Assembly: GCF_001942495.1 (NCBI RefSeq) | Contig: NZ_MKZS01000001.1 | Location: 2,742,563 to 2,796,426 of the forward strand | Direction: 5' to 3' | Source of the DNA: Moorena bouillonii PNG | Lineage (GTDB): Bacteria; Cyanobacteriota; Cyanobacteriia; Cyanobacteriales; Coleofasciculaceae | Length of the DNA: 53,864 nt | Part shown: positions 1 through 53,864 of the stretch, piece by piece | Layout: each line of letters opens with the position of its first letter | How positions within the stretch are numbered: position 1 is the first letter of the stretch | Program-made: the position numbers and the translations under genes | The notes under the pieces: model-generated | What the model saw: only the letters and a program-made list of their open reading frames with translations | Told to the model about the DNA's origin: nothing | Database searches by the model: none

Positions 1-50
1 TCTTACCTCTTACCTCTTACCTGCTCCCTGCTCCCTGCTCCCTGCTCCCT
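1..50. repeat. Heptanucleotide tandem repeats at window edge
   Basis: Runs of TCTTACC-type and CTGCTCC-type heptads. The sequence after them (about 51-105) is the approximate inverse of the sequence at 3242-3285, so this is probably the edge of another copy of the repeat-bearing element seen there. Short tandemly repeated heptamers (STRR) are an established feature of filamentous cyanobacterial genomes. Confidence 0.85.
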
Positions 51-148
51 AAAAACCCATAAATTTGCACCTAATTGAATTGCAAACCGCTGTATTAGCT
101 TAATCAAGTAAAACGTCAATTTTTGTAATTTTACCAACCAATTTATGT

Positions 149-598
149 ATGGAAATGGAAACAAGATTGGAACTAAATAAAGTTGAACCAGCAGCTTATC
201 TAGCCATGAATTATTTGGAAAAATATGTGAATAAAAGTGGGTTAGATAAAACACTGATAAAGTTGATAAAAATTCGTGCTTCTCAACTGAACAAATGTGC
301 GTTTTGTATCGATCTGCATACAAAAGAAGCCAGAAGTAATGGAGAAACAGAACAACGAATTTATGCCCTAAATGCTTGGAAAGAAGCGCCATTTTTTAGC
401 CCGGAAGAGCGGGCTGTATTAGAGCTAACTGAAGCAGTGACTCTGATTTCAGAGAATCAGGTCTCGAATTCAGTTTATGAAGAGGTAAGTCGCTATTTTT
501 CGGAAACCGACATAGCTAAACTTTTGATGGCTATTGTGACTATCAATGCTTGGAATCGTATTGCTATTACTACAAAAATGATTCCAGGTACTTATTAG
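149..598 (+). CDS. AhpD-like / carboxymuconolactone decarboxylase family protein
   Basis: This 149-residue protein carries the CxxC-x3-H signature of the AhpD/CMD fold (C50, C53, H57, in the stretch NKCAFCIDLH). In AhpD that motif is the thiol-reducing active site that supports peroxide detoxification. The length and all-helical composition fit single-domain 'peroxidase-related' family members. It starts at an ATG with no strong ribosome binding site. It lies upstream of and in the same direction as a PobA-like hydroxylase, but 205 bp of repeats separate them, so co-transcription is uncertain. The family call is firm; the substrate is unknown. A role in clearing peroxide or aromatic intermediates from the neighbouring monooxygenase is inference. 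Confidence 0.85.
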   Translation: MEMETRLELNKVEPAAYLAMNYLEKYVNKSGLDKTLIKLIKIRASQLNKCAFCIDLHTKEARSNGETEQRIYALNAWKEAPFFSPEERAVLELTEAVTLISENQVSNSVYEEVSRYFSETDIAKLLMAIVTINAWNRIAITTKMIPGTY

Positions 599-803
599 AG
601 GGTCGTAAGCTATCAGCTATCAGCTATCAGCTATCAGCTATTAGCTATTAGCAAAAGGCCAAAGAAGTTTATTTTAAGCTGTTCGCGTAGCGTGAGCTTT
701 TAGCTCACCGCTGACTGCTGACCGCTGACTGCTTACAGAGGCTGTTTGTCAATAAAATGTGCTTTCTTGTTATTCAAATCTAACTAAAGAGGTAGCTTAA
801 ACC
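599..803. repeat. STRR-rich spacer
   Basis: Contains tandem CTATCAG and ATTAGCT heptads (about 609-652), a palindromic module resembling the GCGTAGCGTGAGC repeats found elsewhere in the window, and GACTGCT/GACCGCT heptads (about 707-735). No gene is seen. The last 20 bases hold the AGAGG ribosome binding site of the next gene. Confidence 0.8.
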
Positions 804-2006
804 ATGACTAATAGTACAGCATTGAAAACATCAGTTTGTATTTTAGGTTCAGGTCCAGCTGGGATTGTAGTTGGTAATATCCTGCTACAAAATGGAATTG
901 ATTGTATCATTGCGGATAGATACAACCGCGAAGAAATATATACGAAGGCGCGGGCCGGTGTGCTGGAAAGCACCACAGTTGACCTACTCAAAAAACATGG
1001 TCTAGCGGATACAATTCTCCAAAATGGCTATACCCATGATACCTGTGAATTTCGTTACCCTGATTACAGCGTTGTCTTTGATTACGGAAAGTTAGCTGAT
1101 GGGGATGTCCATTACATTTATCCCCAAAGCGATCTCAATGACGATCTGATTCAAAGATATCTGGATGCAGGTGGTAAGTTATTGTTACGCCATGAAGGGA
1201 AAAAAATTACTCAAACCGATGACGGCGTCATTGTTGAGTGTTACGATAAAGATGGTGACACCACCATCACGATTCATGCTGATTTTGTAGCAGGGTGTGA
1301 TGGCTATCATGGAATCTCGCGCCAATCAATTCCAGACGGAGCGGTAGACATCTACACAAAACAGCATCCCTACGGCTGGCTGGCAGTTTTAGCTTACGCA
1401 CCACCTTCTGCAACACATGTGATCTATGGCTTGCATCATGATGGCTTTGGAGCTCACATGCCGCGCAATAGCAAGATTTCTCGTTATTACTTACAAGTTC
1501 CACTCCATGATGAGGTTAAAAATTGGCCTGATCAACGTATCTGGAGTACCTTGGCAAAGCGTTTAGCCAAAAAGGAATGGACTTTGAAAGAAGGGGAAAT
1601 CTTTGACAAGCGGATTTTATCCATGCGCAGTTATGTTATGGAACCGTTACAGTACCAACGGTTATTGATAGCTGGTGATGCGGGTCACATTATTACACCT
1701 TGCGGCGGTAAAGGTTTAAATCTGGCGGTACAGGATGCGGGTGTTCTTGGAGAAGTCTTGGTCAGTTACTACCAGGAAAAACGGGATATGTCTTACCTAA
1801 AACGCTACTCGGAAATTCGTTTGCCCTATATTTGGCGTGCTCAAGAATTCTCTTGTTCGATGTTGCATATGCTCCATAAGTCTGAAGACAAGGATGTAGA
1901 GAATGTCCGTTTCTTCAATAAGTTGAGTGAATCGAAATTGAAGCAATTGTCTACATCGGTGACATTTGCTAGAGATTTTGCCAGAAACTATGTTGGTATT
2001 ATCTAG
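804..2006 (+). CDS. pobA: 4-hydroxybenzoate 3-monooxygenase (PobA-type FAD hydroxylase)
   Basis: Flavoprotein aromatic hydroxylase of 400 residues; PobA enzymes are about 390. It would convert 4-hydroxybenzoate to protocatechuate using NAD(P)H, O2 and FAD. Visible motifs are the N-terminal dinucleotide fold (LGSGPAGIVVGN, about residues 13-24), the class A 'DG' motif (GCDGYHGISR, about 164-173) and the FAD-ribityl 'GD' motif (AGDAGHIITPCGGKGLN, about 291-307). An AGAGG site lies 8-12 bases before the ATG. No ring-cleavage genes are visible nearby, so the fate of the product is not explained here. Related class A hydroxylases act on other substrates, so the exact substrate is less certain than the family. 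Confidence 0.87.
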   Translation: MTNSTALKTSVCILGSGPAGIVVGNILLQNGIDCIIADRYNREEIYTKARAGVLESTTVDLLKKHGLADTILQNGYTHDTCEFRYPDYSVVFDYGKLADGDVHYIYPQSDLNDDLIQRYLDAGGKLLLRHEGKKITQTDDGVIVECYDKDGDTTITIHADFVAGCDGYHGISRQSIPDGAVDIYTKQHPYGWLAVLAYAPPSATHVIYGLHHDGFGAHMPRNSKISRYYLQVPLHDEVKNWPDQRIWSTLAKRLAKKEWTLKEGEIFDKRILSMRSYVMEPLQYQRLLIAGDAGHIITPCGGKGLNLAVQDAGVLGEVLVSYYQEKRDMSYLKRYSEIRLPYIWRAQEFSCSMLHMLHKSEDKDVENVRFFNKLSESKLKQLSTSVTFARDFARNYVGII

Positions 2007-2212
2007 CAAAGGGAGTAGGGAGTAGGGAGTAGGGAGTCGGGAATAGGGAATAGGGAGTAGGGAATAGGAAGTCGGGAATAAAATTATCACAATTAATTGA
2101 GGAGCCCTATCTGAGAGGTATACATAATTTTTTTCCTGTCTTGATGAATTGCCTCACTATTATCTCTTCTCTCTTCCCTGTTCCCTGTTCCCTGTTCCCT
2201 ACTCTCTAAAAA
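2007..2212. repeat. Heptad repeats downstream of pobA
   Basis: GGGAGTA/GGGAATA-type heptads at about 2010-2080 and TTCCCTG-type heptads at about 2170-2200 flank an unremarkable 90 bp. No gene is seen. Confidence 0.8.
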
Positions 2213-2220
2213 CATGTGCC

Positions 2221-2355
2221 GGGTGCATCTCATTAAAGTTGTTTGACAAGGTGGTGCGTTACGGGGCGGGCTGTCTAAACCCTGGCGCTTGAGCGGAAAA
2301 TGATGCCCCCCCTAACACACCCTACGCAACTTTTTTACAAATATGAGATGCACCC
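2221..2355. mobile_element. 135-bp MITE with 13-bp TIRs and 8-bp target duplication
   Basis: Perfect 13-bp terminal inverted repeats (GGGTGCATCTCAT at 2221-2233, its reverse complement at 2343-2355) enclose 109 bp of non-coding DNA. The 8-bp sequence CATGTGCC directly flanks both ends (2213-2220 and 2356-2363), which is a perfect target-site duplication. This is the structure of a non-autonomous transposon. The parent insertion sequence is not in the window. It sits just upstream of the DUF3050 gene and may affect its promoter. Confidence 0.85.
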
Positions 2356-2407
2356 CATGTGCCTCACCCAATTAAAAAAACTCTACAGGTTATTAAGGAG
2401 ACCAATC

Positions 2408-3238
2408 ATGAAGATTATCGAAATGCAAAATTATAAGAGTTTCGACTATTACGCTCAGCTGGAAGAACAACTTAAACCAAGCCGTATGGCTCTGATCAAT
2501 CACCCCCTTTACCAACAGTTAAATGACTTGGTATCTCTACAGATATTTATGGAGTCTCACGTGTTTGCTGTTTGGGATTTCATGTCTCTCATTAAGACTC
2601 TTCAACACCGAGTTACTTGCTTGGATGTACCTTGGGTGCCACCGACAGATATTAATTCTGCCAGGATGGTCAATGAGATTGTTTTAGCTGAAGAGACTGA
2701 TGAAGTCTCACCAGGAAATTACATCAGTCACTATGATCTCTATATGGTGGCCATGACAGAGATTGGGGCTGATACTAATCCAATTAAAACGTTTATATCT
2801 TCTCTTAGAAAAGGTATTCCAGCTGACCAAACTATAGCCTCTATTTCGATACCTGAATTAACCAAAACGTTTGTGAAATTTACCTTGGAAACTACGACTA
2901 AGTCAACCCATGAAGTAGCTGCAGCTTTTCTACTTGGTCGAGAAGATATCATTCCTGCTATGTTTAGACAGGTTATTGCTACTTTAGATAGTCTTTATGG
3001 ATTTACTTGGGATTCTTTGCGTCTCTATCTAGACAGGCATAATTTTCTGGATGAGGATCAGCATGTTCCCATGGGTAAAAAACTCTTAAAAAATCTTTGT
3101 GGTGATGATCCTGTGAAGTGGGAGCAAGCTTTCAATTCTGCTGAGAATGCTCTCAAAGCACGCTATGCTCTATGGGATGGTGTAGCTGAGTTGATTCAGA
3201 TCAACAAAGAGAATGATATAGCGCTGCTTGAGGTGTAA
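2408..3238 (+). CDS. DUF3050 family protein (haem-oxygenase-like fold, possible diiron oxidase)
   Basis: The 276-residue protein has the conserved blocks of DUF3050: NHPLYQQL near residue 31, FMESHVFAVWDFMSL near 47, EETDE, SHYDLYM, HEVAAAFLLGRED, and DRHNFLDEDQHVPMG near 208. The spaced His/Glu/Asp residues fit the haem-oxygenase-like all-helical fold, many members of which are diiron oxidases. I chose the ATG at 2408 over an upstream frame-open ATG at 2300 because AAGGAG lies 7 bases before it and the upstream extension is MITE sequence. It is bracketed by inverted MITE copies (2221-2264 and 3407-3450). The family assignment is good; the reaction is unknown. Confidence 0.8.
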   Translation: MKIIEMQNYKSFDYYAQLEEQLKPSRMALINHPLYQQLNDLVSLQIFMESHVFAVWDFMSLIKTLQHRVTCLDVPWVPPTDINSARMVNEIVLAEETDEVSPGNYISHYDLYMVAMTEIGADTNPIKTFISSLRKGIPADQTIASISIPELTKTFVKFTLETTTKSTHEVAAAFLLGREDIIPAMFRQVIATLDSLYGFTWDSLRLYLDRHNFLDEDQHVPMGKKLLKNLCGDDPVKWEQAFNSAENALKARYALWDGVAELIQINKENDIALLEV

Positions 3239-3241
3239 TAC

Positions 3242-3340
3242 GGCGGTTTGCAATTTAGTTAGGTACAAAGTTCTGGGTTTTTAGGGAACAGGGAACAGGG
3301 AACAGGGAACAGGGAAAACAATCCTGTGTACCTAATAGAA
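3242..3340. repeat. GGGAACA heptad array inside a short inverted repeat
   Basis: About five GGGAACA heptads (3284-3315) are bounded by TTAGGTACA (3259-3267) and its inverse TGTACCTAA (3327-3335). The same ending class, xxAGGTACA, bounds the heptad arrays at 19513-19692, 40027-40146 and 52428-52587. Confidence 0.75.
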
Positions 3341-3406
3341 AATTTTCCTAGTGGTGCTTCAGGGGGGCCTTCATTTTTCGCCTCGTAGTCAGGGTTATGT
3401 TGCTGA

Positions 3407-3450
3407 CCGTAACGCACCACCGTGTCAAACAGCAAAAATGAGATGCACCC
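3407..3450. mobile_element. Partial second copy of the 2221 MITE, inverted
   Basis: The reverse complement of this 44-bp stretch matches 2221-2264 at about 38-39 positions, including the perfect 13-bp TIR at 3438-3450. The opposite TIR is not visible, so the copy is truncated. With the intact MITE it brackets the DUF3050 gene in inverted orientation. The remaining bases to 3667 are AT-rich leader of lysC with no feature I can support. Confidence 0.7.
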
Positions 3451-3667
3451 ACTTCGGATCAGGGAAAGGGTAATCGAAATTTCGTAGTCTTATAGGGCTC
3501 AATCGCTCTTTCATACTGTTCCCTTGTCCGAAGTTTTATGTTACTTGTTTATAGTAATATTTTTTTCAGATTAAATCTTTCGATTATCCATTAGAAAAGC
3601 AATAAAAAAAACAAATTAATTGTAAATTTAAATCAATTTAAAACGATACTTTATCTGAGGCTATATA

Positions 3668-5551
3668 ATGCTAATCATCCAAAAGTATGGTGGGACGTCG
3701 GTTGGGTCAGTTGAAAGAATTAAAGCAGTTGCCCGGCGGGTGAAGCAAACAGTCCAAAATAATAATACTGTGGTGGTAGTGGTTTCGGCGATGGGTAAAA
3801 CCACTGATGACTTGCTCAGTTTATCGAAGGCAGTCTCGACTAATCCCAGTGCTCGGGAGATGGATATGCTTCTGTCTACTGGAGAACAAGTATCAATTGC
3901 TTTGCTGAGTATGGCATTGCAGGAATTGGGACAACCGGCTATTTCTTTAACTGGGGCACAAGTAGGAATTATTACTGATGCTGAACACGGTCGTGCCAGA
4001 ATTTGGGAAATTCAGCCAAAGCGAATTAAGCACTATCTTAATCAAGGAACAGTGGTAGTTGTAGCTGGATTTCAGGGTATGAGCAGTGGTGATAACTTTG
4101 AAATTACTACTCTAGGACGTGGCGGTTCAGATATATCAGCTGTGGCGTTAGGGGCTGCCTTAAAAGCAAATTTGTGCGAAATTTATACTGATGTTCCAGG
4201 CATTTTTACAACTGATCCTCGGATTGTACCAGAGGCACAATTAATCCCAGAAATTACTTGTGATGAAATGCTAGAGTTAGCGAGTTTAGGGGCAAAGGTG
4301 CTACATCCTAGGGCGGTAGAGATTGCTCGTAATTATGGGGTACCTTTGGTTGTACGTTCAAGCTGGAACAATGCACCAGGAACTAGGATAATTTCTCCGA
4401 TGCCTAAACCTCGTTCTCTGAAAGGGTTGGAAATTAACAAGGCAGTATATGGAGTGGAATTGGAGACAAATCAAGTAAAAGTAGCCCGATGGCAAGGGCG
4501 GGATCGTTTAGGGGTAGCGGCAGGGTTATTTGATGAAATTGCTCGTGACAATCTCGATGTTAATCTGATGATTCAGTCAATTCAGGAGGACGATGGTAAA
4601 GATATTGCGTTGACCGTAGTGAACAGAGGTTTTGAACAAGGTGAGACTTTAGGAGCTGCAGCAAGTGAAACTAAACTCAAAGAGTTGATTACTTCTGCTT
4701 TATACAGGGATCCTTGGCAAGGGTCACAAGAGGTAGAAATGATGGTAGAGCAGAATATGGCAACAGTGGCAATTACTGGAACTGGTATGATTGGACGTCC
4801 TGGGGTTGCAGCTAAAATGTTTTCTACTCTAGCAGAGGCGGGAGTTAATATTGAGATGATTTCTACCTCTGAGTTGAAGATCACCTGTGTGATTAATGCT
4901 GAGGTATGCGATCGCGCTGTTGCTGCTTTGTGTCAGGCTTTTGAAATTGATCGTTCTGTAGTGCTCGGAGCTGATTCAATTCAGGAGTTTTCTACCGGTT
5001 CAAGCCCATCCCCAGTATGCGGTGCTGTGGTTGATCTCAACCAAGCTTGTATCACAATTCGCCATGTCAGAGATCAAGCGGGAATGGCAGCAAAAGTCTT
5101 TGGACGACTGGCACAAGAAAATATTAGTGTTGATATGATTATTCAGTCTCAACGCTGTCATAGCTTTAATGATATCCCCAGCTGTGATATTGCGTTTACG
5201 GTGGCTCAAGCTGATGCTGAAGCAGCATCCATGGCTTTAAAAGCGTTAGCACTAAGTATTGGTTGTGGGGAAATTCTAGTGGATACAGAAATCGCTAAAG
5301 TTAGTCTAGTTGGGGGTGGTATGGTGGCACAACCAGGGGTTGTTGCTCAGTTTTTTGAGGCATTAGCACAACAGCAAATAACTATTCAGATGATTACAAG
5401 TTCGGACACTAAAATTAGTTGTGTGGTTGCTCAAGAAGAAGGAGTTAAGGCTTTAAATGCGGTGCATAAGGGGAGCATCCCGGTGCTTAAAAACTATGCC
5501 CAAACCCCCAAGGGTTTGGCTACACCAGCAAAGCATAGCTACGCAGGCTAA
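3668..5551 (+). CDS. lysC: Aspartate kinase with duplicated ACT domains
   Basis: Aspartokinase phosphorylates L-aspartate in the first step toward lysine, threonine, methionine and diaminopimelate. The amino-acid kinase domain fills about residues 1-240 (opening KYGGTSVG, GRGGSD near 155, and a TDVPGIFTTDPR-like nucleotide loop near 174). Two ACT-pair modules follow: GRDRLGVAAGLFDEIA near 276, VAITGTGMIGRPGVAAKMF near 370, IRHVRDQAGMAAKVFG near 463 and VSLVGGGMVAQPGVVAQFF near 545. This four-ACT layout of about 600 residues is typical of cyanobacterial aspartate kinases and implies allosteric feedback by end products. It is followed 83 bp later by a GST gene in the same direction. Confidence 0.95.
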   Translation: MLIIQKYGGTSVGSVERIKAVARRVKQTVQNNNTVVVVVSAMGKTTDDLLSLSKAVSTNPSAREMDMLLSTGEQVSIALLSMALQELGQPAISLTGAQVGIITDAEHGRARIWEIQPKRIKHYLNQGTVVVVAGFQGMSSGDNFEITTLGRGGSDISAVALGAALKANLCEIYTDVPGIFTTDPRIVPEAQLIPEITCDEMLELASLGAKVLHPRAVEIARNYGVPLVVRSSWNNAPGTRIISPMPKPRSLKGLEINKAVYGVELETNQVKVARWQGRDRLGVAAGLFDEIARDNLDVNLMIQSIQEDDGKDIALTVVNRGFEQGETLGAAASETKLKELITSALYRDPWQGSQEVEMMVEQNMATVAITGTGMIGRPGVAAKMFSTLAEAGVNIEMISTSELKITCVINAEVCDRAVAALCQAFEIDRSVVLGADSIQEFSTGSSPSPVCGAVVDLNQACITIRHVRDQAGMAAKVFGRLAQENISVDMIIQSQRCHSFNDIPSCDIAFTVAQADAEAASMALKALALSIGCGEILVDTEIAKVSLVGGGMVAQPGVVAQFFEALAQQQITIQMITSSDTKISCVVAQEEGVKALNAVHKGSIPVLKNYAQTPKGLATPAKHSYAG

Positions 5552-5634
5552 TAAGTAAGCTAATAAATCCGGCACAATTAAAGCTGACGGCTAAATACTG
5601 ACAAAAATTAGGCAAAAATCAGGAGAAGACAATT

Positions 5635-6228
5635 ATGATAAAACTTTATGATTACCAGCTATCTGGCAATTGCTACAAAGTGCGGCTAATGCTTTCACTA
5701 CTTGGGTTAGAACACGAGACTGTCTGGGTTGATCTGGACAATGGTCAACACAAATCTCCAGAGTTTCTGGAATTGAATTCCTTTGGACAAGTGCCAGTTC
5801 TCACCGATGGAGATTTAATCTTTCAGGATGCCCAAGCTATTTTAGTATATCTAGCACGGCGCTATGGTAGCGAAGACTGGCTGCCTTTGGAGCCTGAAGC
5901 CATGAGTCGAGTGATGCGCTGGTTATCTACAACTGCAGGAGAGATTCGCCAGGGTCCAGAGTTTGCTAGACTTTATTACAAGTTTAATGTAAAAAGCGTT
6001 AACATCGAGGTCGCAACACAAAAGTCGGAAACTATCCTGACACTGCTCGACAACCACCTCAGTGATCGGGAATGGCTGGAACTGGGTCACCCCACAATTG
6101 CCGATATTGCTTGCTTCCCCTATGTTAGTCTATCACCAGACGCCAAGATTTCGCTAGATGCTTACCCCAATGTGATGTCTTGGATGGAGCGGATTAAGCA
6201 ATTATCAGGCTACATTGCGATCGCATAA
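5635..6228 (+). CDS. Glutathione S-transferase family protein
   Basis: A 197-residue cytosolic GST-fold protein. The N-terminal thioredoxin-like half (residues 1-78) includes the SGNCYKVRLMLSLLGLEHE start, the cis-Pro motif GQVPVL and the DAQAILVYLARRYG motif that contacts the glutathione gamma-glutamyl group. A helical C-terminal half follows, with the TIADIACFPYV motif near 155. AGGAG precedes the ATG by about 9 bases. Such proteins conjugate or reduce electrophiles with glutathione; the substrate cannot be read from sequence. It may be co-transcribed with lysC. Confidence 0.88.
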   Translation: MIKLYDYQLSGNCYKVRLMLSLLGLEHETVWVDLDNGQHKSPEFLELNSFGQVPVLTDGDLIFQDAQAILVYLARRYGSEDWLPLEPEAMSRVMRWLSTTAGEIRQGPEFARLYYKFNVKSVNIEVATQKSETILTLLDNHLSDREWLELGHPTIADIACFPYVSLSPDAKISLDAYPNVMSWMERIKQLSGYIAIA

Positions 6229-6264
6229 TTTCGGGCATTGCTGAATCTTCGAATTAATATGAGT

Positions 6265-6353
6265 GGGGTGGGCATCCTGCCCGCCCGAAAATTGAAACGG
6301 GCAAGATGCCCGTTCCACCAAGATGCCCGTTCCACCAAGATGCCCATTCCACA
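6265..6353. repeat. AAGATGCCCGTTCCACC tandem repeats
   Basis: Three copies of a roughly 18-bp unit follow a GGCATCCTGCCCGCCCG module that is partly its inverse. No gene is seen in 6229-6493. Confidence 0.75.
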
Positions 6354-6430
6354 AAACTATTAAAATCATTCGATTATTAAGCAACGCATAATTTCCTCCC
6401 CACCATCAGCCCGTAACTGAATCACGTCGA

Positions 6431-6477
6431 TGGCGCTAGGGTTATCCTTTTCAGGTAGTATGCTGAGTCTAGCGCCA
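6431..6477 (-). terminator. Possible terminator of the Crp-family gene
   Basis: A 9-bp inverted repeat (TGGCGCTAG at 6431-6439, CTAGCGCCA at 6469-6477) with a 29-base loop lies 17 bases beyond the stop codon of the minus-strand regulator. There is no T-run, so factor-independent termination is uncertain. Confidence 0.35.
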
Positions 6478-6493
6478 TTAATAGTATTTTCAA

Positions 6494-7105
6494 TTACAAT
6501 TTAGAACAATCGCGCAACACAATACAGTATCGACGAGGACGACTGATTATCCCTTCTTCCTCAAACTGCTTGATCAGCCTGGTGATGGTTACTCGTGTGG
6601 TACCAATCATCTCAGCTAGTTCTTGATGGGTCACTGGTATATCAATAAGTTGCCCACTACAGACGGGACGACCGAACTTCCGGGCTAACCAACTCAAAAA
6701 CTGTTGCAAACGCTGAGAGACTCTTGGGGTTCTAATGATACACAGCAACTCTTCGGTCTGTCGCAGATGGCAAACAATAGCCTCGGATAAGCGGTAAGAC
6801 TGAGACAAAGAGAGACATTGCGCTTTAACCCTAGTCAAACACTCGATTTCGTACGTTTGCAAGTTAGACAAAGATTTCCCCACTACATCCCCAACTCCCC
6901 AATATCCTAATGTAATTACTGTTCCTTCGTCATTCCAGGTCAAGGTTTTCACCACACCCTGTTGAACTACCCATAGTTGATCGGGTTCTAGAGCAATCAA
7001 GTCATGGCGCTTAAAGAGATGAACAGATGGCTTGAACCTAGTGATCACAGGGTTCTGAGTCACTAACGACTGCTCTGATACCTTACCAAATCTGCGAATT
7101 GTCAT
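6494..7105 (-). CDS. Crp/Fnr-family transcriptional regulator
   Basis: This 203-residue protein has a cyclic-nucleotide-binding-type beta roll (about residues 20-115, core IALEPDQLWVVQQGVVKTL) and a C-terminal winged helix (about 150-195, core THQELAEMIGTTRVTITRLIKQFEEEGI). The helix-turn-helix resembles NtcA and other Crp proteins, but the N-terminal half does not look like NtcA, so it is a separate paralogue. No clear cAMP phosphate-binding motif is seen, so the effector is unknown. It is divergently transcribed, with its start 104 bp from the first IsiA-like gene. That layout suggests control of the light-harvesting operon and of itself; this is inference. Confidence 0.85.
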   Translation of the reverse strand: MTIRRFGKVSEQSLVTQNPVITRFKPSVHLFKRHDLIALEPDQLWVVQQGVVKTLTWNDEGTVITLGYWGVGDVVGKSLSNLQTYEIECLTRVKAQCLSLSQSYRLSEAIVCHLRQTEELLCIIRTPRVSQRLQQFLSWLARKFGRPVCSGQLIDIPVTHQELAEMIGTTRVTITRLIKQFEEEGIISRPRRYCIVLRDCSKL

Positions 7106-7209
7106 GATTCTTAATAAAAATAGGTTTCATTTTCCTTAACCAGTAGTGTAAGCTATTCCAAGTAGCTATTGAATATATTTTGCAATAAAAGCCTAGGAGG
7201 TGTAGTATA

Positions 7210-8250
7210 GTGGCAAACATTGCGGAGAGTTCCCGATTAGTAGAGGGAGAGTATGGTTGGTGGGCAGGAAACGCTCGCCTGACGGAGTTATCCGGGAAAT
7301 TATTGGGGGCTCATGTTGCCCATGCTGGTCTAATCGTCTTCTGGGCCGGAGCAATAACCCTGTTTGAACTATCCTGCTTCAATCCTGCCAAACCCATGTA
7401 CGAACAAGGGTTAATCCTGCTGCCCCACTTAGCAGCTCAAGGCTGGGGCGTTGGTGCTGGGGGAGCTATAGTGGATACTTACCCCTACTTTGTGATTGGT
7501 GTTTTGCACCTGATCTCTTCAGCATTTCTCGGCTTTGGTGGTATCTTCCACGCCCTCCGAGGTCCGGAAACTTTGGAAGCCAGGTCTGGCTTCTTTGGGT
7601 ATAGCTGGGCAGATGGGGACAAAATGACCACTATCATTGGCATTCACCTGATTCTACTGGGATTTGGAGCTTTCCTACTGGTGGCTAAAGCTATGGCGTT
7701 TGGGGGGTTGTACGATCCAGCAGTGGAGAATGTGCGAGTCATTAACAACCCTACTCTCAATCCAGCAGTGATTTTCGGTTATCTGTTTGGTACTGTGGGC
7801 AAGAACTGGATTGCTGGAGTGAGTAACCTAGAGGATGTAGTTGGTGGTCATATTTGGGTTGGTCTACTGTGTATTGGCGGTGGCTTTTGGCACATCAAGA
7901 CTCAGCCATCTGAGTGGACGCGGGGTCTTTTTATTTGGTCTGGAGAAGCCTATCTTTCCTACAGCTTGGGCGCTTTGGCGCTGATGGGATTTATCGCCGC
8001 GTACTTCTGCGCTGTTAACACCGTAGTCTACCCAGAAGTTTTTTATGGACCTGCCTTATCGGTTAAGTTGGGTGTTTTCCCCTACTTTGCCGATCCTAAC
8101 TCTAGCTCCCTTTCTTGCCGGAGTTGGTTAGCTAATGCTCACTTCTTCCTTGGGTTTTTCTTCCTCCAAGGGCATATTTGGCATGCTTTGCGAGCAGCTG
8201 GCTTTGATTTTCGCCGGGGTAAGGTAGTAGCTTCAGAAGCTACTACCTAA
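7210..8250 (+). CDS. IsiA/Pcb-family chlorophyll a-binding protein (CP43')
   Basis: The 346-residue six-helix chlorophyll protein of the CP43'/IsiA/Pcb family starts with the family block [32 protein letters not shown]. It keeps the [16 protein letters not shown] and [17 protein letters not shown] helices with chlorophyll-ligand histidines and ends at the last helix, [14 protein letters not shown]. It lacks the large lumenal loop of true CP43, as expected for an antenna protein. Translation starts at GTG; AGGAGG at 7195-7200 fixes this start. It heads a same-strand run with the CP43'-PsaL fusion and possibly isiB. Family members bind chlorophyll around photosystem I or store it, usually under iron limitation. 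Which photosystem it serves is unknown. Confidence 0.92.
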
Positions 8251-8317
8251 ATTCAGCTTAATGCAATTAATTCTAATAAAGTGTGTATATAATAGCACTT
8301 TATTGACCAAATCAAAA

Positions 8318-8332
8318 TGCAAATAATTCTCA
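8318..8332. promoter_or_regulatory. Possible Fur box upstream of the CP43'-PsaL gene
   Basis: TGCAAATAATTCTCA matches the 7-1-7 Fur consensus TGATAATNATTATCA at 11 of 14 scored positions. It lies just before the AGAGG ribosome binding site of the fusion gene. Iron regulation through Fur is established for isiA in cyanobacteria; this particular site is inference. Confidence 0.35.
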
Positions 8333-8345
8333 AAGAGGTACATCA

Positions 8346-9848
8346 ATGACAGCAGTAATTGCTGATAGTCCCAACCAAGGCCAAATCTCAAAAGTCGGCT
8401 GGTGGGCTGGTAATGCTCGTTTTATTGAATTATCCGGTAAGTTGCTAGGCGCTCATATTGCCCATGCTGGTTTGATAGTCCTGTGGGCGGGAGCAATGAC
8501 CCTGTTTGAACTATCTCGCTACAACCCTGACGTGCCGATGTATGACCAGGGATTAATCTTGTTGCCCCACCTGGCTTCGTTAGGTTTAGGTGTTGGGTCT
8601 GGTGGTCAAATTATCGACACCTATCCCTATTTTGTGGTTGGGGTCTTGCATTTGATTTCCTCAGCAGTGCTCGGAGCTGGAGGACTTTACCATTCCCTGC
8701 TTACCCCAGATAAATTAACCAAAGATGGCACCTTTGTTGGTTTCTTTGGTTATGACTGGGAAGACTCCGACAAGATGACCACCATTATCGGGATTCACCT
8801 AATCCTTTTGGGGGTTGGTGCTTGGTTGTTGGTAGCTAAAGCCATGTTTTGGGGTGGACTATTTGACCCCTGGGCGAGTGGCGGTGGCAATGTACGAGTG
8901 ATTACCGATCCCACCCTTAGCCCTGTCAAAATTTTTGGCTACTTAGTTGGTGCATCCGGTTCAGAAGGCATGGCAGCAGTGAATAATTTACAAGATGTGG
9001 TTGGCGGTCACATCTGGATGGGTTTGATCTGCATTGGTGGTGGTTTCTGGCATATCTTGACTAAGCCGTTTAACTGGGCACGTGAGGTTTTGGTTTATTC
9101 CGGGGAAGCTTATCTCTCCTATAGCTTAGGAGCGATCGCCTACATGGGAATTTTGGCCGCCTACTTTGTCATGGTCAATGACACAGTTTATCCGGAAGTG
9201 TTCTATGGTCCAGTAGGCACTTTAGAATCCAGTGATGGCATCGTATCTGCTCGCGGTTGGTTGGCAGCATTCCACTTTGTCTTTGCCGTGTTGTTTCTGT
9301 TCGGTCATATCTGGCATGCTATCCGGGCGCGAGGAGCAGAAGCTGGTTTTGACTTCAAAAAAGGTGAGCTGATTAGCCCTCGGAGTAATCCCCAAGTAGG
9401 TGACTTAGCAACCCCAATTAACTCCTCAGATCTCAGCCTTAACTTCCTCAAAAACCTACCTATTTACCGTCCCGGTCTTTCTCCCCTGTCCAGGGGTCTA
9501 GAAATTGGCATGGCTCATGGGTATTTTATCTTTGGTCCGTTTGCCAAATTAGGACCGTTGCGGGATTCACAGATGGCAAACTTAGCTGGTGTTACAGCAG
9601 CCATTGCTCTGATTGTAATCGCGACCATCGGCCTATCAATCTACGGTACAGTCACCTTTAAGAAAGAGCTGCAAACTGTACCTCGACCCACATTCGTTAC
9701 TAGGGTACCTGAGGTACCAGAAACTATCCAAACTGCTGACGGATGGAGTCAGTTTGCTGGAGCTTTTCTAGTTGGTGGCGCAGGAGGAGCGATTTTTGCC
9801 TATCTGCTGGTCAATAACTTCAGTATGATTCAGGGAATGATGGGTTAA
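8346..9848 (+). CDS. CP43'-PsaL fusion chlorophyll-binding protein
   Basis: Residues 1 to about 340 form an IsiA/Pcb-type six-helix chlorophyll protein ([66 protein letters not shown]). From about residue 348 the sequence turns into photosystem I subunit [48 protein letters not shown] and [16 protein letters not shown], with PsaL-like membrane helices. The fusion gives 500 residues. PsaL forms the centre of PSI trimers and tetramers, so the fusion probably anchors a chlorophyll antenna at the PsaL position of PSI. Similar fusions are known in some filamentous cyanobacteria. AGAGG precedes the ATG. It lies 95 bp after the first IsiA-like gene. Confidence 0.93.
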
Positions 9849-10676
9849 AATAGTTGCTAAGAAGTCTCAACAAATGCTAGAGTAATTAATGGAGCATTCT
9901 ATACGCTTCTTAAAACAGGAGCTGTCTGGGGCTAGGAAGCCATGTCAACCCTAACCCCATTATCTCTTTTCCCTAGCTTAGATATAACTAACCGTTCATC
10001 CGTCCCATAGTGACAGCCAGGTTAAGTGCAACTTTGACCTAAACTATTGGAACAGACAATATGCCCTCCTTTTGGTTTCAGTTTATTGATAAAATTTAGT
10101 GATAAACTAGAAACGACCTAGAGGGCGTTCATAAAGATGGATGCCATAACCACGATGGATGTCTCCACTAGCAACTAGCATTTACTGCTATTGCTGCCAC
10201 TGTCGGCAACAGATGCCAATGCTGGAGGAAAGGATACTGACTGACTCTACCTCGGTAACCACTAAGCACAGCAAGCATACTACTTAGTTTCTCAACCATC
10301 TAGTAAGTATATGCGCTACGCGCACGCTGCGCGAACAGCTATCAGCACTCAGCAAGATTTTGAATCAAGTAAAACTTAGGGATTGAGTTAAAAATTACTT
10401 TCCCTTTAACTAAAGGCTGGTTAAAAATAGCTGAGCGCTGAGCGAGCAATCCTTACACCAAGGAGCATGTCATCTTTGTAATTCTGTACATAGATCCCCC
10501 CTAGCCCCCCTTAAAAAAGGGGGGAATTAGATTAAAAAGCCCCCCTTAATAAGGGGTAATTAGATGAAAAAGTCCCCCTTATTAAGGGGGATTTAGGGGG
10601 ATCTGAATCAGGAATTAATAAAATTAACATGCTGCTATTACACCATCTAATCAAAATCAATCAGGAGTAAATAAAA
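9849..10676. other. 828-bp spacer before isiB with GC-rich palindromic repeats
   Basis: I see no convincing gene. Positions 10493-10603 hold three related copies of a CCCCCTTAATAAGGGG-type palindrome, set as nested inverted repeats beginning GATCCCCCTA and ending TAGGGGGATC. A CTACGCGCACGCTGCGCG module lies at about 10315-10334. This palindrome class recurs in many cyanobacterial genomes and could fold as RNA hairpins between the fusion gene and isiB. isiB may therefore have its own promoter in 10604-10676. Confidence 0.7.
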
Positions 10677-11189
10677 ATGTCAAAAATAGGTCTTTTCGTC
10701 GGCTCTCAAACCGGTAAAACAGAGGCGGCAGCTGAGGAAATTCAAGAAGGACTTGGCGGTGATGGTGTCGTCACTATACATAAAATAGAAGAGGCTGAAA
10801 ATAGCGATTTTGAAAAGTACGACAATATCATCATCGGCTGTCCTACTTGGGATATTGGGGAATTACAAGCTGACTGGGATGGCTACTTTGAAGAGCTAGA
10901 TAATATCAACTTTAGTGGTAAGAAAGTTGCCTACTTTGGAACTGGAGACCAGGAGGGCTATCCCGATAACTTTATGGATGCCATTGGTATTCTAGAAACG
11001 AAAATTTCCGAATTGGGGGGTAGCACCGTTGGAAACTGGCCGAATGAGGGTTACGAATTTAATGAATCAAAAGCTCTCAAAAATGGTAAGTTTATTGGTC
11101 TTGCCCTGGATGACGATAACCAGTCTGAACTGACTGAAAAACGGATAAAAACTTGGGTAGCCCAACTCAAACAAGAGTTTGGAGTTTAG
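10677..11189 (+). CDS. isiB: Flavodoxin (long-chain), iron-stress electron carrier
   Basis: A classic 170-residue long-chain flavodoxin. The FMN phosphate loop is at residues 9-16 (GSQTGKTE), the first flavin-stacking aromatic follows CPTWDIGELQADW near 57, and the second is in GTGDQEGYPDNF near 95. Under iron limitation it replaces ferredoxin as acceptor from photosystem I. CAGGAG precedes the ATG by 9 bases. Its place after two IsiA-type genes matches the isiAB association of cyanobacteria, although the 828-bp spacer means the genes may not share one transcript. Confidence 0.96.
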   Translation: MSKIGLFVGSQTGKTEAAAEEIQEGLGGDGVVTIHKIEEAENSDFEKYDNIIIGCPTWDIGELQADWDGYFEELDNINFSGKKVAYFGTGDQEGYPDNFMDAIGILETKISELGGSTVGNWPNEGYEFNESKALKNGKFIGLALDDDNQSELTEKRIKTWVAQLKQEFGV

Positions 11190-11843
11190 TTTTTACAACC
11201 GTTGTAAGCTGGTAAGCATTCAGCCGTGAGCTTTTCGCTCACGCTACGCGAACAGCCGTTGGCCGTAGGCCACGCTACGCGAACAGCCGTGAGCTTTTCG
11301 CTCACGCTGCTTGAGGTGCTTATTTTATTCAAAAGCAGCTCAAGTAGTGTGCGCTATTGGCATAAACTGTTACCGTAGCCTGGCCATAGGCCTTTGGCTG
11401 AATGCTGAATGCTGAATGCTGAATGCTGAATGCTGAATGCTTACACCTGAAAACCGTCTCTATTTTATAAAGCTAGCTACGTTGACCGTTGACTATTGAC
11501 CACTGAAAGTTGATCGTTAACGGTCAACATTAATGACTTTCAAACATATAATAAAATGCTTCACCCCTATTGAAGATTTGTGATTAGAAAATTGCTATAG
11601 GGATCCGTGTAGGAATTATGATAATTTTTTATCCCTACTCCCGTCTTGATGCAGTCGCTCATGGGGGGAACCCCCAAGACCGCGCTGCATCGCTACTCCC
11701 TACTCCCTACTCCCTACTCCCTACTCCCTACTCCCTACTCCCGTCTTGATGCAGTCGCTCATGGGGGGAACCCCCAAGACCGCGCTGCATCGCTACTCCC
11801 TACTCCCTACTCCCTACTCCCTACTCCCTACTCCCTTTGCTAT
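11190..11843. repeat. Repeat-dense spacer between isiB and the hydrolase
   Basis: Several repeat types are stacked: GTGAGC/GCTCAC and CACGCTACGCGAACAG palindromic modules (11225-11305), GAATGCT heptads (11400-11440), GACCGTT-type repeats, ACTCCCT heptads (11697-11745 and 11795-11835), and two copies of a module starting GATGCAGTCGC and ending GCGCTGCATCG (about 11648-11693 and 11748-11793), each a palindrome centred on GGGGGGAACCCCC. The open frame through here (11646 onward) is repeat translation fused to the next gene. Confidence 0.85.
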
Positions 11844-12581
11844 ATGTCTAATTTGCCTGATATCCTTTGGTTGAATGTTAGTCCAAGTTTTCTACGTTTT
11901 GATCAGCCTTTAATTCGTTATTTGTCTAAACAAAAGCGAGTTGGCCAGTGGGAGTATCGCCAAAACCAAGATGAACCAACTTCTCTTGATATCGCCCTGA
12001 CCTTACTTCATGACTATCTCAAAACCTCAGATCATCCTATCCATCTGGTGGGCCACAGCACTGCCGGTTTGGTAGGACTACTGTATAGCCGTAAATATCC
12101 TGAAAAAGTCAAGTCTTTAACTCTATTATCAGTAGGTGTTAATCCCGCAGTTGACTGGCAAGCCCACTACTATGTGCAGCTCCAACTTTTACCCTGCACT
12201 CGCCAAGTGTTGCTTAGCCAAATGGTTAAGAGCATCTTTGGTCATCAGAATCACCAGATCACTAAAGGTTTAGTAACCATCCTAGAGCAGGATTTAGCTT
12301 ATTCTCCTTCTCCTCATTCCCTATATAAACGGGTTACTGTACCACCAACAGCAGTGCAAGTGCCATTAATGGTATGTGGTTGCAAGGATGACATTATTGT
12401 TGATTCTAATGCTTTGCAAGGATGGAAATCTTGGTTAAAAGAATGCGATCGCTTATGGGAATATCCCGAAGGGGGTCACTTCTGCCACTATTTCCATCCC
12501 CATCGAGTAGGACGGCAAATCGTCCGGTTCTGGGAATCCCTATCATCACCAGTCCCTGAGCCATTAGCGATTAGTAGTTAG
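11844..12581 (+). CDS. isiC: Alpha/beta hydrolase (IsiC-like)
   Basis: A 245-residue alpha/beta-hydrolase. The nucleophile elbow is GHSTAG (Ser near residue 77), an acid-bearing loop CGCKDDIIVDS lies near 177, and the terminal histidine is in EGGHFCHYFHPHRVG near 215. A hydrolase gene (isiC) follows isiB in some cyanobacterial isiABC operons, which supports the name by context; its substrate has not been settled. I start at the ATG at 11844 because everything upstream in frame is heptad repeat translation. No strong ribosome binding site is visible, since the leader itself is repeats. Confidence is high for the fold, moderate for the symbol. Confidence 0.82.
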   Translation: MSNLPDILWLNVSPSFLRFDQPLIRYLSKQKRVGQWEYRQNQDEPTSLDIALTLLHDYLKTSDHPIHLVGHSTAGLVGLLYSRKYPEKVKSLTLLSVGVNPAVDWQAHYYVQLQLLPCTRQVLLSQMVKSIFGHQNHQITKGLVTILEQDLAYSPSPHSLYKRVTVPPTAVQVPLMVCGCKDDIIVDSNALQGWKSWLKECDRLWEYPEGGHFCHYFHPHRVGRQIVRFWESLSSPVPEPLAISS

Positions 12582-12703
12582 GTAAGCTATCAGCTATCAG
12601 CTATCAGCCCAAGGCCTTTAGCTGATAGCTGATAGCTGATAGCTGAATACTTAAACTATCTGTAGCATCCATAAATTGAAATCTTATTAGTTAGTAGTTA
12701 AGC

Positions 12704-13033
12704 ATGTTCGAGATACTTCTTTTTCAGGTTATTCAACATTTGGCAACGTTTCTGTGCTGCATAGCTGCTTGGACATTAATCGGAATAGCTTTATGGCGGA
12801 TTAGGGTCACCTTTCAAGATGGTGTCGCTCATTTGAGACAATTACATCAAATTCCCTGTAGTCGCTGCGCTTTTTTTACTGGAGATTATCGCCTCAAGTG
12901 TACAGTACATCCGTCAAAGGCGCTAACAGAAGAGGCAATCAATTGTTATGACTATGAGGCAACTCTCAATCCTACTAGGGTTAACTCACGACGGTGTAAG
13001 TGTACTCATCAAGCTACTTCTAAAGTTGTGTGA
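12704..13033 (+). CDS. Small membrane protein with conserved cysteines
   Basis: This 109-residue protein has an N-terminal transmembrane helix (about residues 8-32) followed by a soluble tail with four spaced cysteines: CSRC near 50-53, KCTVHP near 66 and the INCYDYE motif near 81. The cysteine pattern looks like a metal or Fe-S ligand set. I believe similar small proteins are widespread in cyanobacteria, but I know no function. It follows the isiC-like gene by 122 bp on the same strand, so it may belong to the iron-stress group. It ends in a Cys/Arg-rich tail (RRCKCTHQ) of uncertain relevance. Confidence 0.7.
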   Translation: MFEILLFQVIQHLATFLCCIAAWTLIGIALWRIRVTFQDGVAHLRQLHQIPCSRCAFFTGDYRLKCTVHPSKALTEEAINCYDYEATLNPTRVNSRRCKCTHQATSKVV

Positions 13034-13458
13034 CGATAATGCGTTCGGCTCTGCCGCGCCTTTGGCGATTGGCCGTAGGCCACGCTACTTGAGGTGCAAG
13101 TTCGGTAAGCTATCAGCTTATGCGCTACGCGCACGCTACGCGAACAGTTATCAGCTATCAGCTATCAGTTATCAGTTATCAGCTAATGCGCTATGCGCAA
13201 GCTACTTGAGGTGCTTTTAAATAAGCGATGCAGCGCGGTCTTGGGGGAAACCCCAAGACCGCGCTGCATTAAGACAACAACTAAGCATTGGTTTAATCTT
13301 TTTTACGTCAGCACCTCAAGTGCGAATGGCTGACCGCTGACCGCTGTTCGGGTAGCGTGAGCTAAAAGCTCACGGCTGACAACAGCTTCAGTTTTCCAGC
13401 AGGTTTCTGGTTCCATAAGAATTGGGCTTTTAATAATAAACTTTATTGATAAATAGCT
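13034..13458. repeat. Repeat spacer with a 19-bp perfect hairpin
   Basis: Contains GGCCGTAGGCC, CTATCAG and TACGCGCACGC modules. At 13228-13269 a 19-bp perfect stem (ATGCAGCGCGGTCTTGGGG and its complement) closes on a GAAA loop. It belongs to the same GATGCAG...CTGCATC family as the modules at 11648, 11748 and 30270-30358. No gene is seen. Confidence 0.8.
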
Positions 13459-13495
13459 AAAAAATAAAAATCAGATCACCACCCTAGTGATCTGA
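13459..13495 (-). terminator. Rho-independent terminator of the minus-strand Pcb genes
   Basis: A 9-bp perfect stem (TCAGATCAC at 13471-13479 with GTGATCTGA at 13487-13495, 7-base loop) is followed, read on the minus strand, by TTTTTATTTTTT. It lies about 140 bases past the stop of the Pcb gene that ends at 13635. Confidence 0.8.
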
Positions 13496-13634
13496 TTGGC
13501 TGTTGGTTTACCATAAGGAGGACTAGCTTCCTGTCTAGAGAAGAAACCCTGGCTCTGTGTCTCGTCTAGATGGCAACTTACATTTTTAGTATACCACTTA
13601 ATGCTAAAAATTAGCAACTAGTTTTTCAAAGAAA

Positions 13635-14663
13635 TTATGACGAAGGCTCTGTCGTTGGATTGTCTTGGGATTTTGACAGTTTATCTAAGTACTTAATCTG
13701 AGTACTCATTAATACACTGCCAGAACGGGCTTGGACAGCATGCCACAAGTGCCCCCCTAAGAACAAGAGTCCCAAGAAAAACTGAACATTTGCTGCTACC
13801 AGACGGTTAGAACCGTAAAATTCAGTGGGAAAGACCGTAGTGTTGTTAGCAACAAAAGCAGCAGACACAAAAGCCATAAACGCTAGAGACCCTAAACTGT
13901 AGGAGAGGATTGCTTCTCCTTCAATCCGGAGCGCACTCCTAGCCCAGTTAAATGGAGTGGAGACAATATGCCAAATGCCGCCACCAATACACATCATCCC
14001 AATCCAAATATGACCACCAATGACATCCTCTAAATTATTGACAGCTGCCATTCCAAGAGGATTCCAAGCCCCATCGACAATGCCAAAGAGATAACCAAAG
14101 ATAGTCACTGGGTTAAGCGTTGGGCTGGTAATGATACGTACATTGCCGACAGCAGCGTCATAAATGCCACCAAAGACCATTGCCTTGGCTACCAGCAACA
14201 AGGCACCCACACCTAGGAAAATCAGATGATGCCCTAAAATAAAGCTGAGCTTTTTGGGGTCAGTCCATTCATAGTGGAATTTAGGGGCGCGTCCAGTGCC
14301 ATCTTTCAAATTTGCAACACCACTAAAAACATGAAATAGACCACCTGCACCCAAAACAGCCGATGCAGCTAGATGCAAAATGCCAATCACAAAATAGGGA
14401 TAGGTATCTGTGACCACACCACCGGGTGCGACACCCCAGCCTAAAGTGGCTAAGTGGGGTAACAAGGTTAATCCTTGCTCGGACATGGGCTGACCAGGCA
14501 CAAGCTGGGAAATTTCCGCTATGGTAGTTGCGCCTGCCCAGAACATAATCAAACCAGCGTGAGCAATATGAGCTCCTAATAATTGACCGGATAAGTCCCT
14601 AAGACGGGCATTACCAAGCAACCAATCCGGATTAGTTCGTGATGGAATACTATTTGTTGTCAT
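13635..14663 (-). CDS. IsiA/Pcb-family chlorophyll-binding protein
   Basis: This 342-residue member of the CP43' family shows [23 protein letters not shown] at the N-terminus, [16 protein letters not shown] near residue 90, an [16 protein letters not shown] helix, [17 protein letters not shown] near 215 and a final [13 protein letters not shown] helix. The membrane-spanning histidines expected as chlorophyll ligands are kept, and the large lumenal loop of CP43 is absent. The C-terminal tail (about 20 residues, Ser/Lys/Gln rich) is not shared with the neighbours. It is second in a minus-strand pair, 145 bp after the isiA-like gene, and both face the plus-strand isi genes convergently. Confidence 0.92.
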
Positions 14664-14714
14664 GAAAACTGAGTATATCTCTATCTAAAACATAAATTTG
14701 GTAGAGTGCTACTC

Positions 14715-14795
14715 AGCAGCCCAGGAAATTTTTGGTTTAGTAGGTGTTAGATTGATTGGACAGCAGCTAACACCTACTATCTAGAGAGGGCTGCT
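14715..14795. other. Nested long hairpin between the two minus-strand Pcb genes
   Basis: An inner perfect 13-bp stem (14738-14750 with 14767-14779) is enclosed by an outer 8-bp stem AGCAGCCC/GGGCTGCT (14715-14722 with 14788-14795). TTTTT overlaps the plus-strand end. On the minus strand it forms the leader of the downstream Pcb gene, so it could process, stabilise or attenuate the dicistronic message. Confidence 0.6.
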
Positions 14796-14808
14796 TTTTA
14801 CTAGCTAA

Positions 14809-15825
14809 TTAATTCAACCCTTCCTCAAATTTCTTAAAGTCAACGCCGATGGAACGCAATGCATGCCATAGGTGACCTTGAAGAAAGAAGAAAGCGAGGA
14901 AGAAGTGGGCATTGGCCAACCAGCAGCGAGGAGTGTGGGCACCCAAAGGCAACTCAATAGTGTCAGCAAAATATGGCGAAACACCAAGCTTGACCTCTAA
15001 GGCAGGACCATAGAATTCGACGGGATAGGCTAGGGTATTAACTGCGCAGAAGTAAGCTGCTACAAATCCTGCCAGAGCAATACCGCCGAGAGAGTAGGAA
15101 AGAACCGCTTCTCCCTCGAAGCTTACGAGATTCTTTGCCCACTTCAGTGGTGGGATGAGGATGTGCCAAATACCACCACCAACGAGTAGCAAGCCAACAT
15201 AGATGTGACCGCCTACCAAGTCTTCTAAGTTATCCACCGAGGCAAAATGGGTTTGATAGCCATAGATTGCCAATGGATTAAGATTTGGGCTGGTAACGAG
15301 CCTGACATCATGAATGGTGGCATCGTATAGTCCGCCAAAGTACATGGCTTTCGCGGCCAATAACAGAGCGCCTACTCCTAGAAAAATGAGATGATGCCCA
15401 AGAATAAAGCCTAACTTCTTAGGGTCATTCCATTCAAAGTGGAATTTAGCGGCACGACCACCAGCATCTTTCAATTGCGCTGGGCCTTTAGTGGCATGGA
15501 ACAGAGCACCCGCTCCCAGAACAGCCGAGGAGATCAGGTGTAGAACGCCAATCACAAAATAGGGGTAAGTATCCACTATCTGACCGCCTGAGCCTACACC
15601 CCAGCCCAAAGTAGCTAAGTGGGGCAGCAGAATCAGCCCCTGCTCACCCATTGGCAGGGTGGGATCATACCAAGAAATTTCAAACAGAGTAAATGCTCCA
15701 GCCCAAAAAACGATCAGGGCTGCTTGGCCGACATGAGCAGCTATAAATGTGCCAGACAAGTTGGCTAGGCGGGCGTTACCAGCCCACCAGTCATATTTAA
15801 CCTCGGGATTACCGTATGTTTGCAT
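14809..15825 (-). CDS. isiA: IsiA, iron-stress chlorophyll-binding protein (CP43')
   Basis: A 338-residue CP43' protein. Of the four paralogues here its N-terminus ([19 protein letters not shown]) looks most like canonical IsiA. It keeps the six helices ([92 protein letters not shown]). IsiA rings photosystem I under iron limitation to enlarge its antenna and dissipate energy. A possible Fur box lies 138 bp upstream. It leads the minus-strand pair with the 13635-14663 paralogue. The symbol rests on N-terminal resemblance from memory; the family is certain. Confidence 0.87.
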
Positions 15826-15962
15826 ACTCGATCCTTACTCGATCCTTAATTGCTTCATTGTTTCACCACCTCCTGTTTAGGGTTGAGGTGAAATCACATG
15901 AATCGATTGTGCAGCATTAGGGAAGCAATTTAAAGTAACTTGCAATATTTTGTAATATTTAT

Positions 15963-15977
15963 TGCGAATTATTAGCA
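15963..15977. promoter_or_regulatory. Possible Fur box upstream of isiA
   Basis: TGCGAATTATTAGCA is a near-palindrome. Its reverse complement matches the 7-1-7 Fur consensus at 11 of 14 positions. It is 138 bp from the isiA start in AT-rich promoter-like DNA. The site is inferred by pattern only. Confidence 0.4.
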
Positions 15978-16415
15978 TTTCTAGGATTCAAAAATTATCT
16001 AAAACTCTTGTCTATAAAAAGTTACAGGGATTTAAGCTAATCCAAAATTACCCAAAATTGTTGTCAACGCCTATCATCAGTTTTTATTTTATAAATAAGT
16101 TTTATCATTAGTTTTTCTAATAGTTGGCTAAAATGCTGTTAAAATAGGAATATATACTGCTGTCAGTCAGTTCAAACTTGACTTATAGATCTGAGCTATT
16201 ATTGAAATCGTACAATTTAACTATGATTTAGTAAAACTTAGGGCTTAGCCACCTTATACACTACAGATAGTAATTTTTTATCCTGTTTAGCGCTATATTT
16301 ATGGTTTAGTAACGGACGGAAGTGTCAGTGGTCCTTGATCTAATGGCCTATGGGTCTAACCACCCTTATCGGTTTAATGTCATCACAAATTCTATAATAG
16401 ACCCTTTGGTAACAC

Positions 16416-16442
16416 TTGACAAATTTTAGCAATACGTATAAT
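16416..16442 (+). promoter_or_regulatory. Promoter of a possible small RNA
   Basis: Perfect TTGACA (16416-16421) and perfect TATAAT (16437-16442), separated by 15 bases. Both boxes are consensus; the spacing is shorter than the ideal 17. No protein gene follows on this strand before a terminator at 16488-16528. Confidence 0.5.
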
Positions 16443-16448
16443 GTCTAT

Positions 16449-16528
16449 CCTAGACATCTTCTCTTATGTCTGATTACGAGCCATAATCGCGGCAGAGATT
16501 ATATTTACTACTCTCTGCCGCGCTTTTT
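16449..16528 (+). ncRNA. Candidate ~80-nt small RNA between isiA and the EfeO-like gene
   Basis: The segment starts about 7 bases after a consensus -10 box and ends in a strong intrinsic terminator: an 11-bp stem 16488-16498/16512-16522 followed by TTTTT. An upstream hairpin pairs AGACAT (16452-16457) with ATGTCT (16466-16471). ATGTCTA at 16441-16447 could pair with the same TAGACAT, giving mutually exclusive folds if transcription starts earlier. It is not recognisable as Yfr1, as no CUCCUCAC-type motif is present. The rest of 15826-16654 shows AT-rich promoter DNA for isiA and no gene. Confidence 0.45.
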
Positions 16529-16654
16529 GCTTCTCGTTTACCGGAATAGGCATGATCGTCTTAGGCCAATGGTATTAGGCATCAGTAGGATTAAGGGCAA
16601 AAACCATTAACTCAAAACCCAACAGCTAACACTGTGCCACCGTGCCACCGTTCC

Positions 16655-17536
16655 CTAAACTTCGAAACCAACGGGTATTTCTAAAACCTTTGCTGCTTTG
16701 ACCAACGCTCTGCGGAACCTATAGCCGACGTCCACAATATCTTTTCGCTGACTAATGTCGAGAGAACTATAGGGTTGAGCTGCAACTTCGCCCTGGGTGA
16801 AGTAAGGTTTAAGCTTGCCTTTGGCTGCTTTATAAGCTGCCTTAACCTCTTGATCCACACTGGGGTCTTTGTCTGCCACTTTTGCTGAATAGGGAGCATA
16901 CTGGCTGAAAATTCCGATCCAGTTATCTGAGAAGATTAACAGGCTCTGATCCGACCAAGTTTCTTCTTCGCCACAAATCTTCTTGGCTACTACTTCTGTC
17001 GCCAAAGCAATCATCCCCTCAAAGTTCAAGGTGGAATTGAAGTTCTGCCGCTGATCTAAATCTTTGATTAGGGTTTTGACGCTCTCGACTAACTCTTTAG
17101 CAAAAGGAAGCGCTGCTTTCACGTTCCCTTCCCGGTACAAGAGAACTTCGATCCGGTGAAATCCCTTAAATTCTGGGTTATCCTCCCCGCCATCAAAACC
17201 AGAGGGGCGAGCATCAATATCCCGGTCAGTTTCTTCAAAGCTGGCTGCGTAGGTTTCAATTTGCTCGTAAGGAGGACGGGCTTTGACATAGGCGTCTTTG
17301 GCATTTTCCAAATTGCCACTGCGAATTGCTTTCACTAAGTCTTCGACAAGGGGTAGCTGTACTTGAGCTTGTTGTCGGAAATACCTTAAGCCCTGATCAA
17401 CCTCTGCAGCATAGGGGTCTCTAGCAGCTGCAATTAACTCCTTGCTTGAACCAGGGCGAATTAGACTAGAAGCGGCTACGGTGCCTAAACCACCTACACC
17501 AGCAATTTGTAGTATTGTTCGTCGATTAATTGTCAT
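16655..17536 (-). CDS. EfeO/imelysin-family periplasmic protein with Tat signal
   Basis: A 293-residue M75/imelysin-like protein. It opens with a twin-arginine signal (NRRTILQIAG, then a hydrophobic stretch to about residue 27), so it is probably exported folded. The family signature GxHxxE appears as GFHRIE near residue 125, preceded by FDGGEDNPEFK. Domains of this type occur in EfeO of the EfeUOB iron-uptake system and in outer-surface imelysins, and bind metal. No efeU or efeB is in the window. Its position beside isiA supports a role in iron acquisition. A firm EfeO name is not justified without the partners. Confidence 0.83.
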   Translation of the reverse strand: MTINRRTILQIAGVGGLGTVAASSLIRPGSSKELIAAARDPYAAEVDQGLRYFRQQAQVQLPLVEDLVKAIRSGNLENAKDAYVKARPPYEQIETYAASFEETDRDIDARPSGFDGGEDNPEFKGFHRIEVLLYREGNVKAALPFAKELVESVKTLIKDLDQRQNFNSTLNFEGMIALATEVVAKKICGEEETWSDQSLLIFSDNWIGIFSQYAPYSAKVADKDPSVDQEVKAAYKAAKGKLKPYFTQGEVAAQPYSSLDISQRKDIVDVGYRFRRALVKAAKVLEIPVGFEV

Positions 17537-17991
17537 GGGGTTAAACTTGAGAAAGATTCTTTTTTAGCTTCGATTATTATAGTAGACCTTGATCAACTTG
17601 ATAAAAATATTTCTCGATAAATTAAATCTTAAAGATGTGATCAAGAGATTGTGAAGAGGTGCTGAAGACACAAGTATCCCATACCACCCAAACAAAATGG
17701 CAAAAAAAAATTGGCAAGTCAGACTAGTCTTACTGATCCCAATTCTGCAAACTACGGCTACTCATCTATTTATCTCCCCATCTCCTCATCTATTTATCTC
17801 CCCATCTCCCCATCTCCCCATCTCCCCATCTCCTCATCTATTTATCTCCCCATCTATTTATCTCCCCATCTATTTATCTCCCCATCTCCCCATCTCCCCA
17901 TCTCCCCACCCCTCCCACACTCCCCATTTGGCCCTGAGGTAAACAACCTACCCCTGTGGGCTACTCCTGCTCCCTCAAACCAACACCTATC
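17537..17991. repeat. CTCCCCAT/CTATTTAT octad repeats
   Basis: About 17760-17912 consists of alternating CTCCCCAT-type and CTATTTAT-type units. Open frames here encode only ISPSPHLP-like repeats and are not genes. The part before 17700 is the AT-rich promoter region of the EfeO-like gene, without a site I can defend. Confidence 0.8.
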
Positions 17992-19065
17992 CTAATCAAT
18001 CAGACGAAACACTTTCTTCTGCTTTTGAGCAGGTTGTTGTGATTGTTCTTGCTTAATTGTTTCTGGGTTGCTAGAAGGCTTCTGAGACTCTTTTGGCTCA
18101 GTTGATTCGCTCACTTTTGGTTTTTTCTCAAATACATTAACTCCTGCACCTTCTAACTCAATTACCCCTTCTGGAGAAACCCTGGCTATCTTTCCACTCA
18201 AAGCCGCTACCCAATCAGCAAAGCTATCCATCTTTTCTACTTGCTTTTTGAGGGTCTTGCGATTAAGTTCTGCCTGAACGGTTATGCCATTGTCACCAGT
18301 GAGGAGTAAAGTAACTTTCTTGCCTTGCTCCGGTAAATTAGGTCTTTCGGTAAACTTGACGGTGATTTCGGGTTTTCTGCCTTGAATCATGATAACTTCA
18401 TTGGGTTTAGTGTTAGGGCTTGGTTGAGGTTGATAGTCAGTTTTTTCTTCGGAGTAATGTGAATAGAAATTTGAGTCTTCTAGATTTACGTTAACTGGAT
18501 GAGCTTCCTCTATGTGGAGTTGCTCCCCTACTCGTCTACAAAAAAATTCCCAGAAATCATCCTTTTCTGCTGGTTCTGGCAAAGACCCCTGGAGACTTAA
18601 CAAAAAAGGCTGCCATGGATAACTTTTGGCTTTTCCTCTAGGAGGCAGGTGATTGCGTTCTACATAAGCCACGACTGCTTCTGGCTTGACATCGTGAATT
18701 AAACCACGAACCCGAAACTGATCGACTCTTTCGTCACTGGGAGAATGACGTAGAGTAGTTTTCCCTTCTAGGGGAATAAATTTCTTGATTTGAATTTGAG
18801 CGAGTTTTCCTGCCTTGGTGATGCGGAAATATACTCGCCAGAGATAGACTTTTTTCTCACCAAAAGAGGGGTTGGTACTTAATTTCTTCCACAAGGGTTG
18901 GTGCATATAGGCACTGAAGCTGATTCCTTGTTTGAGAACAAGAGTTCCTTTAACTGACCTATTAGGCTCTTGAGATGGGTTTGGGTCAAATCGCCCAAAC
19001 AGATAGCCCAGAGCCGAAAACTCGGTTGGACGACTAGGAGGGGTAAAGGGGACAACAACTTCCAT
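17992..19065 (-). CDS. Protein with cyanobacterial FinO-like C-terminal domain
   Basis: In this 357-residue protein, about 226-316 (IQGRKPEITVKF onward, through DSFADWVAALSGKIA and ending near VNVFEKK) resemble the small cyanobacterial proteins annotated 'fertility inhibition FinO-like'. FinO/ProQ domains bind structured RNA, but I cannot tell whether this cyanobacterial family does. Residues 1-200 form a separate domain rich in basic and aromatic residues (WKKL, LWRVYFRITKAGKLAQIQIKKF, PWQPFLLSLQGSLPEP) that I do not recognise. Residues 317-357 are a Gln/Ser/Lys-rich disordered tail. Neighbours give no functional hint. Confidence 0.65.
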   Translation of the reverse strand: MEVVVPFTPPSRPTEFSALGYLFGRFDPNPSQEPNRSVKGTLVLKQGISFSAYMHQPLWKKLSTNPSFGEKKVYLWRVYFRITKAGKLAQIQIKKFIPLEGKTTLRHSPSDERVDQFRVRGLIHDVKPEAVVAYVERNHLPPRGKAKSYPWQPFLLSLQGSLPEPAEKDDFWEFFCRRVGEQLHIEEAHPVNVNLEDSNFYSHYSEEKTDYQPQPSPNTKPNEVIMIQGRKPEITVKFTERPNLPEQGKKVTLLLTGDNGITVQAELNRKTLKKQVEKMDSFADWVAALSGKIARVSPEGVIELEGAGVNVFEKKPKVSESTEPKESQKPSSNPETIKQEQSQQPAQKQKKVFRLID

Positions 19066-19512
19066 GGGATTGGGAATGAAGGAGCCATTATATTTTAGAC
19101 TATCAAATCACGGCAATCAGATGGACTTAACTGCTTGTGTCTTACTTCCGATAAGTTCCTACTGCTGTGGAGGTTGTTGACGAAAAAGAGCTTACTCCCT
19201 GTTTTCAGCAGGAAAGGGAAACCCTGGAAAGCAAGGGGTCCGAGTGATTGAATCTGTCTAGGAATGGGGGTGACGAGGGTGTGCGATCGCCTTTTTGGTA
19301 TTCAACCAGGATAACGTTGGCTCTACCAGCTATGCTAGGTTTATGTATAATTTAATACATTTTTTGCCATGGAAGCAAAACTTACAGCACTTTTCAATAA
19401 CTATTTCTGGTTTAGTCCTATAGTTGAGTAGATTAAAATTGCTAAACTATAAGATAATAATTAATTATATAGCATTTTTAAACCAAGGGATAAATGCAAT
19501 AACACAAACAAA
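19066..19512. other. Non-coding spacer
   Basis: About 450 bp of mostly AT-rich DNA with one GCGATCGC-class site (19283-19289). I see no gene, RNA hairpin or promoter I can support. Confidence 0.6.
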
Positions 19513-19692
19513 TATAGCAATTATCATAGCTATGAGGTAAACAATTTCTGGATTTTAGGGAACAGGGAACAGGGAACAGGGAACAGAGAAGAGAGAAGAG
19601 GGAATAGGGAATAGGGAATAGGGATGGGTTGCATCAAGACAGGGAATCAACGTCAAAGAAGACTGTACCTCATAACTGTGATAAACGCTATA
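19513..19692. repeat. 180-bp inverted-repeat element enclosing a heptad array
   Basis: Thirty-base ends (TATAGC...TTATC...ATGAGGTA at 19513-19542 and its inverse at 19663-19692) match at 24 of 30 positions. They enclose GGGAACA, GAAGAGA and GGGAATA heptads and a GGTTGCATCAAGACA module. The same end sequences bound arrays at 40027-40146 and 52428-52587, defining a MITE-like family. Confidence 0.75.
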
Positions 19693-19773
19693 AAACAGTA
19701 TCATCACCACCCATGATCATAGGATCAGATTAGGTTTGATTCCAACACTTTTATTACTCCCTTCTCAAGGGAA

Positions 19774-20376
19774 TTAATAAGCGCCCATGTCAAGTTTTAT
19801 CAAGTCAATCACTGTAGAGAGTCCCTCTTTAGTTTTCAAATTCGTAAACACAAAGGGTTTATCTCCTCGCATCTTTTTAGCATCCCGTTCCATCACCCCT
19901 AAATCTGCTCCCACCTGAGGTGCCAGATCAATTTTGTTAATCACCAGCAAGTCAGACTTGGTGATTCCTGGTCCTCCTTTACGAGGAATCTTATCCCCAG
20001 CAGCGACATCAATAACGTAGATCGTGAAATCTACTAGTTCTGGACTGAAGGTTGCTGCTAGGTTATCCCCTCCACTTTCTAGGAACACCAAGTCTAAATC
20101 AGTAAAGCGATTTTCCAGCTGTTCAATGGCTGCCAAGTTCATGGAGGCATCTTCCCGAATGGCAGTATGGGGACAACCCCCCGTTTCCACACCCAGAATG
20201 CGATCGCTTTCTAGGGCCTGACTCCTAACTAAAAACTGGGCATCTTCCTGAGTATATATATCATTGGTGACCACAGCGATTTGATAAGAGTCTCGCAGCG
20301 CTTTACACAATGCATCTAATAGAGCAGTTTTACCTGAACCAACTGGACCAGCAATACCAACACGAAAAGTACTCAT
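19774..20376 (-). CDS. ureG: Urease accessory GTPase UreG
   Basis: UreG (200 residues from the chosen start) delivers nickel to urease with GTP hydrolysis. Visible motifs are the P-loop [11 protein letters not shown] (about residues 8-18), the invariant Ni-binding CPH motif in [11 protein letters not shown] (about 66-76), [19 protein letters not shown] (about 95-113) and the base-specificity motif NKIDLA near 148. I start at MSTFRVG (20376) because UreG proteins begin at this point; an in-frame ATG four codons upstream (20388) is possible. It follows the phototaxis operon on the same strand after a 130-bp gap, with ureF about 13.5 kb away at the other end of that operon. Confidence 0.95.
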
Positions 20377-20519
20377 GTTAACTAACATAGAGTTAATTTT
20401 AATAGTGTAGTTGATTTATGATCATTAGCCATAAAAAAATTGTTAATTGCTACAAGTTAACAATTAACAAATGGTAATTGGTAAGTTTAGATTTTTATTA
20501 TAGCCTTTTCTAGTGACGA

Positions 20520-20972
20520 TTAAGGAGTCAAGGCACCGACTTGCTGTAAATCCAAAAGAAAAATTTTCTGAGTAGATGCTTCGTTTGATATAACAGCTGC
20601 ATGAGATATCATCTCCAGAACACTGGCCTGACGGTAAGACTTCGGGATAGGTTGCATCATGTCTTGGGGTAACTCCACCAAATTAGGCAGATCATCCACA
20701 AAAATTCCCCAAAGTTCGGAGTCCCTAGGACGAATAATCACTAAGAACCTTTGGTTAGGGCTTCGGTGAGGTAAACTACCATCCCCCAACTGCTGATGTA
20801 AATCCCAAAGTTTAATGGTATGCTTGCCTAGCTGAACTAATCCCATGGTTTTCATATCCCGGCTGATTTCCGTGGTATAATTAACCACTTTCATAACATC
20901 CCTAATCGGGAGACATAGGGAATAATCAGCAATTTTAAAAACCATGAATTTTTCTAGTTTTGAATCGTCCAT
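20520..20972 (-). CDS. CheW-like adaptor protein
   Basis: This 150-residue protein has the CheW fold pattern: FKIADYSLCLPIRDVMKVV at the N-terminus (residues 12-30), LWDLHQQLG near 55 where CheW has the 'DLR..LG' block, FLVIIRPRDSELWGIFVDDLPNLVELP near 76-102, and a C-terminal beta strand. CheW couples receptors to the CheA kinase. It is the second CheW of the cluster, placed 283 bp after the hybrid CheA; the spacer is filled with repeats. It may work with pixL or serve as an alternative adaptor. Confidence 0.82.
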   Translation of the reverse strand: MDDSKLEKFMVFKIADYSLCLPIRDVMKVVNYTTEISRDMKTMGLVQLGKHTIKLWDLHQQLGDGSLPHRSPNQRFLVIIRPRDSELWGIFVDDLPNLVELPQDMMQPIPKSYRQASVLEMISHAAVISNEASTQKIFLLDLQQVGALTP

Positions 20973-21255
20973 CGCCTTTATTTTATAGTGATTAGTGTTT
21001 AGTGATTAGTGTTTAGTGCTGAGTAGTTATAGGGAGATTTTTAGGATTTTTTAAACTACCAATTCACCAGGAGCAATGATCAATTACTAATTACCAAAGA
21101 ATTGCAGGATATAGCGTTGATCATACTTATGAGCTACAGCCAATTTTATTCCCCCGACTCCCTACTCCCGACTCCCGTTCCCCTCCTGGGAGGGGTTAGG
21201 GGTGGGTTCCGACTCCCGACTCCCGACTCCCGACTCCCTACTCCCTTATTAACGG
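20973..21255. repeat. Half of the TATAGC inverted-repeat element plus GACTCCC heptads
   Basis: A left end of the TATAGC...TATGAG...TACAG family is at 21110-21139, followed by GACTCCC heptads and a CCCCTCCTGGGAGGGG palindrome (21180-21195). The right end is missing; the array runs to within 11 bp of the pixL stop codon. Before 21110 there are only AGTGATTAGTGTTT repeats. Confidence 0.65.
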
Positions 21256-24200
21256 TTAAATGGGCTCAACAACATCGGTTACTGTTGTCAACAATTTGTG
21301 TTCCAAATAGGGCTTAGTGATATAAGCCTTTGCCCCCAACTGTGCAGCAATCAAGCGGTGTTTATCGTTACTGCGGGATGTGAGGATGACTACAGGAATA
21401 TCTACCAAAGCTGGGTCTTGCTGACAGTGTTTGAGAAACTCAAACCCATTCATGCGAGGCATCTCAATATCACAGATCACTAACTGTATGTCTGTCTGAT
21501 GCTGTAGTTGCTCAATCCCTTCATAACCATCCTGGGCTTGAAACACTTGATAGCCATTTTTCTGTAAGGTCATGGCTAGAGTTTGGCGCAGGGTGATCGA
21601 GTCATCTACCAGGAGTACCTTTGGCTTACGTCTGACCCAGAACGGTTCAACCGTTGAAGGTGGAAGCTGCTTTCGCGAAAGGGTTTCCATCGGTTGGGTG
21701 GCTTGGTCATAGCTTTTGCTTTCAACTTTCAATGTGCTAACCTGTAACCTTTGACTGCCATCGGTCTGTTGCTCAGACAGGTACTGGATCAATTCAGTCC
21801 CATCCAGCACCAATGTCAACCGACCATCGGCCAGAATACTGCCCCCATTGACATAGGGGGGTGGCACAATCATTGTCCCCAAAGGACGAATCACCAACTC
21901 CTGGTCTCCCAACAGTTGGTCTACTTCCAGACCCACAAGCTGATCCTGGTAATGAATTAGAATTATTGGTCTGATCGTCTGTTTAGGAACAACAGGCTGA
22001 TGGGGATGGGTGACCGAGAATGGAGAAGCCACAGAGGAATAATCTAGGACTTGCCCAAGTTGGTAGACTTTAACCAGTTGCTGATCTCTCCCGGTACCCA
22101 AGTAGAGAACTTTGCCATCTTCCCAACTTCGGAGCTGGTGTTCCTCAGGAATAATAATTTGGGAGACTTGATCAGTAATCAAACCATAAACTTGCTTCCC
22201 AGCCTGGCACAGAAGTAATTTATCTATGGTTAAACTCAAGGGAATTTGTAGTCTAAATCTGCTGCCTTGGTCCGGAGAAGAATCAACCTGGACGGAACCC
22301 CTCAGAGCTTTGACCTGGTTTAGGACAACATCAAGACCAACACCACGTCCAGAGAGGTTATTCACCCCAGAGACAGTGGAAAAGCCTGGTTCAAACAACA
22401 AATTCCTCAGCTGAGCCTCACTGAGATTATTACTCTGTTCAAAGTCTATCAGTTCACGTTCTACTGCTAGTTGGCGAATCCGTTCAAAATTCAACCCTGG
22501 CCCGTCATCAAAAACTTCAATCACCAAATATCTGCCCCGATGGCAAGCACTGATTTCAATTAATCCCTTTTCTGGTTTGCCCTGTTGTTGCCGTAGACCA
22601 GGAGTCTCAATGCCGTGGTCAAAAGCATTACGCACAAGATGCAGCATGGGGTCGTACAACTTCTGGGCAACAACTTTATCCACTAAAACATCATTACCAG
22701 AGATTTTTAGCTCTACCAGCTTATGGTGGGAAGCTGACAACTGCTTGAGGACAGGGGGGAAACGACTAAATATTTCCCCTAAAGGCAACATCCGGGCGTC
22801 CATCAAGACATCACGATGGTTGGTTAACAACCGACGTTGTTGTTCGAGAGTTTTACTGGATTGGGTGCTGAACAGCTCAATGTCTAGGGCAGCTTCTGTT
22901 AATTGAATAGCATCTTCTAGAACTGACTGGATCAGAAGCTCGGGTGCGCTATAACGTTTTAGTTCCAGGTCATCGAAATAGTCGGTATGTTGTTCGCGTA
23001 GCGTGGCCTTTTGGCCAAGGTTAGTTGGTTGAAAGTTGCTATGTTGAAAGTTGCTATGTTGAAAGTTGCTATGTTGAAAGTTGGCAGGTTGAGAGCGTAG
23101 CGTGGCCTTTTGGCCAAGGTTGGCCGTAGGATTGGGGTTGGTAGCAAAGTGTTCCTTTAAACCTTCAACCTTCAACTTGCTAAGCTGCAACGTTTTTTCT
23201 GCCCAAGGGTAGGAAGAAAAAGCAAGATTTCGGTCGGTAGCTTTGTTTTTGTTTAAACCTTCAACATTCAACTTGCTAACTTGCAACCTTTGCCTAATCT
23301 GCTTTTGTTGGGTCAAAATAAACAGGCGGTCGTACCAATCTTGGAGTTGCTCTAGAACTTGCTGATGTTGGTCGATACGATCAAGGAGTACTCGCACTGC
23401 AGCCAGCAGTTGTTCATTTTCGAGCAACTGGCGGTTTTGGTTGGTTAGTAATTCCCCAATTGTGTAATTCAGGTATTCTAGATGCTCAATATTTATCCGC
23501 ACAGTACCAGATAGATCCCTAGATGATGGCGTGCTGGGATGTTGGTTGGAGGGAGTTATGGCGAGATGGGAAGAGTTTAGAGGGGCATTTTTGGCATTGC
23601 CTATGGGCGGGATGATCTCGTCTGTGATAATTTCGGGATCTTGTCGTTGTTCTTTTTTTTGATTATCTGCATCAATCATCCCCATGTTGTGCAAAACAAA
23701 ATTTTTTTCTGTGGCGATTTCTTGATCAGGTGAGGCTATCTCTCCATCCAAGACATCTATCTCTGTTTGGTTCGACCTCTGCAAGTGTTTACTTTGATCA
23801 GAAGTTTGCTGATCTAGTGTAGTTGATCCTCCCCAGATCATTTCCACAAGCTGGGACCGTTTCCTTGTTTTAGATTCTGGATCAGTAACGGAAGAATTAT
23901 TAACAACACCTTCTACTTCTTCTAGTCCGGGCTCAACTCGATTAAGGTCTTGTTCTTTTCCGTTGCCGAAGACAGAAGATTGATTTTGAATTGTGAATTG
24001 TGAATTTTGACTTGAAGACCTAAGGTCAGCTAGTTGTTGCAGAGCTATAGAAGGTTGACCACCTTGAGTCCTATCCCCTTCTAGCACCGCTGCTTGTGCT
24101 GCAACGAAATCACACAAAGCGGTCTTGGCAATGGTGACCACCTGATCGGGATGGTTGTCTAGGGCTGCGATCGCATTTTTGGCAATAGCGGCAAACCCTG

Positions 24201-24819
24201 GTAAATTAAGGGATTCCCCTAACCCCAAGAAAATGTCTGCTTGGTGGCGAACTGTGATGCTGATTTCACTGGGATTGTCATTATTTAGGGCAGCTTGGAT
24301 TACGTCTAAGCCTTGGCTAACCCCCACTTCAAAAATGGACTGGGTGACGTCGAAGCCCAATTCTAGTGAGGTGGGCAGATGGGATTCGTGACCAAAACAG
24401 TCCCCCAGCTTCTCTTGGAGTTGGGCAACAACAGCAGCAGTTCGATTTTTGATTTCGGTGTCATCGATTTGCCCCCCTGTGAGTTCAGCGGTCAGAGGTA
24501 GGCGCAGACACTCATAAGCTTGAAACAGTAAGGCTTCAATTTCTGGATCAATGGACAAGTCGGGGTTAAACAGAGCTTTAAAAACATCCTCCAAGGAGTG
24601 AGCTACAGTGGCGATTGTTTCCAACCCAATGCTAGCTGCTGCGCCTTTGAGGGTATGGGTAGTCCGCATCAAGTTGTTGACTTTATTGATGCTATAGTTT
24701 TCTGACAAACTCAGCAAATCCTCTTCCAAGACTTGCAGCAGTTCCGGTGCTTCCTGGAGAAAGTAGCGATAGCTTTGCTCACGAATTTTCGGGTCATTAG
24801 TCATTAGAGCAGTTGTCAA
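21256..24819 (-). CDS. pixL: Hybrid CheA-type histidine kinase with C-terminal receiver (PixL-like)
   Basis: A 1187-residue chemotaxis kinase. It has an HPt domain at about 10-115 (phosphorylatable H55 in TTHTLKGAAAS), a long low-complexity linker, a dimerisation region, an HATPase domain (LVRNAFDHGIETPG, FDDGPGLN, GRGVGLDVV at about 700-860), a CheW-like regulatory domain (about 870-1020), and a receiver (about 1065-1187, VLLVDDS and LVICDIEMPRMNG with the phospho-Asp near 1115). It would pass photoreceptor output to type IV pilus motility. About residues 555-615 encode intergenic repeat modules in frame (NLGQKATLR twice, flanking 15-bp repeats read as NFQHS), lengthening the linker. Confidence 0.93.
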   Translation of the reverse strand: MTTALMTNDPKIREQSYRYFLQEAPELLQVLEEDLLSLSENYSINKVNNLMRTTHTLKGAAASIGLETIATVAHSLEDVFKALFNPDLSIDPEIEALLFQAYECLRLPLTAELTGGQIDDTEIKNRTAAVVAQLQEKLGDCFGHESHLPTSLELGFDVTQSIFEVGVSQGLDVIQAALNNDNPSEISITVRHQADIFLGLGESLNLPGFAAIAKNAIAALDNHPDQVVTIAKTALCDFVAAQAAVLEGDRTQGGQPSIALQQLADLRSSSQNSQFTIQNQSSVFGNGKEQDLNRVEPGLEEVEGVVNNSSVTDPESKTRKRSQLVEMIWGGSTTLDQQTSDQSKHLQRSNQTEIDVLDGEIASPDQEIATEKNFVLHNMGMIDADNQKKEQRQDPEIITDEIIPPIGNAKNAPLNSSHLAITPSNQHPSTPSSRDLSGTVRINIEHLEYLNYTIGELLTNQNRQLLENEQLLAAVRVLLDRIDQHQQVLEQLQDWYDRLFILTQQKQIRQRLQVSKLNVEGLNKNKATDRNLAFSSYPWAEKTLQLSKLKVEGLKEHFATNPNPTANLGQKATLRSQPANFQHSNFQHSNFQHSNFQPTNLGQKATLREQHTDYFDDLELKRYSAPELLIQSVLEDAIQLTEAALDIELFSTQSSKTLEQQRRLLTNHRDVLMDARMLPLGEIFSRFPPVLKQLSASHHKLVELKISGNDVLVDKVVAQKLYDPMLHLVRNAFDHGIETPGLRQQQGKPEKGLIEISACHRGRYLVIEVFDDGPGLNFERIRQLAVERELIDFEQSNNLSEAQLRNLLFEPGFSTVSGVNNLSGRGVGLDVVLNQVKALRGSVQVDSSPDQGSRFRLQIPLSLTIDKLLLCQAGKQVYGLITDQVSQIIIPEEHQLRSWEDGKVLYLGTGRDQQLVKVYQLGQVLDYSSVASPFSVTHPHQPVVPKQTIRPIILIHYQDQLVGLEVDQLLGDQELVIRPLGTMIVPPPYVNGGSILADGRLTLVLDGTELIQYLSEQQTDGSQRLQVSTLKVESKSYDQATQPMETLSRKQLPPSTVEPFWVRRKPKVLLVDDSITLRQTLAMTLQKNGYQVFQAQDGYEGIEQLQHQTDIQLVICDIEMPRMNGFEFLKHCQQDPALVDIPVVILTSRSNDKHRLIAAQLGAKAYITKPYLEHKLLTTVTDVVEPI

Positions 24820-25147
24820 TTGGGTGAGGTATTTTATTCTTAGGGAGTAGGGAGTAGGGAGTAGGGAGTAGGGAATCGGGAATCGGGAATCGGGAATCGG
24901 GAATCGGGAATCGGGATAAAATAAAAAAAATTATCTCTAACTGATTATACGAAAAAATGCTCGTATTATTAGTGATTTTTTATTAAAACTAGGAAAATTT
25001 TTATTCAATAAAATTTTCCTAGTTTTAATAAAAATTTTGTGCATTGAAAATGTCTATAGCCTGAAATCAAATAAAAAAGATATATCCCAGTCCCCTTTAG
25101 CATGCATGCTAAAACGCATTTAAAATGGATTTTAGCAAGGCAAATGA
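24820..25147. repeat. Heptads and a 25-bp perfect hairpin between pixJ and pixL
   Basis: GGGAGTA then GGGAATC heptads occupy 24841-24916. At 24977-25034 a perfect 25-bp inverted repeat (24977-25001 with 25010-25034) encloses an 8-base loop; it is AT-rich apart from a central CTAGG/CCTAG. It may terminate or attenuate transcription between the receptor and kinase genes. Confidence 0.75.
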
Positions 25148-28100
25148 CTACTCAACCTTGAACTGGTCAGCACTGGCTTGAAGATTCTGAGCCATGGCTA
25201 GGAGTTCTTGGAAAGACGTAGAAATTTCCATGGCATCCTCAGAAGTTTTGTTGGCAATTCCTGCAACTTCAGTCATGGTTTGGGTCACGGATTGGAACTC
25301 TTCGGTCTGTACCTGGGTGGCTTGGGTAATACCCTCTACAAGCTGGCTGATTTGGCTGGTGGCTTCAACAATGGCATTGAGAGTGAGACGGGTATCTTGT
25401 ACCATTGCGGTTCCTTGGGCAACCTGTTGAATACCTTTATCCATGGCTGTAGAAACCTCAGCGGTACTCTTCTGGATCTCCTGCACCAACTGCTCGATCT
25501 CAGTGGTGGCTTCCGCTGACTGACGGGCTAGAGAACGTACTTCATCGGCAACAACTACAAAACCCCGTCCATACTCACCAGCCCTTGTAGCTTCAATGGC
25601 TGCATTCAACGCTAGCAATTGGGTCTGATTCGTAAAGTTGCTAATCAGGTTTACCACCCTCGAAACCTTCTGGGACGATTCGCTCAGGCGCTTGAGCCGT
25701 TTGCTGGTTTCTGCCACTGTCTCCCGGATTTCGAGAATTCCATCTACGGTACGGTTCATGGCGGCATCCCCTGCTTGGAGGGTTTGGTTAGCGGTTTGGA
25801 CTGCTACTTCTACCTGTTGAGCACTCTCACCTACAGCTTCTGTAGAATTAACCATGGTCTGGATGTTCTCTAAGGCTTGACCGAGAGCCATAAATTGCTG
25901 CTGGGCTTGGGCTGTGAGCTTGGCAATGGAGGATTCCCTGTCAACAGACGTTTGGGCAACTTTCCTGGAAGCTTGCTGGACTTGAGTCACAATCCGGCGC
26001 AGGCTTTGTAAGGTGTTGTTGTAGGCATCAGCAATGGTACCTACTTCATTGTTGGTTACCGGAGCTCGGACGGTGAGGTCTCCTTCTAGAGCTGGTCGCA
26101 CTGCTGAGAGCAACTGCATTACCTCCCGCTGTACTGCTTCTTTGTCGGCTTTCTCCCGTTGTGCGGCATCGGTCAGCTGCTGGGACTGGTTTTGGATTTG
26201 TGCGAGATACTCAGCCTGTTGCAGGGCTGCCCCTACTTGCACCGCAATCTGAGCCAGGGCGTTGAGTTCAAACTCTTGCCAGTCACGAGGACCAGTATTT
26301 TGGTAGGTACCCAGTAAACCCCATAAGGTTCCTTGTATAAAAATCGGTGCCAGCATATAAGCCTTAACCTCATATTGCTCTAAGGTTTCTAGGTAACCGT
26401 CAGAATAACCAAAGGTGTAAATGTCATCAACGGCCACGCTTTCACGATTGCGATACCGACCTCCCTGGGTGTCTTGTAGATAAGTATCGGGCCAGAAGGC
26501 TTTGATATCTGCTCCCACCCATGCTAACCAACCAGTTGCAACTGCCTCAGCCACAAACTGACCAGTCCAATCAGGATTGAAGTGATAGAGGGCTACGCGA
26601 TCGCATTTGAGCAGCTGCCGGATTTCTTGGGTTGTGATACGATAGATTGTATTTACATCCCGAGACTGAAACAGCTTACCAACTATTTTGGTTACCCCCT
26701 GAGCAATTTGAGCCGCTTTGGTGAGTTGGGTAGATTGGGCTCGTAACTGATCTAGGTAATGGGATCGCTGCAAGGCTAATCCCAGGGAATTACTAATTTG
26801 GAGCATGAGGGTGACATCGGTATCTTGCCACTGACGGGGTCCCGTATTTTGGTAAGCCGCCAGCAGCCCCCAGAGCTTGTCACTTTGGAAAATTGGCATA
26901 ATCAGATATGCCCTGGCTTGGTATTGTTCCAGAGTGTTGATGTAGCAGGGAGCGAAACCCATGGCATAGATGTCATCAACCTTCTTGAAGCGGTCACCTC
27001 GGGCGAACTCTCCACCCTGGGTTTCTTGCAAGCAGGTATCAACATTAGACAGAGAATTAACACTCAGGGCTGTAACTTGGCAGCGCTCATAAGCCGTTGT
27101 ATCCACCTTCAGGCGGTCGTCTCTTTCTTGTTCAGTGATTAGGGAAATCCAGCCAGGGGCAACCGATTCAGCCACAAACTCACCACTCCAGTCGGAGTTG
27201 AAGCGATAGATTACTACCCGGTCAGCTCCCAACACTTGCCGCAACTCTTTGGTAATACTCTGGAAGATACTATAAACATCTACAGACTGGGACAAATGGT
27301 TGCTAAGGCTTGCTACTACTCGCTCCCGCACAGCAGCTTGGGCAAGCTGGTGAGATTTGGCCTCCACTTGATCCAGGTAGCTCAATTGCTGTAGCGCTAC
27401 CCCAAAGTGCAGGGCAATCTGCTTGGCAAAATCAATCTCATACTCCTGCCATTGACGGGGCTTACTGCATTGGTGAATGCACAACAATCCCCACAAATCA
27501 GGTGCAAGAAGTAGGGGCACAACCAGATTAGCCCGGACTTGGAACTGAGCCAGCAGCTCAATATGGCAATCGCTGAAACCCGCATTGTAGACATCAGCAA
27601 CTGCTTGCACACGTCCTTCGGTGTAGTGAGGGGCATACTGTTCACCAAAGCAGTGGTCGTTAACTTTGATTCCTAGCATGGCATGGTAGCCTGATGCCAC
27701 ATCCTCAGATACCAATTCCCCATCATCAAAGCCAGAGTTAGGGTAAAACTTAAATACACCCACCCGGTCAACCTGAAGAAGCTTGCGCATTTCGATAGCG
27801 GTTGTCTTGAAAATGGTATCTAGGTTTCGAGACTGACGGATCTTGTTGATGATTCCAACTACCGCTCGCTCCATCCCTGCGATTTTAGCGACCTGGGTAG
27901 ATTTGGCCTCGACTTGGGCTAGGTACTCTGTTTGTTGTAGGGCAACTTCAAAGTGTAGGGCAATCTGCTTGGCAAAATCAATCTCATACTCCTGCCATTG
28001 ACGGGGCTTACTGCATTGGTGAATGCATAAAAATCCCCACAGTTCAGTTCCTTTACGCAATGGCACCACCAGGTTAGCCCGGACTTGAAACTGAGTTAGC

Positions 28101-30637
28101 AGCTCAATGTAGCAATCGCCAAGATCCCCATTGTAGATATCAGCAACTGCGTGTACTCGCCCTTCGACATAGTGCTGGGAATACTGTTGACTAAAGCAAT
28201 GGTCGTGAACCTTCTTACCCAGGATCCCATCGTACCCATTGACCACATCTTCAGACACCAACTCTCCATCGTTATAATCGGAGTCAGGGTCAAAGCGAAA
28301 CAGACCGACCCGGTCAGCCATCAGGAGCTTACGAATTTCTATGGTTGTGGTCTTGAAAATGGTATCCAGTTTCCGAGATTGCCGGATCTTGTTGATGATT
28401 TTGACCGCTGATTTTTCTAGGTCTGCAGCCAATAGGAGTTGCTTGGATTTTGCTCGCAGTTGCTCAACATACTCCGTTTGCTGGAGGCCAACCCCAAATT
28501 GTCGGCCCATCTGAGCCAGTATACCCACCTCGATTTTCTGCCAGTGACGAGGGCCATTGTTCTGGTAAGCTGCCAGTAAACCCCACAAGGTTTCCCCTTG
28601 CAGAATCGGTACAATCACATAAGCTTTAGCCTGAAATTGCTCCAACAGGTCAATGTGACACTGATCGTAATTAACGTTGTAAATGTCATCAACGGCTAAG
28701 GTTTCATTGTGGCGATACCTACCGCCTTGGGTTTCCTCCAAATAGGTATCGCGCCAGACTTTTTTAATACTCGATCCAACTAACGGTATCCAACCATGTG
28801 CCACATCCTCAGCCACAAACTCACCACTCCAGTCTCGATTGAAGCGATACACAGCGACGCGATCGCACTTGAGCTGCTGCCGGATTTCTTGAGTAGCGGT
28901 CTGGAAAACACTGTTGATGTCAGAACTCTTAAGTATTTTATCAAGCAAGCGACTTGCTATTTTTTCTCCCTGAACAGCAATATCCAGTTGCTCCGATTTC
29001 TCCTGTAGCTGGGCTGTAATGTCCAATTGTTTGAGAATACTACTGAGACGGTCACTGAGTAATGACAGCAGCATCACCTCACTATCAAGCCAGCGCCGAG
29101 GGCGAGAGTTCTGGTAAACGGCGAATAAACCCCAGAGGTGTTCACCATTAAAGATTGGGGCTATAATATAAGCCTTGGTCTGATATTTTTCTAAGGTTTC
29201 AATGTAGCACTGAGAAAAACCAGCGGCATAAATGTCGTCAACTCGCTCTACCTGCTGACCTTTGAAATAGCTGCCTCCTTGTGTCTGCTTTAAATAGGTA
29301 TCGGTAGTAGGGCTGGCCACGGATCCGATTTGCTTGACGGTACAGCGCTTAGAGGACAATATATCGGCTGATGTCAGGTTAGGATTTTGCTTTTGGTCTT
29401 CGAGCAGCCTCACCCAAGCATCTGCAACTGACTCAGCCACAAATTCACCACTCCAGTCTCGATTGAACCGATAAACCACTACCCGATCCGCCTTCAAAAA
29501 CAGGCGCAGTTCGTGGCAAATGTTGCCCAGGGCAATCTCCGGTACATTTGACGGCGCAATTGTGGCCAAGATTTGAGCCAAAACCTTTTCCTGCTTCACC
29601 TGCTCTCGCCGTCGGGTACTAAATTCCACTGGCTGTAGACTTAGCCTCAGTTCATTAACAACTTGGTAGAGCAGACTAATGTCAGCTTCCTGCCATTCCC
29701 GAGAACCAGAACATTGCTGCACCACTAGTAAGCCCCACAGTTGCCCATCGAGCAAAATCGGTAGACTTAGGCTGGCTTTGACCTGGAATCGTTCTAGCAG
29801 TTGGAGTTGAAACGGACTCAAAGCCCGGTCATTAATATCATTAAGGGCTACAAGTTCCTGTTGCTCGTAGGCTGAGCGATTCAATGCTCCAAAAGCAATC
29901 ACCGGCAGGTACTCCCCCTGGCTGGGAGTATAGCCACCCACCATCGACTCAACTAGCACCGTACCCCGATTCTCGGACTGGAAGCGAAAAATCAAGGCTC
30001 GGTCTACCCGTAAACGCTGACTAACCTCAGTCACGGTGGTTCTCAACAGGGCATCACTAGTTTCTGCTTTGCGCATCTGAGTTGCCAGGTGGAATAACCA
30101 CTGCCGCTCACCCTTGCAGTGTTGCTCAATATCCACGGCTAGGTGAAACTGAACCCCGGTAGGTGTCCCCTTGCCATTGCCATTACTCGATGATTGATTG
30201 AGTTGGGACTTAGAACTGAGTATTTCCTCAGATTTATCAAATTGTGGCATAGTTATAGTTTCCTTTCTTGATGCAGTCGCTCCTGGGGAGGGGCTGCGTG
30301 CGGAACCTGCGTCCGCACCTTGAAAGCCCCGTGGAAACCCCCTTTGGCCGACTGCATCGCTTTTTTCAACATCTGATAATGGTAAAATTGCCGACCATGA
30401 TGGCATCTCAGAGGCAATCGAGTCGGTAGTAACCCTGCCAATAGACTGTTCAATGGGCAGAGTGAGTGACGAGCTTGTCAACCAGTCATAATTGATTTGA
30501 TGGCATTGATTTGGTTGATCAAAACTCCTGATGATTGCCCTGATCAATTGCCAGATCTCGGAGGAGGCTAAGTCGAAAAACCTCAAGACTCTCCTCCCCA
30601 AGAGTCCCCTCGTTGATGTGTCTGCCATAGGGGACAT
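25148..30637 (-). CDS. pixJ: Phototaxis receptor: seven GAF domains, HAMP and MCP signalling domain (PixJ-like)
   Basis: A methyl-accepting chemotaxis-type protein of up to 1829 residues. Seven GAF domains lie near 190-340, 360-520, 560-710, 735-890, 915-1070, 1100-1275 and 1305-1460, then HAMP near 1490 and an MCP domain to the end ([28 protein letters not shown] core). The canonical bilin Cys is at C477, C660, C842, C1024 and C1231. GAF4 and GAF5 also have the DXCF Cys (C814, C996, in DHCF), and GAF2 and GAF6 carry extra Cys in a loop (C432, C1186). GAF1 has no Cys and GAF7 has Gly1414 instead. No transmembrane helix is obvious. The start is uncertain: ATG at 30250 (codon 130, AAGGAA upstream) avoids a 55-bp overlap with pixI and a repeat-derived stretch. 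Confidence 0.92.
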
Positions 30638-31143
30638 TGAGTAATAGCCATGACATCCAAAACTGCACCGCCATCCCCAGGTAGGTACCCCAGGAGAAAA
30701 GGCAATAGCTTAGGAGGAAATAAACCAGGAGTCGGTGGCTGGAGTTGCTCCAATTCATGTAACTCAATATCATTAACATGGGATACCACCAGACCCAAAG
30801 ACTGGTCATTGACCTGAACTACTATTGCCACAGGAGATACCGAAACTTGCCCAAGCTTCGACAGAGGTGGATAGCCAACCAGCTGGTTTAGGTCTACCAA
30901 CCAGAGCATTTCTGAACGCCAATTACCAATTCCCAAAATGCAACTGGGCATTTCCGGCACCAGCAGAACCTCCGGCAGATTCACCCTGATAATTTCTGTA
31001 ATCTGCTCTAGGGGCAACAGAACACTGTCATCTTTGCCAAGAGGAAAACGCAGCAACCGCACTCGGGTTTCTGGGGTTAGTGGATCTAAGTTTAGTAGGT
31101 CAAGATTTGTTTGTGTTACCGCTGGGTCAAGGGAGTTCAACAT
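30583..31143 (-). CDS. pixI: CheW-like adaptor (PixI-like)
   Basis: A 186-residue CheW-domain protein: [27 protein letters not shown] (residues 28-54), [28 protein letters not shown] (63-90) and a [25 protein letters not shown] strand near 111-135. It would link the PixJ receptor to the PixL kinase. It lies between pixH and pixJ, the order known from the pixGHIJL (tax1) operon of Synechocystis. Its C-terminus overlaps the longest possible pixJ frame by 55 bp. Repeated CTAATAC/CTAATGC heptads lie just upstream. Confidence 0.85.
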
Positions 31144-31174
31144 TACCTAATACCTAATACCTAATACCTAATGC

Positions 31175-31546
31175 CTAATGCCTAATGCCTAACAATTGCT
31201 GGATTGTTTGTATTAGTTCTTGCTGGTCTATCGGTTTAGATAAATAGGCATCAGCTCCCAGCATCGAACCCCAGAGTTTGTCGGCATCAGTTCCTTTAGT
31301 TGAGCAAATCACCACTGGGATGGTTTCGGTGTTGGAATTAGTCTTGAGTTCCCGGCACAGTTCAAACCCGCTTTGTCCTGGCAAAATCACATCGACAATC
31401 ACTAAATCTGGTTTCTGGGACTGGAGTTTAATCTGGGCATCCTCACTACTGGTGACACTAACTACGTTGAGACCAGCTTCTCTGAGGTAACAACTTAGAA
31501 TTTCATTTTCCGTCAAACTATCTTCAACCAAAAGGACTGTAGTCAT
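31175..31546 (-). CDS. pixH: CheY-like response regulator (PixH-like)
   Basis: A single receiver domain of 123 residues: acidic pair in LLVEDS (E8, D9), phospho-acceptor D52 in VIVDVILPG, Thr/Ser switch in VVICSTKG and Lys in YLSKPID near 105. With no output domain, it acts by protein contact, as the CheY of the phototaxis pathway. It lies between pixG and pixI; the 31-bp gap to pixI is filled by CTAATGC heptads and supports one transcript. Confidence 0.93.
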   Translation of the reverse strand: MTTVLLVEDSLTENEILSCYLREAGLNVVSVTSSEDAQIKLQSQKPDLVIVDVILPGQSGFELCRELKTNSNTETIPVVICSTKGTDADKLWGSMLGADAYLSKPIDQQELIQTIQQLLGIRH

Positions 31547-31764
31547 AATTGTTTTTTTTATAAAAGTTATTGATATTTTTTAGTAATTGTAACTTTCATT
31601 TTTGTAACCTATTTATTTTAACTAATAATTAGTTAATTAAATTAATAATTATACACAATGAATTGTGATGATTTTTTATCGTAAATTCCCTACTCCCTAC
31701 TCCCTACTCCCTACTCCCTACTCCCTCCTTCCTGTTCCCTTTACTAAAGTATTAAAGTAAGTAG
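31547..31764. repeat. CTACTCC heptads between pixG and pixH
   Basis: ACTCCCT/CTACTCC heptads lie at 31686-31733, preceded by AT-rich DNA (31547-31670). No gene is seen. Confidence 0.7.
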
Positions 31765-33018
31765 TCAACTGGACAGGATATTACGACTAACCCCGAGATG
31801 CCTCTGGAGAATTGTCAATACCTTTGACCGAGTAATAGGCTTTGCTAAAAAGTCTGTAGAACCGACCATCTTGGCCCGCACTCGGTCTACAATTCCGTCA
31901 TTACTGGTGACCATAATCACTGGCGTGTCTTGAAACACCGAAACCCGACGAATTTGTGCACAGACTTCATACCCGTTTAAAACTGGCATCACCAAATCCA
32001 AGAAGATCAGCTGTGGTTTATGCTTTAGCAAGGTCGGCAAGGCTTTGATAGGGTCTTGAACATTGATAAATCGATAACCAGCATTGGCAAGAATTTGACT
32101 CATGGTCAGCCGATCGATTTGGCTGTCTTCGATATAAACTACCAAGGGACTAGCTGGTAATGTCTGAATTGGCCCTCCTTTCCTTCCGGTAGTTTCTGGC
32201 ATTGGGTTAGTGGCTTTATTAAAGTGAGTATCACAGCGGAAGTCCCCAACCGACACCAGACCCATGACCTGTAATCTGATATAGGGCATGATTGATTGGG
32301 TCAGAGGCAAAAGATTCTGTTTCAACCTCACAGCTAAATCCCTCAAAGTGCGATCGCCATCCACCAAGGTAGTCAGGTTATGGTAGGCCAGTAATGAGGT
32401 CTGCTGTCGCAATTTGTCAGCATCCCAGATCACCGGAGCCAAAGAAGGGGAAATATTTACCAAACCAGCCTGTTGCCAAGGCTCCCAAACCTGCCTTGCC
32501 TGTTGCCAAATTTGATCAGCTCGAATGACTACCAACCTTGAATCAAAGGTTGAATCAGAGGTTGAATCAGAGGTTGAATCAATAGTGTCTTGAGGAATCT
32601 GCCTGTAAGTTAATTGCTCTGATGAAGCACAGCGGAGTTGTTCCTGCCGTTGGATGATATCGAAGAGTATTTCCGTACAGTTGCCAGCAACAACCGACCT
32701 CATCTGTTTTAGCGGTACTTTCCCCTGTCTGACTAGTTCTGCTAGAGATGGGTAATCCCAATACACCGGCTGAGCCGACGACCCCTGACACACAGGAAAT
32801 GCTGATAGTTCTGGGCAGTGTACAGACAACTGCCGACACCAACGACGAATGGGATGCATTTTACTAGCACCCCCAGTCAAACGACCCAAGTGAAAAGAAA
32901 GACTCCACTGCTGACCTTGGGGATCTTCAATCTCCAACCAACCAGTAAATTGCGCCTTTGCGCAAGCTTGAATCTGTTGTGCCAGTTTGTCGGTGGTCAA
33001 TACTTTTTGAGTCGTCAT
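31765..33018 (-). CDS. pixG: PatA/PixG-type response regulator
   Basis: A 417-residue PatA-family protein. The N-terminal domain (about 1-270, with LAQQIQACAKAQFTGWLEIED at the start) is the conserved but poorly understood PatA-type region. The C-terminal receiver (about 293-410) shows VVYIEDSQ, the phospho-Asp in LIFLDLVMPVLNGYE and Lys in FLAKPITRS. In Synechocystis PixG heads the phototaxis operon, as here. Between about residues 145 and 160 a 12-bp tandem repeat (32542-32585) inserts TSDS units in frame. The AT-rich 33019-33500 region presumably carries the operon promoter. Confidence 0.88.
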   Translation of the reverse strand: MTTQKVLTTDKLAQQIQACAKAQFTGWLEIEDPQGQQWSLSFHLGRLTGGASKMHPIRRWCRQLSVHCPELSAFPVCQGSSAQPVYWDYPSLAELVRQGKVPLKQMRSVVAGNCTEILFDIIQRQEQLRCASSEQLTYRQIPQDTIDSTSDSTSDSTFDSRLVVIRADQIWQQARQVWEPWQQAGLVNISPSLAPVIWDADKLRQQTSLLAYHNLTTLVDGDRTLRDLAVRLKQNLLPLTQSIMPYIRLQVMGLVSVGDFRCDTHFNKATNPMPETTGRKGGPIQTLPASPLVVYIEDSQIDRLTMSQILANAGYRFINVQDPIKALPTLLKHKPQLIFLDLVMPVLNGYEVCAQIRRVSVFQDTPVIMVTSNDGIVDRVRAKMVGSTDFLAKPITRSKVLTILQRHLGVSRNILSS

Positions 33019-33754
33019 TGGTGTCTCTATGGATATATAGCAATGCCACTAGTAATTAGTAACTATTAACTAACAATTAACAATGAATCTTTAACAAGTA
33101 ATAATCCTAGTTTTTTAGCGCCTATATTAGCACGTATATTGTTAATATTTTCTGTTTAAATTAATCCCTAATATGTAATATTGTGAATTAGAATATTGTG
33201 TATAGTTTTCAGAACTTACCCAGCCACTATATTTGTATAGTGTTTACAAAATATCGGGTTTTTAGCCCAGTTTTTCGTAAGTTATGGTTTTGGTGAAATG
33301 CACCAAACTCGTAATGTTAGCAGACAATTCAAGCTAGGGTTGTGGAGATGCACCATGATCGAGTTTCACTAACCATCAGCAAAACTCGGTTAGCCGAACT
33401 GAAGGTAAATTAGTACCTGACTTTGCTTAACTTTACCTTAATTAAGAAGGGTGATTTAACTAAAATTACCCGAAAATTAACGAAAGTTTGGCTGCCTTAA
33501 TTCTAACTCTATATTAGCATTAAAATCCGGCTAATTATTAAAATACGCTAATTGTCGTAGTATATAGGGTTTTTATCTAGGTTGTAAACAGACTTCTTGC
33601 AAAAAAAGGCATGCAGGCAAGAGGCAAAAGGCAAAAGGGGCAAGAGATACGGAGTTTTATTGTCTAATAAAAAAAGACCATTAAGGTTTACATCTCAAAT
33701 ACAAACGCTATACTTTTATAACATGCAAATGTGGCATATATCGGTAACATCAGC
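33019..33754. other. Non-coding upstream region of the phototaxis operon
   Basis: AT-rich DNA with loosely repeated GAAATGCACCAAACTCG and GAGATGCACCATGATCGAG phrases (about 33295-33365), and AGGCAAA/AAAGGGGC heptads at 33615-33645. No gene is seen; the small frames here lack family features. Confidence 0.6.
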
Positions 33755-33810
33755 CAAAAAAAACCAGCTAACTTTATTAATCTTTTAAAAAAGAATTAAT
33801 AAAGTTAGCT
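33755..33810 (-). terminator. Intrinsic terminator downstream of ureF
   Basis: A perfect 16-bp stem (33766-33781 with 33795-33810) is followed on the minus strand by GGTTTTTTTT. It lies 137 bp past the ureF stop. Repeat modules (GCGCACGCTACTTGAGGTGC and GACCGCT-type heptads) fill 33811-33946. Confidence 0.8.
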
Positions 33811-33946
33811 AATGCACTAAGCGCACGCTACTTGAGGTGCCATTGGCCTATGGCCACCCTACACCGAACAGCTTTTGAATAAAATAAGCTGACCACTGAC
33901 CGCTGAGTGCTGAATGCTTACAAATGATTATTAATTTTAAAAAGAA

Positions 33947-34840
33947 TTAACTACGAAATAATCGTGTGTACTGAGTTTCGTGAGCCATACTTGCCAGGGC
34001 TAATCCCCAGCCACAACTACTTAATTTTTCATCCGTCAAAGTTAAAACATCTTGGGTGCTCAGAGTAAGTCTATGGTTGAGTCCTAGTAGTAGCTGTTGA
34101 CCAACGGTTTGACCAAGGGGAATCAATTTGACGCCAGCACCGATGACATTAGATGCCCAGCTATGTAAGTAACCTAAGACTGTGGCTGTAATGTCAATCT
34201 GCCAGTTAGCAGCCCCAATCCCAAACGCGATCGCATAATTACAGGGTTGACCCACAGCTGATGCTACATCTTGTAGAGAAATGACATTTTGTTGAGAAGA
34301 CCTCTGGCCAAAGTAGTTTTCTGATCCTGTTTGGGTGAATTCTTGTCCACTGTTCCCTGTTCCCAGATCCGCTGTTCCCTCTTCTGAAAGAAGTCTAATG
34401 GTTTCACTGGGTGGGTGCAAATCCAGCAGTAACCGCATCAACGAGTTACCCATCTGCCAACTTTGCGATCGCAATTCAGAAGTTTCCTTAGCAGCACTTA
34501 CCCAAGCATTCCAGTAGTCCAAACCCTCTAAATCCCCTTTGCCATAACTTTCGTAAGCTCGAACCATAACATAAGCCTCTAATCGAATGGCTCCATAGCA
34601 CAGTTGATGCTCTAGCCACTGGTGCAGAGTAGTCTGGTTGTGAATCACACCAATATCAACTAACGTTTCCAAACCCTCGGAATAGCCGTAAGCACCCACT
34701 GGTAGTACGGGACTAGCCAGTTGCAAAAGATTCAACAAAGAATTAGGGACTAGGGGATCTAAATGCATTCTTGCTTGTTGCTCATTGCCATAGTGCACTG
34801 TCTGTACATCATATAGTGCTACGGGCAATGGCATTGGCAA
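33947..34840 (-). CDS. ureF: Urease accessory protein UreF with an in-frame repeat insertion
   Basis: UreF acts with UreG/UreH (UreD) to load nickel into urease. The family start [27 protein letters not shown] (about residues 35-61), [16 protein letters not shown] near 121-136 and the C-terminal [33 protein letters not shown] block are clear. The protein is about 60 residues longer than usual. Part of that is a stretch at about 145-175 encoded by DNA (about 34332-34400) that matches an intergenic repeat at 40986-41050, TTCCCTG heptads included. The start may be the ATG at 34768 ([10 protein letters not shown]), which fits family N-termini better. Confidence 0.88.
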
Positions 34841-35195
34841 GAGGCATGCATGCTAAAGTTGACTACAACAGCTTTTGTTGCTTGTATCAATGTCCTTTGA
34901 ATCCGTAGTGCTATACCTAATCGGCATCCCACGCTCCTTCAGGATTGGATAAGAGACCGAAGAGGGAGAAGAGGTACCAGTAACAACTTATTAACACGTT
35001 TCTCCTGATCGAGATCTGCTCGATCCTGTCATCCATTACATCCGTTAAACCATCTCTTGCCCCTCTGGCAGTTAGGAATTACCCACGCTAAATCTATATA
35101 TAGTGTTTTTTTTTAGATAAACACGCTATATATATGTTTTTTTGGGGCTATTGACATAAGTCCTAAAAATTTCCAAAAAAAGTTTGCCCAAACCC
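34841..35195. other. Spacer between ureF and the tRNA array
   Basis: Contains a CATGCATGC palindrome, a TCGAGATCTGCTCGA near-palindrome at about 35009-35023 and AT-rich DNA. No gene is seen. Confidence 0.6.
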
Positions 35196-35225
35196 TTGAC
35201 ACCGTTTGTAGTATTTTTGTAGTAT
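35196..35225 (+). promoter_or_regulatory. Promoter of the tRNA array
   Basis: TTGACA (35196-35201), 18-base spacer, TAGTAT (35220-35225), about 220 bp before the first tRNA. A second TTGACA lies upstream at about 35152. It is the best sigma70-type match in the region and points into the array. Confidence 0.6.
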
Positions 35226-35446
35226 ACAAACATAGCGGACAGGAAAGAGTCAAAACGCTCGAATCCCAAAGCTTACACGGAACCTTGACAACTAAATATG
35301 TAACATACCTTTTGATTCATGTTTGGATATAACTGTGTTTGCTCATCACGTGGGGATGGACCCTTGGGTTGATTCCCCACAGAGTGAACCCAGAGATTTA
35401 TCTAAAAGATTGATCTAAACTCCAACGGATAAACTGCTCAAGTCCT

Positions 35447-35520
35447 GGGGCTGTAGCTCAGACGGTCAGAGCGCCTGTCTGTCGAACAGGAAGTCGCGGG
35501 TTCGATTCCCGTCAGCCTCG
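35447..35520 (+). tRNA. tRNA-Asp (GTC)
   Basis: Complete 74-nt cloverleaf: acceptor GGGGCTG/CAGCCTC with one G-U pair, anticodon stem CCTGT/ACAGG with loop CTGTCGA (anticodon GTC), T-arm GCGGG-TTCGATT-CCCGT, discriminator G. First gene of the array. CCA is not encoded. Confidence 0.93.
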
Positions 35521-35545
35521 CTCTTTGCAGTCGCTTTTATCGGTT

Positions 35546-35569
35546 GCAGGTGCAAATCCTGCTCCAATC
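35546..35569 (+). pseudogene. Possible tRNA 3' remnant
   Basis: GCAGG-TGCAAAT-CCTGC is a perfect T-arm-like hairpin whose loop starts TGC instead of TTC. No matching 5' half is visible. It is followed by a tandem TCCAATCAGTGAC duplication. Confidence 0.3.
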
Positions 35570-35590
35570 AGTGACTCCAATCAGTGACCT

Positions 35591-35662
35591 AGCAGCGTAG
35601 CTCAACGGTAGAGCACCTGGCTCATAACCAGGAGAGTGCGGGTTCGAGTCCCGCCGCTGCGA
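35591..35662 (+). tRNA. tRNA-Met (CAT), elongator-type
   Basis: 72 nt plus encoded CCA (35663-35665). Anticodon stem CCTGG/CCAGG with loop CTCATAA (CAT), T-arm GCGGG-TTCGAGT-CCCGC. The acceptor pairs at positions 2-7 but A1 faces G72. The D-arm TAGCTCAACGGTAGAGC is normal. A lysidine-modified isoleucine identity cannot be excluded. Confidence 0.85.
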
Positions 35663-35668
35663 CCACAT

Positions 35669-35740
35669 ACGGAGATGGTGTAACTGGCAACATGACGGTC
35701 TCCAAAACCGTTGATCTGAGTTCAAATCTCAGTCTCCGCG
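35669..35740 (+). tRNA. tRNA-Trp (CCA)
   Basis: 72 nt. Anticodon stem ACGGT/ACCGT with loop CTCCAAA (CCA), T-arm CTGAG-TTCAAAT-CTCAG, acceptor CGGAGA/TCTCCG with position 1 (A) unpaired against C72. The D-arm is short and unlike typical chromosomal tRNA-Trp. Confidence 0.82.
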
Positions 35741-35744
35741 CTCC

Positions 35745-35819
35745 CGTGCCGTAGGCAAATTTGGTTAAGCCGCGTGCCTTTCAAGCAGGTGATTGCGGGT
35801 TCGATCCCCGTCGGCACGA
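35745..35819 (+). tRNA. tRNA-Glu (TTC)
   Basis: 75 nt. Acceptor CGTGCCG/CGGCACG is perfect; the D-stem GGC/GCC and T-arm GCGGG-TTCGATC-CCCGT are present. Loop CTTTCAA gives anticodon TTC. The anticodon stem has one G-G mismatch (position 28/42). Confidence 0.82.
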
Positions 35820-35823
35820 TGAA

Positions 35824-35896
35824 TGCCCTGTAGCTCAGTTGGAAGAGCAGCGAGCTGTTAACTCGATGGTCGCGGGTTCGATCCCTGCCAGGGCAG
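35824..35896 (+). tRNA. tRNA-Asn (GTT)
   Basis: 73 nt. Acceptor TGCCCTG/CAGGGCA perfect, loop CTGTTAA (GTT) on a CGAG/CTCG stem, D-arm TAGCTCAGTTGGAAGAGC, discriminator G. CCA is not encoded. Confidence 0.93.
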
Positions 35897-35927
35897 TCAG
35901 GAGGGGTTTCATTTTTATCCTTTGTAT

Positions 35928-36001
35928 CCCCCGGTAGCTCAGTTGGGTAGAGCGCTCGCCTGAAAAGCGAGAGGTCGTCGGTTCGATGCCGACCTTGGGG
36001 G
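35928..36001 (+). tRNA. tRNA-Phe (GAA)
   Basis: 74 nt. Anticodon stem CTCGC/GCGAG with loop CTGAAAA (GAA), T-arm GTCGG-TTCGATG-CCGAC. The acceptor has CCCC/GGGG plus one C-T mismatch at position 5/68, so it is slightly irregular. Confidence 0.87.
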
Positions 36002-36029
36002 ACTGTCACTTGCTATTGCAAGTGCTAAA

Positions 36030-36075
36030 TGCCGGATGGACGATTGGCAAGTCGCCGTGACTCTGAATCACGGAG
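36030..36075 (+). pseudogene. tRNA-Gln (CTG), 5' half, interrupted
   Basis: Holds the acceptor 5' strand TGCCGGA, D-arm GAC-GATTGGCAA-GTC and a perfect anticodon arm CGTGA-CTCTGAA-TCACG (anticodon CTG). No T-arm follows. The 3' half lies at 37466-37495, after a TnpB element; its acceptor strand TCCGGCA is the exact complement of TGCCGGA. Joining the halves at a shared AG gives a 5-base variable loop AGCAG and a complete cloverleaf. Confidence 0.85.
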
Positions 36076-36142
36076 AGCGATAACTTAGTTGAGGATTTGC
36101 AGTACAATACGGTACTATAAGTATGTCGTTAACTGTAGTTAA

Positions 36143-36241
36143 GTGACTAAGTATCTCAAGCTAAGAGTTGCTGCGGATTATCTAGGCGTTAACGTCAGAA
36201 CGCTAGAAAGATGGGAAAATCAAGACATGTGTATGGACTAA
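36143..36241 (+). pseudogene. Truncated IS607-type TnpA (MerR-like HTH only)
   Basis: GTG-started frame of 32 residues: KYLKLRVAADYLGVNVRT then LERWENQDM, stop. This matches the N-terminal helix-turn-helix of IS607 serine recombinases (pattern K-x-A-x-x-LGV-x-x-x-TL-x-RW-x-x-x-G). The resolvase catalytic domain is absent. It ends 37 bp before tnpB. Confidence 0.75.
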
Positions 36242-36278
36242 TAAAATACGAAACTCAAATCAAGAATGACCCAGACTT

Positions 36279-37358
36279 ATGCGACGAGCATATCAAACAA
36301 GATTAAAGCTCAATAACAGACAAAAGACCTTGATGGCTCGACACGCGGGCTATTATAGGTGGGTTTGGAATTGGGCTTTAAATATGTGGAATGAAGCCTA
36401 TAAAGCCGAACTCAAACCTTCGGCTAATAAGCTGAAAAAATTTTATACCCATCATGTTAAACCTCAATACCCCTGGCAGTCTACCTTAAGCTCTAGGGTT
36501 TATCAATTTGCCTTCAGGCACTTATCAGAAGCATTTAAACGCTTTTTTAAAGGCGTGGCTAAACATCCGAAGTTTAAGAAAAAAGGTAGAAATGATAGCT
36601 TTACCTTAGATAATTGTGGAAAAGTCATGGAGTTTTCAGGAACTCGATTAAAACTACCTTTTATTGGATGGGTTAGCACTTATGAACCACTGCCAGAAAT
36701 CCAGACGAAGCGGGTGACAATCAGTCGAGTAGCCGATTCTTGGTATATTTCTGTATCCTACGAGTTTGAACCTAAAGCTACTGTGAAATCTAGAGAACAC
36801 CTGGGTGTTGATGTTGGAGTTAAAGTTCTGGCTACTTGCTCGGATGGAACTGTGTTTCCTAATCCCAGGGCTTATAAACAAGCCCAGAAAAAACTGGCTA
36901 GACTTCAACGAGAACTTTCTAGAAGAAAACTAGGTTCTGCTAACAGAAATAAAACCAAGCTAAAGCTTGCGTTAGCTCATCAAAGCATTGTTAACATCCG
37001 CAAAGATACAATCCACAAACTTACCTCTTGGCTTTGCAAAAACCACGCAGTCATTGGATTAGAAGATTTAAATGTTTCCGGTCTGTTGAAAAACCACAAG
37101 CTAGCGGGTGCGATCGCTGATTCGGCATTCTATGAGATTCGTCGTCAACTCGAATATAAATCCGAGTGGTACGGGTGCCAACTGGTATTTGCAGATAGGT
37201 TCTATCCATCAACTAAAACCTGTTCAAGCTGTGGTCACATTCAAGAAATGCCACTGAAAGAACGAGTTTTTAATTGTGAGGCTTGCGGTTACACCGCTGA
37301 TCGCGATTTGAATGCAAGTCGTAATTTAGAACGATACGCCGGGGGCTACCTGGTTTGA
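36279..37358 (+). CDS. tnpB: TnpB RNA-guided endonuclease
   Basis: A 359-residue TnpB, full length for the family. RuvC residues are D178 (GVDVGVK), E262 (IGLEDLNVSG) and Asp in DRDLNAS (D341/D343). A Cys4 zinc knuckle sits in between (CSSCGHI near 314-320, CEACG near 334-338). The N-terminal OrfB helix-turn-helix region begins RRAYQTRLKLNNRQ. TnpB uses an RNA from its own 3' end to cut DNA matching the flank of the element. Here the flank is the 3' part of tRNA-Gln, so it would cut uninterrupted copies of this tRNA and favour element retention. No frameshift is visible. Confidence 0.93.
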   Translation: MRRAYQTRLKLNNRQKTLMARHAGYYRWVWNWALNMWNEAYKAELKPSANKLKKFYTHHVKPQYPWQSTLSSRVYQFAFRHLSEAFKRFFKGVAKHPKFKKKGRNDSFTLDNCGKVMEFSGTRLKLPFIGWVSTYEPLPEIQTKRVTISRVADSWYISVSYEFEPKATVKSREHLGVDVGVKVLATCSDGTVFPNPRAYKQAQKKLARLQRELSRRKLGSANRNKTKLKLALAHQSIVNIRKDTIHKLTSWLCKNHAVIGLEDLNVSGLLKNHKLAGAIADSAFYEIRRQLEYKSEWYGCQLVFADRFYPSTKTCSSCGHIQEMPLKERVFNCEACGYTADRDLNASRNLERYAGGYLV

Positions 37359-37465
37359 GCCTGTGTTAGTGGGAAGTGCCGACACCCCACGCAATCCCAG
37401 TTATCTGGAAGAAAGCAGGAAGGGAACTTTAATACGGTTTGAGCCGTGTTGTGTAAGTTTTCCGT

Positions 37466-37495
37466 AGCAGGTTGGTTCGAGTCCAACTCCGGCAT
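37466..37495 (+). pseudogene. tRNA-Gln (CTG), 3' half
   Basis: AGCAG, then T-arm GTTGG-TTCGAGT-CCAAC, then acceptor strand TCCGGCA, discriminator T. Exact partner of the 5' half at 36030-36075. Confidence 0.85.
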
Positions 37496-37862
37496 TCTAT
37501 TGTTGAAAGTTAACCGGTTGTTCGCCTTTGGCGTTCCCGTAGGGTAGGTTAACCGGTTGAAGGTTAACCGGTTGTTCGCCTTTGGCGTTCCCGTAGGGTA
37601 GGTTAACCGGTTGAAAGTTAACTGGTTGTTCGCCTTTGGCGTTCCCGTAGGGTAGGTTAACCGGTTAAAGGTTAATCGGTTGTTCGCCTTTGGCGTTCCC
37701 GTAGGGTAGGTTAACCGGTTGTAAGCTTCAACCAAACAACCTAGGCTACTTCGGACGCCAAAGGCGAACAACCTTGGCCAATAGGCCACGCTACGCGAAC
37801 AACCAAACAACCTTTAACCTTCAACCCAAATGACTTTTGATAGCAACTTGGTATCAAATTAT
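37496..37862. repeat. Four 54-bp tandem repeats and related modules
   Basis: Copies start at 37521, 37575, 37629 and 37683 (TTCGCCTTTGGCG onset, GGTTAACCGGTTG palindromic end) with few changes. 37730-37820 holds inverse and related modules (GGCGAACAACC, TTGGCCAATAGGCC, CACGCTACGCGAAC). Direct adjacency without unique spacers excludes CRISPR. No gene is seen. Confidence 0.88.
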
Positions 37863-37936
37863 GCTCCTGTAGCCCAATTGGCAGAGGCGACCGTTTTAAA
37901 AACGGTCAGTTGTGGGTTCGACTCCCACCAGGAGTA
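37863..37936 (+). tRNA. tRNA-Leu (TAA) with short variable loop
   Basis: 74 nt plus encoded CCA (37937-37939). Acceptor GCTCCTG/CAGGAGT (one G-U), anticodon stem ACCGT/ACGGT with loop TTTAAAA (anticodon TAA), T-arm GTGGG-TTCGACT-CCCAC, A73. The variable loop is only five bases (CAGTT), whereas bacterial tRNA-Leu normally has a long variable arm. There is no group I intron, unlike the usual cyanobacterial tRNA-Leu(UAA). Confidence 0.83.
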
Positions 37937-37940
37937 CCAA

Positions 37941-38014
37941 CGGGGTGTAGCGCAGTTTGGTAGCGCGCTTGCTTTGGGAGCAAGATGTCGCAGGTTCAAA
38001 TCCTGTCACCCCGA
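37941..38014 (+). tRNA. tRNA-Pro (TGG)
   Basis: 74 nt. Acceptor CGGGGTG/CACCCCG perfect, D-arm TAGCGCAGTTTGGTAGCGC, anticodon stem CTTGC/GCAAG with loop TTTGGGA (TGG), T-arm GCAGG-TTCAAAT-CCTGT, A73. Two bases after the CCA of the preceding tRNA, so co-transcribed. Confidence 0.94.
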
Positions 38015-38018
38015 CTTT

Positions 38019-38048
38019 ACCCCTGTGATGGAATTGGTAGACATCACT
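38019..38048 (+). pseudogene. tRNA-Leu remnant, 5' part
   Basis: Acceptor ACCCCTG followed by a Leu-like D-arm (TGGAATTGGTAGACA). The anticodon arm is lost where an IS200/IS605-like remnant begins. A likely 3' part lies at 38438-38458. Confidence 0.6.
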
Positions 38049-38436
38049 CCCCCAGAACGAGTGTCTTGCAGGATGAATGCTTCCCCCACCTGCTAAGCGA
38101 GGTGTGGGTATCCGTCTTGATTACAAGGGCACTTATCCCTCGCGACAGGCGGCATTCTCGCCGAACAACCAGGACTTTTGCTGGATTGTTCCCCCAAGTC
38201 GTTTCCGCTATAGGGCTTATGTTTAGGAACTTTTACCTAGAGTCTGACGTGTATAAACCGACTACAAAGGATTTACAGGCTTGATTTTCCTTTCGTTAAG
38301 AGGTCGTGCCTCCAGGTTGCTCAGAATCTTGTTCTGCCCTTTGCCGTACCGCTCAAGATAGATAAATTATATCACAATTTGCCGCTCCTTGAACCCCACC
38401 TGCGTTCTCGTGGTGGGGGAATGCGTCGCTCATTTT
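38049..38436 (-). mobile_element. Internally deleted TnpB-type element in tRNA-Leu
   Basis: Read on the minus strand: a left-end hairpin (CCCCCACC...GGTGGGG, about 38392-38420), then a 31-residue TnpB C-terminal fragment (38262-38357, beginning LERYGKGQNKIL; compare NLERY at the end of the intact TnpB), then a 3' end with hairpin CCCACACCTCGC...GCAGGTGGGGG (about 38080-38108) and a GAACGAGTGTC tail. The N-terminal three quarters of tnpB are gone. Confidence 0.65.
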
Positions 38437-38437
38437 T

Positions 38438-38458
38438 GTTCAAATCCTGTCGGGAGTA
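38438..38458 (+). pseudogene. tRNA-Leu remnant, 3' part
   Basis: T-loop and stem TTCAAATCCTGTC followed by CGGGAGT, which pairs with ACCCCTG of 38019-38025 at six of seven positions. The T-stem 5' strand, variable arm and anticodon arm are missing. Confidence 0.5.
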
Positions 38459-38466
38459 GCAATTAT

Positions 38467-38545
38467 CCAGATGTGGCGCAGTTTGGTTTAGTCCAGTTGA
38501 CCAACAGTCAATTGGTCATAAGCGGAAATTCTGCCCCTCGGATCC
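38467..38545 (+). pseudogene. Possible degenerate tRNA
   Basis: ATGTGGCGCAGTTTGGTTTA resembles a D-arm, as in the Pro tRNA above, but no complete anticodon or T-arm can be folded. This may be the decayed remains of a tRNA. Confidence 0.3.
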
Positions 38546-38547
38546 AA

Positions 38548-38621
38548 ACCCCTGTAGCCCAATTGGCAGAGGCTCTAGGCTTAGAACCTAGGTGTTGCTG
38601 GTTCAAATCCAGTCAGGGGTA
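38548..38621 (+). tRNA. tRNA-Leu (TAG) with short variable loop
   Basis: 74 nt. Acceptor ACCCCTG/CAGGGGT perfect, anticodon stem CTAGG/CCTAG with loop CTTAGAA (TAG), T-arm GCTGG-TTCAAAT-CCAGT, A73. The variable loop is five bases. The D-arm TAGCCCAATTGGCAGAGGC is identical to that of the Leu(TAA) gene at 37863, so the two share an origin. Confidence 0.87.
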
Positions 38622-38622
38622 T

Positions 38623-38697
38623 CGCAGGGATGGAGCAAGAGTAGGCTCGCCAGGTTCATACCCTGGAAATCAGTGAGTGCAACTCTCACCCCTGCCA
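38623..38697 (+). tRNA. tRNA-Met (CAT), initiator-like
   Basis: 75 nt plus CCA (38698-38700). C1 faces C72 unpaired, the hallmark of bacterial initiators, and the ATGGAGCA start is initiator-like. Anticodon stem CCAGG/CCTGG (only two of three initiator G-C pairs), loop TTCATAC. The D-loop lacks GG and the T-loop reads TGCAACT, so the D-loop/T-loop contact is probably altered. Confidence 0.75.
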
Positions 38698-38700
38698 CCA

Positions 38701-39018
38701 ATTTGCAGGCATGATCATATATCATCTCTGCTTGAATACTTATTATTGAAAGGAGTTCGTCAATTTTAAATTGTAAAGTAACAAATTAAAATTAACAATT
38801 AATGATTTACATGACTCTAACTATTAGAAGTATATCCTGACTACTATTGCTAGGTTTGAATAATAGTAAAAATCTTCATAACTCTTTCCCACTGTTCCCT
38901 GTTCCCTGTTCCCTGTTCCCTTTTTAGATAAATACTATGTTTACCTAATAAGTTAACTAACAGCAGGGTTTACAAGTGATTAGCTAGGAGATACAAATGA
39001 AGAGATAAGGAGGGTAAA
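38701..39018. other. Spacer in the tRNA array
   Basis: AT-rich DNA with TTCCCTG heptads at about 38890-38922. AAGGAGG at 39007-39013 is the ribosome binding site of the next gene. No tRNA is seen. Confidence 0.7.
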
Positions 39019-39654
39019 ATGACAACTATGACTGTCACAGATGCTCTAGCAGAGTTAACCTTGCTGCAAAAGCGCATTGACTCAGCCAGAGCAGCTTTGG
39101 ACAACAACACCTTAATTTCTGTGGTTGAAGTCGGTCAAGTGCCAACAGGCTTCAAATCACGAGAAGATTATGAGATAAAAGCTAAAGCGGCTTTGCAAAA
39201 AGTGGATGCCTTGATTGCCAGAAGGCGGACGATCAAGAGAGTAATTGTCTTATCCAATGCTTCTACAATGGTTACGATTGCTGACCAAGAGATGACTGTG
39301 GCAGAAGCCATTGAGATGAAGATGTTTATCATGTATTATGAAGCAGTTATCGGTACTATGCAGTCAGCTTATACTAAAACCCTGAATCAGTATAAGATGG
39401 CACAAGCACGAGTCAAAGAAAGACTTGATAAACTAGCTTTGGAAGTGTTGGGGCAGAATGCATCGGTTGGTTCACAGAAGTATCAATCCTTGGCAGATAG
39501 CTTTCTAGCTAGAGAAGGGGTTGAACTACTCGATCCCACTAACCTGGCTGAAGAGCTTGAAAGACGACAAACCTTTATTGAACAGTTCAAGTCAACAGTT
39601 GATCGAGTACTCTCTATTAGCAATGCCAGGACAATGATCGAAATTCCCGATTAA
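39019..39654 (+). CDS. Hypothetical coiled-coil protein inside the tRNA array
   Basis: A 211-residue mostly helical protein with a strong AAGGAGG site 6 bases before the ATG, so it is very likely translated. The N-terminal TDALAELTLLQKRIDSARAAL looks like a coiled coil, and the motif SNASTMVTIADQEMTVAEAIEMK (about 90-112) is similar in layout to small helical proteins of the DIP1984 type, but I cannot assign it. An ISNARTMIEIPD echo of SNASTMV closes the protein. No membrane segment or catalytic motif is visible. It lies between tRNA-Met and tRNA-Gln on the same strand and may have come with the array. Phage or plasmid origin is possible but unproven. Confidence 0.7.
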   Translation: MTTMTVTDALAELTLLQKRIDSARAALDNNTLISVVEVGQVPTGFKSREDYEIKAKAALQKVDALIARRRTIKRVIVLSNASTMVTIADQEMTVAEAIEMKMFIMYYEAVIGTMQSAYTKTLNQYKMAQARVKERLDKLALEVLGQNASVGSQKYQSLADSFLAREGVELLDPTNLAEELERRQTFIEQFKSTVDRVLSISNARTMIEIPD

Positions 39655-39708
39655 AATAGTGATAGGTGCTGGTCACTCGAAAATCTCTAAATTTATGGTT
39701 TTTAAGTA

Positions 39709-39778
39709 AGATGGATAGCTCATGGTAGGGCACATGATTTTGGTTCATGAAGTGTTGGTTCAAATCCGACTCCATCTT
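39709..39778 (+). tRNA. tRNA-Gln (TTG)
   Basis: About 70 nt. Acceptor AGATGGA/TCCATCT perfect, anticodon stem CATGA/TCATG with loop TTTTGGT (TTG), T-arm TTGG-TTCAAAT-CCGA. The D-arm is short (TAGCTCATGGTAGGGC). 54 bp after the preceding protein gene. Confidence 0.82.
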
Positions 39779-40026
39779 CGGATAAATTTAAAGGTCAAAG
39801 GTTAAAATTTAACCCTTAAACCTCAATCATCAAACCTTAGCTTATCAACTTTCAAACCATAAAATTCAACCATCGATAAAATCCAGGGACTATGGTTGTA
39901 GGTTCCATAAAACCTTGAGGTTTCCACCTGGCTGAGTGGTCAGCATTCTCACCTTTTTAAACAATGGGTATCAATCGGGAATCGGGAATCGGGAATCGGG
40001 AATCGGGAATCGGGAACTAACCCAAC
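39779..40026. repeat. Spacer with a tRNA-like fragment and GGGAATC heptads
   Basis: CACCTGGCTGAGTGGTCAGC (39926-39945) resembles the 5' end of a Ser/Leu-type tRNA but runs into GGGAATC heptads at about 39976-40014 with no 3' half. TTAACCTTTAAACC-like repeats fill 39785-39875. Confidence 0.5.
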
Positions 40027-40146
40027 TATAGCAATTCTACGACTTGTGAGGTACAAATATCTGGGTTAATGGGAGCAGGGAGCAGGGAGCAGGGAGCAGG
40101 TAAGAGAAACCATTCTGTGTACCTCATGAGTCCTAGAAACGCTATA
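40027..40146. repeat. 120-bp inverted-repeat element enclosing GGGAGCA heptads
   Basis: Ends at 40027-40056 and 40117-40146 match at 24 of 30 positions (TATAGC...GAGGTACA) and belong to the 19513 family. The interior is GGGAGCA heptads. The rest of the spacer to 40382 is AT-rich with CTCTTGC heptads (40288-40340). Confidence 0.75.
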
Positions 40147-40382
40147 TACTTGATATCATTACTTAATTCAGCAACGCAAATTTGCTAGTCTCATTAGTCA
40201 GCAACGATTATAGCAATAATAAATCAATTATAAAAAAAATATCGTTTTTTATATTACCCAAAATCTTTCTATACTTGATTAAATCTTGTCTCTTGCCTCT
40301 TGCCTCTTGCCTCTTGCCTCTTGCCTCTTGCCTCTTGCCTTTCCTTAAGGGAGTATATTCACAATTGAAATAAAAATACTAT

Positions 40383-40829
40383 ATGACAATTTATTTTTAC
40401 GGTACTCGCCAAAAACCCTATGGTTGTTTTTCCAACTTCTCCCGACATGGCTTTGAGCTAGATGAATTGTGGTGGGCTACTAGTGAGCATTTCTTCCAAG
40501 CCCAAAAATTTGTGACTACTGATTCCTCTTGGTATGACAAAATCCGTAACGCAAAAACACCAAAGGAAGCAGCAAAAATGGGACGGGATCGCTCTCATCC
40601 TCTTCGTGATGATTGGGAAAAAGTCAAAGATGAGATTATGCAGCGAGGAGTGTTACGAAAATTTGAAACCCATGGTGATCTTCGCCAGTTACTACTTGGT
40701 ACAGGTGATCAGCTAATTGTTGAGAATTCACCCATAGATTATTACTGGGGTTGTAGTGCTGATGGTAGTGGTAAAAACAAGCTAGGAGAGATTTTAATGA
40801 CAGTCAGGGCAATATTGCGTGACAAGTAA
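40383..40829 (+). CDS. NADAR domain protein (YbiA-like)
   Basis: A 148-residue single-domain NADAR protein: YFYGTRQKPYGCFSNFSRHGFELD at the start, WWATSEHFFQAQKF near 29-42 (family Glu and His), IRNAKTPKEAAKMGR near 56-70 and YYWGCSADGSGKNKLGEILM near 119-138. NADAR proteins are N-glycosidases; characterised members act on riboflavin-pathway intermediates or remove ADP-ribose from guanine, and some are antitoxins to DarT1-like toxins. No DarT-like partner is in the window. It lies within the tRNA array region, in the same direction. Confidence 0.9.
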   Translation: MTIYFYGTRQKPYGCFSNFSRHGFELDELWWATSEHFFQAQKFVTTDSSWYDKIRNAKTPKEAAKMGRDRSHPLRDDWEKVKDEIMQRGVLRKFETHGDLRQLLLGTGDQLIVENSPIDYYWGCSADGSGKNKLGEILMTVRAILRDK

Positions 40830-41081
40830 CTTGATGTTAACGATAGCATTTTTATTTGAGTTGTGAACAGAGGATTTATAGAAAAAGGGAGCAGGGAGCA
40901 GGGAGCAGGGAGTAGTAGGAAAGAGATCCAAAAAGTTTTGATGTTATGAACAATCTTGCAAAAGTATTTTTATGATACTGTTTGCGTCAATTCTTGTCCA
41001 CTGTTCCCTATTCCCTGTTCCCTGTTCCCGACTTCTGCAAGAAGTCTAATAATTAGGAATTTGTATTGTTTTAAACAACTT
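40830..41081. repeat. Heptad spacer with a copy of the ureF-inserted repeat
   Basis: GGGAGCA heptads at about 40889-40909. Positions 40986-41050 match the repeat inside ureF (CAATTCTTGTCCACTGTTCC onset, CAAGAAGTCTAAT end, TTCCCTG heptads between). Confidence 0.75.
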
Positions 41082-41156
41082 GGTGTCTGAAGCCAAAGTG
41101 GTCGCGGCGCTGGTTTGTGGAACCAGTCATAACGGGTTCAAGTCCCGTCAGACACC
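41082..41156 (+). tRNA. tRNA-His (GTG)
   Basis: 75 nt with extra G-1 (41082) pairing C73. Acceptor GTGTCTG/CAGACAC, anticodon stem CTGGT/ACCAG with loop TTGTGGA (GTG), T-arm ACGGG-TTCAAGT-CCCGT. Last tRNA of the array. Confidence 0.92.
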
Positions 41157-41159
41157 CTT

Positions 41160-41199
41160 AGGTGCGACCCGTGATTGCTCGCCATCACGGGTCGCACCT
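41160..41199 (+). terminator. Hairpin closing the tRNA array
   Basis: A perfect 16-bp stem (41160-41175 with 41184-41199, 8-base loop TGCTCGCC) four bases after tRNA-His. There is no T-run, so it may be a processing or stabilising hairpin rather than a textbook terminator. Confidence 0.6.
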
Positions 41200-41267
41200 G
41201 TTAAAACAGATTCAAAATGTCTTAAACTAATGGCAAATGTATAGTTATAACATCAAAGAAAATTTCT

Positions 41268-41687
41268 ATGCAGCTTGGTCCCGGTTTATTAATAACATTT
41301 TTGTACTACTTCACCTGCACAACCCTCATTACCACTGTATTTTCCTCGCAAGTTTTGAGGCTAAGTCTGGTGACAGGGATGCCCTATAGTGTTGGTGTAA
41401 TTTTTGGCCTAATCGGTGGTTTATTAGGTACCTACTTCAATCGAACCGTTACAGTATCCCTAGAATTCAAGAGTAAGAAAGTTTTTAGCGCTGCTCTCCA
41501 GGATGCTCTGACCGAGATGGGGTTTGAGGAAACATCAAAGCTAGAAGATTTTGTAGTTTACCAACGCCCAGCCCTCAGTAATATTTTTTCTGGTAAAGTT
41601 TTTGTACAAATTGGTAAAGGGAAAGCTACCATTGCTAGCCGTTCCAGAAATATTAAGCGAATCAGCCGTAAACTATCAAAGAATTAG
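41268..41687 (+). CDS. Conserved-type membrane protein of unknown function
   Basis: A 139-residue protein with two N-terminal transmembrane helices (about residues 7-28 and 40-58, the second with GVIFGLIGGLLGTYFN) and a soluble C-terminal half (about 65-139) rich in Lys/Arg, with a compact alpha/beta pattern (FSAALQDALTEMGFEE, FVVYQRPALSNIFSGKVFVQIGKGKATI). This tail resembles a small PH-like or ferredoxin-like fold by pattern only. No catalytic motif is visible. It starts at an ATG with no strong ribosome binding site. Confidence 0.6.
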   Translation: MQLGPGLLITFLYYFTCTTLITTVFSSQVLRLSLVTGMPYSVGVIFGLIGGLLGTYFNRTVTVSLEFKSKKVFSAALQDALTEMGFEETSKLEDFVVYQRPALSNIFSGKVFVQIGKGKATIASRSRNIKRISRKLSKN

Positions 41688-41799
41688 AGACACTATCCAT
41701 AATTTTTATAAAACCTATTTTTTAAACAACCTTGCGATAAATAAATATCATGGAAATAGTATGGCTATAGCCAACACACTAGAGAATACACCATAGAAC

Positions 41800-42810
41800 C
41801 TAACCGCTTAAATGATTAAGTCTTCGCAAAGCTCCAATGATTACTAACTTACCGTATAATTTAGTTCGGGATCCATAAATTTCTACGTTAATCCTGCTAC
41901 CATCTTTACACTGACCAGGAAAGGTAAAGTATAGATTTTTACCCTGACCCTGAAGACAATTAGTGATTCGTTCATCGACAAATTTACGCTTGTCTTCTGC
42001 CACCACTTGTAGTAATGATTGCCGAGAAATAAGTTCACCAAAGGAATAGCCAAAAATTTCGGCCATTTTGGGATTAACATATAGAAAATTACCTTTACTA
42101 TAAATTATGTAAATTCCCAGAGAAGAGAAATTATCTGAACTCTCAGTGAGCTTATTTGTTGGGGATAAAACTGGAGATTTCTGAGGAGACTGTTGCCCTA
42201 GCTGTTGTTGTTGACTGTGGAGTTGAGCATTCTCTAAGATCAAAGCCATGGACTCAGCAGTCATTTCCATTAAACGGGCAGATTTAGAGCCAAAGTGTCC
42301 CGCCTGGGAATGCATTAGGGTGATAATGCCTAATAACCTCTTACCCCTGAGAATAGGTACAGCTAATACTGAGCGTACTTGATAGGGCTGATCAGGTAAG
42401 GTAAGCCAGCGGTCATCATCGATAGTGTCCTTTATCAGCCCAACTTCGCGATGGCGGCTAACCCAACCAGCTAAACCTTGGTCTAGAACCTGACCAATGA
42501 TCTGCTTTTTATATCGTGGGAGGGTTGCACCGCGAGCTAGAATACTCTCAGTGACCACACCATCAGTATTGAGTAAAAACAGGCTACTCTCCTCTGCCTT
42601 AGTGAGGCGACCAGCAACGTGGAGTATATCTTGTAACAAAGCTCTAAGCATCAGGGAGCCAGAGGCTGTTTGCATTATGGTGCCATAGGTTTTAAATAGC
42701 TGATGTTGAGCACTGAAGACAATTCGTGTAGCTTTAAGTTGATCCACTTGTCGGCGCAGTGCTTTCAATTCCTGAATCAGCTGTTGTTTAGATTTATTCA
42801 GATCACTCAT
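41800..42810 (-). CDS. GAF-PAS sensory protein without output domain
   Basis: The protein is 336 residues from the chosen start. A short coiled coil (MSDLNKSKQQLIQELKALRR) leads into a GAF domain (about 40-190, TKAEESSLFLLNTDG, VLDQGLAGWVSRHREVG, SVLAVPILRGKRLLGIITLMH) and a C-terminal PAS domain (about 225-330, GIYIIYSKGNFLYVNPKMAEIFGYS). No kinase, cyclase or HTH follows, so it probably works by binding partners. The ATG at 42810 has GGAGGT five bases upstream on the minus strand and is preferred over 42825. The ligands are unknown. Confidence 0.82.
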   Translation of the reverse strand: MSDLNKSKQQLIQELKALRRQVDQLKATRIVFSAQHQLFKTYGTIMQTASGSLMLRALLQDILHVAGRLTKAEESSLFLLNTDGVVTESILARGATLPRYKKQIIGQVLDQGLAGWVSRHREVGLIKDTIDDDRWLTLPDQPYQVRSVLAVPILRGKRLLGIITLMHSQAGHFGSKSARLMEMTAESMALILENAQLHSQQQQLGQQSPQKSPVLSPTNKLTESSDNFSSLGIYIIYSKGNFLYVNPKMAEIFGYSFGELISRQSLLQVVAEDKRKFVDERITNCLQGQGKNLYFTFPGQCKDGSRINVEIYGSRTKLYGKLVIIGALRRLNHLSG

Positions 42811-43059
42811 AGTTACCTCCATCAATCAGCCTGCGCCAATCCCACATTAGTCTACAGGCTTATAGCAAGTTGCGTTTCTGACGTTTAATTTACCTATGGG
42901 ATCAGGAGGACTTGGGGGAATTTTCCGCTCTTCCCAATTCCTTTTTGTTTATTCTTTGACTGCAACTTGGTATCAGGTAATTGCGATCGGATAATGGGTA
43001 TTTTCTCATCAACGGTTAGGTCAAAATAGTAACTGTAACTCGTCTTTCCCTATTTAACC

Positions 43060-44481
43060 TTGAGTTATCCTCGCTCTTCCCAATCTAAACCAGCTGCTGG
43101 TAATCAAACATCCTATGGCACCAACAACCAGCAGAAAAATCTCTTCAACCGCACTCGTGCCAGTTTACAGCAAGCCTTGTCCTGGTACAGCAATTTTCAT
43201 CGGTCCCAGGGGAATCCTGCTAATGTGGAAATGCAAGCCTTGCTGCAAACTGAATTAGAGGTTTTGCAGTCTAGCCTAGACAAACTTGACCAAGGATTGA
43301 TTCGCATTGCCGCTTTTGGTTTGGTTAGTCGTGGTAAGTCAGCAGTAATTAATGCATTGCTGGGAGAAAAAATTCTTAAAACTGGTCCGATTCACGGTGT
43401 CACTCAATGGCCGAAGTCAGTACAGTGGACACCTAGGTCCGACAGTGAAGTCCTCTTGGAGTTGATTGATACGCCAGGATTGGACGAAATCCATGGGGAA
43501 GTCAAGGCGCAGATGGCGCGGGAGGTGGTATCCCAAGCCGATTTAATTTTATTTGTGGTGGCTGGTGATATCACTCGCACTGAATATCAAGCTCTTTGTG
43601 AACTGCGGCAAAGCCAAAAGCCTCTAATCTTGGTATTTAACAAAATTGACCTCTATCCAGAACAAGACCGGGAGGCAATTTATCAACAGTTGCAACAACT
43701 GGGTACCGGTAGTCCCAAGGATCGGCGTTTACAAAAGATGTTGTCAGCGGATGAGATTGTCCTAGTGGCAGCAGAACCAGCTTCTATGGAAGTACGGGTG
43801 GAGTGGCCTGATGGTAGAGTGACCTATGAATGGGAAACTCCACCTCCGAATGTGGATCAGCTTAAACAGAAAATTTTCAGTCTACTTAACCGAGAAGGGC
43901 GATCACTTTTAGCCCTCAACGCTCTATTTCAAGCCCGCAATGCTCAGAATACTATTGGCAAAAAAGCCATTGAGTTACACAAAACGGAAGCAGAAGACTT
44001 AATCTGGCAGTTTGCCCAGTACAAAGCACTAGCAGTCGCCCTCAATCCGATTGGAATTTTAGATGTTTTAGGGGGTACTGTGACTGACTTGGTGATGATT
44101 CGTTCTCTAGCGCGGCTGTATGGTCTACCCATGACTAGCTATGAAGCAGGTAAGCTATGGCAAAAGATTTTGATCAGTTCTGGAGGCTTACTGCTAGGTG
44201 AACTGGGTACCAGTGTGCTTTTTGGTGTAGGTAAGAGTGCATCAGTAGTTATCGGTCCGAGTGGCTTGGGTGCCTTTGCTGGGGCAGCAATTACCCAAGC
44301 TGGAATTGCGGGTTATGGGGCTTATGCTGTTGGTCAAGCGGCACAGGTTTATCTCGAACAAGGTTGCTCTTTCGGACCACTAGGAGCAAGTACCGTCATT
44401 AAAGAAATTCTAGACCGGGTGGAGCCAGACACTATTGTTTTTCGTCTGCGGCAAGAATTGGAAAGACAGCTAGGAGAGTGA
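43060..44481 (+). CDS. Era/dynamin-like GTPase with C-terminal membrane region (DUF697-type)
   Basis: The 473-residue protein has a G domain at about 75-275: P-loop FGLVSRGKSAVINAL (about 87-101), G3 DTPGLDE (about 138-144) and G4 NKID (about 194-197). The C-terminal half has Gly-rich hydrophobic stretches (NPIGILDVLGGTVTDLVMIRSLARLYG near 330, SGLGAFAGAAITQAGIAGYGAYAVGQAAQVYLEQG near 405) like DUF697/YcjF-type membrane-associated GTPases. The role is unknown; related proteins are linked to membrane or envelope processes. The frame opens at TTG (43060) without a clear ribosome binding site, so the true start is uncertain. Confidence 0.83.
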   Translation: MSYPRSSQSKPAAGNQTSYGTNNQQKNLFNRTRASLQQALSWYSNFHRSQGNPANVEMQALLQTELEVLQSSLDKLDQGLIRIAAFGLVSRGKSAVINALLGEKILKTGPIHGVTQWPKSVQWTPRSDSEVLLELIDTPGLDEIHGEVKAQMAREVVSQADLILFVVAGDITRTEYQALCELRQSQKPLILVFNKIDLYPEQDREAIYQQLQQLGTGSPKDRRLQKMLSADEIVLVAAEPASMEVRVEWPDGRVTYEWETPPPNVDQLKQKIFSLLNREGRSLLALNALFQARNAQNTIGKKAIELHKTEAEDLIWQFAQYKALAVALNPIGILDVLGGTVTDLVMIRSLARLYGLPMTSYEAGKLWQKILISSGGLLLGELGTSVLFGVGKSASVVIGPSGLGAFAGAAITQAGIAGYGAYAVGQAAQVYLEQGCSFGPLGASTVIKEILDRVEPDTIVFRLRQELERQLGE

Positions 44482-44625
44482 TAAAACTTAATTCCTTAAC
44501 CTTTTCCCTAATTTTACCTAAATTTTACACCTGGCAAGTTTTTTACCGGAGTCGTAGATTGGGCATGTGTAGATATTCAACAGAGAAAAATCACTGCCAG
44601 CCAATCGGGATTGAGGAGAACACTC

Positions 44626-44760
44626 ATGTTCCAAAGACTAATTCAAGCCGCCATGCTCACTTTATTGCTTCACCTAATTGCAAACCTGACACCACCAGAC
44701 TCTCAACAGCCTGTCAATTTGTCACCCTCAGACGTGAAACTTGTCTATGTCTTGAGCTAG
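44626..44760 (+). CDS. Possible small membrane-associated protein (44 aa)
   Basis: ATG at 44626 is preceded by GAGGAG 9 bases upstream. The product starts MFQRLIQAAMLTLLLHLIANL, a hydrophobic stretch of single-helix length, then a polar tail ending VKLVYVLS. I recognise no family. It lies in a 770-bp gap after the GTPase gene. The longer open frame overlapping it (44478-44882) looks like chance. Confidence 0.4.
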   Translation: MFQRLIQAAMLTLLLHLIANLTPPDSQQPVNLSPSDVKLVYVLS

Positions 44761-45249
44761 ACCATCGGTCAGTGTTCCAAACCGATTTTTATGGGGGTTA
44801 TGGGCTGGATAATTATCTATGGTTAATTCTCCATGGTTCATTAGTTTTCATTAGTACTGTTGCAATGAACTATGAACCATGAATCTTAGATTTTACCATA
44901 AGAGTAATGGCAGATTTAATGGCAGGTAAACCAAATAATAGGCGGTTTTTCCAGGTCATTCCTATTTGAAAATTTGTAACTAATAATTCTCGATAAAATT
45001 TGGTAATATTGCCATATAGATCAACCTACATTTTACCGGTAACAAATTTGATAGTTTTTTGTTTTGTTAATTTTTGGATTTCAAATAAGATTGATATTTG
45101 AATTTAATCAATAAAACTCCTAGTTCATAGATATCAATTCTTTGTTCAGTTTGTTATAAAAGTTTTTTTGAAAATAGATTTTATAGTTTTATCCTATACT
45201 ATAGCCAACCATTTCCTCAAAGTCATCAAAATCTATATCAGTCTTTAGT
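44761..45249. other. AT-rich spacer
   Basis: An imperfect ATGGTTCATTAG/CTATGAACCATGAA repeat lies at about 44832-44882. No gene or RNA feature is supported. Confidence 0.5.
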
Positions 45250-45426
45250 TCAATCAATGACTATTCTGACACAGCCTGTTGTAGGATGTTTTTGGGTAAG
45301 GGAAAATAATTGGTACTTTTCAGGAGAGTTGTTAACGTCGATATCAATGGGATAGCGAAAATTATTAGAGCGATGCCGCAGAATCAGGTAATCACCAGGC
45401 TGGATACCTTTTCCTTGTCCTGCCAT
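45250..45426 (-). CDS. Possible small protein (58 aa)
   Basis: Minus-strand frame of 58 residues starting MAGQGKGIQPGDYLILRHRS, ending GCVRIVID, with AAGGGG about 6 bases upstream of the ATG. The composition (balanced charge, Gly-Asp turn, beta-rich pattern) looks like a real domain fragment rather than repeat translation. It may be a short gene or the C-terminal remnant of a longer one. No family is recognised. Confidence 0.45.
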   Translation of the reverse strand: MAGQGKGIQPGDYLILRHRSNNFRYPIDIDVNNSPEKYQLFSLTQKHPTTGCVRIVID

Positions 45427-45664
45427 CTGACCCCTTCGTGATCAATGGAATCAAAGAAATAGTCACGTTGTAAGCATATGCGCGTAGCGCATATGCTTAC
45501 CAATAATGTGCTGATAGGGAGCCCGGTTAACTTCTTATAAGTCTTGGCTTTTCGTGACTTGAAAGTTGATCATTTTCAATTTTCAATTTTCAATTTTCAA
45601 TTTTCAAGTCACAGCCATGGGCTCTACAGTATTAGAAGTAATTAACCGGACTTGGGATTAGGTC
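45427..45664. repeat. 14-bp perfect hairpin and TTTCAAT repeats
   Basis: GTAAGCATATGCGC (45470-45483) and its inverse (45487-45500) flank GTA, the same GCATATGCGCTACGCGC module seen near 47460. TTTCAAT heptads lie at 45572-45606 just after the porin terminus region. Confidence 0.75.
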
Positions 45665-47290
45665 TTAGAATTTGAATGTAGTTCTCAAAGCACCAATCAC
45701 GACATCCTCGTTATCACTGTCTCCAAAGGGAGCAGCAATCCAGATTAATCCGGGAGTAATCGAGATATTATCATTTACCTGATACTTGTAGAAGCCTTCA
45801 ACATGAATGGCGGTATCATCATCACCACCAACATAAGGCTCAGAACCAGCGATTATACCAAGTAAGTTACCTTCTTTGCCAAAGTCTGGTAATGCTAGTC
45901 CTAGACCGTAGTACCAAATCTCAGCATCACCATTGCCACCAGAAGCTTGTTCAGCATCGGTGTAGCCACCATAGGCATTAATTACTAAATTGGGAGAGAA
46001 TCGAAAAGAGGCTTCTACGCCGTAGGAGTTAGTGTTGGCCGTTACATCTCCTCCCTCACCAAAGGGTGCCCTGGCGTTTTCAGTTCCGACACCTGTATCA
46101 AAGATAGCGTTGCCATCATCAAAGTCATTGAAGTAGGCACGAACGTAGGTGAAGGCTAACTGGAAGCTGTCGCTAGGGGAAAATGTCAGCTGACCTAAGG
46201 CAGAAAACTCACCATTGAATAAACCCTGACCTTCAGAGGGGTCAAAGGAATTGCCACCAAAGTAACCTGCACTCAATACTACCGCATCGGCGAGGCTAAA
46301 GTTGATGCCTAGTCCACCACCTGCGCCTAAACCAATTTTATAGATGGGGCTAGATTCAGCATAGCTGGAAAGAACACCACTAGCACCAGTGAAGTCATCC
46401 AGGTAGGGGCTGATGGTGGGGACGAAATCTTGCCAAAGGGGAAACGCAGCTGGCAGATAAACATCAATATTATCCCCAATCGGGAAGTAGTAGGCTAGCC
46501 AACCAATACCCAGATCGTTGCCGCTGTCAAAGCTGTAAGTAAAGGCACCTTGGTCTGTGCCATCAAAGGTAGCTGCATTACCGGCATCCAGACGGGTGTA
46601 GAGCGCATCTTTACCGGTGAAACTGGAGACAAACGCTAAACGTACCCGGTCTTGGAACACGACTTGGTTGTCACTGTCTTCACCAAAGGCGTTGGCAATA
46701 GAGAAGACCACTTCCCCTTCTAGCTTGGTGGTGGTAGAAAACTGATGGTCTTCTAAAAATGCCACCCGTCCTTCTAAGTTATCGACTCGTGCACCGAGAG
46801 TAGCCAATTCTGATTCAAACTCCTGAATCAGCCGTTGCAGGGTTTCTAAGTCTTCACGAGTGATAAAATCAGCGGTAGACGCAGCAATTAAACGCTCAAT
46901 TTGGTTCAAGCAAGCATTTAAACCAGCGGCAAATTCATACCGGGTTGTTGCCCGATTCCCACGAAACGTGCGATTGGGGTATCCTGCAATACAACCGTAG
47001 CGCTCTACTAAACTCCGTAGCGCTTCATAAGCCCAGTCTCCAGGAGAGACATCACGCAGTTGGGAAACACTGGTGACTTGACCCATAGAAGCTGAGTCTT
47101 GTTTACTCTGTTTGATGAGTTTATCAACCGACACCTGCTTTGATTGTGCAGGCATTTGCGACCGGTTTACTGAATCAATGATTTCTGAAACCTCTTGTGC
47201 GATCGCTACCTCAGATGCTGCCCATTGGGATACCAACATCAATGGACTCATCAGCAACATCGAGCGTAATTGTTTATTCATTGTTCTCAC
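45665..47290 (-). CDS. SLH-domain OprB-family outer-membrane porin
   Basis: The 541-residue protein has a signal peptide (cleavage near residue 31, after SEVAIAQ), an SLH domain (about 75-130: LRDVSPGDWAYEALRSLVERYGCIAGYPNRTFRGNRATTRYEFAAGLNAC), a coiled coil (about 145-180, LQRLIQEFESELATLGARVDNLEGRV) and a C-terminal beta barrel (about 190-541) ending in FKF, a typical outer-membrane terminus. This layout is common to cyanobacterial Som/OprB porins, several annotated as iron-uptake porins. It allows small-solute or iron entry through the outer membrane. The in-frame ATG at 47281 is an alternative start. Confidence 0.9.
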   Translation of the reverse strand: MRTMNKQLRSMLLMSPLMLVSQWAASEVAIAQEVSEIIDSVNRSQMPAQSKQVSVDKLIKQSKQDSASMGQVTSVSQLRDVSPGDWAYEALRSLVERYGCIAGYPNRTFRGNRATTRYEFAAGLNACLNQIERLIAASTADFITREDLETLQRLIQEFESELATLGARVDNLEGRVAFLEDHQFSTTTKLEGEVVFSIANAFGEDSDNQVVFQDRVRLAFVSSFTGKDALYTRLDAGNAATFDGTDQGAFTYSFDSGNDLGIGWLAYYFPIGDNIDVYLPAAFPLWQDFVPTISPYLDDFTGASGVLSSYAESSPIYKIGLGAGGGLGINFSLADAVVLSAGYFGGNSFDPSEGQGLFNGEFSALGQLTFSPSDSFQLAFTYVRAYFNDFDDGNAIFDTGVGTENARAPFGEGGDVTANTNSYGVEASFRFSPNLVINAYGGYTDAEQASGGNGDAEIWYYGLGLALPDFGKEGNLLGIIAGSEPYVGGDDDTAIHVEGFYKYQVNDNISITPGLIWIAAPFGDSDNEDVVIGALRTTFKF

Positions 47291-47525
47291 TCACACCTGT
47301 CATCAGTCTAATGGATGAAAGTAACAAAGCTCTGACCAGGTGTTTGTAGTCTTTGATACAAAAGATTACTTATATAGTTGACTGTTGATGGTACGCTGTC
47401 AGGACTTAGGTACAACTGCCCAGCAAACCCTATAAGTAATAGGAATTCTTTACTTGTAAGCATATGCGCTACGCGCACGCTGCGCGAACAGCCGTCAGCT
47501 ATCAGCTAATGGGTTAGGTCAGATT
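47291..47525. repeat. Spacer with palindromic modules
   Basis: GCATATGCGCTACGCGCACGCTGCGCG modules and CTATCAG-type heptads lie at 47459-47510. The rest is probably the porin promoter. Confidence 0.6.
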
Positions 47526-49274
47526 TTATCTGGGCAAACTAATGACAAACTCGGCTCCCTGACCAGGTTCTGAAGCCACCTCAATTTTCCCCCGATGGTG
47601 GGTAATAATTTGGTAGCTAATGGCCAGTCCCAAGCCAGTTCCCTTACCTGGGTCTTTGGTAGTGAAAAATGGGTCAAAGATCCGGTCTTTAATTGCTGCG
47701 GCAATCCCAGGGCCATTGTCAGCGATTCGGATAACTACCCAGTTTTGGTCAACTAGCTCAGTTTGAATCCGAATGGTGAAGACTGGGGATGGGAAAGATT
47801 CGACACTCTTGTGTTCTATAGCATCAAGGGCATTTTCCAAGATACTCATAAATACCTGATTCAGTTGAGCTGGGTAGCAATCCACCAAAGGTAAATCCCC
47901 ATACTGCTTGATCACCTCAATCCCTGGCTTGAGACGGTTGCTGAGCAGAACGAGGGTATTGTCAATTCCTTCATGGATGTTAACCGGTTTGATCTTGGCT
48001 TCATCCAATCGGGAAAAATTCCTCATCGAAAGCACAATTTCACGAATGCGCTCAGCTCCCCCTTTCATGGAAGCGATGATTTTAGGCAAGTCTTGGGCCA
48101 AAAATTCCAGATCAATCTCTTCTAGCTGATTTTGAATCTCTGGGTCAGGGTTGGGATAATACTGCTGATAGAGTTCCACCAGAGAGAGTAAATCCTCAAT
48201 ATAATCACTGGCAAAGAACAGATTGCCGTAGATAAAGTTGATCGGATTGTTCATTTCATGGGCAATACCAGCCACCATAGTACCCAAACTGGACATTTTT
48301 TCGTTTTGAATCAGCTGGATTTCCGTTTGCTGGAGTTCCTGGGTGTAGTCAGCCATACCGTGAATCAGCTGATTGAGAGAAGTCGCTAAGACACCCACTT
48401 CATCTCGGGTCGTGACTGGTGCTTGCAGGGTGAAGTTAGACTCCTGTTTGACCTGTTCGGTGATCTCAGTCAGGCTTTTGATTCGCTGTGCGATCGCATT
48501 ACTGGTATGAATAGCTAATAGGATTGCGATCGCAACTGAGAGGATCATACTGCTGAAGATGATCCCAAAGCAGCACTGCTCAGCACGGTTGAGGGCACTC
48601 AAGGCTTGCTTCTGTTTGACTTGAGCTGCTCTAATCAGCTGGTCTGACTTCTCAAAAAAGCGTTCTAGGGCAGTGGTTAAGTCAGGATTGTTCTGTTCTA
48701 ACAGTTGCTTTTGGCCAAGTTTAAGCTGATCATCAGCTGCGACCGGTGGCGAATTTAATTCGCCACGGTCAAGGGCACCTAACAACAGGGATTGAATGAG
48801 AGTGTTGTAGGAATCAATAATGATCCTGTAGGTCTTCACTAAATCCAGTAACTGATTGGTATTCGTATGAGAACAGGTCTCAAACTCTCTGACAAACCCT
48901 TCCCCTTCCAAAAGCAGTTGCTGAGCATGGTCAATTTTCTCTTGAACCAGCTGTAGGTCTTCCATGGGAACAGCAAGCGCACCTAAGTAGGCATAGGAAC
49001 GTAAGTCTAAAATCGCGATTTGTAAATTTTTCAGGAGATGTTCTTGTTTTTGGGAACGAGTGAGTTCAGCCAGTGCTGCCTTTTGGTAATGCTGGCCAAT
49101 CCCTAATCCAGTCGTTGTTCCCAAAATGGCCAAACCAATGGAGAGTGCATACCCAACAAAAACTTTCTGCCTAATGCTTGCACTGGCTAGGAATTGATTG
49201 ATCCAGCTGATTCTGGATGCCCCTGAGTTAGGGTGACATCCAGTGTGAAATCCTTGGAAATTCTCCCCTGACAA
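47526..49274 (-). CDS. Membrane sensor histidine kinase
   Basis: The 582-residue kinase has an N-terminal helix (about residues 35-58, [22 protein letters not shown]), a periplasmic four-helix-bundle-like region (about 60-235), a second helix (about 235-258), HAMP (about 258-310), HisKA with the phospho-His in [12 protein letters not shown] (about 335-346), and an HATPase domain ([31 protein letters not shown] at about 470-580). The signal is unknown. It is divergent from urtA across 501 bp; control of the urea transporter is possible but only a guess. No response regulator gene is adjacent. Confidence 0.9.
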
Positions 49275-49665
49275 AGCTTAAATCTCGCCAAATGTTAGCC
49301 GATGAGCCGAAGCGTGTTTATTAATACATCAACCTTATGGTCAATCTGTACACTGAGTTACAAGACAACAGTAAGTTTATAAGTTGAGCAATAAAACATG
49401 AATAGATGATGCCTAATGACTTTAACATGCTATTTTTAGGCAAAACTATGCTTTTTTCCAGGTTATTTAACCATAGTAACAGATACTGGCTTCGCTTGCT
49501 CTCTCTTGCTTTTGTAAATAAGGTTTTGCTTATCCAGACTGTAAAGAGTTTATTAACAGAATGTGAATAGATAATGCTCACCATGGGTAGATCTGATCCA
49601 AAAAAATGTTAAAAAATGTTAAAAAATGTTGATTTTTCATGAACTGATCGAAAGTTTAGGTTTTT
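49275..49665. other. Non-coding divergent region with AAAAAATGTT triplication
   Basis: Between the kinase and urtA, three tandem 10-bp AAAAAATGTT units lie at about 49604-49633. The minus-strand open frame 49321-49584 has no protein-like features. Confidence 0.6.
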
Positions 49666-49708
49666 TGTATCCTAATTAACAGTTTACTTGCCATTCTAGG
49701 TCTAACAT
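49666..49708 (+). promoter_or_regulatory. Candidate NtcA-activated promoter of urtA
   Basis: TGTA-N8-AACA (49666-49681) differs from the NtcA box TGTA-N8-TACA at one position. TAACAT (49703-49708) follows about 21 bases later, matching the usual NtcA box to -10 (TAN3T) distance. NtcA control of urt genes is established in cyanobacteria; this site is inferred. Confidence 0.5.
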
Positions 49709-49775
49709 CACACCCTAGCTTCGCAATTTTTTCAATGAGGCTACAGCCAAATTTGGTAGAGGATGGTACGAAAGT

Positions 49776-51068
49776 ATGGTAAGTGGATTAGGACGACGTA
49801 AATTTCTGCTTTATAGCTCAGCGGCATTGGGAACCAGTCTTCTGTTGAAGGCTTGCGCTGAAGACAGCTCGGGTCCTTCAGAGGCTAGTGCTGGTGGGGA
49901 AGATACAATCAAAGTGGGTATTCTCCACTCCCTGACTGGCACCATGGCAATTAGTGAGACCACTGTGGTGGAAGCTGAAAAGCTTGCTATCAAGGAGATT
50001 AATGAAGCCGGGGGAGTATTAGGCAAGAAAATTGTGCCTATTGTTGAGGATGGTGCGTCTGACTGGCCAACCTTTGCTGAGAAAGCGGCCAAACTGATTG
50101 ATAAGGATCAAGTCGTTACTATTTTTGGTTGCTGGACATCCGCTAGCCGTAAGGCTGTGCTACCTGTGTTTGAATCCAAAGACCATATGCTGTGGTATCC
50201 TGTGCAGTACGAAGGGCAGGAATGTTCCAAGAATATTTTCTACACAGGTGCTGCACCAAATCAGCAGATTGAGCCAGCGGTAGAGTGGTTGCTGGAAAAC
50301 AAGGGCAAAAAGTTTTTCTTAGTGGGCTCGGATTATGTTTTCCCTCGCACCGCTAACACAATTATTAAGGAGCAACTCAAAGCTCTGGGTGGAGAGACCG
50401 TGGGCGAGGATTACCTTCCCCTTGGTAATACAGAAGTTACCCCGATCATTTCTAAGATTAAAGCCGCACTACCAGATGGTGGCGTCATCTTCAACAGTCT
50501 CAACGGGGATAGTAACGTCGCTTTCTTCAAACAACTCAAAGGTGCTGGACTGACTCCAGATAAATATCCCACTATGTCCGTGAGTATTGCGGAAGAGGAA
50601 GTCCGGCAGATTGGTCCAGAATTTCTAATTGGTCAGTACGCCGCCTGGAACTATTTCCAATCCGTCGATAGCCTTGATAATAAGCAGTTTGTGGAAGCCT
50701 TCAAAGCCGAGTATGGCGAAGACCGGGTAACCAACGACCCCATGGAAGCGGCTTACATTATGGTTTACCTATGGAAGCAGGCGGTAGAGCAAGCTGGAAC
50801 TACTGACCTAGAGCCTGTGCGCAAAGCTGCTATCGGTCAAAAATTTGGCGCACCAGAAGGACCAGTAGAGATGTATCCGAATCATCACATTTCCAAGACA
50901 GTGCGCATTGGTGAAATCCAAGCCGATGGTCAGTTCAAAATTGTCTCATCCACTCCTAAACCCGTTCCTCCCATCCCCTGGAATCAATATGTAGCGGAAA
51001 CGAAAGGGTATGGGTGTGACTGGACTGATCCCAATAAGGGAGGAAAGTACAAAAAGGAGAAAGCATAA
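49776..51068 (+). CDS. urtA: Urea ABC transporter substrate-binding protein UrtA
   Basis: A 430-residue type I periplasmic binding protein of the branched-chain amino acid/urea class. The N-terminus has a twin-arginine motif ([10 protein letters not shown]) and a lipobox (SLLLKAC, Cys27), so it is an exported lipoprotein. Core motifs are [16 protein letters not shown] near 46, [17 protein letters not shown] near 114, [25 protein letters not shown] near 134 and [21 protein letters not shown] near 311. It binds urea for UrtBCDE. It is followed by urtB after 194 bp of CATTCATAATTC-type repeats. Confidence 0.95.
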
Positions 51069-51262
51069 GTTATCAAGGATGAATTATGACCTATGAAGTA
51101 AACTACTTAGCATTTAAAATCGAGTTTTGTTAGTTGAGTGTTGAGTGCTTAATGTAAACTTCAAAAACAGAAAAATAAAGTAGTTTTCACCATTCATAAT
51201 TCATCCTGCATAATTAACCATTCATAATTCATCCTTCATAATTCATAGTTAATTATTAAATT
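51069..51262. repeat. ATTCATAATTCATCC repeats between urtA and urtB
   Basis: ATTCATAATTCATCC-type units with small changes (51193-51250). No gene is seen. Confidence 0.75.
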
Positions 51263-52432
51263 GTGCTGCCACTTTTAGAAGGAATTTTTAACGGGATTAG
51301 TATTGGCTCCGTGCTACTGATTGCTGCCCTAGGACTAGCGGTTGTCTTTGGACTGATGGGCGTGATTAATCTTGCTCACGGCGAGTTAATGATGTTGGGC
51401 GCTTATACAACTTATGTTGTCCAAAATACCTTTAAAGCCTTTTTGGGCGATTCGTTGTTTAATGTCTATATATTTTTTGCCCTGCCCATAGCTTTTCTGG
51501 TGGCAGCGTTGGTAGGACTGGTATTAGAGAGGGGGGTGATTCGTTATCTATATGGGCGACCCTTGGAAACCCTTCTCGCTACTTGGGGAGTAAGTTTGAT
51601 ATTGCGGCAGTTTGTCCGCAGTGTGAATTGGGTATTGGTGATTGGGATTGGGGTATTTTGCCTGCTGTTTTTTGGGTCAAGGTGGGTTCTCAGTCGTCGT
51701 TTAGATTGGCAGAGAATTCGCAATTGGGCGATGGCTTTGATGGTATTCTTATCTCTAGGAATTGCCATGGTAACCGGGGTGTTGTTAGGACAAACGGGTC
51801 AACGGGGAATTACTCGACCTTGGTTTAGTGCCAGAAATGTAGACGTGACTCCACCAGCATGGCTTCAAGGGGGATTTCCGATTGGTAACTTCCAATTGCC
51901 TTATGCCCGGATCTTTATCATTATTTTGACGATTATTTGTCTATTGGGTACCTACTGGTTCTTAAATCGCTCCAGTTGGGGATTACGGATTCGAGCGGTT
52001 ACCCAAAATCGCAATATGAGTGCTTGCTTAGGTATCCCAACACAAACGGTAGATGCGTTAACATTTGCCCTAGGTTCTGGTTTAGCTGGTGTAGCAGGTT
52101 GTGCGATTACATTACTAGGTTCTGTCGGTCCCAATACTGGTCAAAATTATATCGTCGATACCTTTATGGTGGTGGTGGTTGGCGGTGTCGGAAACTTACT
52201 GGGAAGCATAATAGCCGCCCTAGCAATTGGTACACTTACCTATCTGCTTGGTTCGGGAAGCATAGCCTTTATGTTGATGCCAGTAGAGTTCCTTAAACCG
52301 GTAACGGACTTCTTTACTTTCTTTGCAACTACTAGTATGGCAAAAGTTATGGTCTTTGCTTTAATTATTACCTTTTTACAAGTGAGACCTTCAGGAATAT
52401 TCCCACAAAAAGGACGCACGGCAGAATTATAG
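51263..52432 (+). CDS. urtB: Urea ABC transporter permease UrtB
   Basis: A 389-residue integral membrane protein of the LivH class: SIGSVLLIAALGLAVVFGLMGVINLAHGELMMLGAY at the start, repeated hydrophobic helices, and the permease motif GLRIRAVTQNRNMSACLGI near 241 plus FMVVVVGGVGNLLGSIIAAL near 300. It pairs with UrtC to form the urea channel. Translation starts at GTG (51263). The stop codon TAG (52430-52432) lies inside the left inverted repeat of the element at 52428-52587, so the element fixes the end of the protein. Confidence 0.94.
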   Translation: MLPLLEGIFNGISIGSVLLIAALGLAVVFGLMGVINLAHGELMMLGAYTTYVVQNTFKAFLGDSLFNVYIFFALPIAFLVAALVGLVLERGVIRYLYGRPLETLLATWGVSLILRQFVRSVNWVLVIGIGVFCLLFFGSRWVLSRRLDWQRIRNWAMALMVFLSLGIAMVTGVLLGQTGQRGITRPWFSARNVDVTPPAWLQGGFPIGNFQLPYARIFIIILTIICLLGTYWFLNRSSWGLRIRAVTQNRNMSACLGIPTQTVDALTFALGSGLAGVAGCAITLLGSVGPNTGQNYIVDTFMVVVVGGVGNLLGSIIAALAIGTLTYLLGSGSIAFMLMPVEFLKPVTDFFTFFATTSMAKVMVFALIITFLQVRPSGIFPQKGRTAEL

Positions 52433-52587
52433 CGTTTATCGTACTTATGAGGTACAGTAAATTGTATTGCCCCGATTCCCGACTCCCGACTCCCGACTCC
52501 CGACTCCCGACTCCCGACTCCCGACTCCCGACTCCCGACACCCTACTCCCTTTGCCAACGTACCTCACTAAAATGATAAATGCTATA
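52428..52587. repeat. 160-bp inverted-repeat element between urtB and urtC
   Basis: Ends 52428-52457 and 52558-52587 match at 22 of 30 positions (TATAGC...TTATC...GAGGTAC). The interior is a run of about nine GACTCCC heptads. Same family as 19513-19692 and 40027-40146. Confidence 0.78.
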
Positions 52588-52606
52588 GTTGTTATTTTCA
52601 TAAATT

Positions 52607-53773
52607 ATGACGTATGTATCTAGAACACAAGCTATTAAAAAGCAGCGGCGACGAAAGTTAATCATAGAAATAGTAGCAATCGTAGCAATTGCTCTAGTTT
52701 TCGCGTTATTAATGCCAGCGATTTTGCCGGATTTTCGCCTCAAGCTGTTGGGGCGTTTTTTGTCATTATCTATTGTCGCGATAGGGATTGACCTGATTTG
52801 GGGGTATACCGGACTGCTGAGTCTAGGACATGGTATATTTTTTGCCTTGGGGGGCTATGCCTTTGCTATGCACCTCAAACTGCAATTACCAGAAGGAGAA
52901 ATACCGGAATTCTTTACCCTCTATGGAGTGAAGGAACTGCCATTCTTCTGGCAGCCATTTTATTCGTTTCCTTTCACCCTAATTGCTATTGTTTTAATTC
53001 CCAGTATCGTGGCTGGATTGCTGGGTTATCTCGTATTTCGTAACCGGATTAAAGGGGTTTATTTCTCGATTTTAACCCAAGCCGCACTGCTGGTTTTATT
53101 CAATTTTTTCAATGGACAGCAAAAGCTAATTAATGGTACTAATGGGTTGAAAACTGATACAGAAACCCTGTTTGGGATGTTAGTAAGTTCCAAACAAGCT
53201 CAGTTAGCTTTCTACGAAATTAGTATCCTGTGTGTGGTTCTGATCTACTTATTGTGCCGTTGGTTAACCAGTGGACGCTTTGGTCGGTTGTTAATTGCTA
53301 TACGGGATGATGAGAATCGGGTGCGTTTCTCTGGCTACGATCCTACGGGATTCAAAGTCCTGGTATTTGCGGTTTCTGGGGGAATCGCTGGAGTGGCTGG
53401 GGCGCTTTATACGGTACAATCAGGGATTGTTACCCCCAGCTATATGGAAGTAGCTTTTTCCATTGAGATGGTGATTTGGGTGGCTGTGGGAGGACGAGGA
53501 ACTCTAGTCGGAGCAATTCTGGGAACTTTATTAGTCCGACTAGCTCAAACCTTGTTGAGTGAGCAATTTCCTGAAGTTTGGCTATTTTTCCAGGGCGCGC
53601 TGTTCCTAATTGTAGTGACAGTACTGCCTAATGGTATTGTCGGCTGGTTGCGAGACGAGGGAATTGAACAAATGCGATCGCTTTTTGGTACCGAAAAACC
53701 AGTGATAACAACTTACCCCAGCCTAGAAAAAGACCCAGTAGTCCAACGGGAAAAAGAAGAGGTTGGTCGTTAA
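52607..53773 (+). CDS. urtC: Urea ABC transporter permease UrtC
   Basis: A 388-residue LivM-class permease. Features are WGYTGLLSLGHGIFFALGGYAFAMHL (about residues 64-89), LLGYLVFRNRIKGVYFSILTQAALLV (about 138-163), RLLIAIRDDENRVRFSGYDPTGFKV (about 226-250) and VIWVAVGGRGTLVGAILGTLLV (about 287-308). It forms the urea translocation path with UrtB. The ATG lacks a strong ribosome binding site because the upstream element ends 19 bases before it. The ATPase genes urtD and urtE are expected beyond the window. Confidence 0.95.
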   Translation: MTYVSRTQAIKKQRRRKLIIEIVAIVAIALVFALLMPAILPDFRLKLLGRFLSLSIVAIGIDLIWGYTGLLSLGHGIFFALGGYAFAMHLKLQLPEGEIPEFFTLYGVKELPFFWQPFYSFPFTLIAIVLIPSIVAGLLGYLVFRNRIKGVYFSILTQAALLVLFNFFNGQQKLINGTNGLKTDTETLFGMLVSSKQAQLAFYEISILCVVLIYLLCRWLTSGRFGRLLIAIRDDENRVRFSGYDPTGFKVLVFAVSGGIAGVAGALYTVQSGIVTPSYMEVAFSIEMVIWVAVGGRGTLVGAILGTLLVRLAQTLLSEQFPEVWLFFQGALFLIVVTVLPNGIVGWLRDEGIEQMRSLFGTEKPVITTYPSLEKDPVVQREKEEVGR

Positions 53774-53802
53774 ACTGGTCTTGATTTACAGCGCTCTTCA
53801 TT

Positions 53803-53864
53803 ATCGGGAGTCGGGAGTCGGGAGTCGGGAGTCGGGAGTCGGGAGTCGGGAGTCGGGAGGCGGG
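53803..53864. repeat. GGGAGTC heptad array at window end
   Basis: At least eight GGGAGTC heptads run off the window end after urtC. Confidence 0.9.

What the first reader, a model, noticed from the sequence alone, without database searches (positions are those of the whole stretch)
36030..37495. tRNA-Gln(CUG) split by a TnpB element and exactly restorable
The 5' half (acceptor, D-arm, anticodon arm CTCTGAA) and 3' half (T-arm, acceptor) are 1.39 kb apart, with acceptor strands TGCCGGA and TCCGGCA fully complementary. Joining at a shared AG gives a normal 5-base variable loop. The insert carries intact tnpB and an IS607-like tnpA stub. The TnpB guide, if taken from the right flank, would be tRNA-Gln sequence, so TnpB would target uninterrupted copies of a tRNA gene. 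The join is read from sequence; the targeting is inferred from known TnpB biology.
Basis: partly seen in the sequence, partly recalled or inferred. Interest (0 to 1): 0.75.

Follow-up and report, generated by a model that had tools for sequence, protein, structure and literature searches.

The report
Jumping gene splits backup tRNA gene
In this cyanobacterium a small jumping gene carrying an RNA-guided DNA cutter has landed cleanly inside a spare glutamine tRNA gene, so its guide RNA should recognise the unbroken form of that gene; relatives still have the gene whole, and the mechanism is of a known kind.

Summary
A 1393-bp element (36078-37470) sits in the variable loop of a tRNA-Gln(CTG) gene in a cyanobacterial tRNA array. 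The 3 of 3 other same-genus genomes searched hold the gene uninterrupted, one identical to the join over 73 bases. The element belongs to an IS607-type family: intact tnpB under purifying selection, a covarying omega-RNA at the right end, a 2-bp AG core, and a 29-aa tnpA remnant; one relative carries a longer, broken IS607 tnpA behind the same left end. Three other insertions of the family also have empty sites. Seven of eight distinct left junctions read AGAG, the likely TAM. But the tRNA location looks incidental: 0 of 17 other copies examined lie in a tRNA. No second near-match to the target was found in the genome, the guide folds on itself, and no intron family was hit. The tRNA looks like a dispensable member of a trn-operon-like array. 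Ordinary mechanism, unusually clean example.

The parts
36030..36077 (+). 5' half of tRNA-Gln(CTG): acceptor strand, D-arm, anticodon arm (CTCTGAA loop) and variable-loop bases GAGAG; ends in the left AG core (36076-36077)
   Evidence: identical to the uninterrupted gene in G015
36078..37470 (+). IS607-type tnpB element, 1393 bp, nothing duplicated beyond the 2-bp AG core (right AG 37469-37470)
   Evidence: boundaries from empty sites and from other family copies
36143..36241 (+). tnpA remnant: N-terminal HTH of an IS607 transposase (VTKYLKLRVAADYLGVNVRTLERWENQDMCMD, stop)
   Evidence: 74% over 23 aa to the longer TnpA behind the same left end in L116; Pfam HTH/MerR hits only below cut-off
36279..37358 (+). 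tnpB, 359 aa, RuvC motifs (D178, E262, D343; catalytic assignment recalled) and CSSC/CEAC zinc ribbon present
   Evidence: dN/dS about 0.1 against 7 copies, two of them identical
37341..37470 (+). omega-RNA scaffold (3' part), ends GCAG next to the guide
   Evidence: covarying helices over 16 right ends
37471..37490 (+). inferred TnpB guide (first 20 nt of the right flank) = T-arm of the tRNA
   Evidence: position after the conserved right end; guide use inferred from known TnpB biology
37471..37494 (+). 3' half of tRNA-Gln(CTG): T-arm and acceptor strand TCCGGCA
35196..35225 (+). promoter-like TTGACA-18-TAGTAT with two TGTAGTAT boxes upstream of the array, like the TrcR box reported for the Anabaena trn operon
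   Evidence: exact double box in window, L033 and L035; single box in L034; spacing counted by eye; box sequence from passages of PMC10272220
35447..41157 (+). tRNA array holding the split gene
   Evidence: 12 tRNAs by ARAGORN and by Rfam

Best explanation
An IS607-type insertion sequence, moved by a serine-recombinase TnpA acting on a 2-bp AG core, inserted into the AGAG of the variable loop of a spare tRNA-Gln(CTG) gene in a trn-operon-like array and so broke that gene (insertion and empty site shown; the recombinase mechanism inferred from the family). It has lost tnpA apart from a short remnant but keeps tnpB and its omega-RNA (shown). TnpB bound to an omega-RNA that ends GCAG plus about 16-20 nt of right flank would cut AGAG + T-arm, i.e. 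the restored tRNA gene, so that an empty copy arising by excision, present on a sister chromosome or arriving by transfer is repaired from the filled copy and the element is retained (inferred, not tested). The tRNA itself is simply inactivated; CAG codons are presumably read by the remaining tRNA-Gln(TTG) genes (inferred).
For: Empty sites in 3 of 3 other same-genus genomes searched, one identical over 73 bases. In an order-wide search 19 of 195 genomes matched; 15 of the 19 hold 72 or more of the 73 tRNA positions in one piece, the own genome is split, and G001, G002 and G195 have only 40-41-base matches. Three further insertions (L040, L041, L089) have empty sites whose BLAST pieces fit one AG core: L040 in G014 and G000, L041 in G014 and G015, L089 in G015 and G013. 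Left junctions: 7 of 8 distinct ones read AGAG, the eighth ACAG and lies on another element's right end. IS607 link: L116 has the same left end followed by a longer IS607 TnpA in broken frames. omega-RNA: 98.3% of 288 cells paired versus 38.9-44.4% for slid versions; covariation 0.535 against a shuffled mean of 0.232, reached by 0 of 500 shuffles. TnpB: NF040570 at 1.6e-94, above its cut-off; ISDra2 TnpB at 2.2e-52; dN 0.07-0.11 and dS 0.81-0.87.
Against: No cleavage, expression or excision data. No intact cognate tnpA was found: the element search of the own genome gives no further left-end match; the own genome has 16 IS607 TnpA matches, but only two of these (L109, L112) were compared and they are 45-46% identical to the stub. 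So present mobility is doubtful. The guide folds on itself (-5.3 kcal/mol over 20 nt, the most stable of 16 guides, though only -1.6 over 16 nt). NCBIfam's IS200_TnpB model scores higher than IS607_TnpB, both far below cut-off, so TnpB itself does not mark the element as IS607. In one search two measures were not exceptional (pairs with change on both sides, 188 of 500 shuffles as high; further pair types, 460 of 500). Some flanks do not fit a simple empty site: L040 in G015 (about 1.7 kb between the pieces), L089 in G014 (about 0.2 kb), L041 in G000 (about 3 bases too many).
Confidence: 0.8

Rival explanations
1. IStron-like: the element is removed from RNA by self-splicing, so the tRNA still works.
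For: The join gives a normal tRNA, and IStrons combining a group I intron with IS genes are known (PMC4227781, start of abstract in search listings).
Against: No Rfam intron family at E up to 1 in 35000-42000. The non-coding parts are about 200 nt (partly tnpA remnant) and 112 nt, the latter being omega-RNA. Seven other copies with both ends known are not in tRNAs.
Confidence: 0.03
2. Domesticated TnpB: the element stays in the array because its omega-RNA is made when the array is induced and serves a regulatory or protective role.
For: Same orientation as the array; TrcR-like boxes upstream; tnpA lost while tnpB is kept.
Against: Absent from 3 of 3 same-genus relatives searched. Purifying selection was measured between copies of the family, so it is not specific to this one. 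The own genome has no other near match to TAM+guide.
Confidence: 0.06
3. TnpB is intact but already inert here: a passenger whose T-arm guide hairpin and lack of cognate tnpA make it neither mobile nor self-targeting.
For: Guide hairpin -5.3 kcal/mol over 20 nt; no further left-end match and no close tnpA seen in the own genome.
Against: tnpB frame, RuvC motifs and omega-RNA are intact, so decay is not visible.
Confidence: 0.25

Closest known systems
IS607-family elements (TnpA serine recombinase plus TnpB)
   Same: Insertion at a 2-bp core without further duplication, IS607 TnpA remnant, tnpB downstream
   Different: AG core here; IS607 itself inserts at GG (passages of PMC6188088). tnpA is lost
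ISDra2 TnpB (IS200/IS605) and the donor-joint homing model
   Same: TnpB sequence relative; guide from the right flank; target would be the restored donor joint (passages of PMC8612924)
   Different: Left-flank motif AGAG rather than TTGAT; a serine recombinase family rather than the IS200/IS605 TnpA (recalled)
RAGATH-18-guided IS607 TnpBs (ISFba1)
   Same: IS607 TnpB with a purine-rich TAM ending in G (5'-AGGAG in 18 of 22 strains, 5'-GAGGG in 4; passages of PMC11061315)
   Different: No RAGATH-18 match in the Rfam search; AGAG here is inferred from junctions only
Anabaena trn operon
   Same: Long tRNA array with a TGTAGTAT box over the -10 region (passages of PMC10272220)
   Different: Here on the 8.26-Mb contig rather than a megaplasmid, with tRNAs broken by mobile elements

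Membership tests
IS607-family insertion sequence | Serine-recombinase TnpA encoded in the element | tested here: inconclusive
   Only a 29-aa HTH remnant in the window; a longer but frame-broken IS607 TnpA follows the same left end in L116
IS607-family insertion sequence | Insertion at a 2-bp core shared by both ends, no longer target duplication | tested here: met
   AG core; empty tRNA site in G013 and G015; L040 in G014 with a 2-base overlap
IS607-family insertion sequence | tnpB of the RNA-guided nuclease family | tested here: met
   NF040570 above cut-off
TnpB RNA-guided nuclease (OMEGA) | RuvC D/E/D and zinc ribbon | tested here: met
   GVDVG 176, GLEDLN 260, DRDLNAS 341, CSSC 315, CEAC 333; alignment; catalytic assignment recalled
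TnpB RNA-guided nuclease (OMEGA) | omega-RNA at the right end with conserved structure | tested here: met
TnpB RNA-guided nuclease (OMEGA) | TAM-dependent guided cleavage | not testable with these tools
   AGAG inferred from left junctions
IStron (group I intron plus IS) | Self-splicing intron core | tested here: not met
   No intron family among matches with E up to 1
tRNA-specific transposon | Recurrent insertion in tRNA genes | tested here: not met
   7 of 7 other copies with both ends known give no tRNA when flanks are joined; 10 of 10 places with only the right end give no tRNA and no T-loop motif. L090 and nine distant relatives make up the ten

The most novel reading that the evidence does not exclude
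Because cyanobacteria are often polyploid (recalled) and the split gene lies in an array that may be stress-inducible, this TnpB could act as a local gene drive: when the array is induced its omega-RNA is co-transcribed with the tRNA halves, and empty arrays on sister chromosomes or in incoming DNA, and duplicate tRNA-Gln genes such as those in G013, are cut and converted or lost.
Probability: 0.1. Interest if true: 0.55.

Novelty: new member of a known kind. Interest (0 to 1): 0.3.

Why it matters
It is a clean natural case with the filled site and several empty sites, one of them identical over 73 bases, so the donor-joint retention model can be tested with the native target. It also raises a specific question: does a guide that folds into a T-arm hairpin still work? 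G014, whose site reads AGAA instead of AGAG, is a natural TAM variant for such a test.

Tried and rejected
Self-splicing or IStron: no intron family hit. tRNA-specific targeting: 0 of 17 other copies examined are in a tRNA. A second tRNA-Gln(CTG) in the own genome: of 57 matches to RF00005, 11 are in the array and 46 elsewhere; I fetched stretches covering the 46 and ARAGORN typed 45 of them, one Gln(ttg) (L071) and none Gln(ctg); the untyped one is a 34-bit match in L087. A direct search with the intact locus finds only the two halves in the own genome. Plasmids: one record, Nostoc, 26% of the query. Literature: searches listed no paper whose title or abstract start concerns a TnpB element in a tRNA gene; the lists were capped and the library lacks most subscription papers. 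No structure prediction was run.

Full report
What is there. The window (G000:C1:2742563-2796426) holds a tRNA array with 12 tRNAs recognised by ARAGORN. Between tRNA-Phe and tRNA-Leu(TAA) lie the two halves of a tRNA-Gln(CTG) (36030-36077 and 37471-37494), separated by 1393 bases. The exact join is called tRNA-Gln(ctg) by ARAGORN. The host is a cyanobacterium near Moorena: the best match among named genomes to its TnpB is Moorena sp. SIO3H5 at 87%; the genus of G000 itself is not named by any search.

Empty sites. A search of 20 genomes of the family found the flanks contiguous in the three other same-genus genomes. In G013 and G015 the left and right pieces overlap by two bases, the AG found at both edges of the element; in G014 one base differs there. 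The join of the window halves is identical to G015 over 73 bases and one mismatch from G013 and from G014. G014 reads AGAA where the others read AGAG. ARAGORN calls all three tRNA-Gln(ctg) and also finds an uninterrupted tRNA-Gln(ctg) in G006 and G004 of another genus. In an order-wide search 19 of 195 genomes matched the intact locus: 15 have 72 or more of the 73 tRNA positions in one piece (their anticodons were not all typed), G001, G002 and G195 have 40-41-base matches that I did not resolve, and G000 is split. A split copy elsewhere with weakly matching halves could have been missed.

The element. tnpB (359 aa) matches NF040570 guided_TnpB at 1.6e-94 and ISDra2 TnpB at 2.2e-52, with RuvC and zinc-ribbon motifs in place (catalytic assignment recalled). 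Against seven other copies dN is 0.07-0.11 and dS 0.81-0.87; two of the seven, L042 and L043, are identical, and L089, whose longest frame is 289 aa, was left out. In front of tnpB is a 29-aa open stretch resembling the HTH of IS607 TnpA; G013 holds a copy with the same left end followed by a longer IS607 TnpA in broken frames. The own genome has 16 IS607 TnpA matches, 15 over the cut-off. Of these only L109 and L112 were compared, at 45-46% to the stub, and the element search shows no further left-end match in the own genome.

Junction rules. In one search, 18 of 18 distinct places whose match reaches the end of the right-end model read GCAG; 13 other hits, mostly to more distant relatives, stop short of it, so this count leans towards GCAG. 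Sixteen of the 18 were aligned. Of 8 distinct left junctions, 7 read AGAG (window, L039 = L088, L041, L089, L040, L044, L116) and one reads ACAG (L042 = L043), which is the right end of another element. A weak left-end match (L007, E 0.0084) was not counted. Three further insertions have relatives with joined flanks, judged from the coordinates of BLAST pieces: L040 in G014 (2-base overlap) and G000; L041 in G014 and G015 (3-base overlaps); L089 in G015 and G013. Not fitting a simple empty site: L040 in G015, L089 in G014, and L041 in G000 by about 3 bases. This fits IS607-type exchange over a 2-bp core; IS607 itself uses GG (PMC6188088, passages). AGAG is a plausible TAM, close to AGGAG reported for other IS607 TnpBs (PMC11061315, passages).

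omega-RNA. RNAalifold on the 16 right ends gives four helices. With that structure 98.3% of 288 cells pair, against 38.9-44.4% when slid; covariation 0.535 against a shuffled mean of 0.232, reached in 0 of 500. Two other measures were not exceptional (188 of 500 and 460 of 500). The structure was derived from the same alignment, so it leans towards itself, but helix 2 has changes on both sides in 6 of 8 pairs.

What the guide is. The first 20 nt after GCAG are the T-arm. TnpB biology (PMC8612924, passages) then predicts cutting of the restored tRNA gene. In the own genome the TAM+guide pattern with up to 3 mismatches hits only the element's own right junction. G013 has three tRNA-Gln genes with the same or a one-base-different T-arm behind AGAG, which shows that a second target can exist. 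The guide is the most self-structured of 16 family guides (-5.3 kcal/mol over 20 nt; next L039 at -4.5, the rest -1.5 or weaker; over 16 nt it is -1.6), a point against efficient targeting.

Not a tRNA specialist. Seven of seven other copies with both ends known give no tRNA when their flanks are joined, and ten of ten further places with the right end only (L090 and nine more distant) show no tRNA and no T-loop motif on the right.

Why the host tolerates it. ARAGORN typed 45 tRNAs outside the array; one is Gln(TTG), none Gln(CTG), though that list is incomplete (see Tried and rejected). The array also holds a tRNA-Gln(TTG). Upstream is a TTGACA-18-TAGTAT promoter-like site with two TGTAGTAT boxes, kept in G013 and G015 and single in G014, like the TrcR box of the Anabaena trn operon, which is silent until translational stress (PMC10272220, passages). 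So the broken gene is probably a spare in a conditional array (inferred).

Verdict. The finding is confirmed and its inference is sound, but the mechanism is the standard one for TnpB elements and the tRNA location looks incidental. TnpB as a drive in multicopy replicons is already described for plasmids (PMC11870625, abstract and outline).

Noticed in passing
window 38021-38460: A second mobile remnant (about 370 bp; four other matches of 240 bases or more in the own genome) breaks the array. Its right flank is the 3' part of tRNA-Leu(GAG) and its left flank the 5' part of the neighbouring tRNA (typed Ser(aga) in G014, Leu(cag) in G004 and G006), so insertion plus deletion fused two tRNAs. 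G013 has the same; G014 has both uninterrupted.
   Followed up: partly
window 35196-35225: TrcR-like double TGTAGTAT box and promoter-like site upstream of the array, conserved in G013 and G015 and single in G014.
   Followed up: partly
window 37502-37725: Tandem repeat of period 54, 4.1 copies, just downstream of the split tRNA.
   Followed up: no
L033:2261-2526 (G013): A second tRNA-Gln, with anticodon TTG, next to tRNA-Gln(CTG), with the same AGAG + T-arm; not called in the window, G014 or G015 at that place.
   Followed up: no
L042, L043 (G013): Two identical copies sit directly against the right end of another element of the family, with the same left flank but different right flanks.
   Followed up: no
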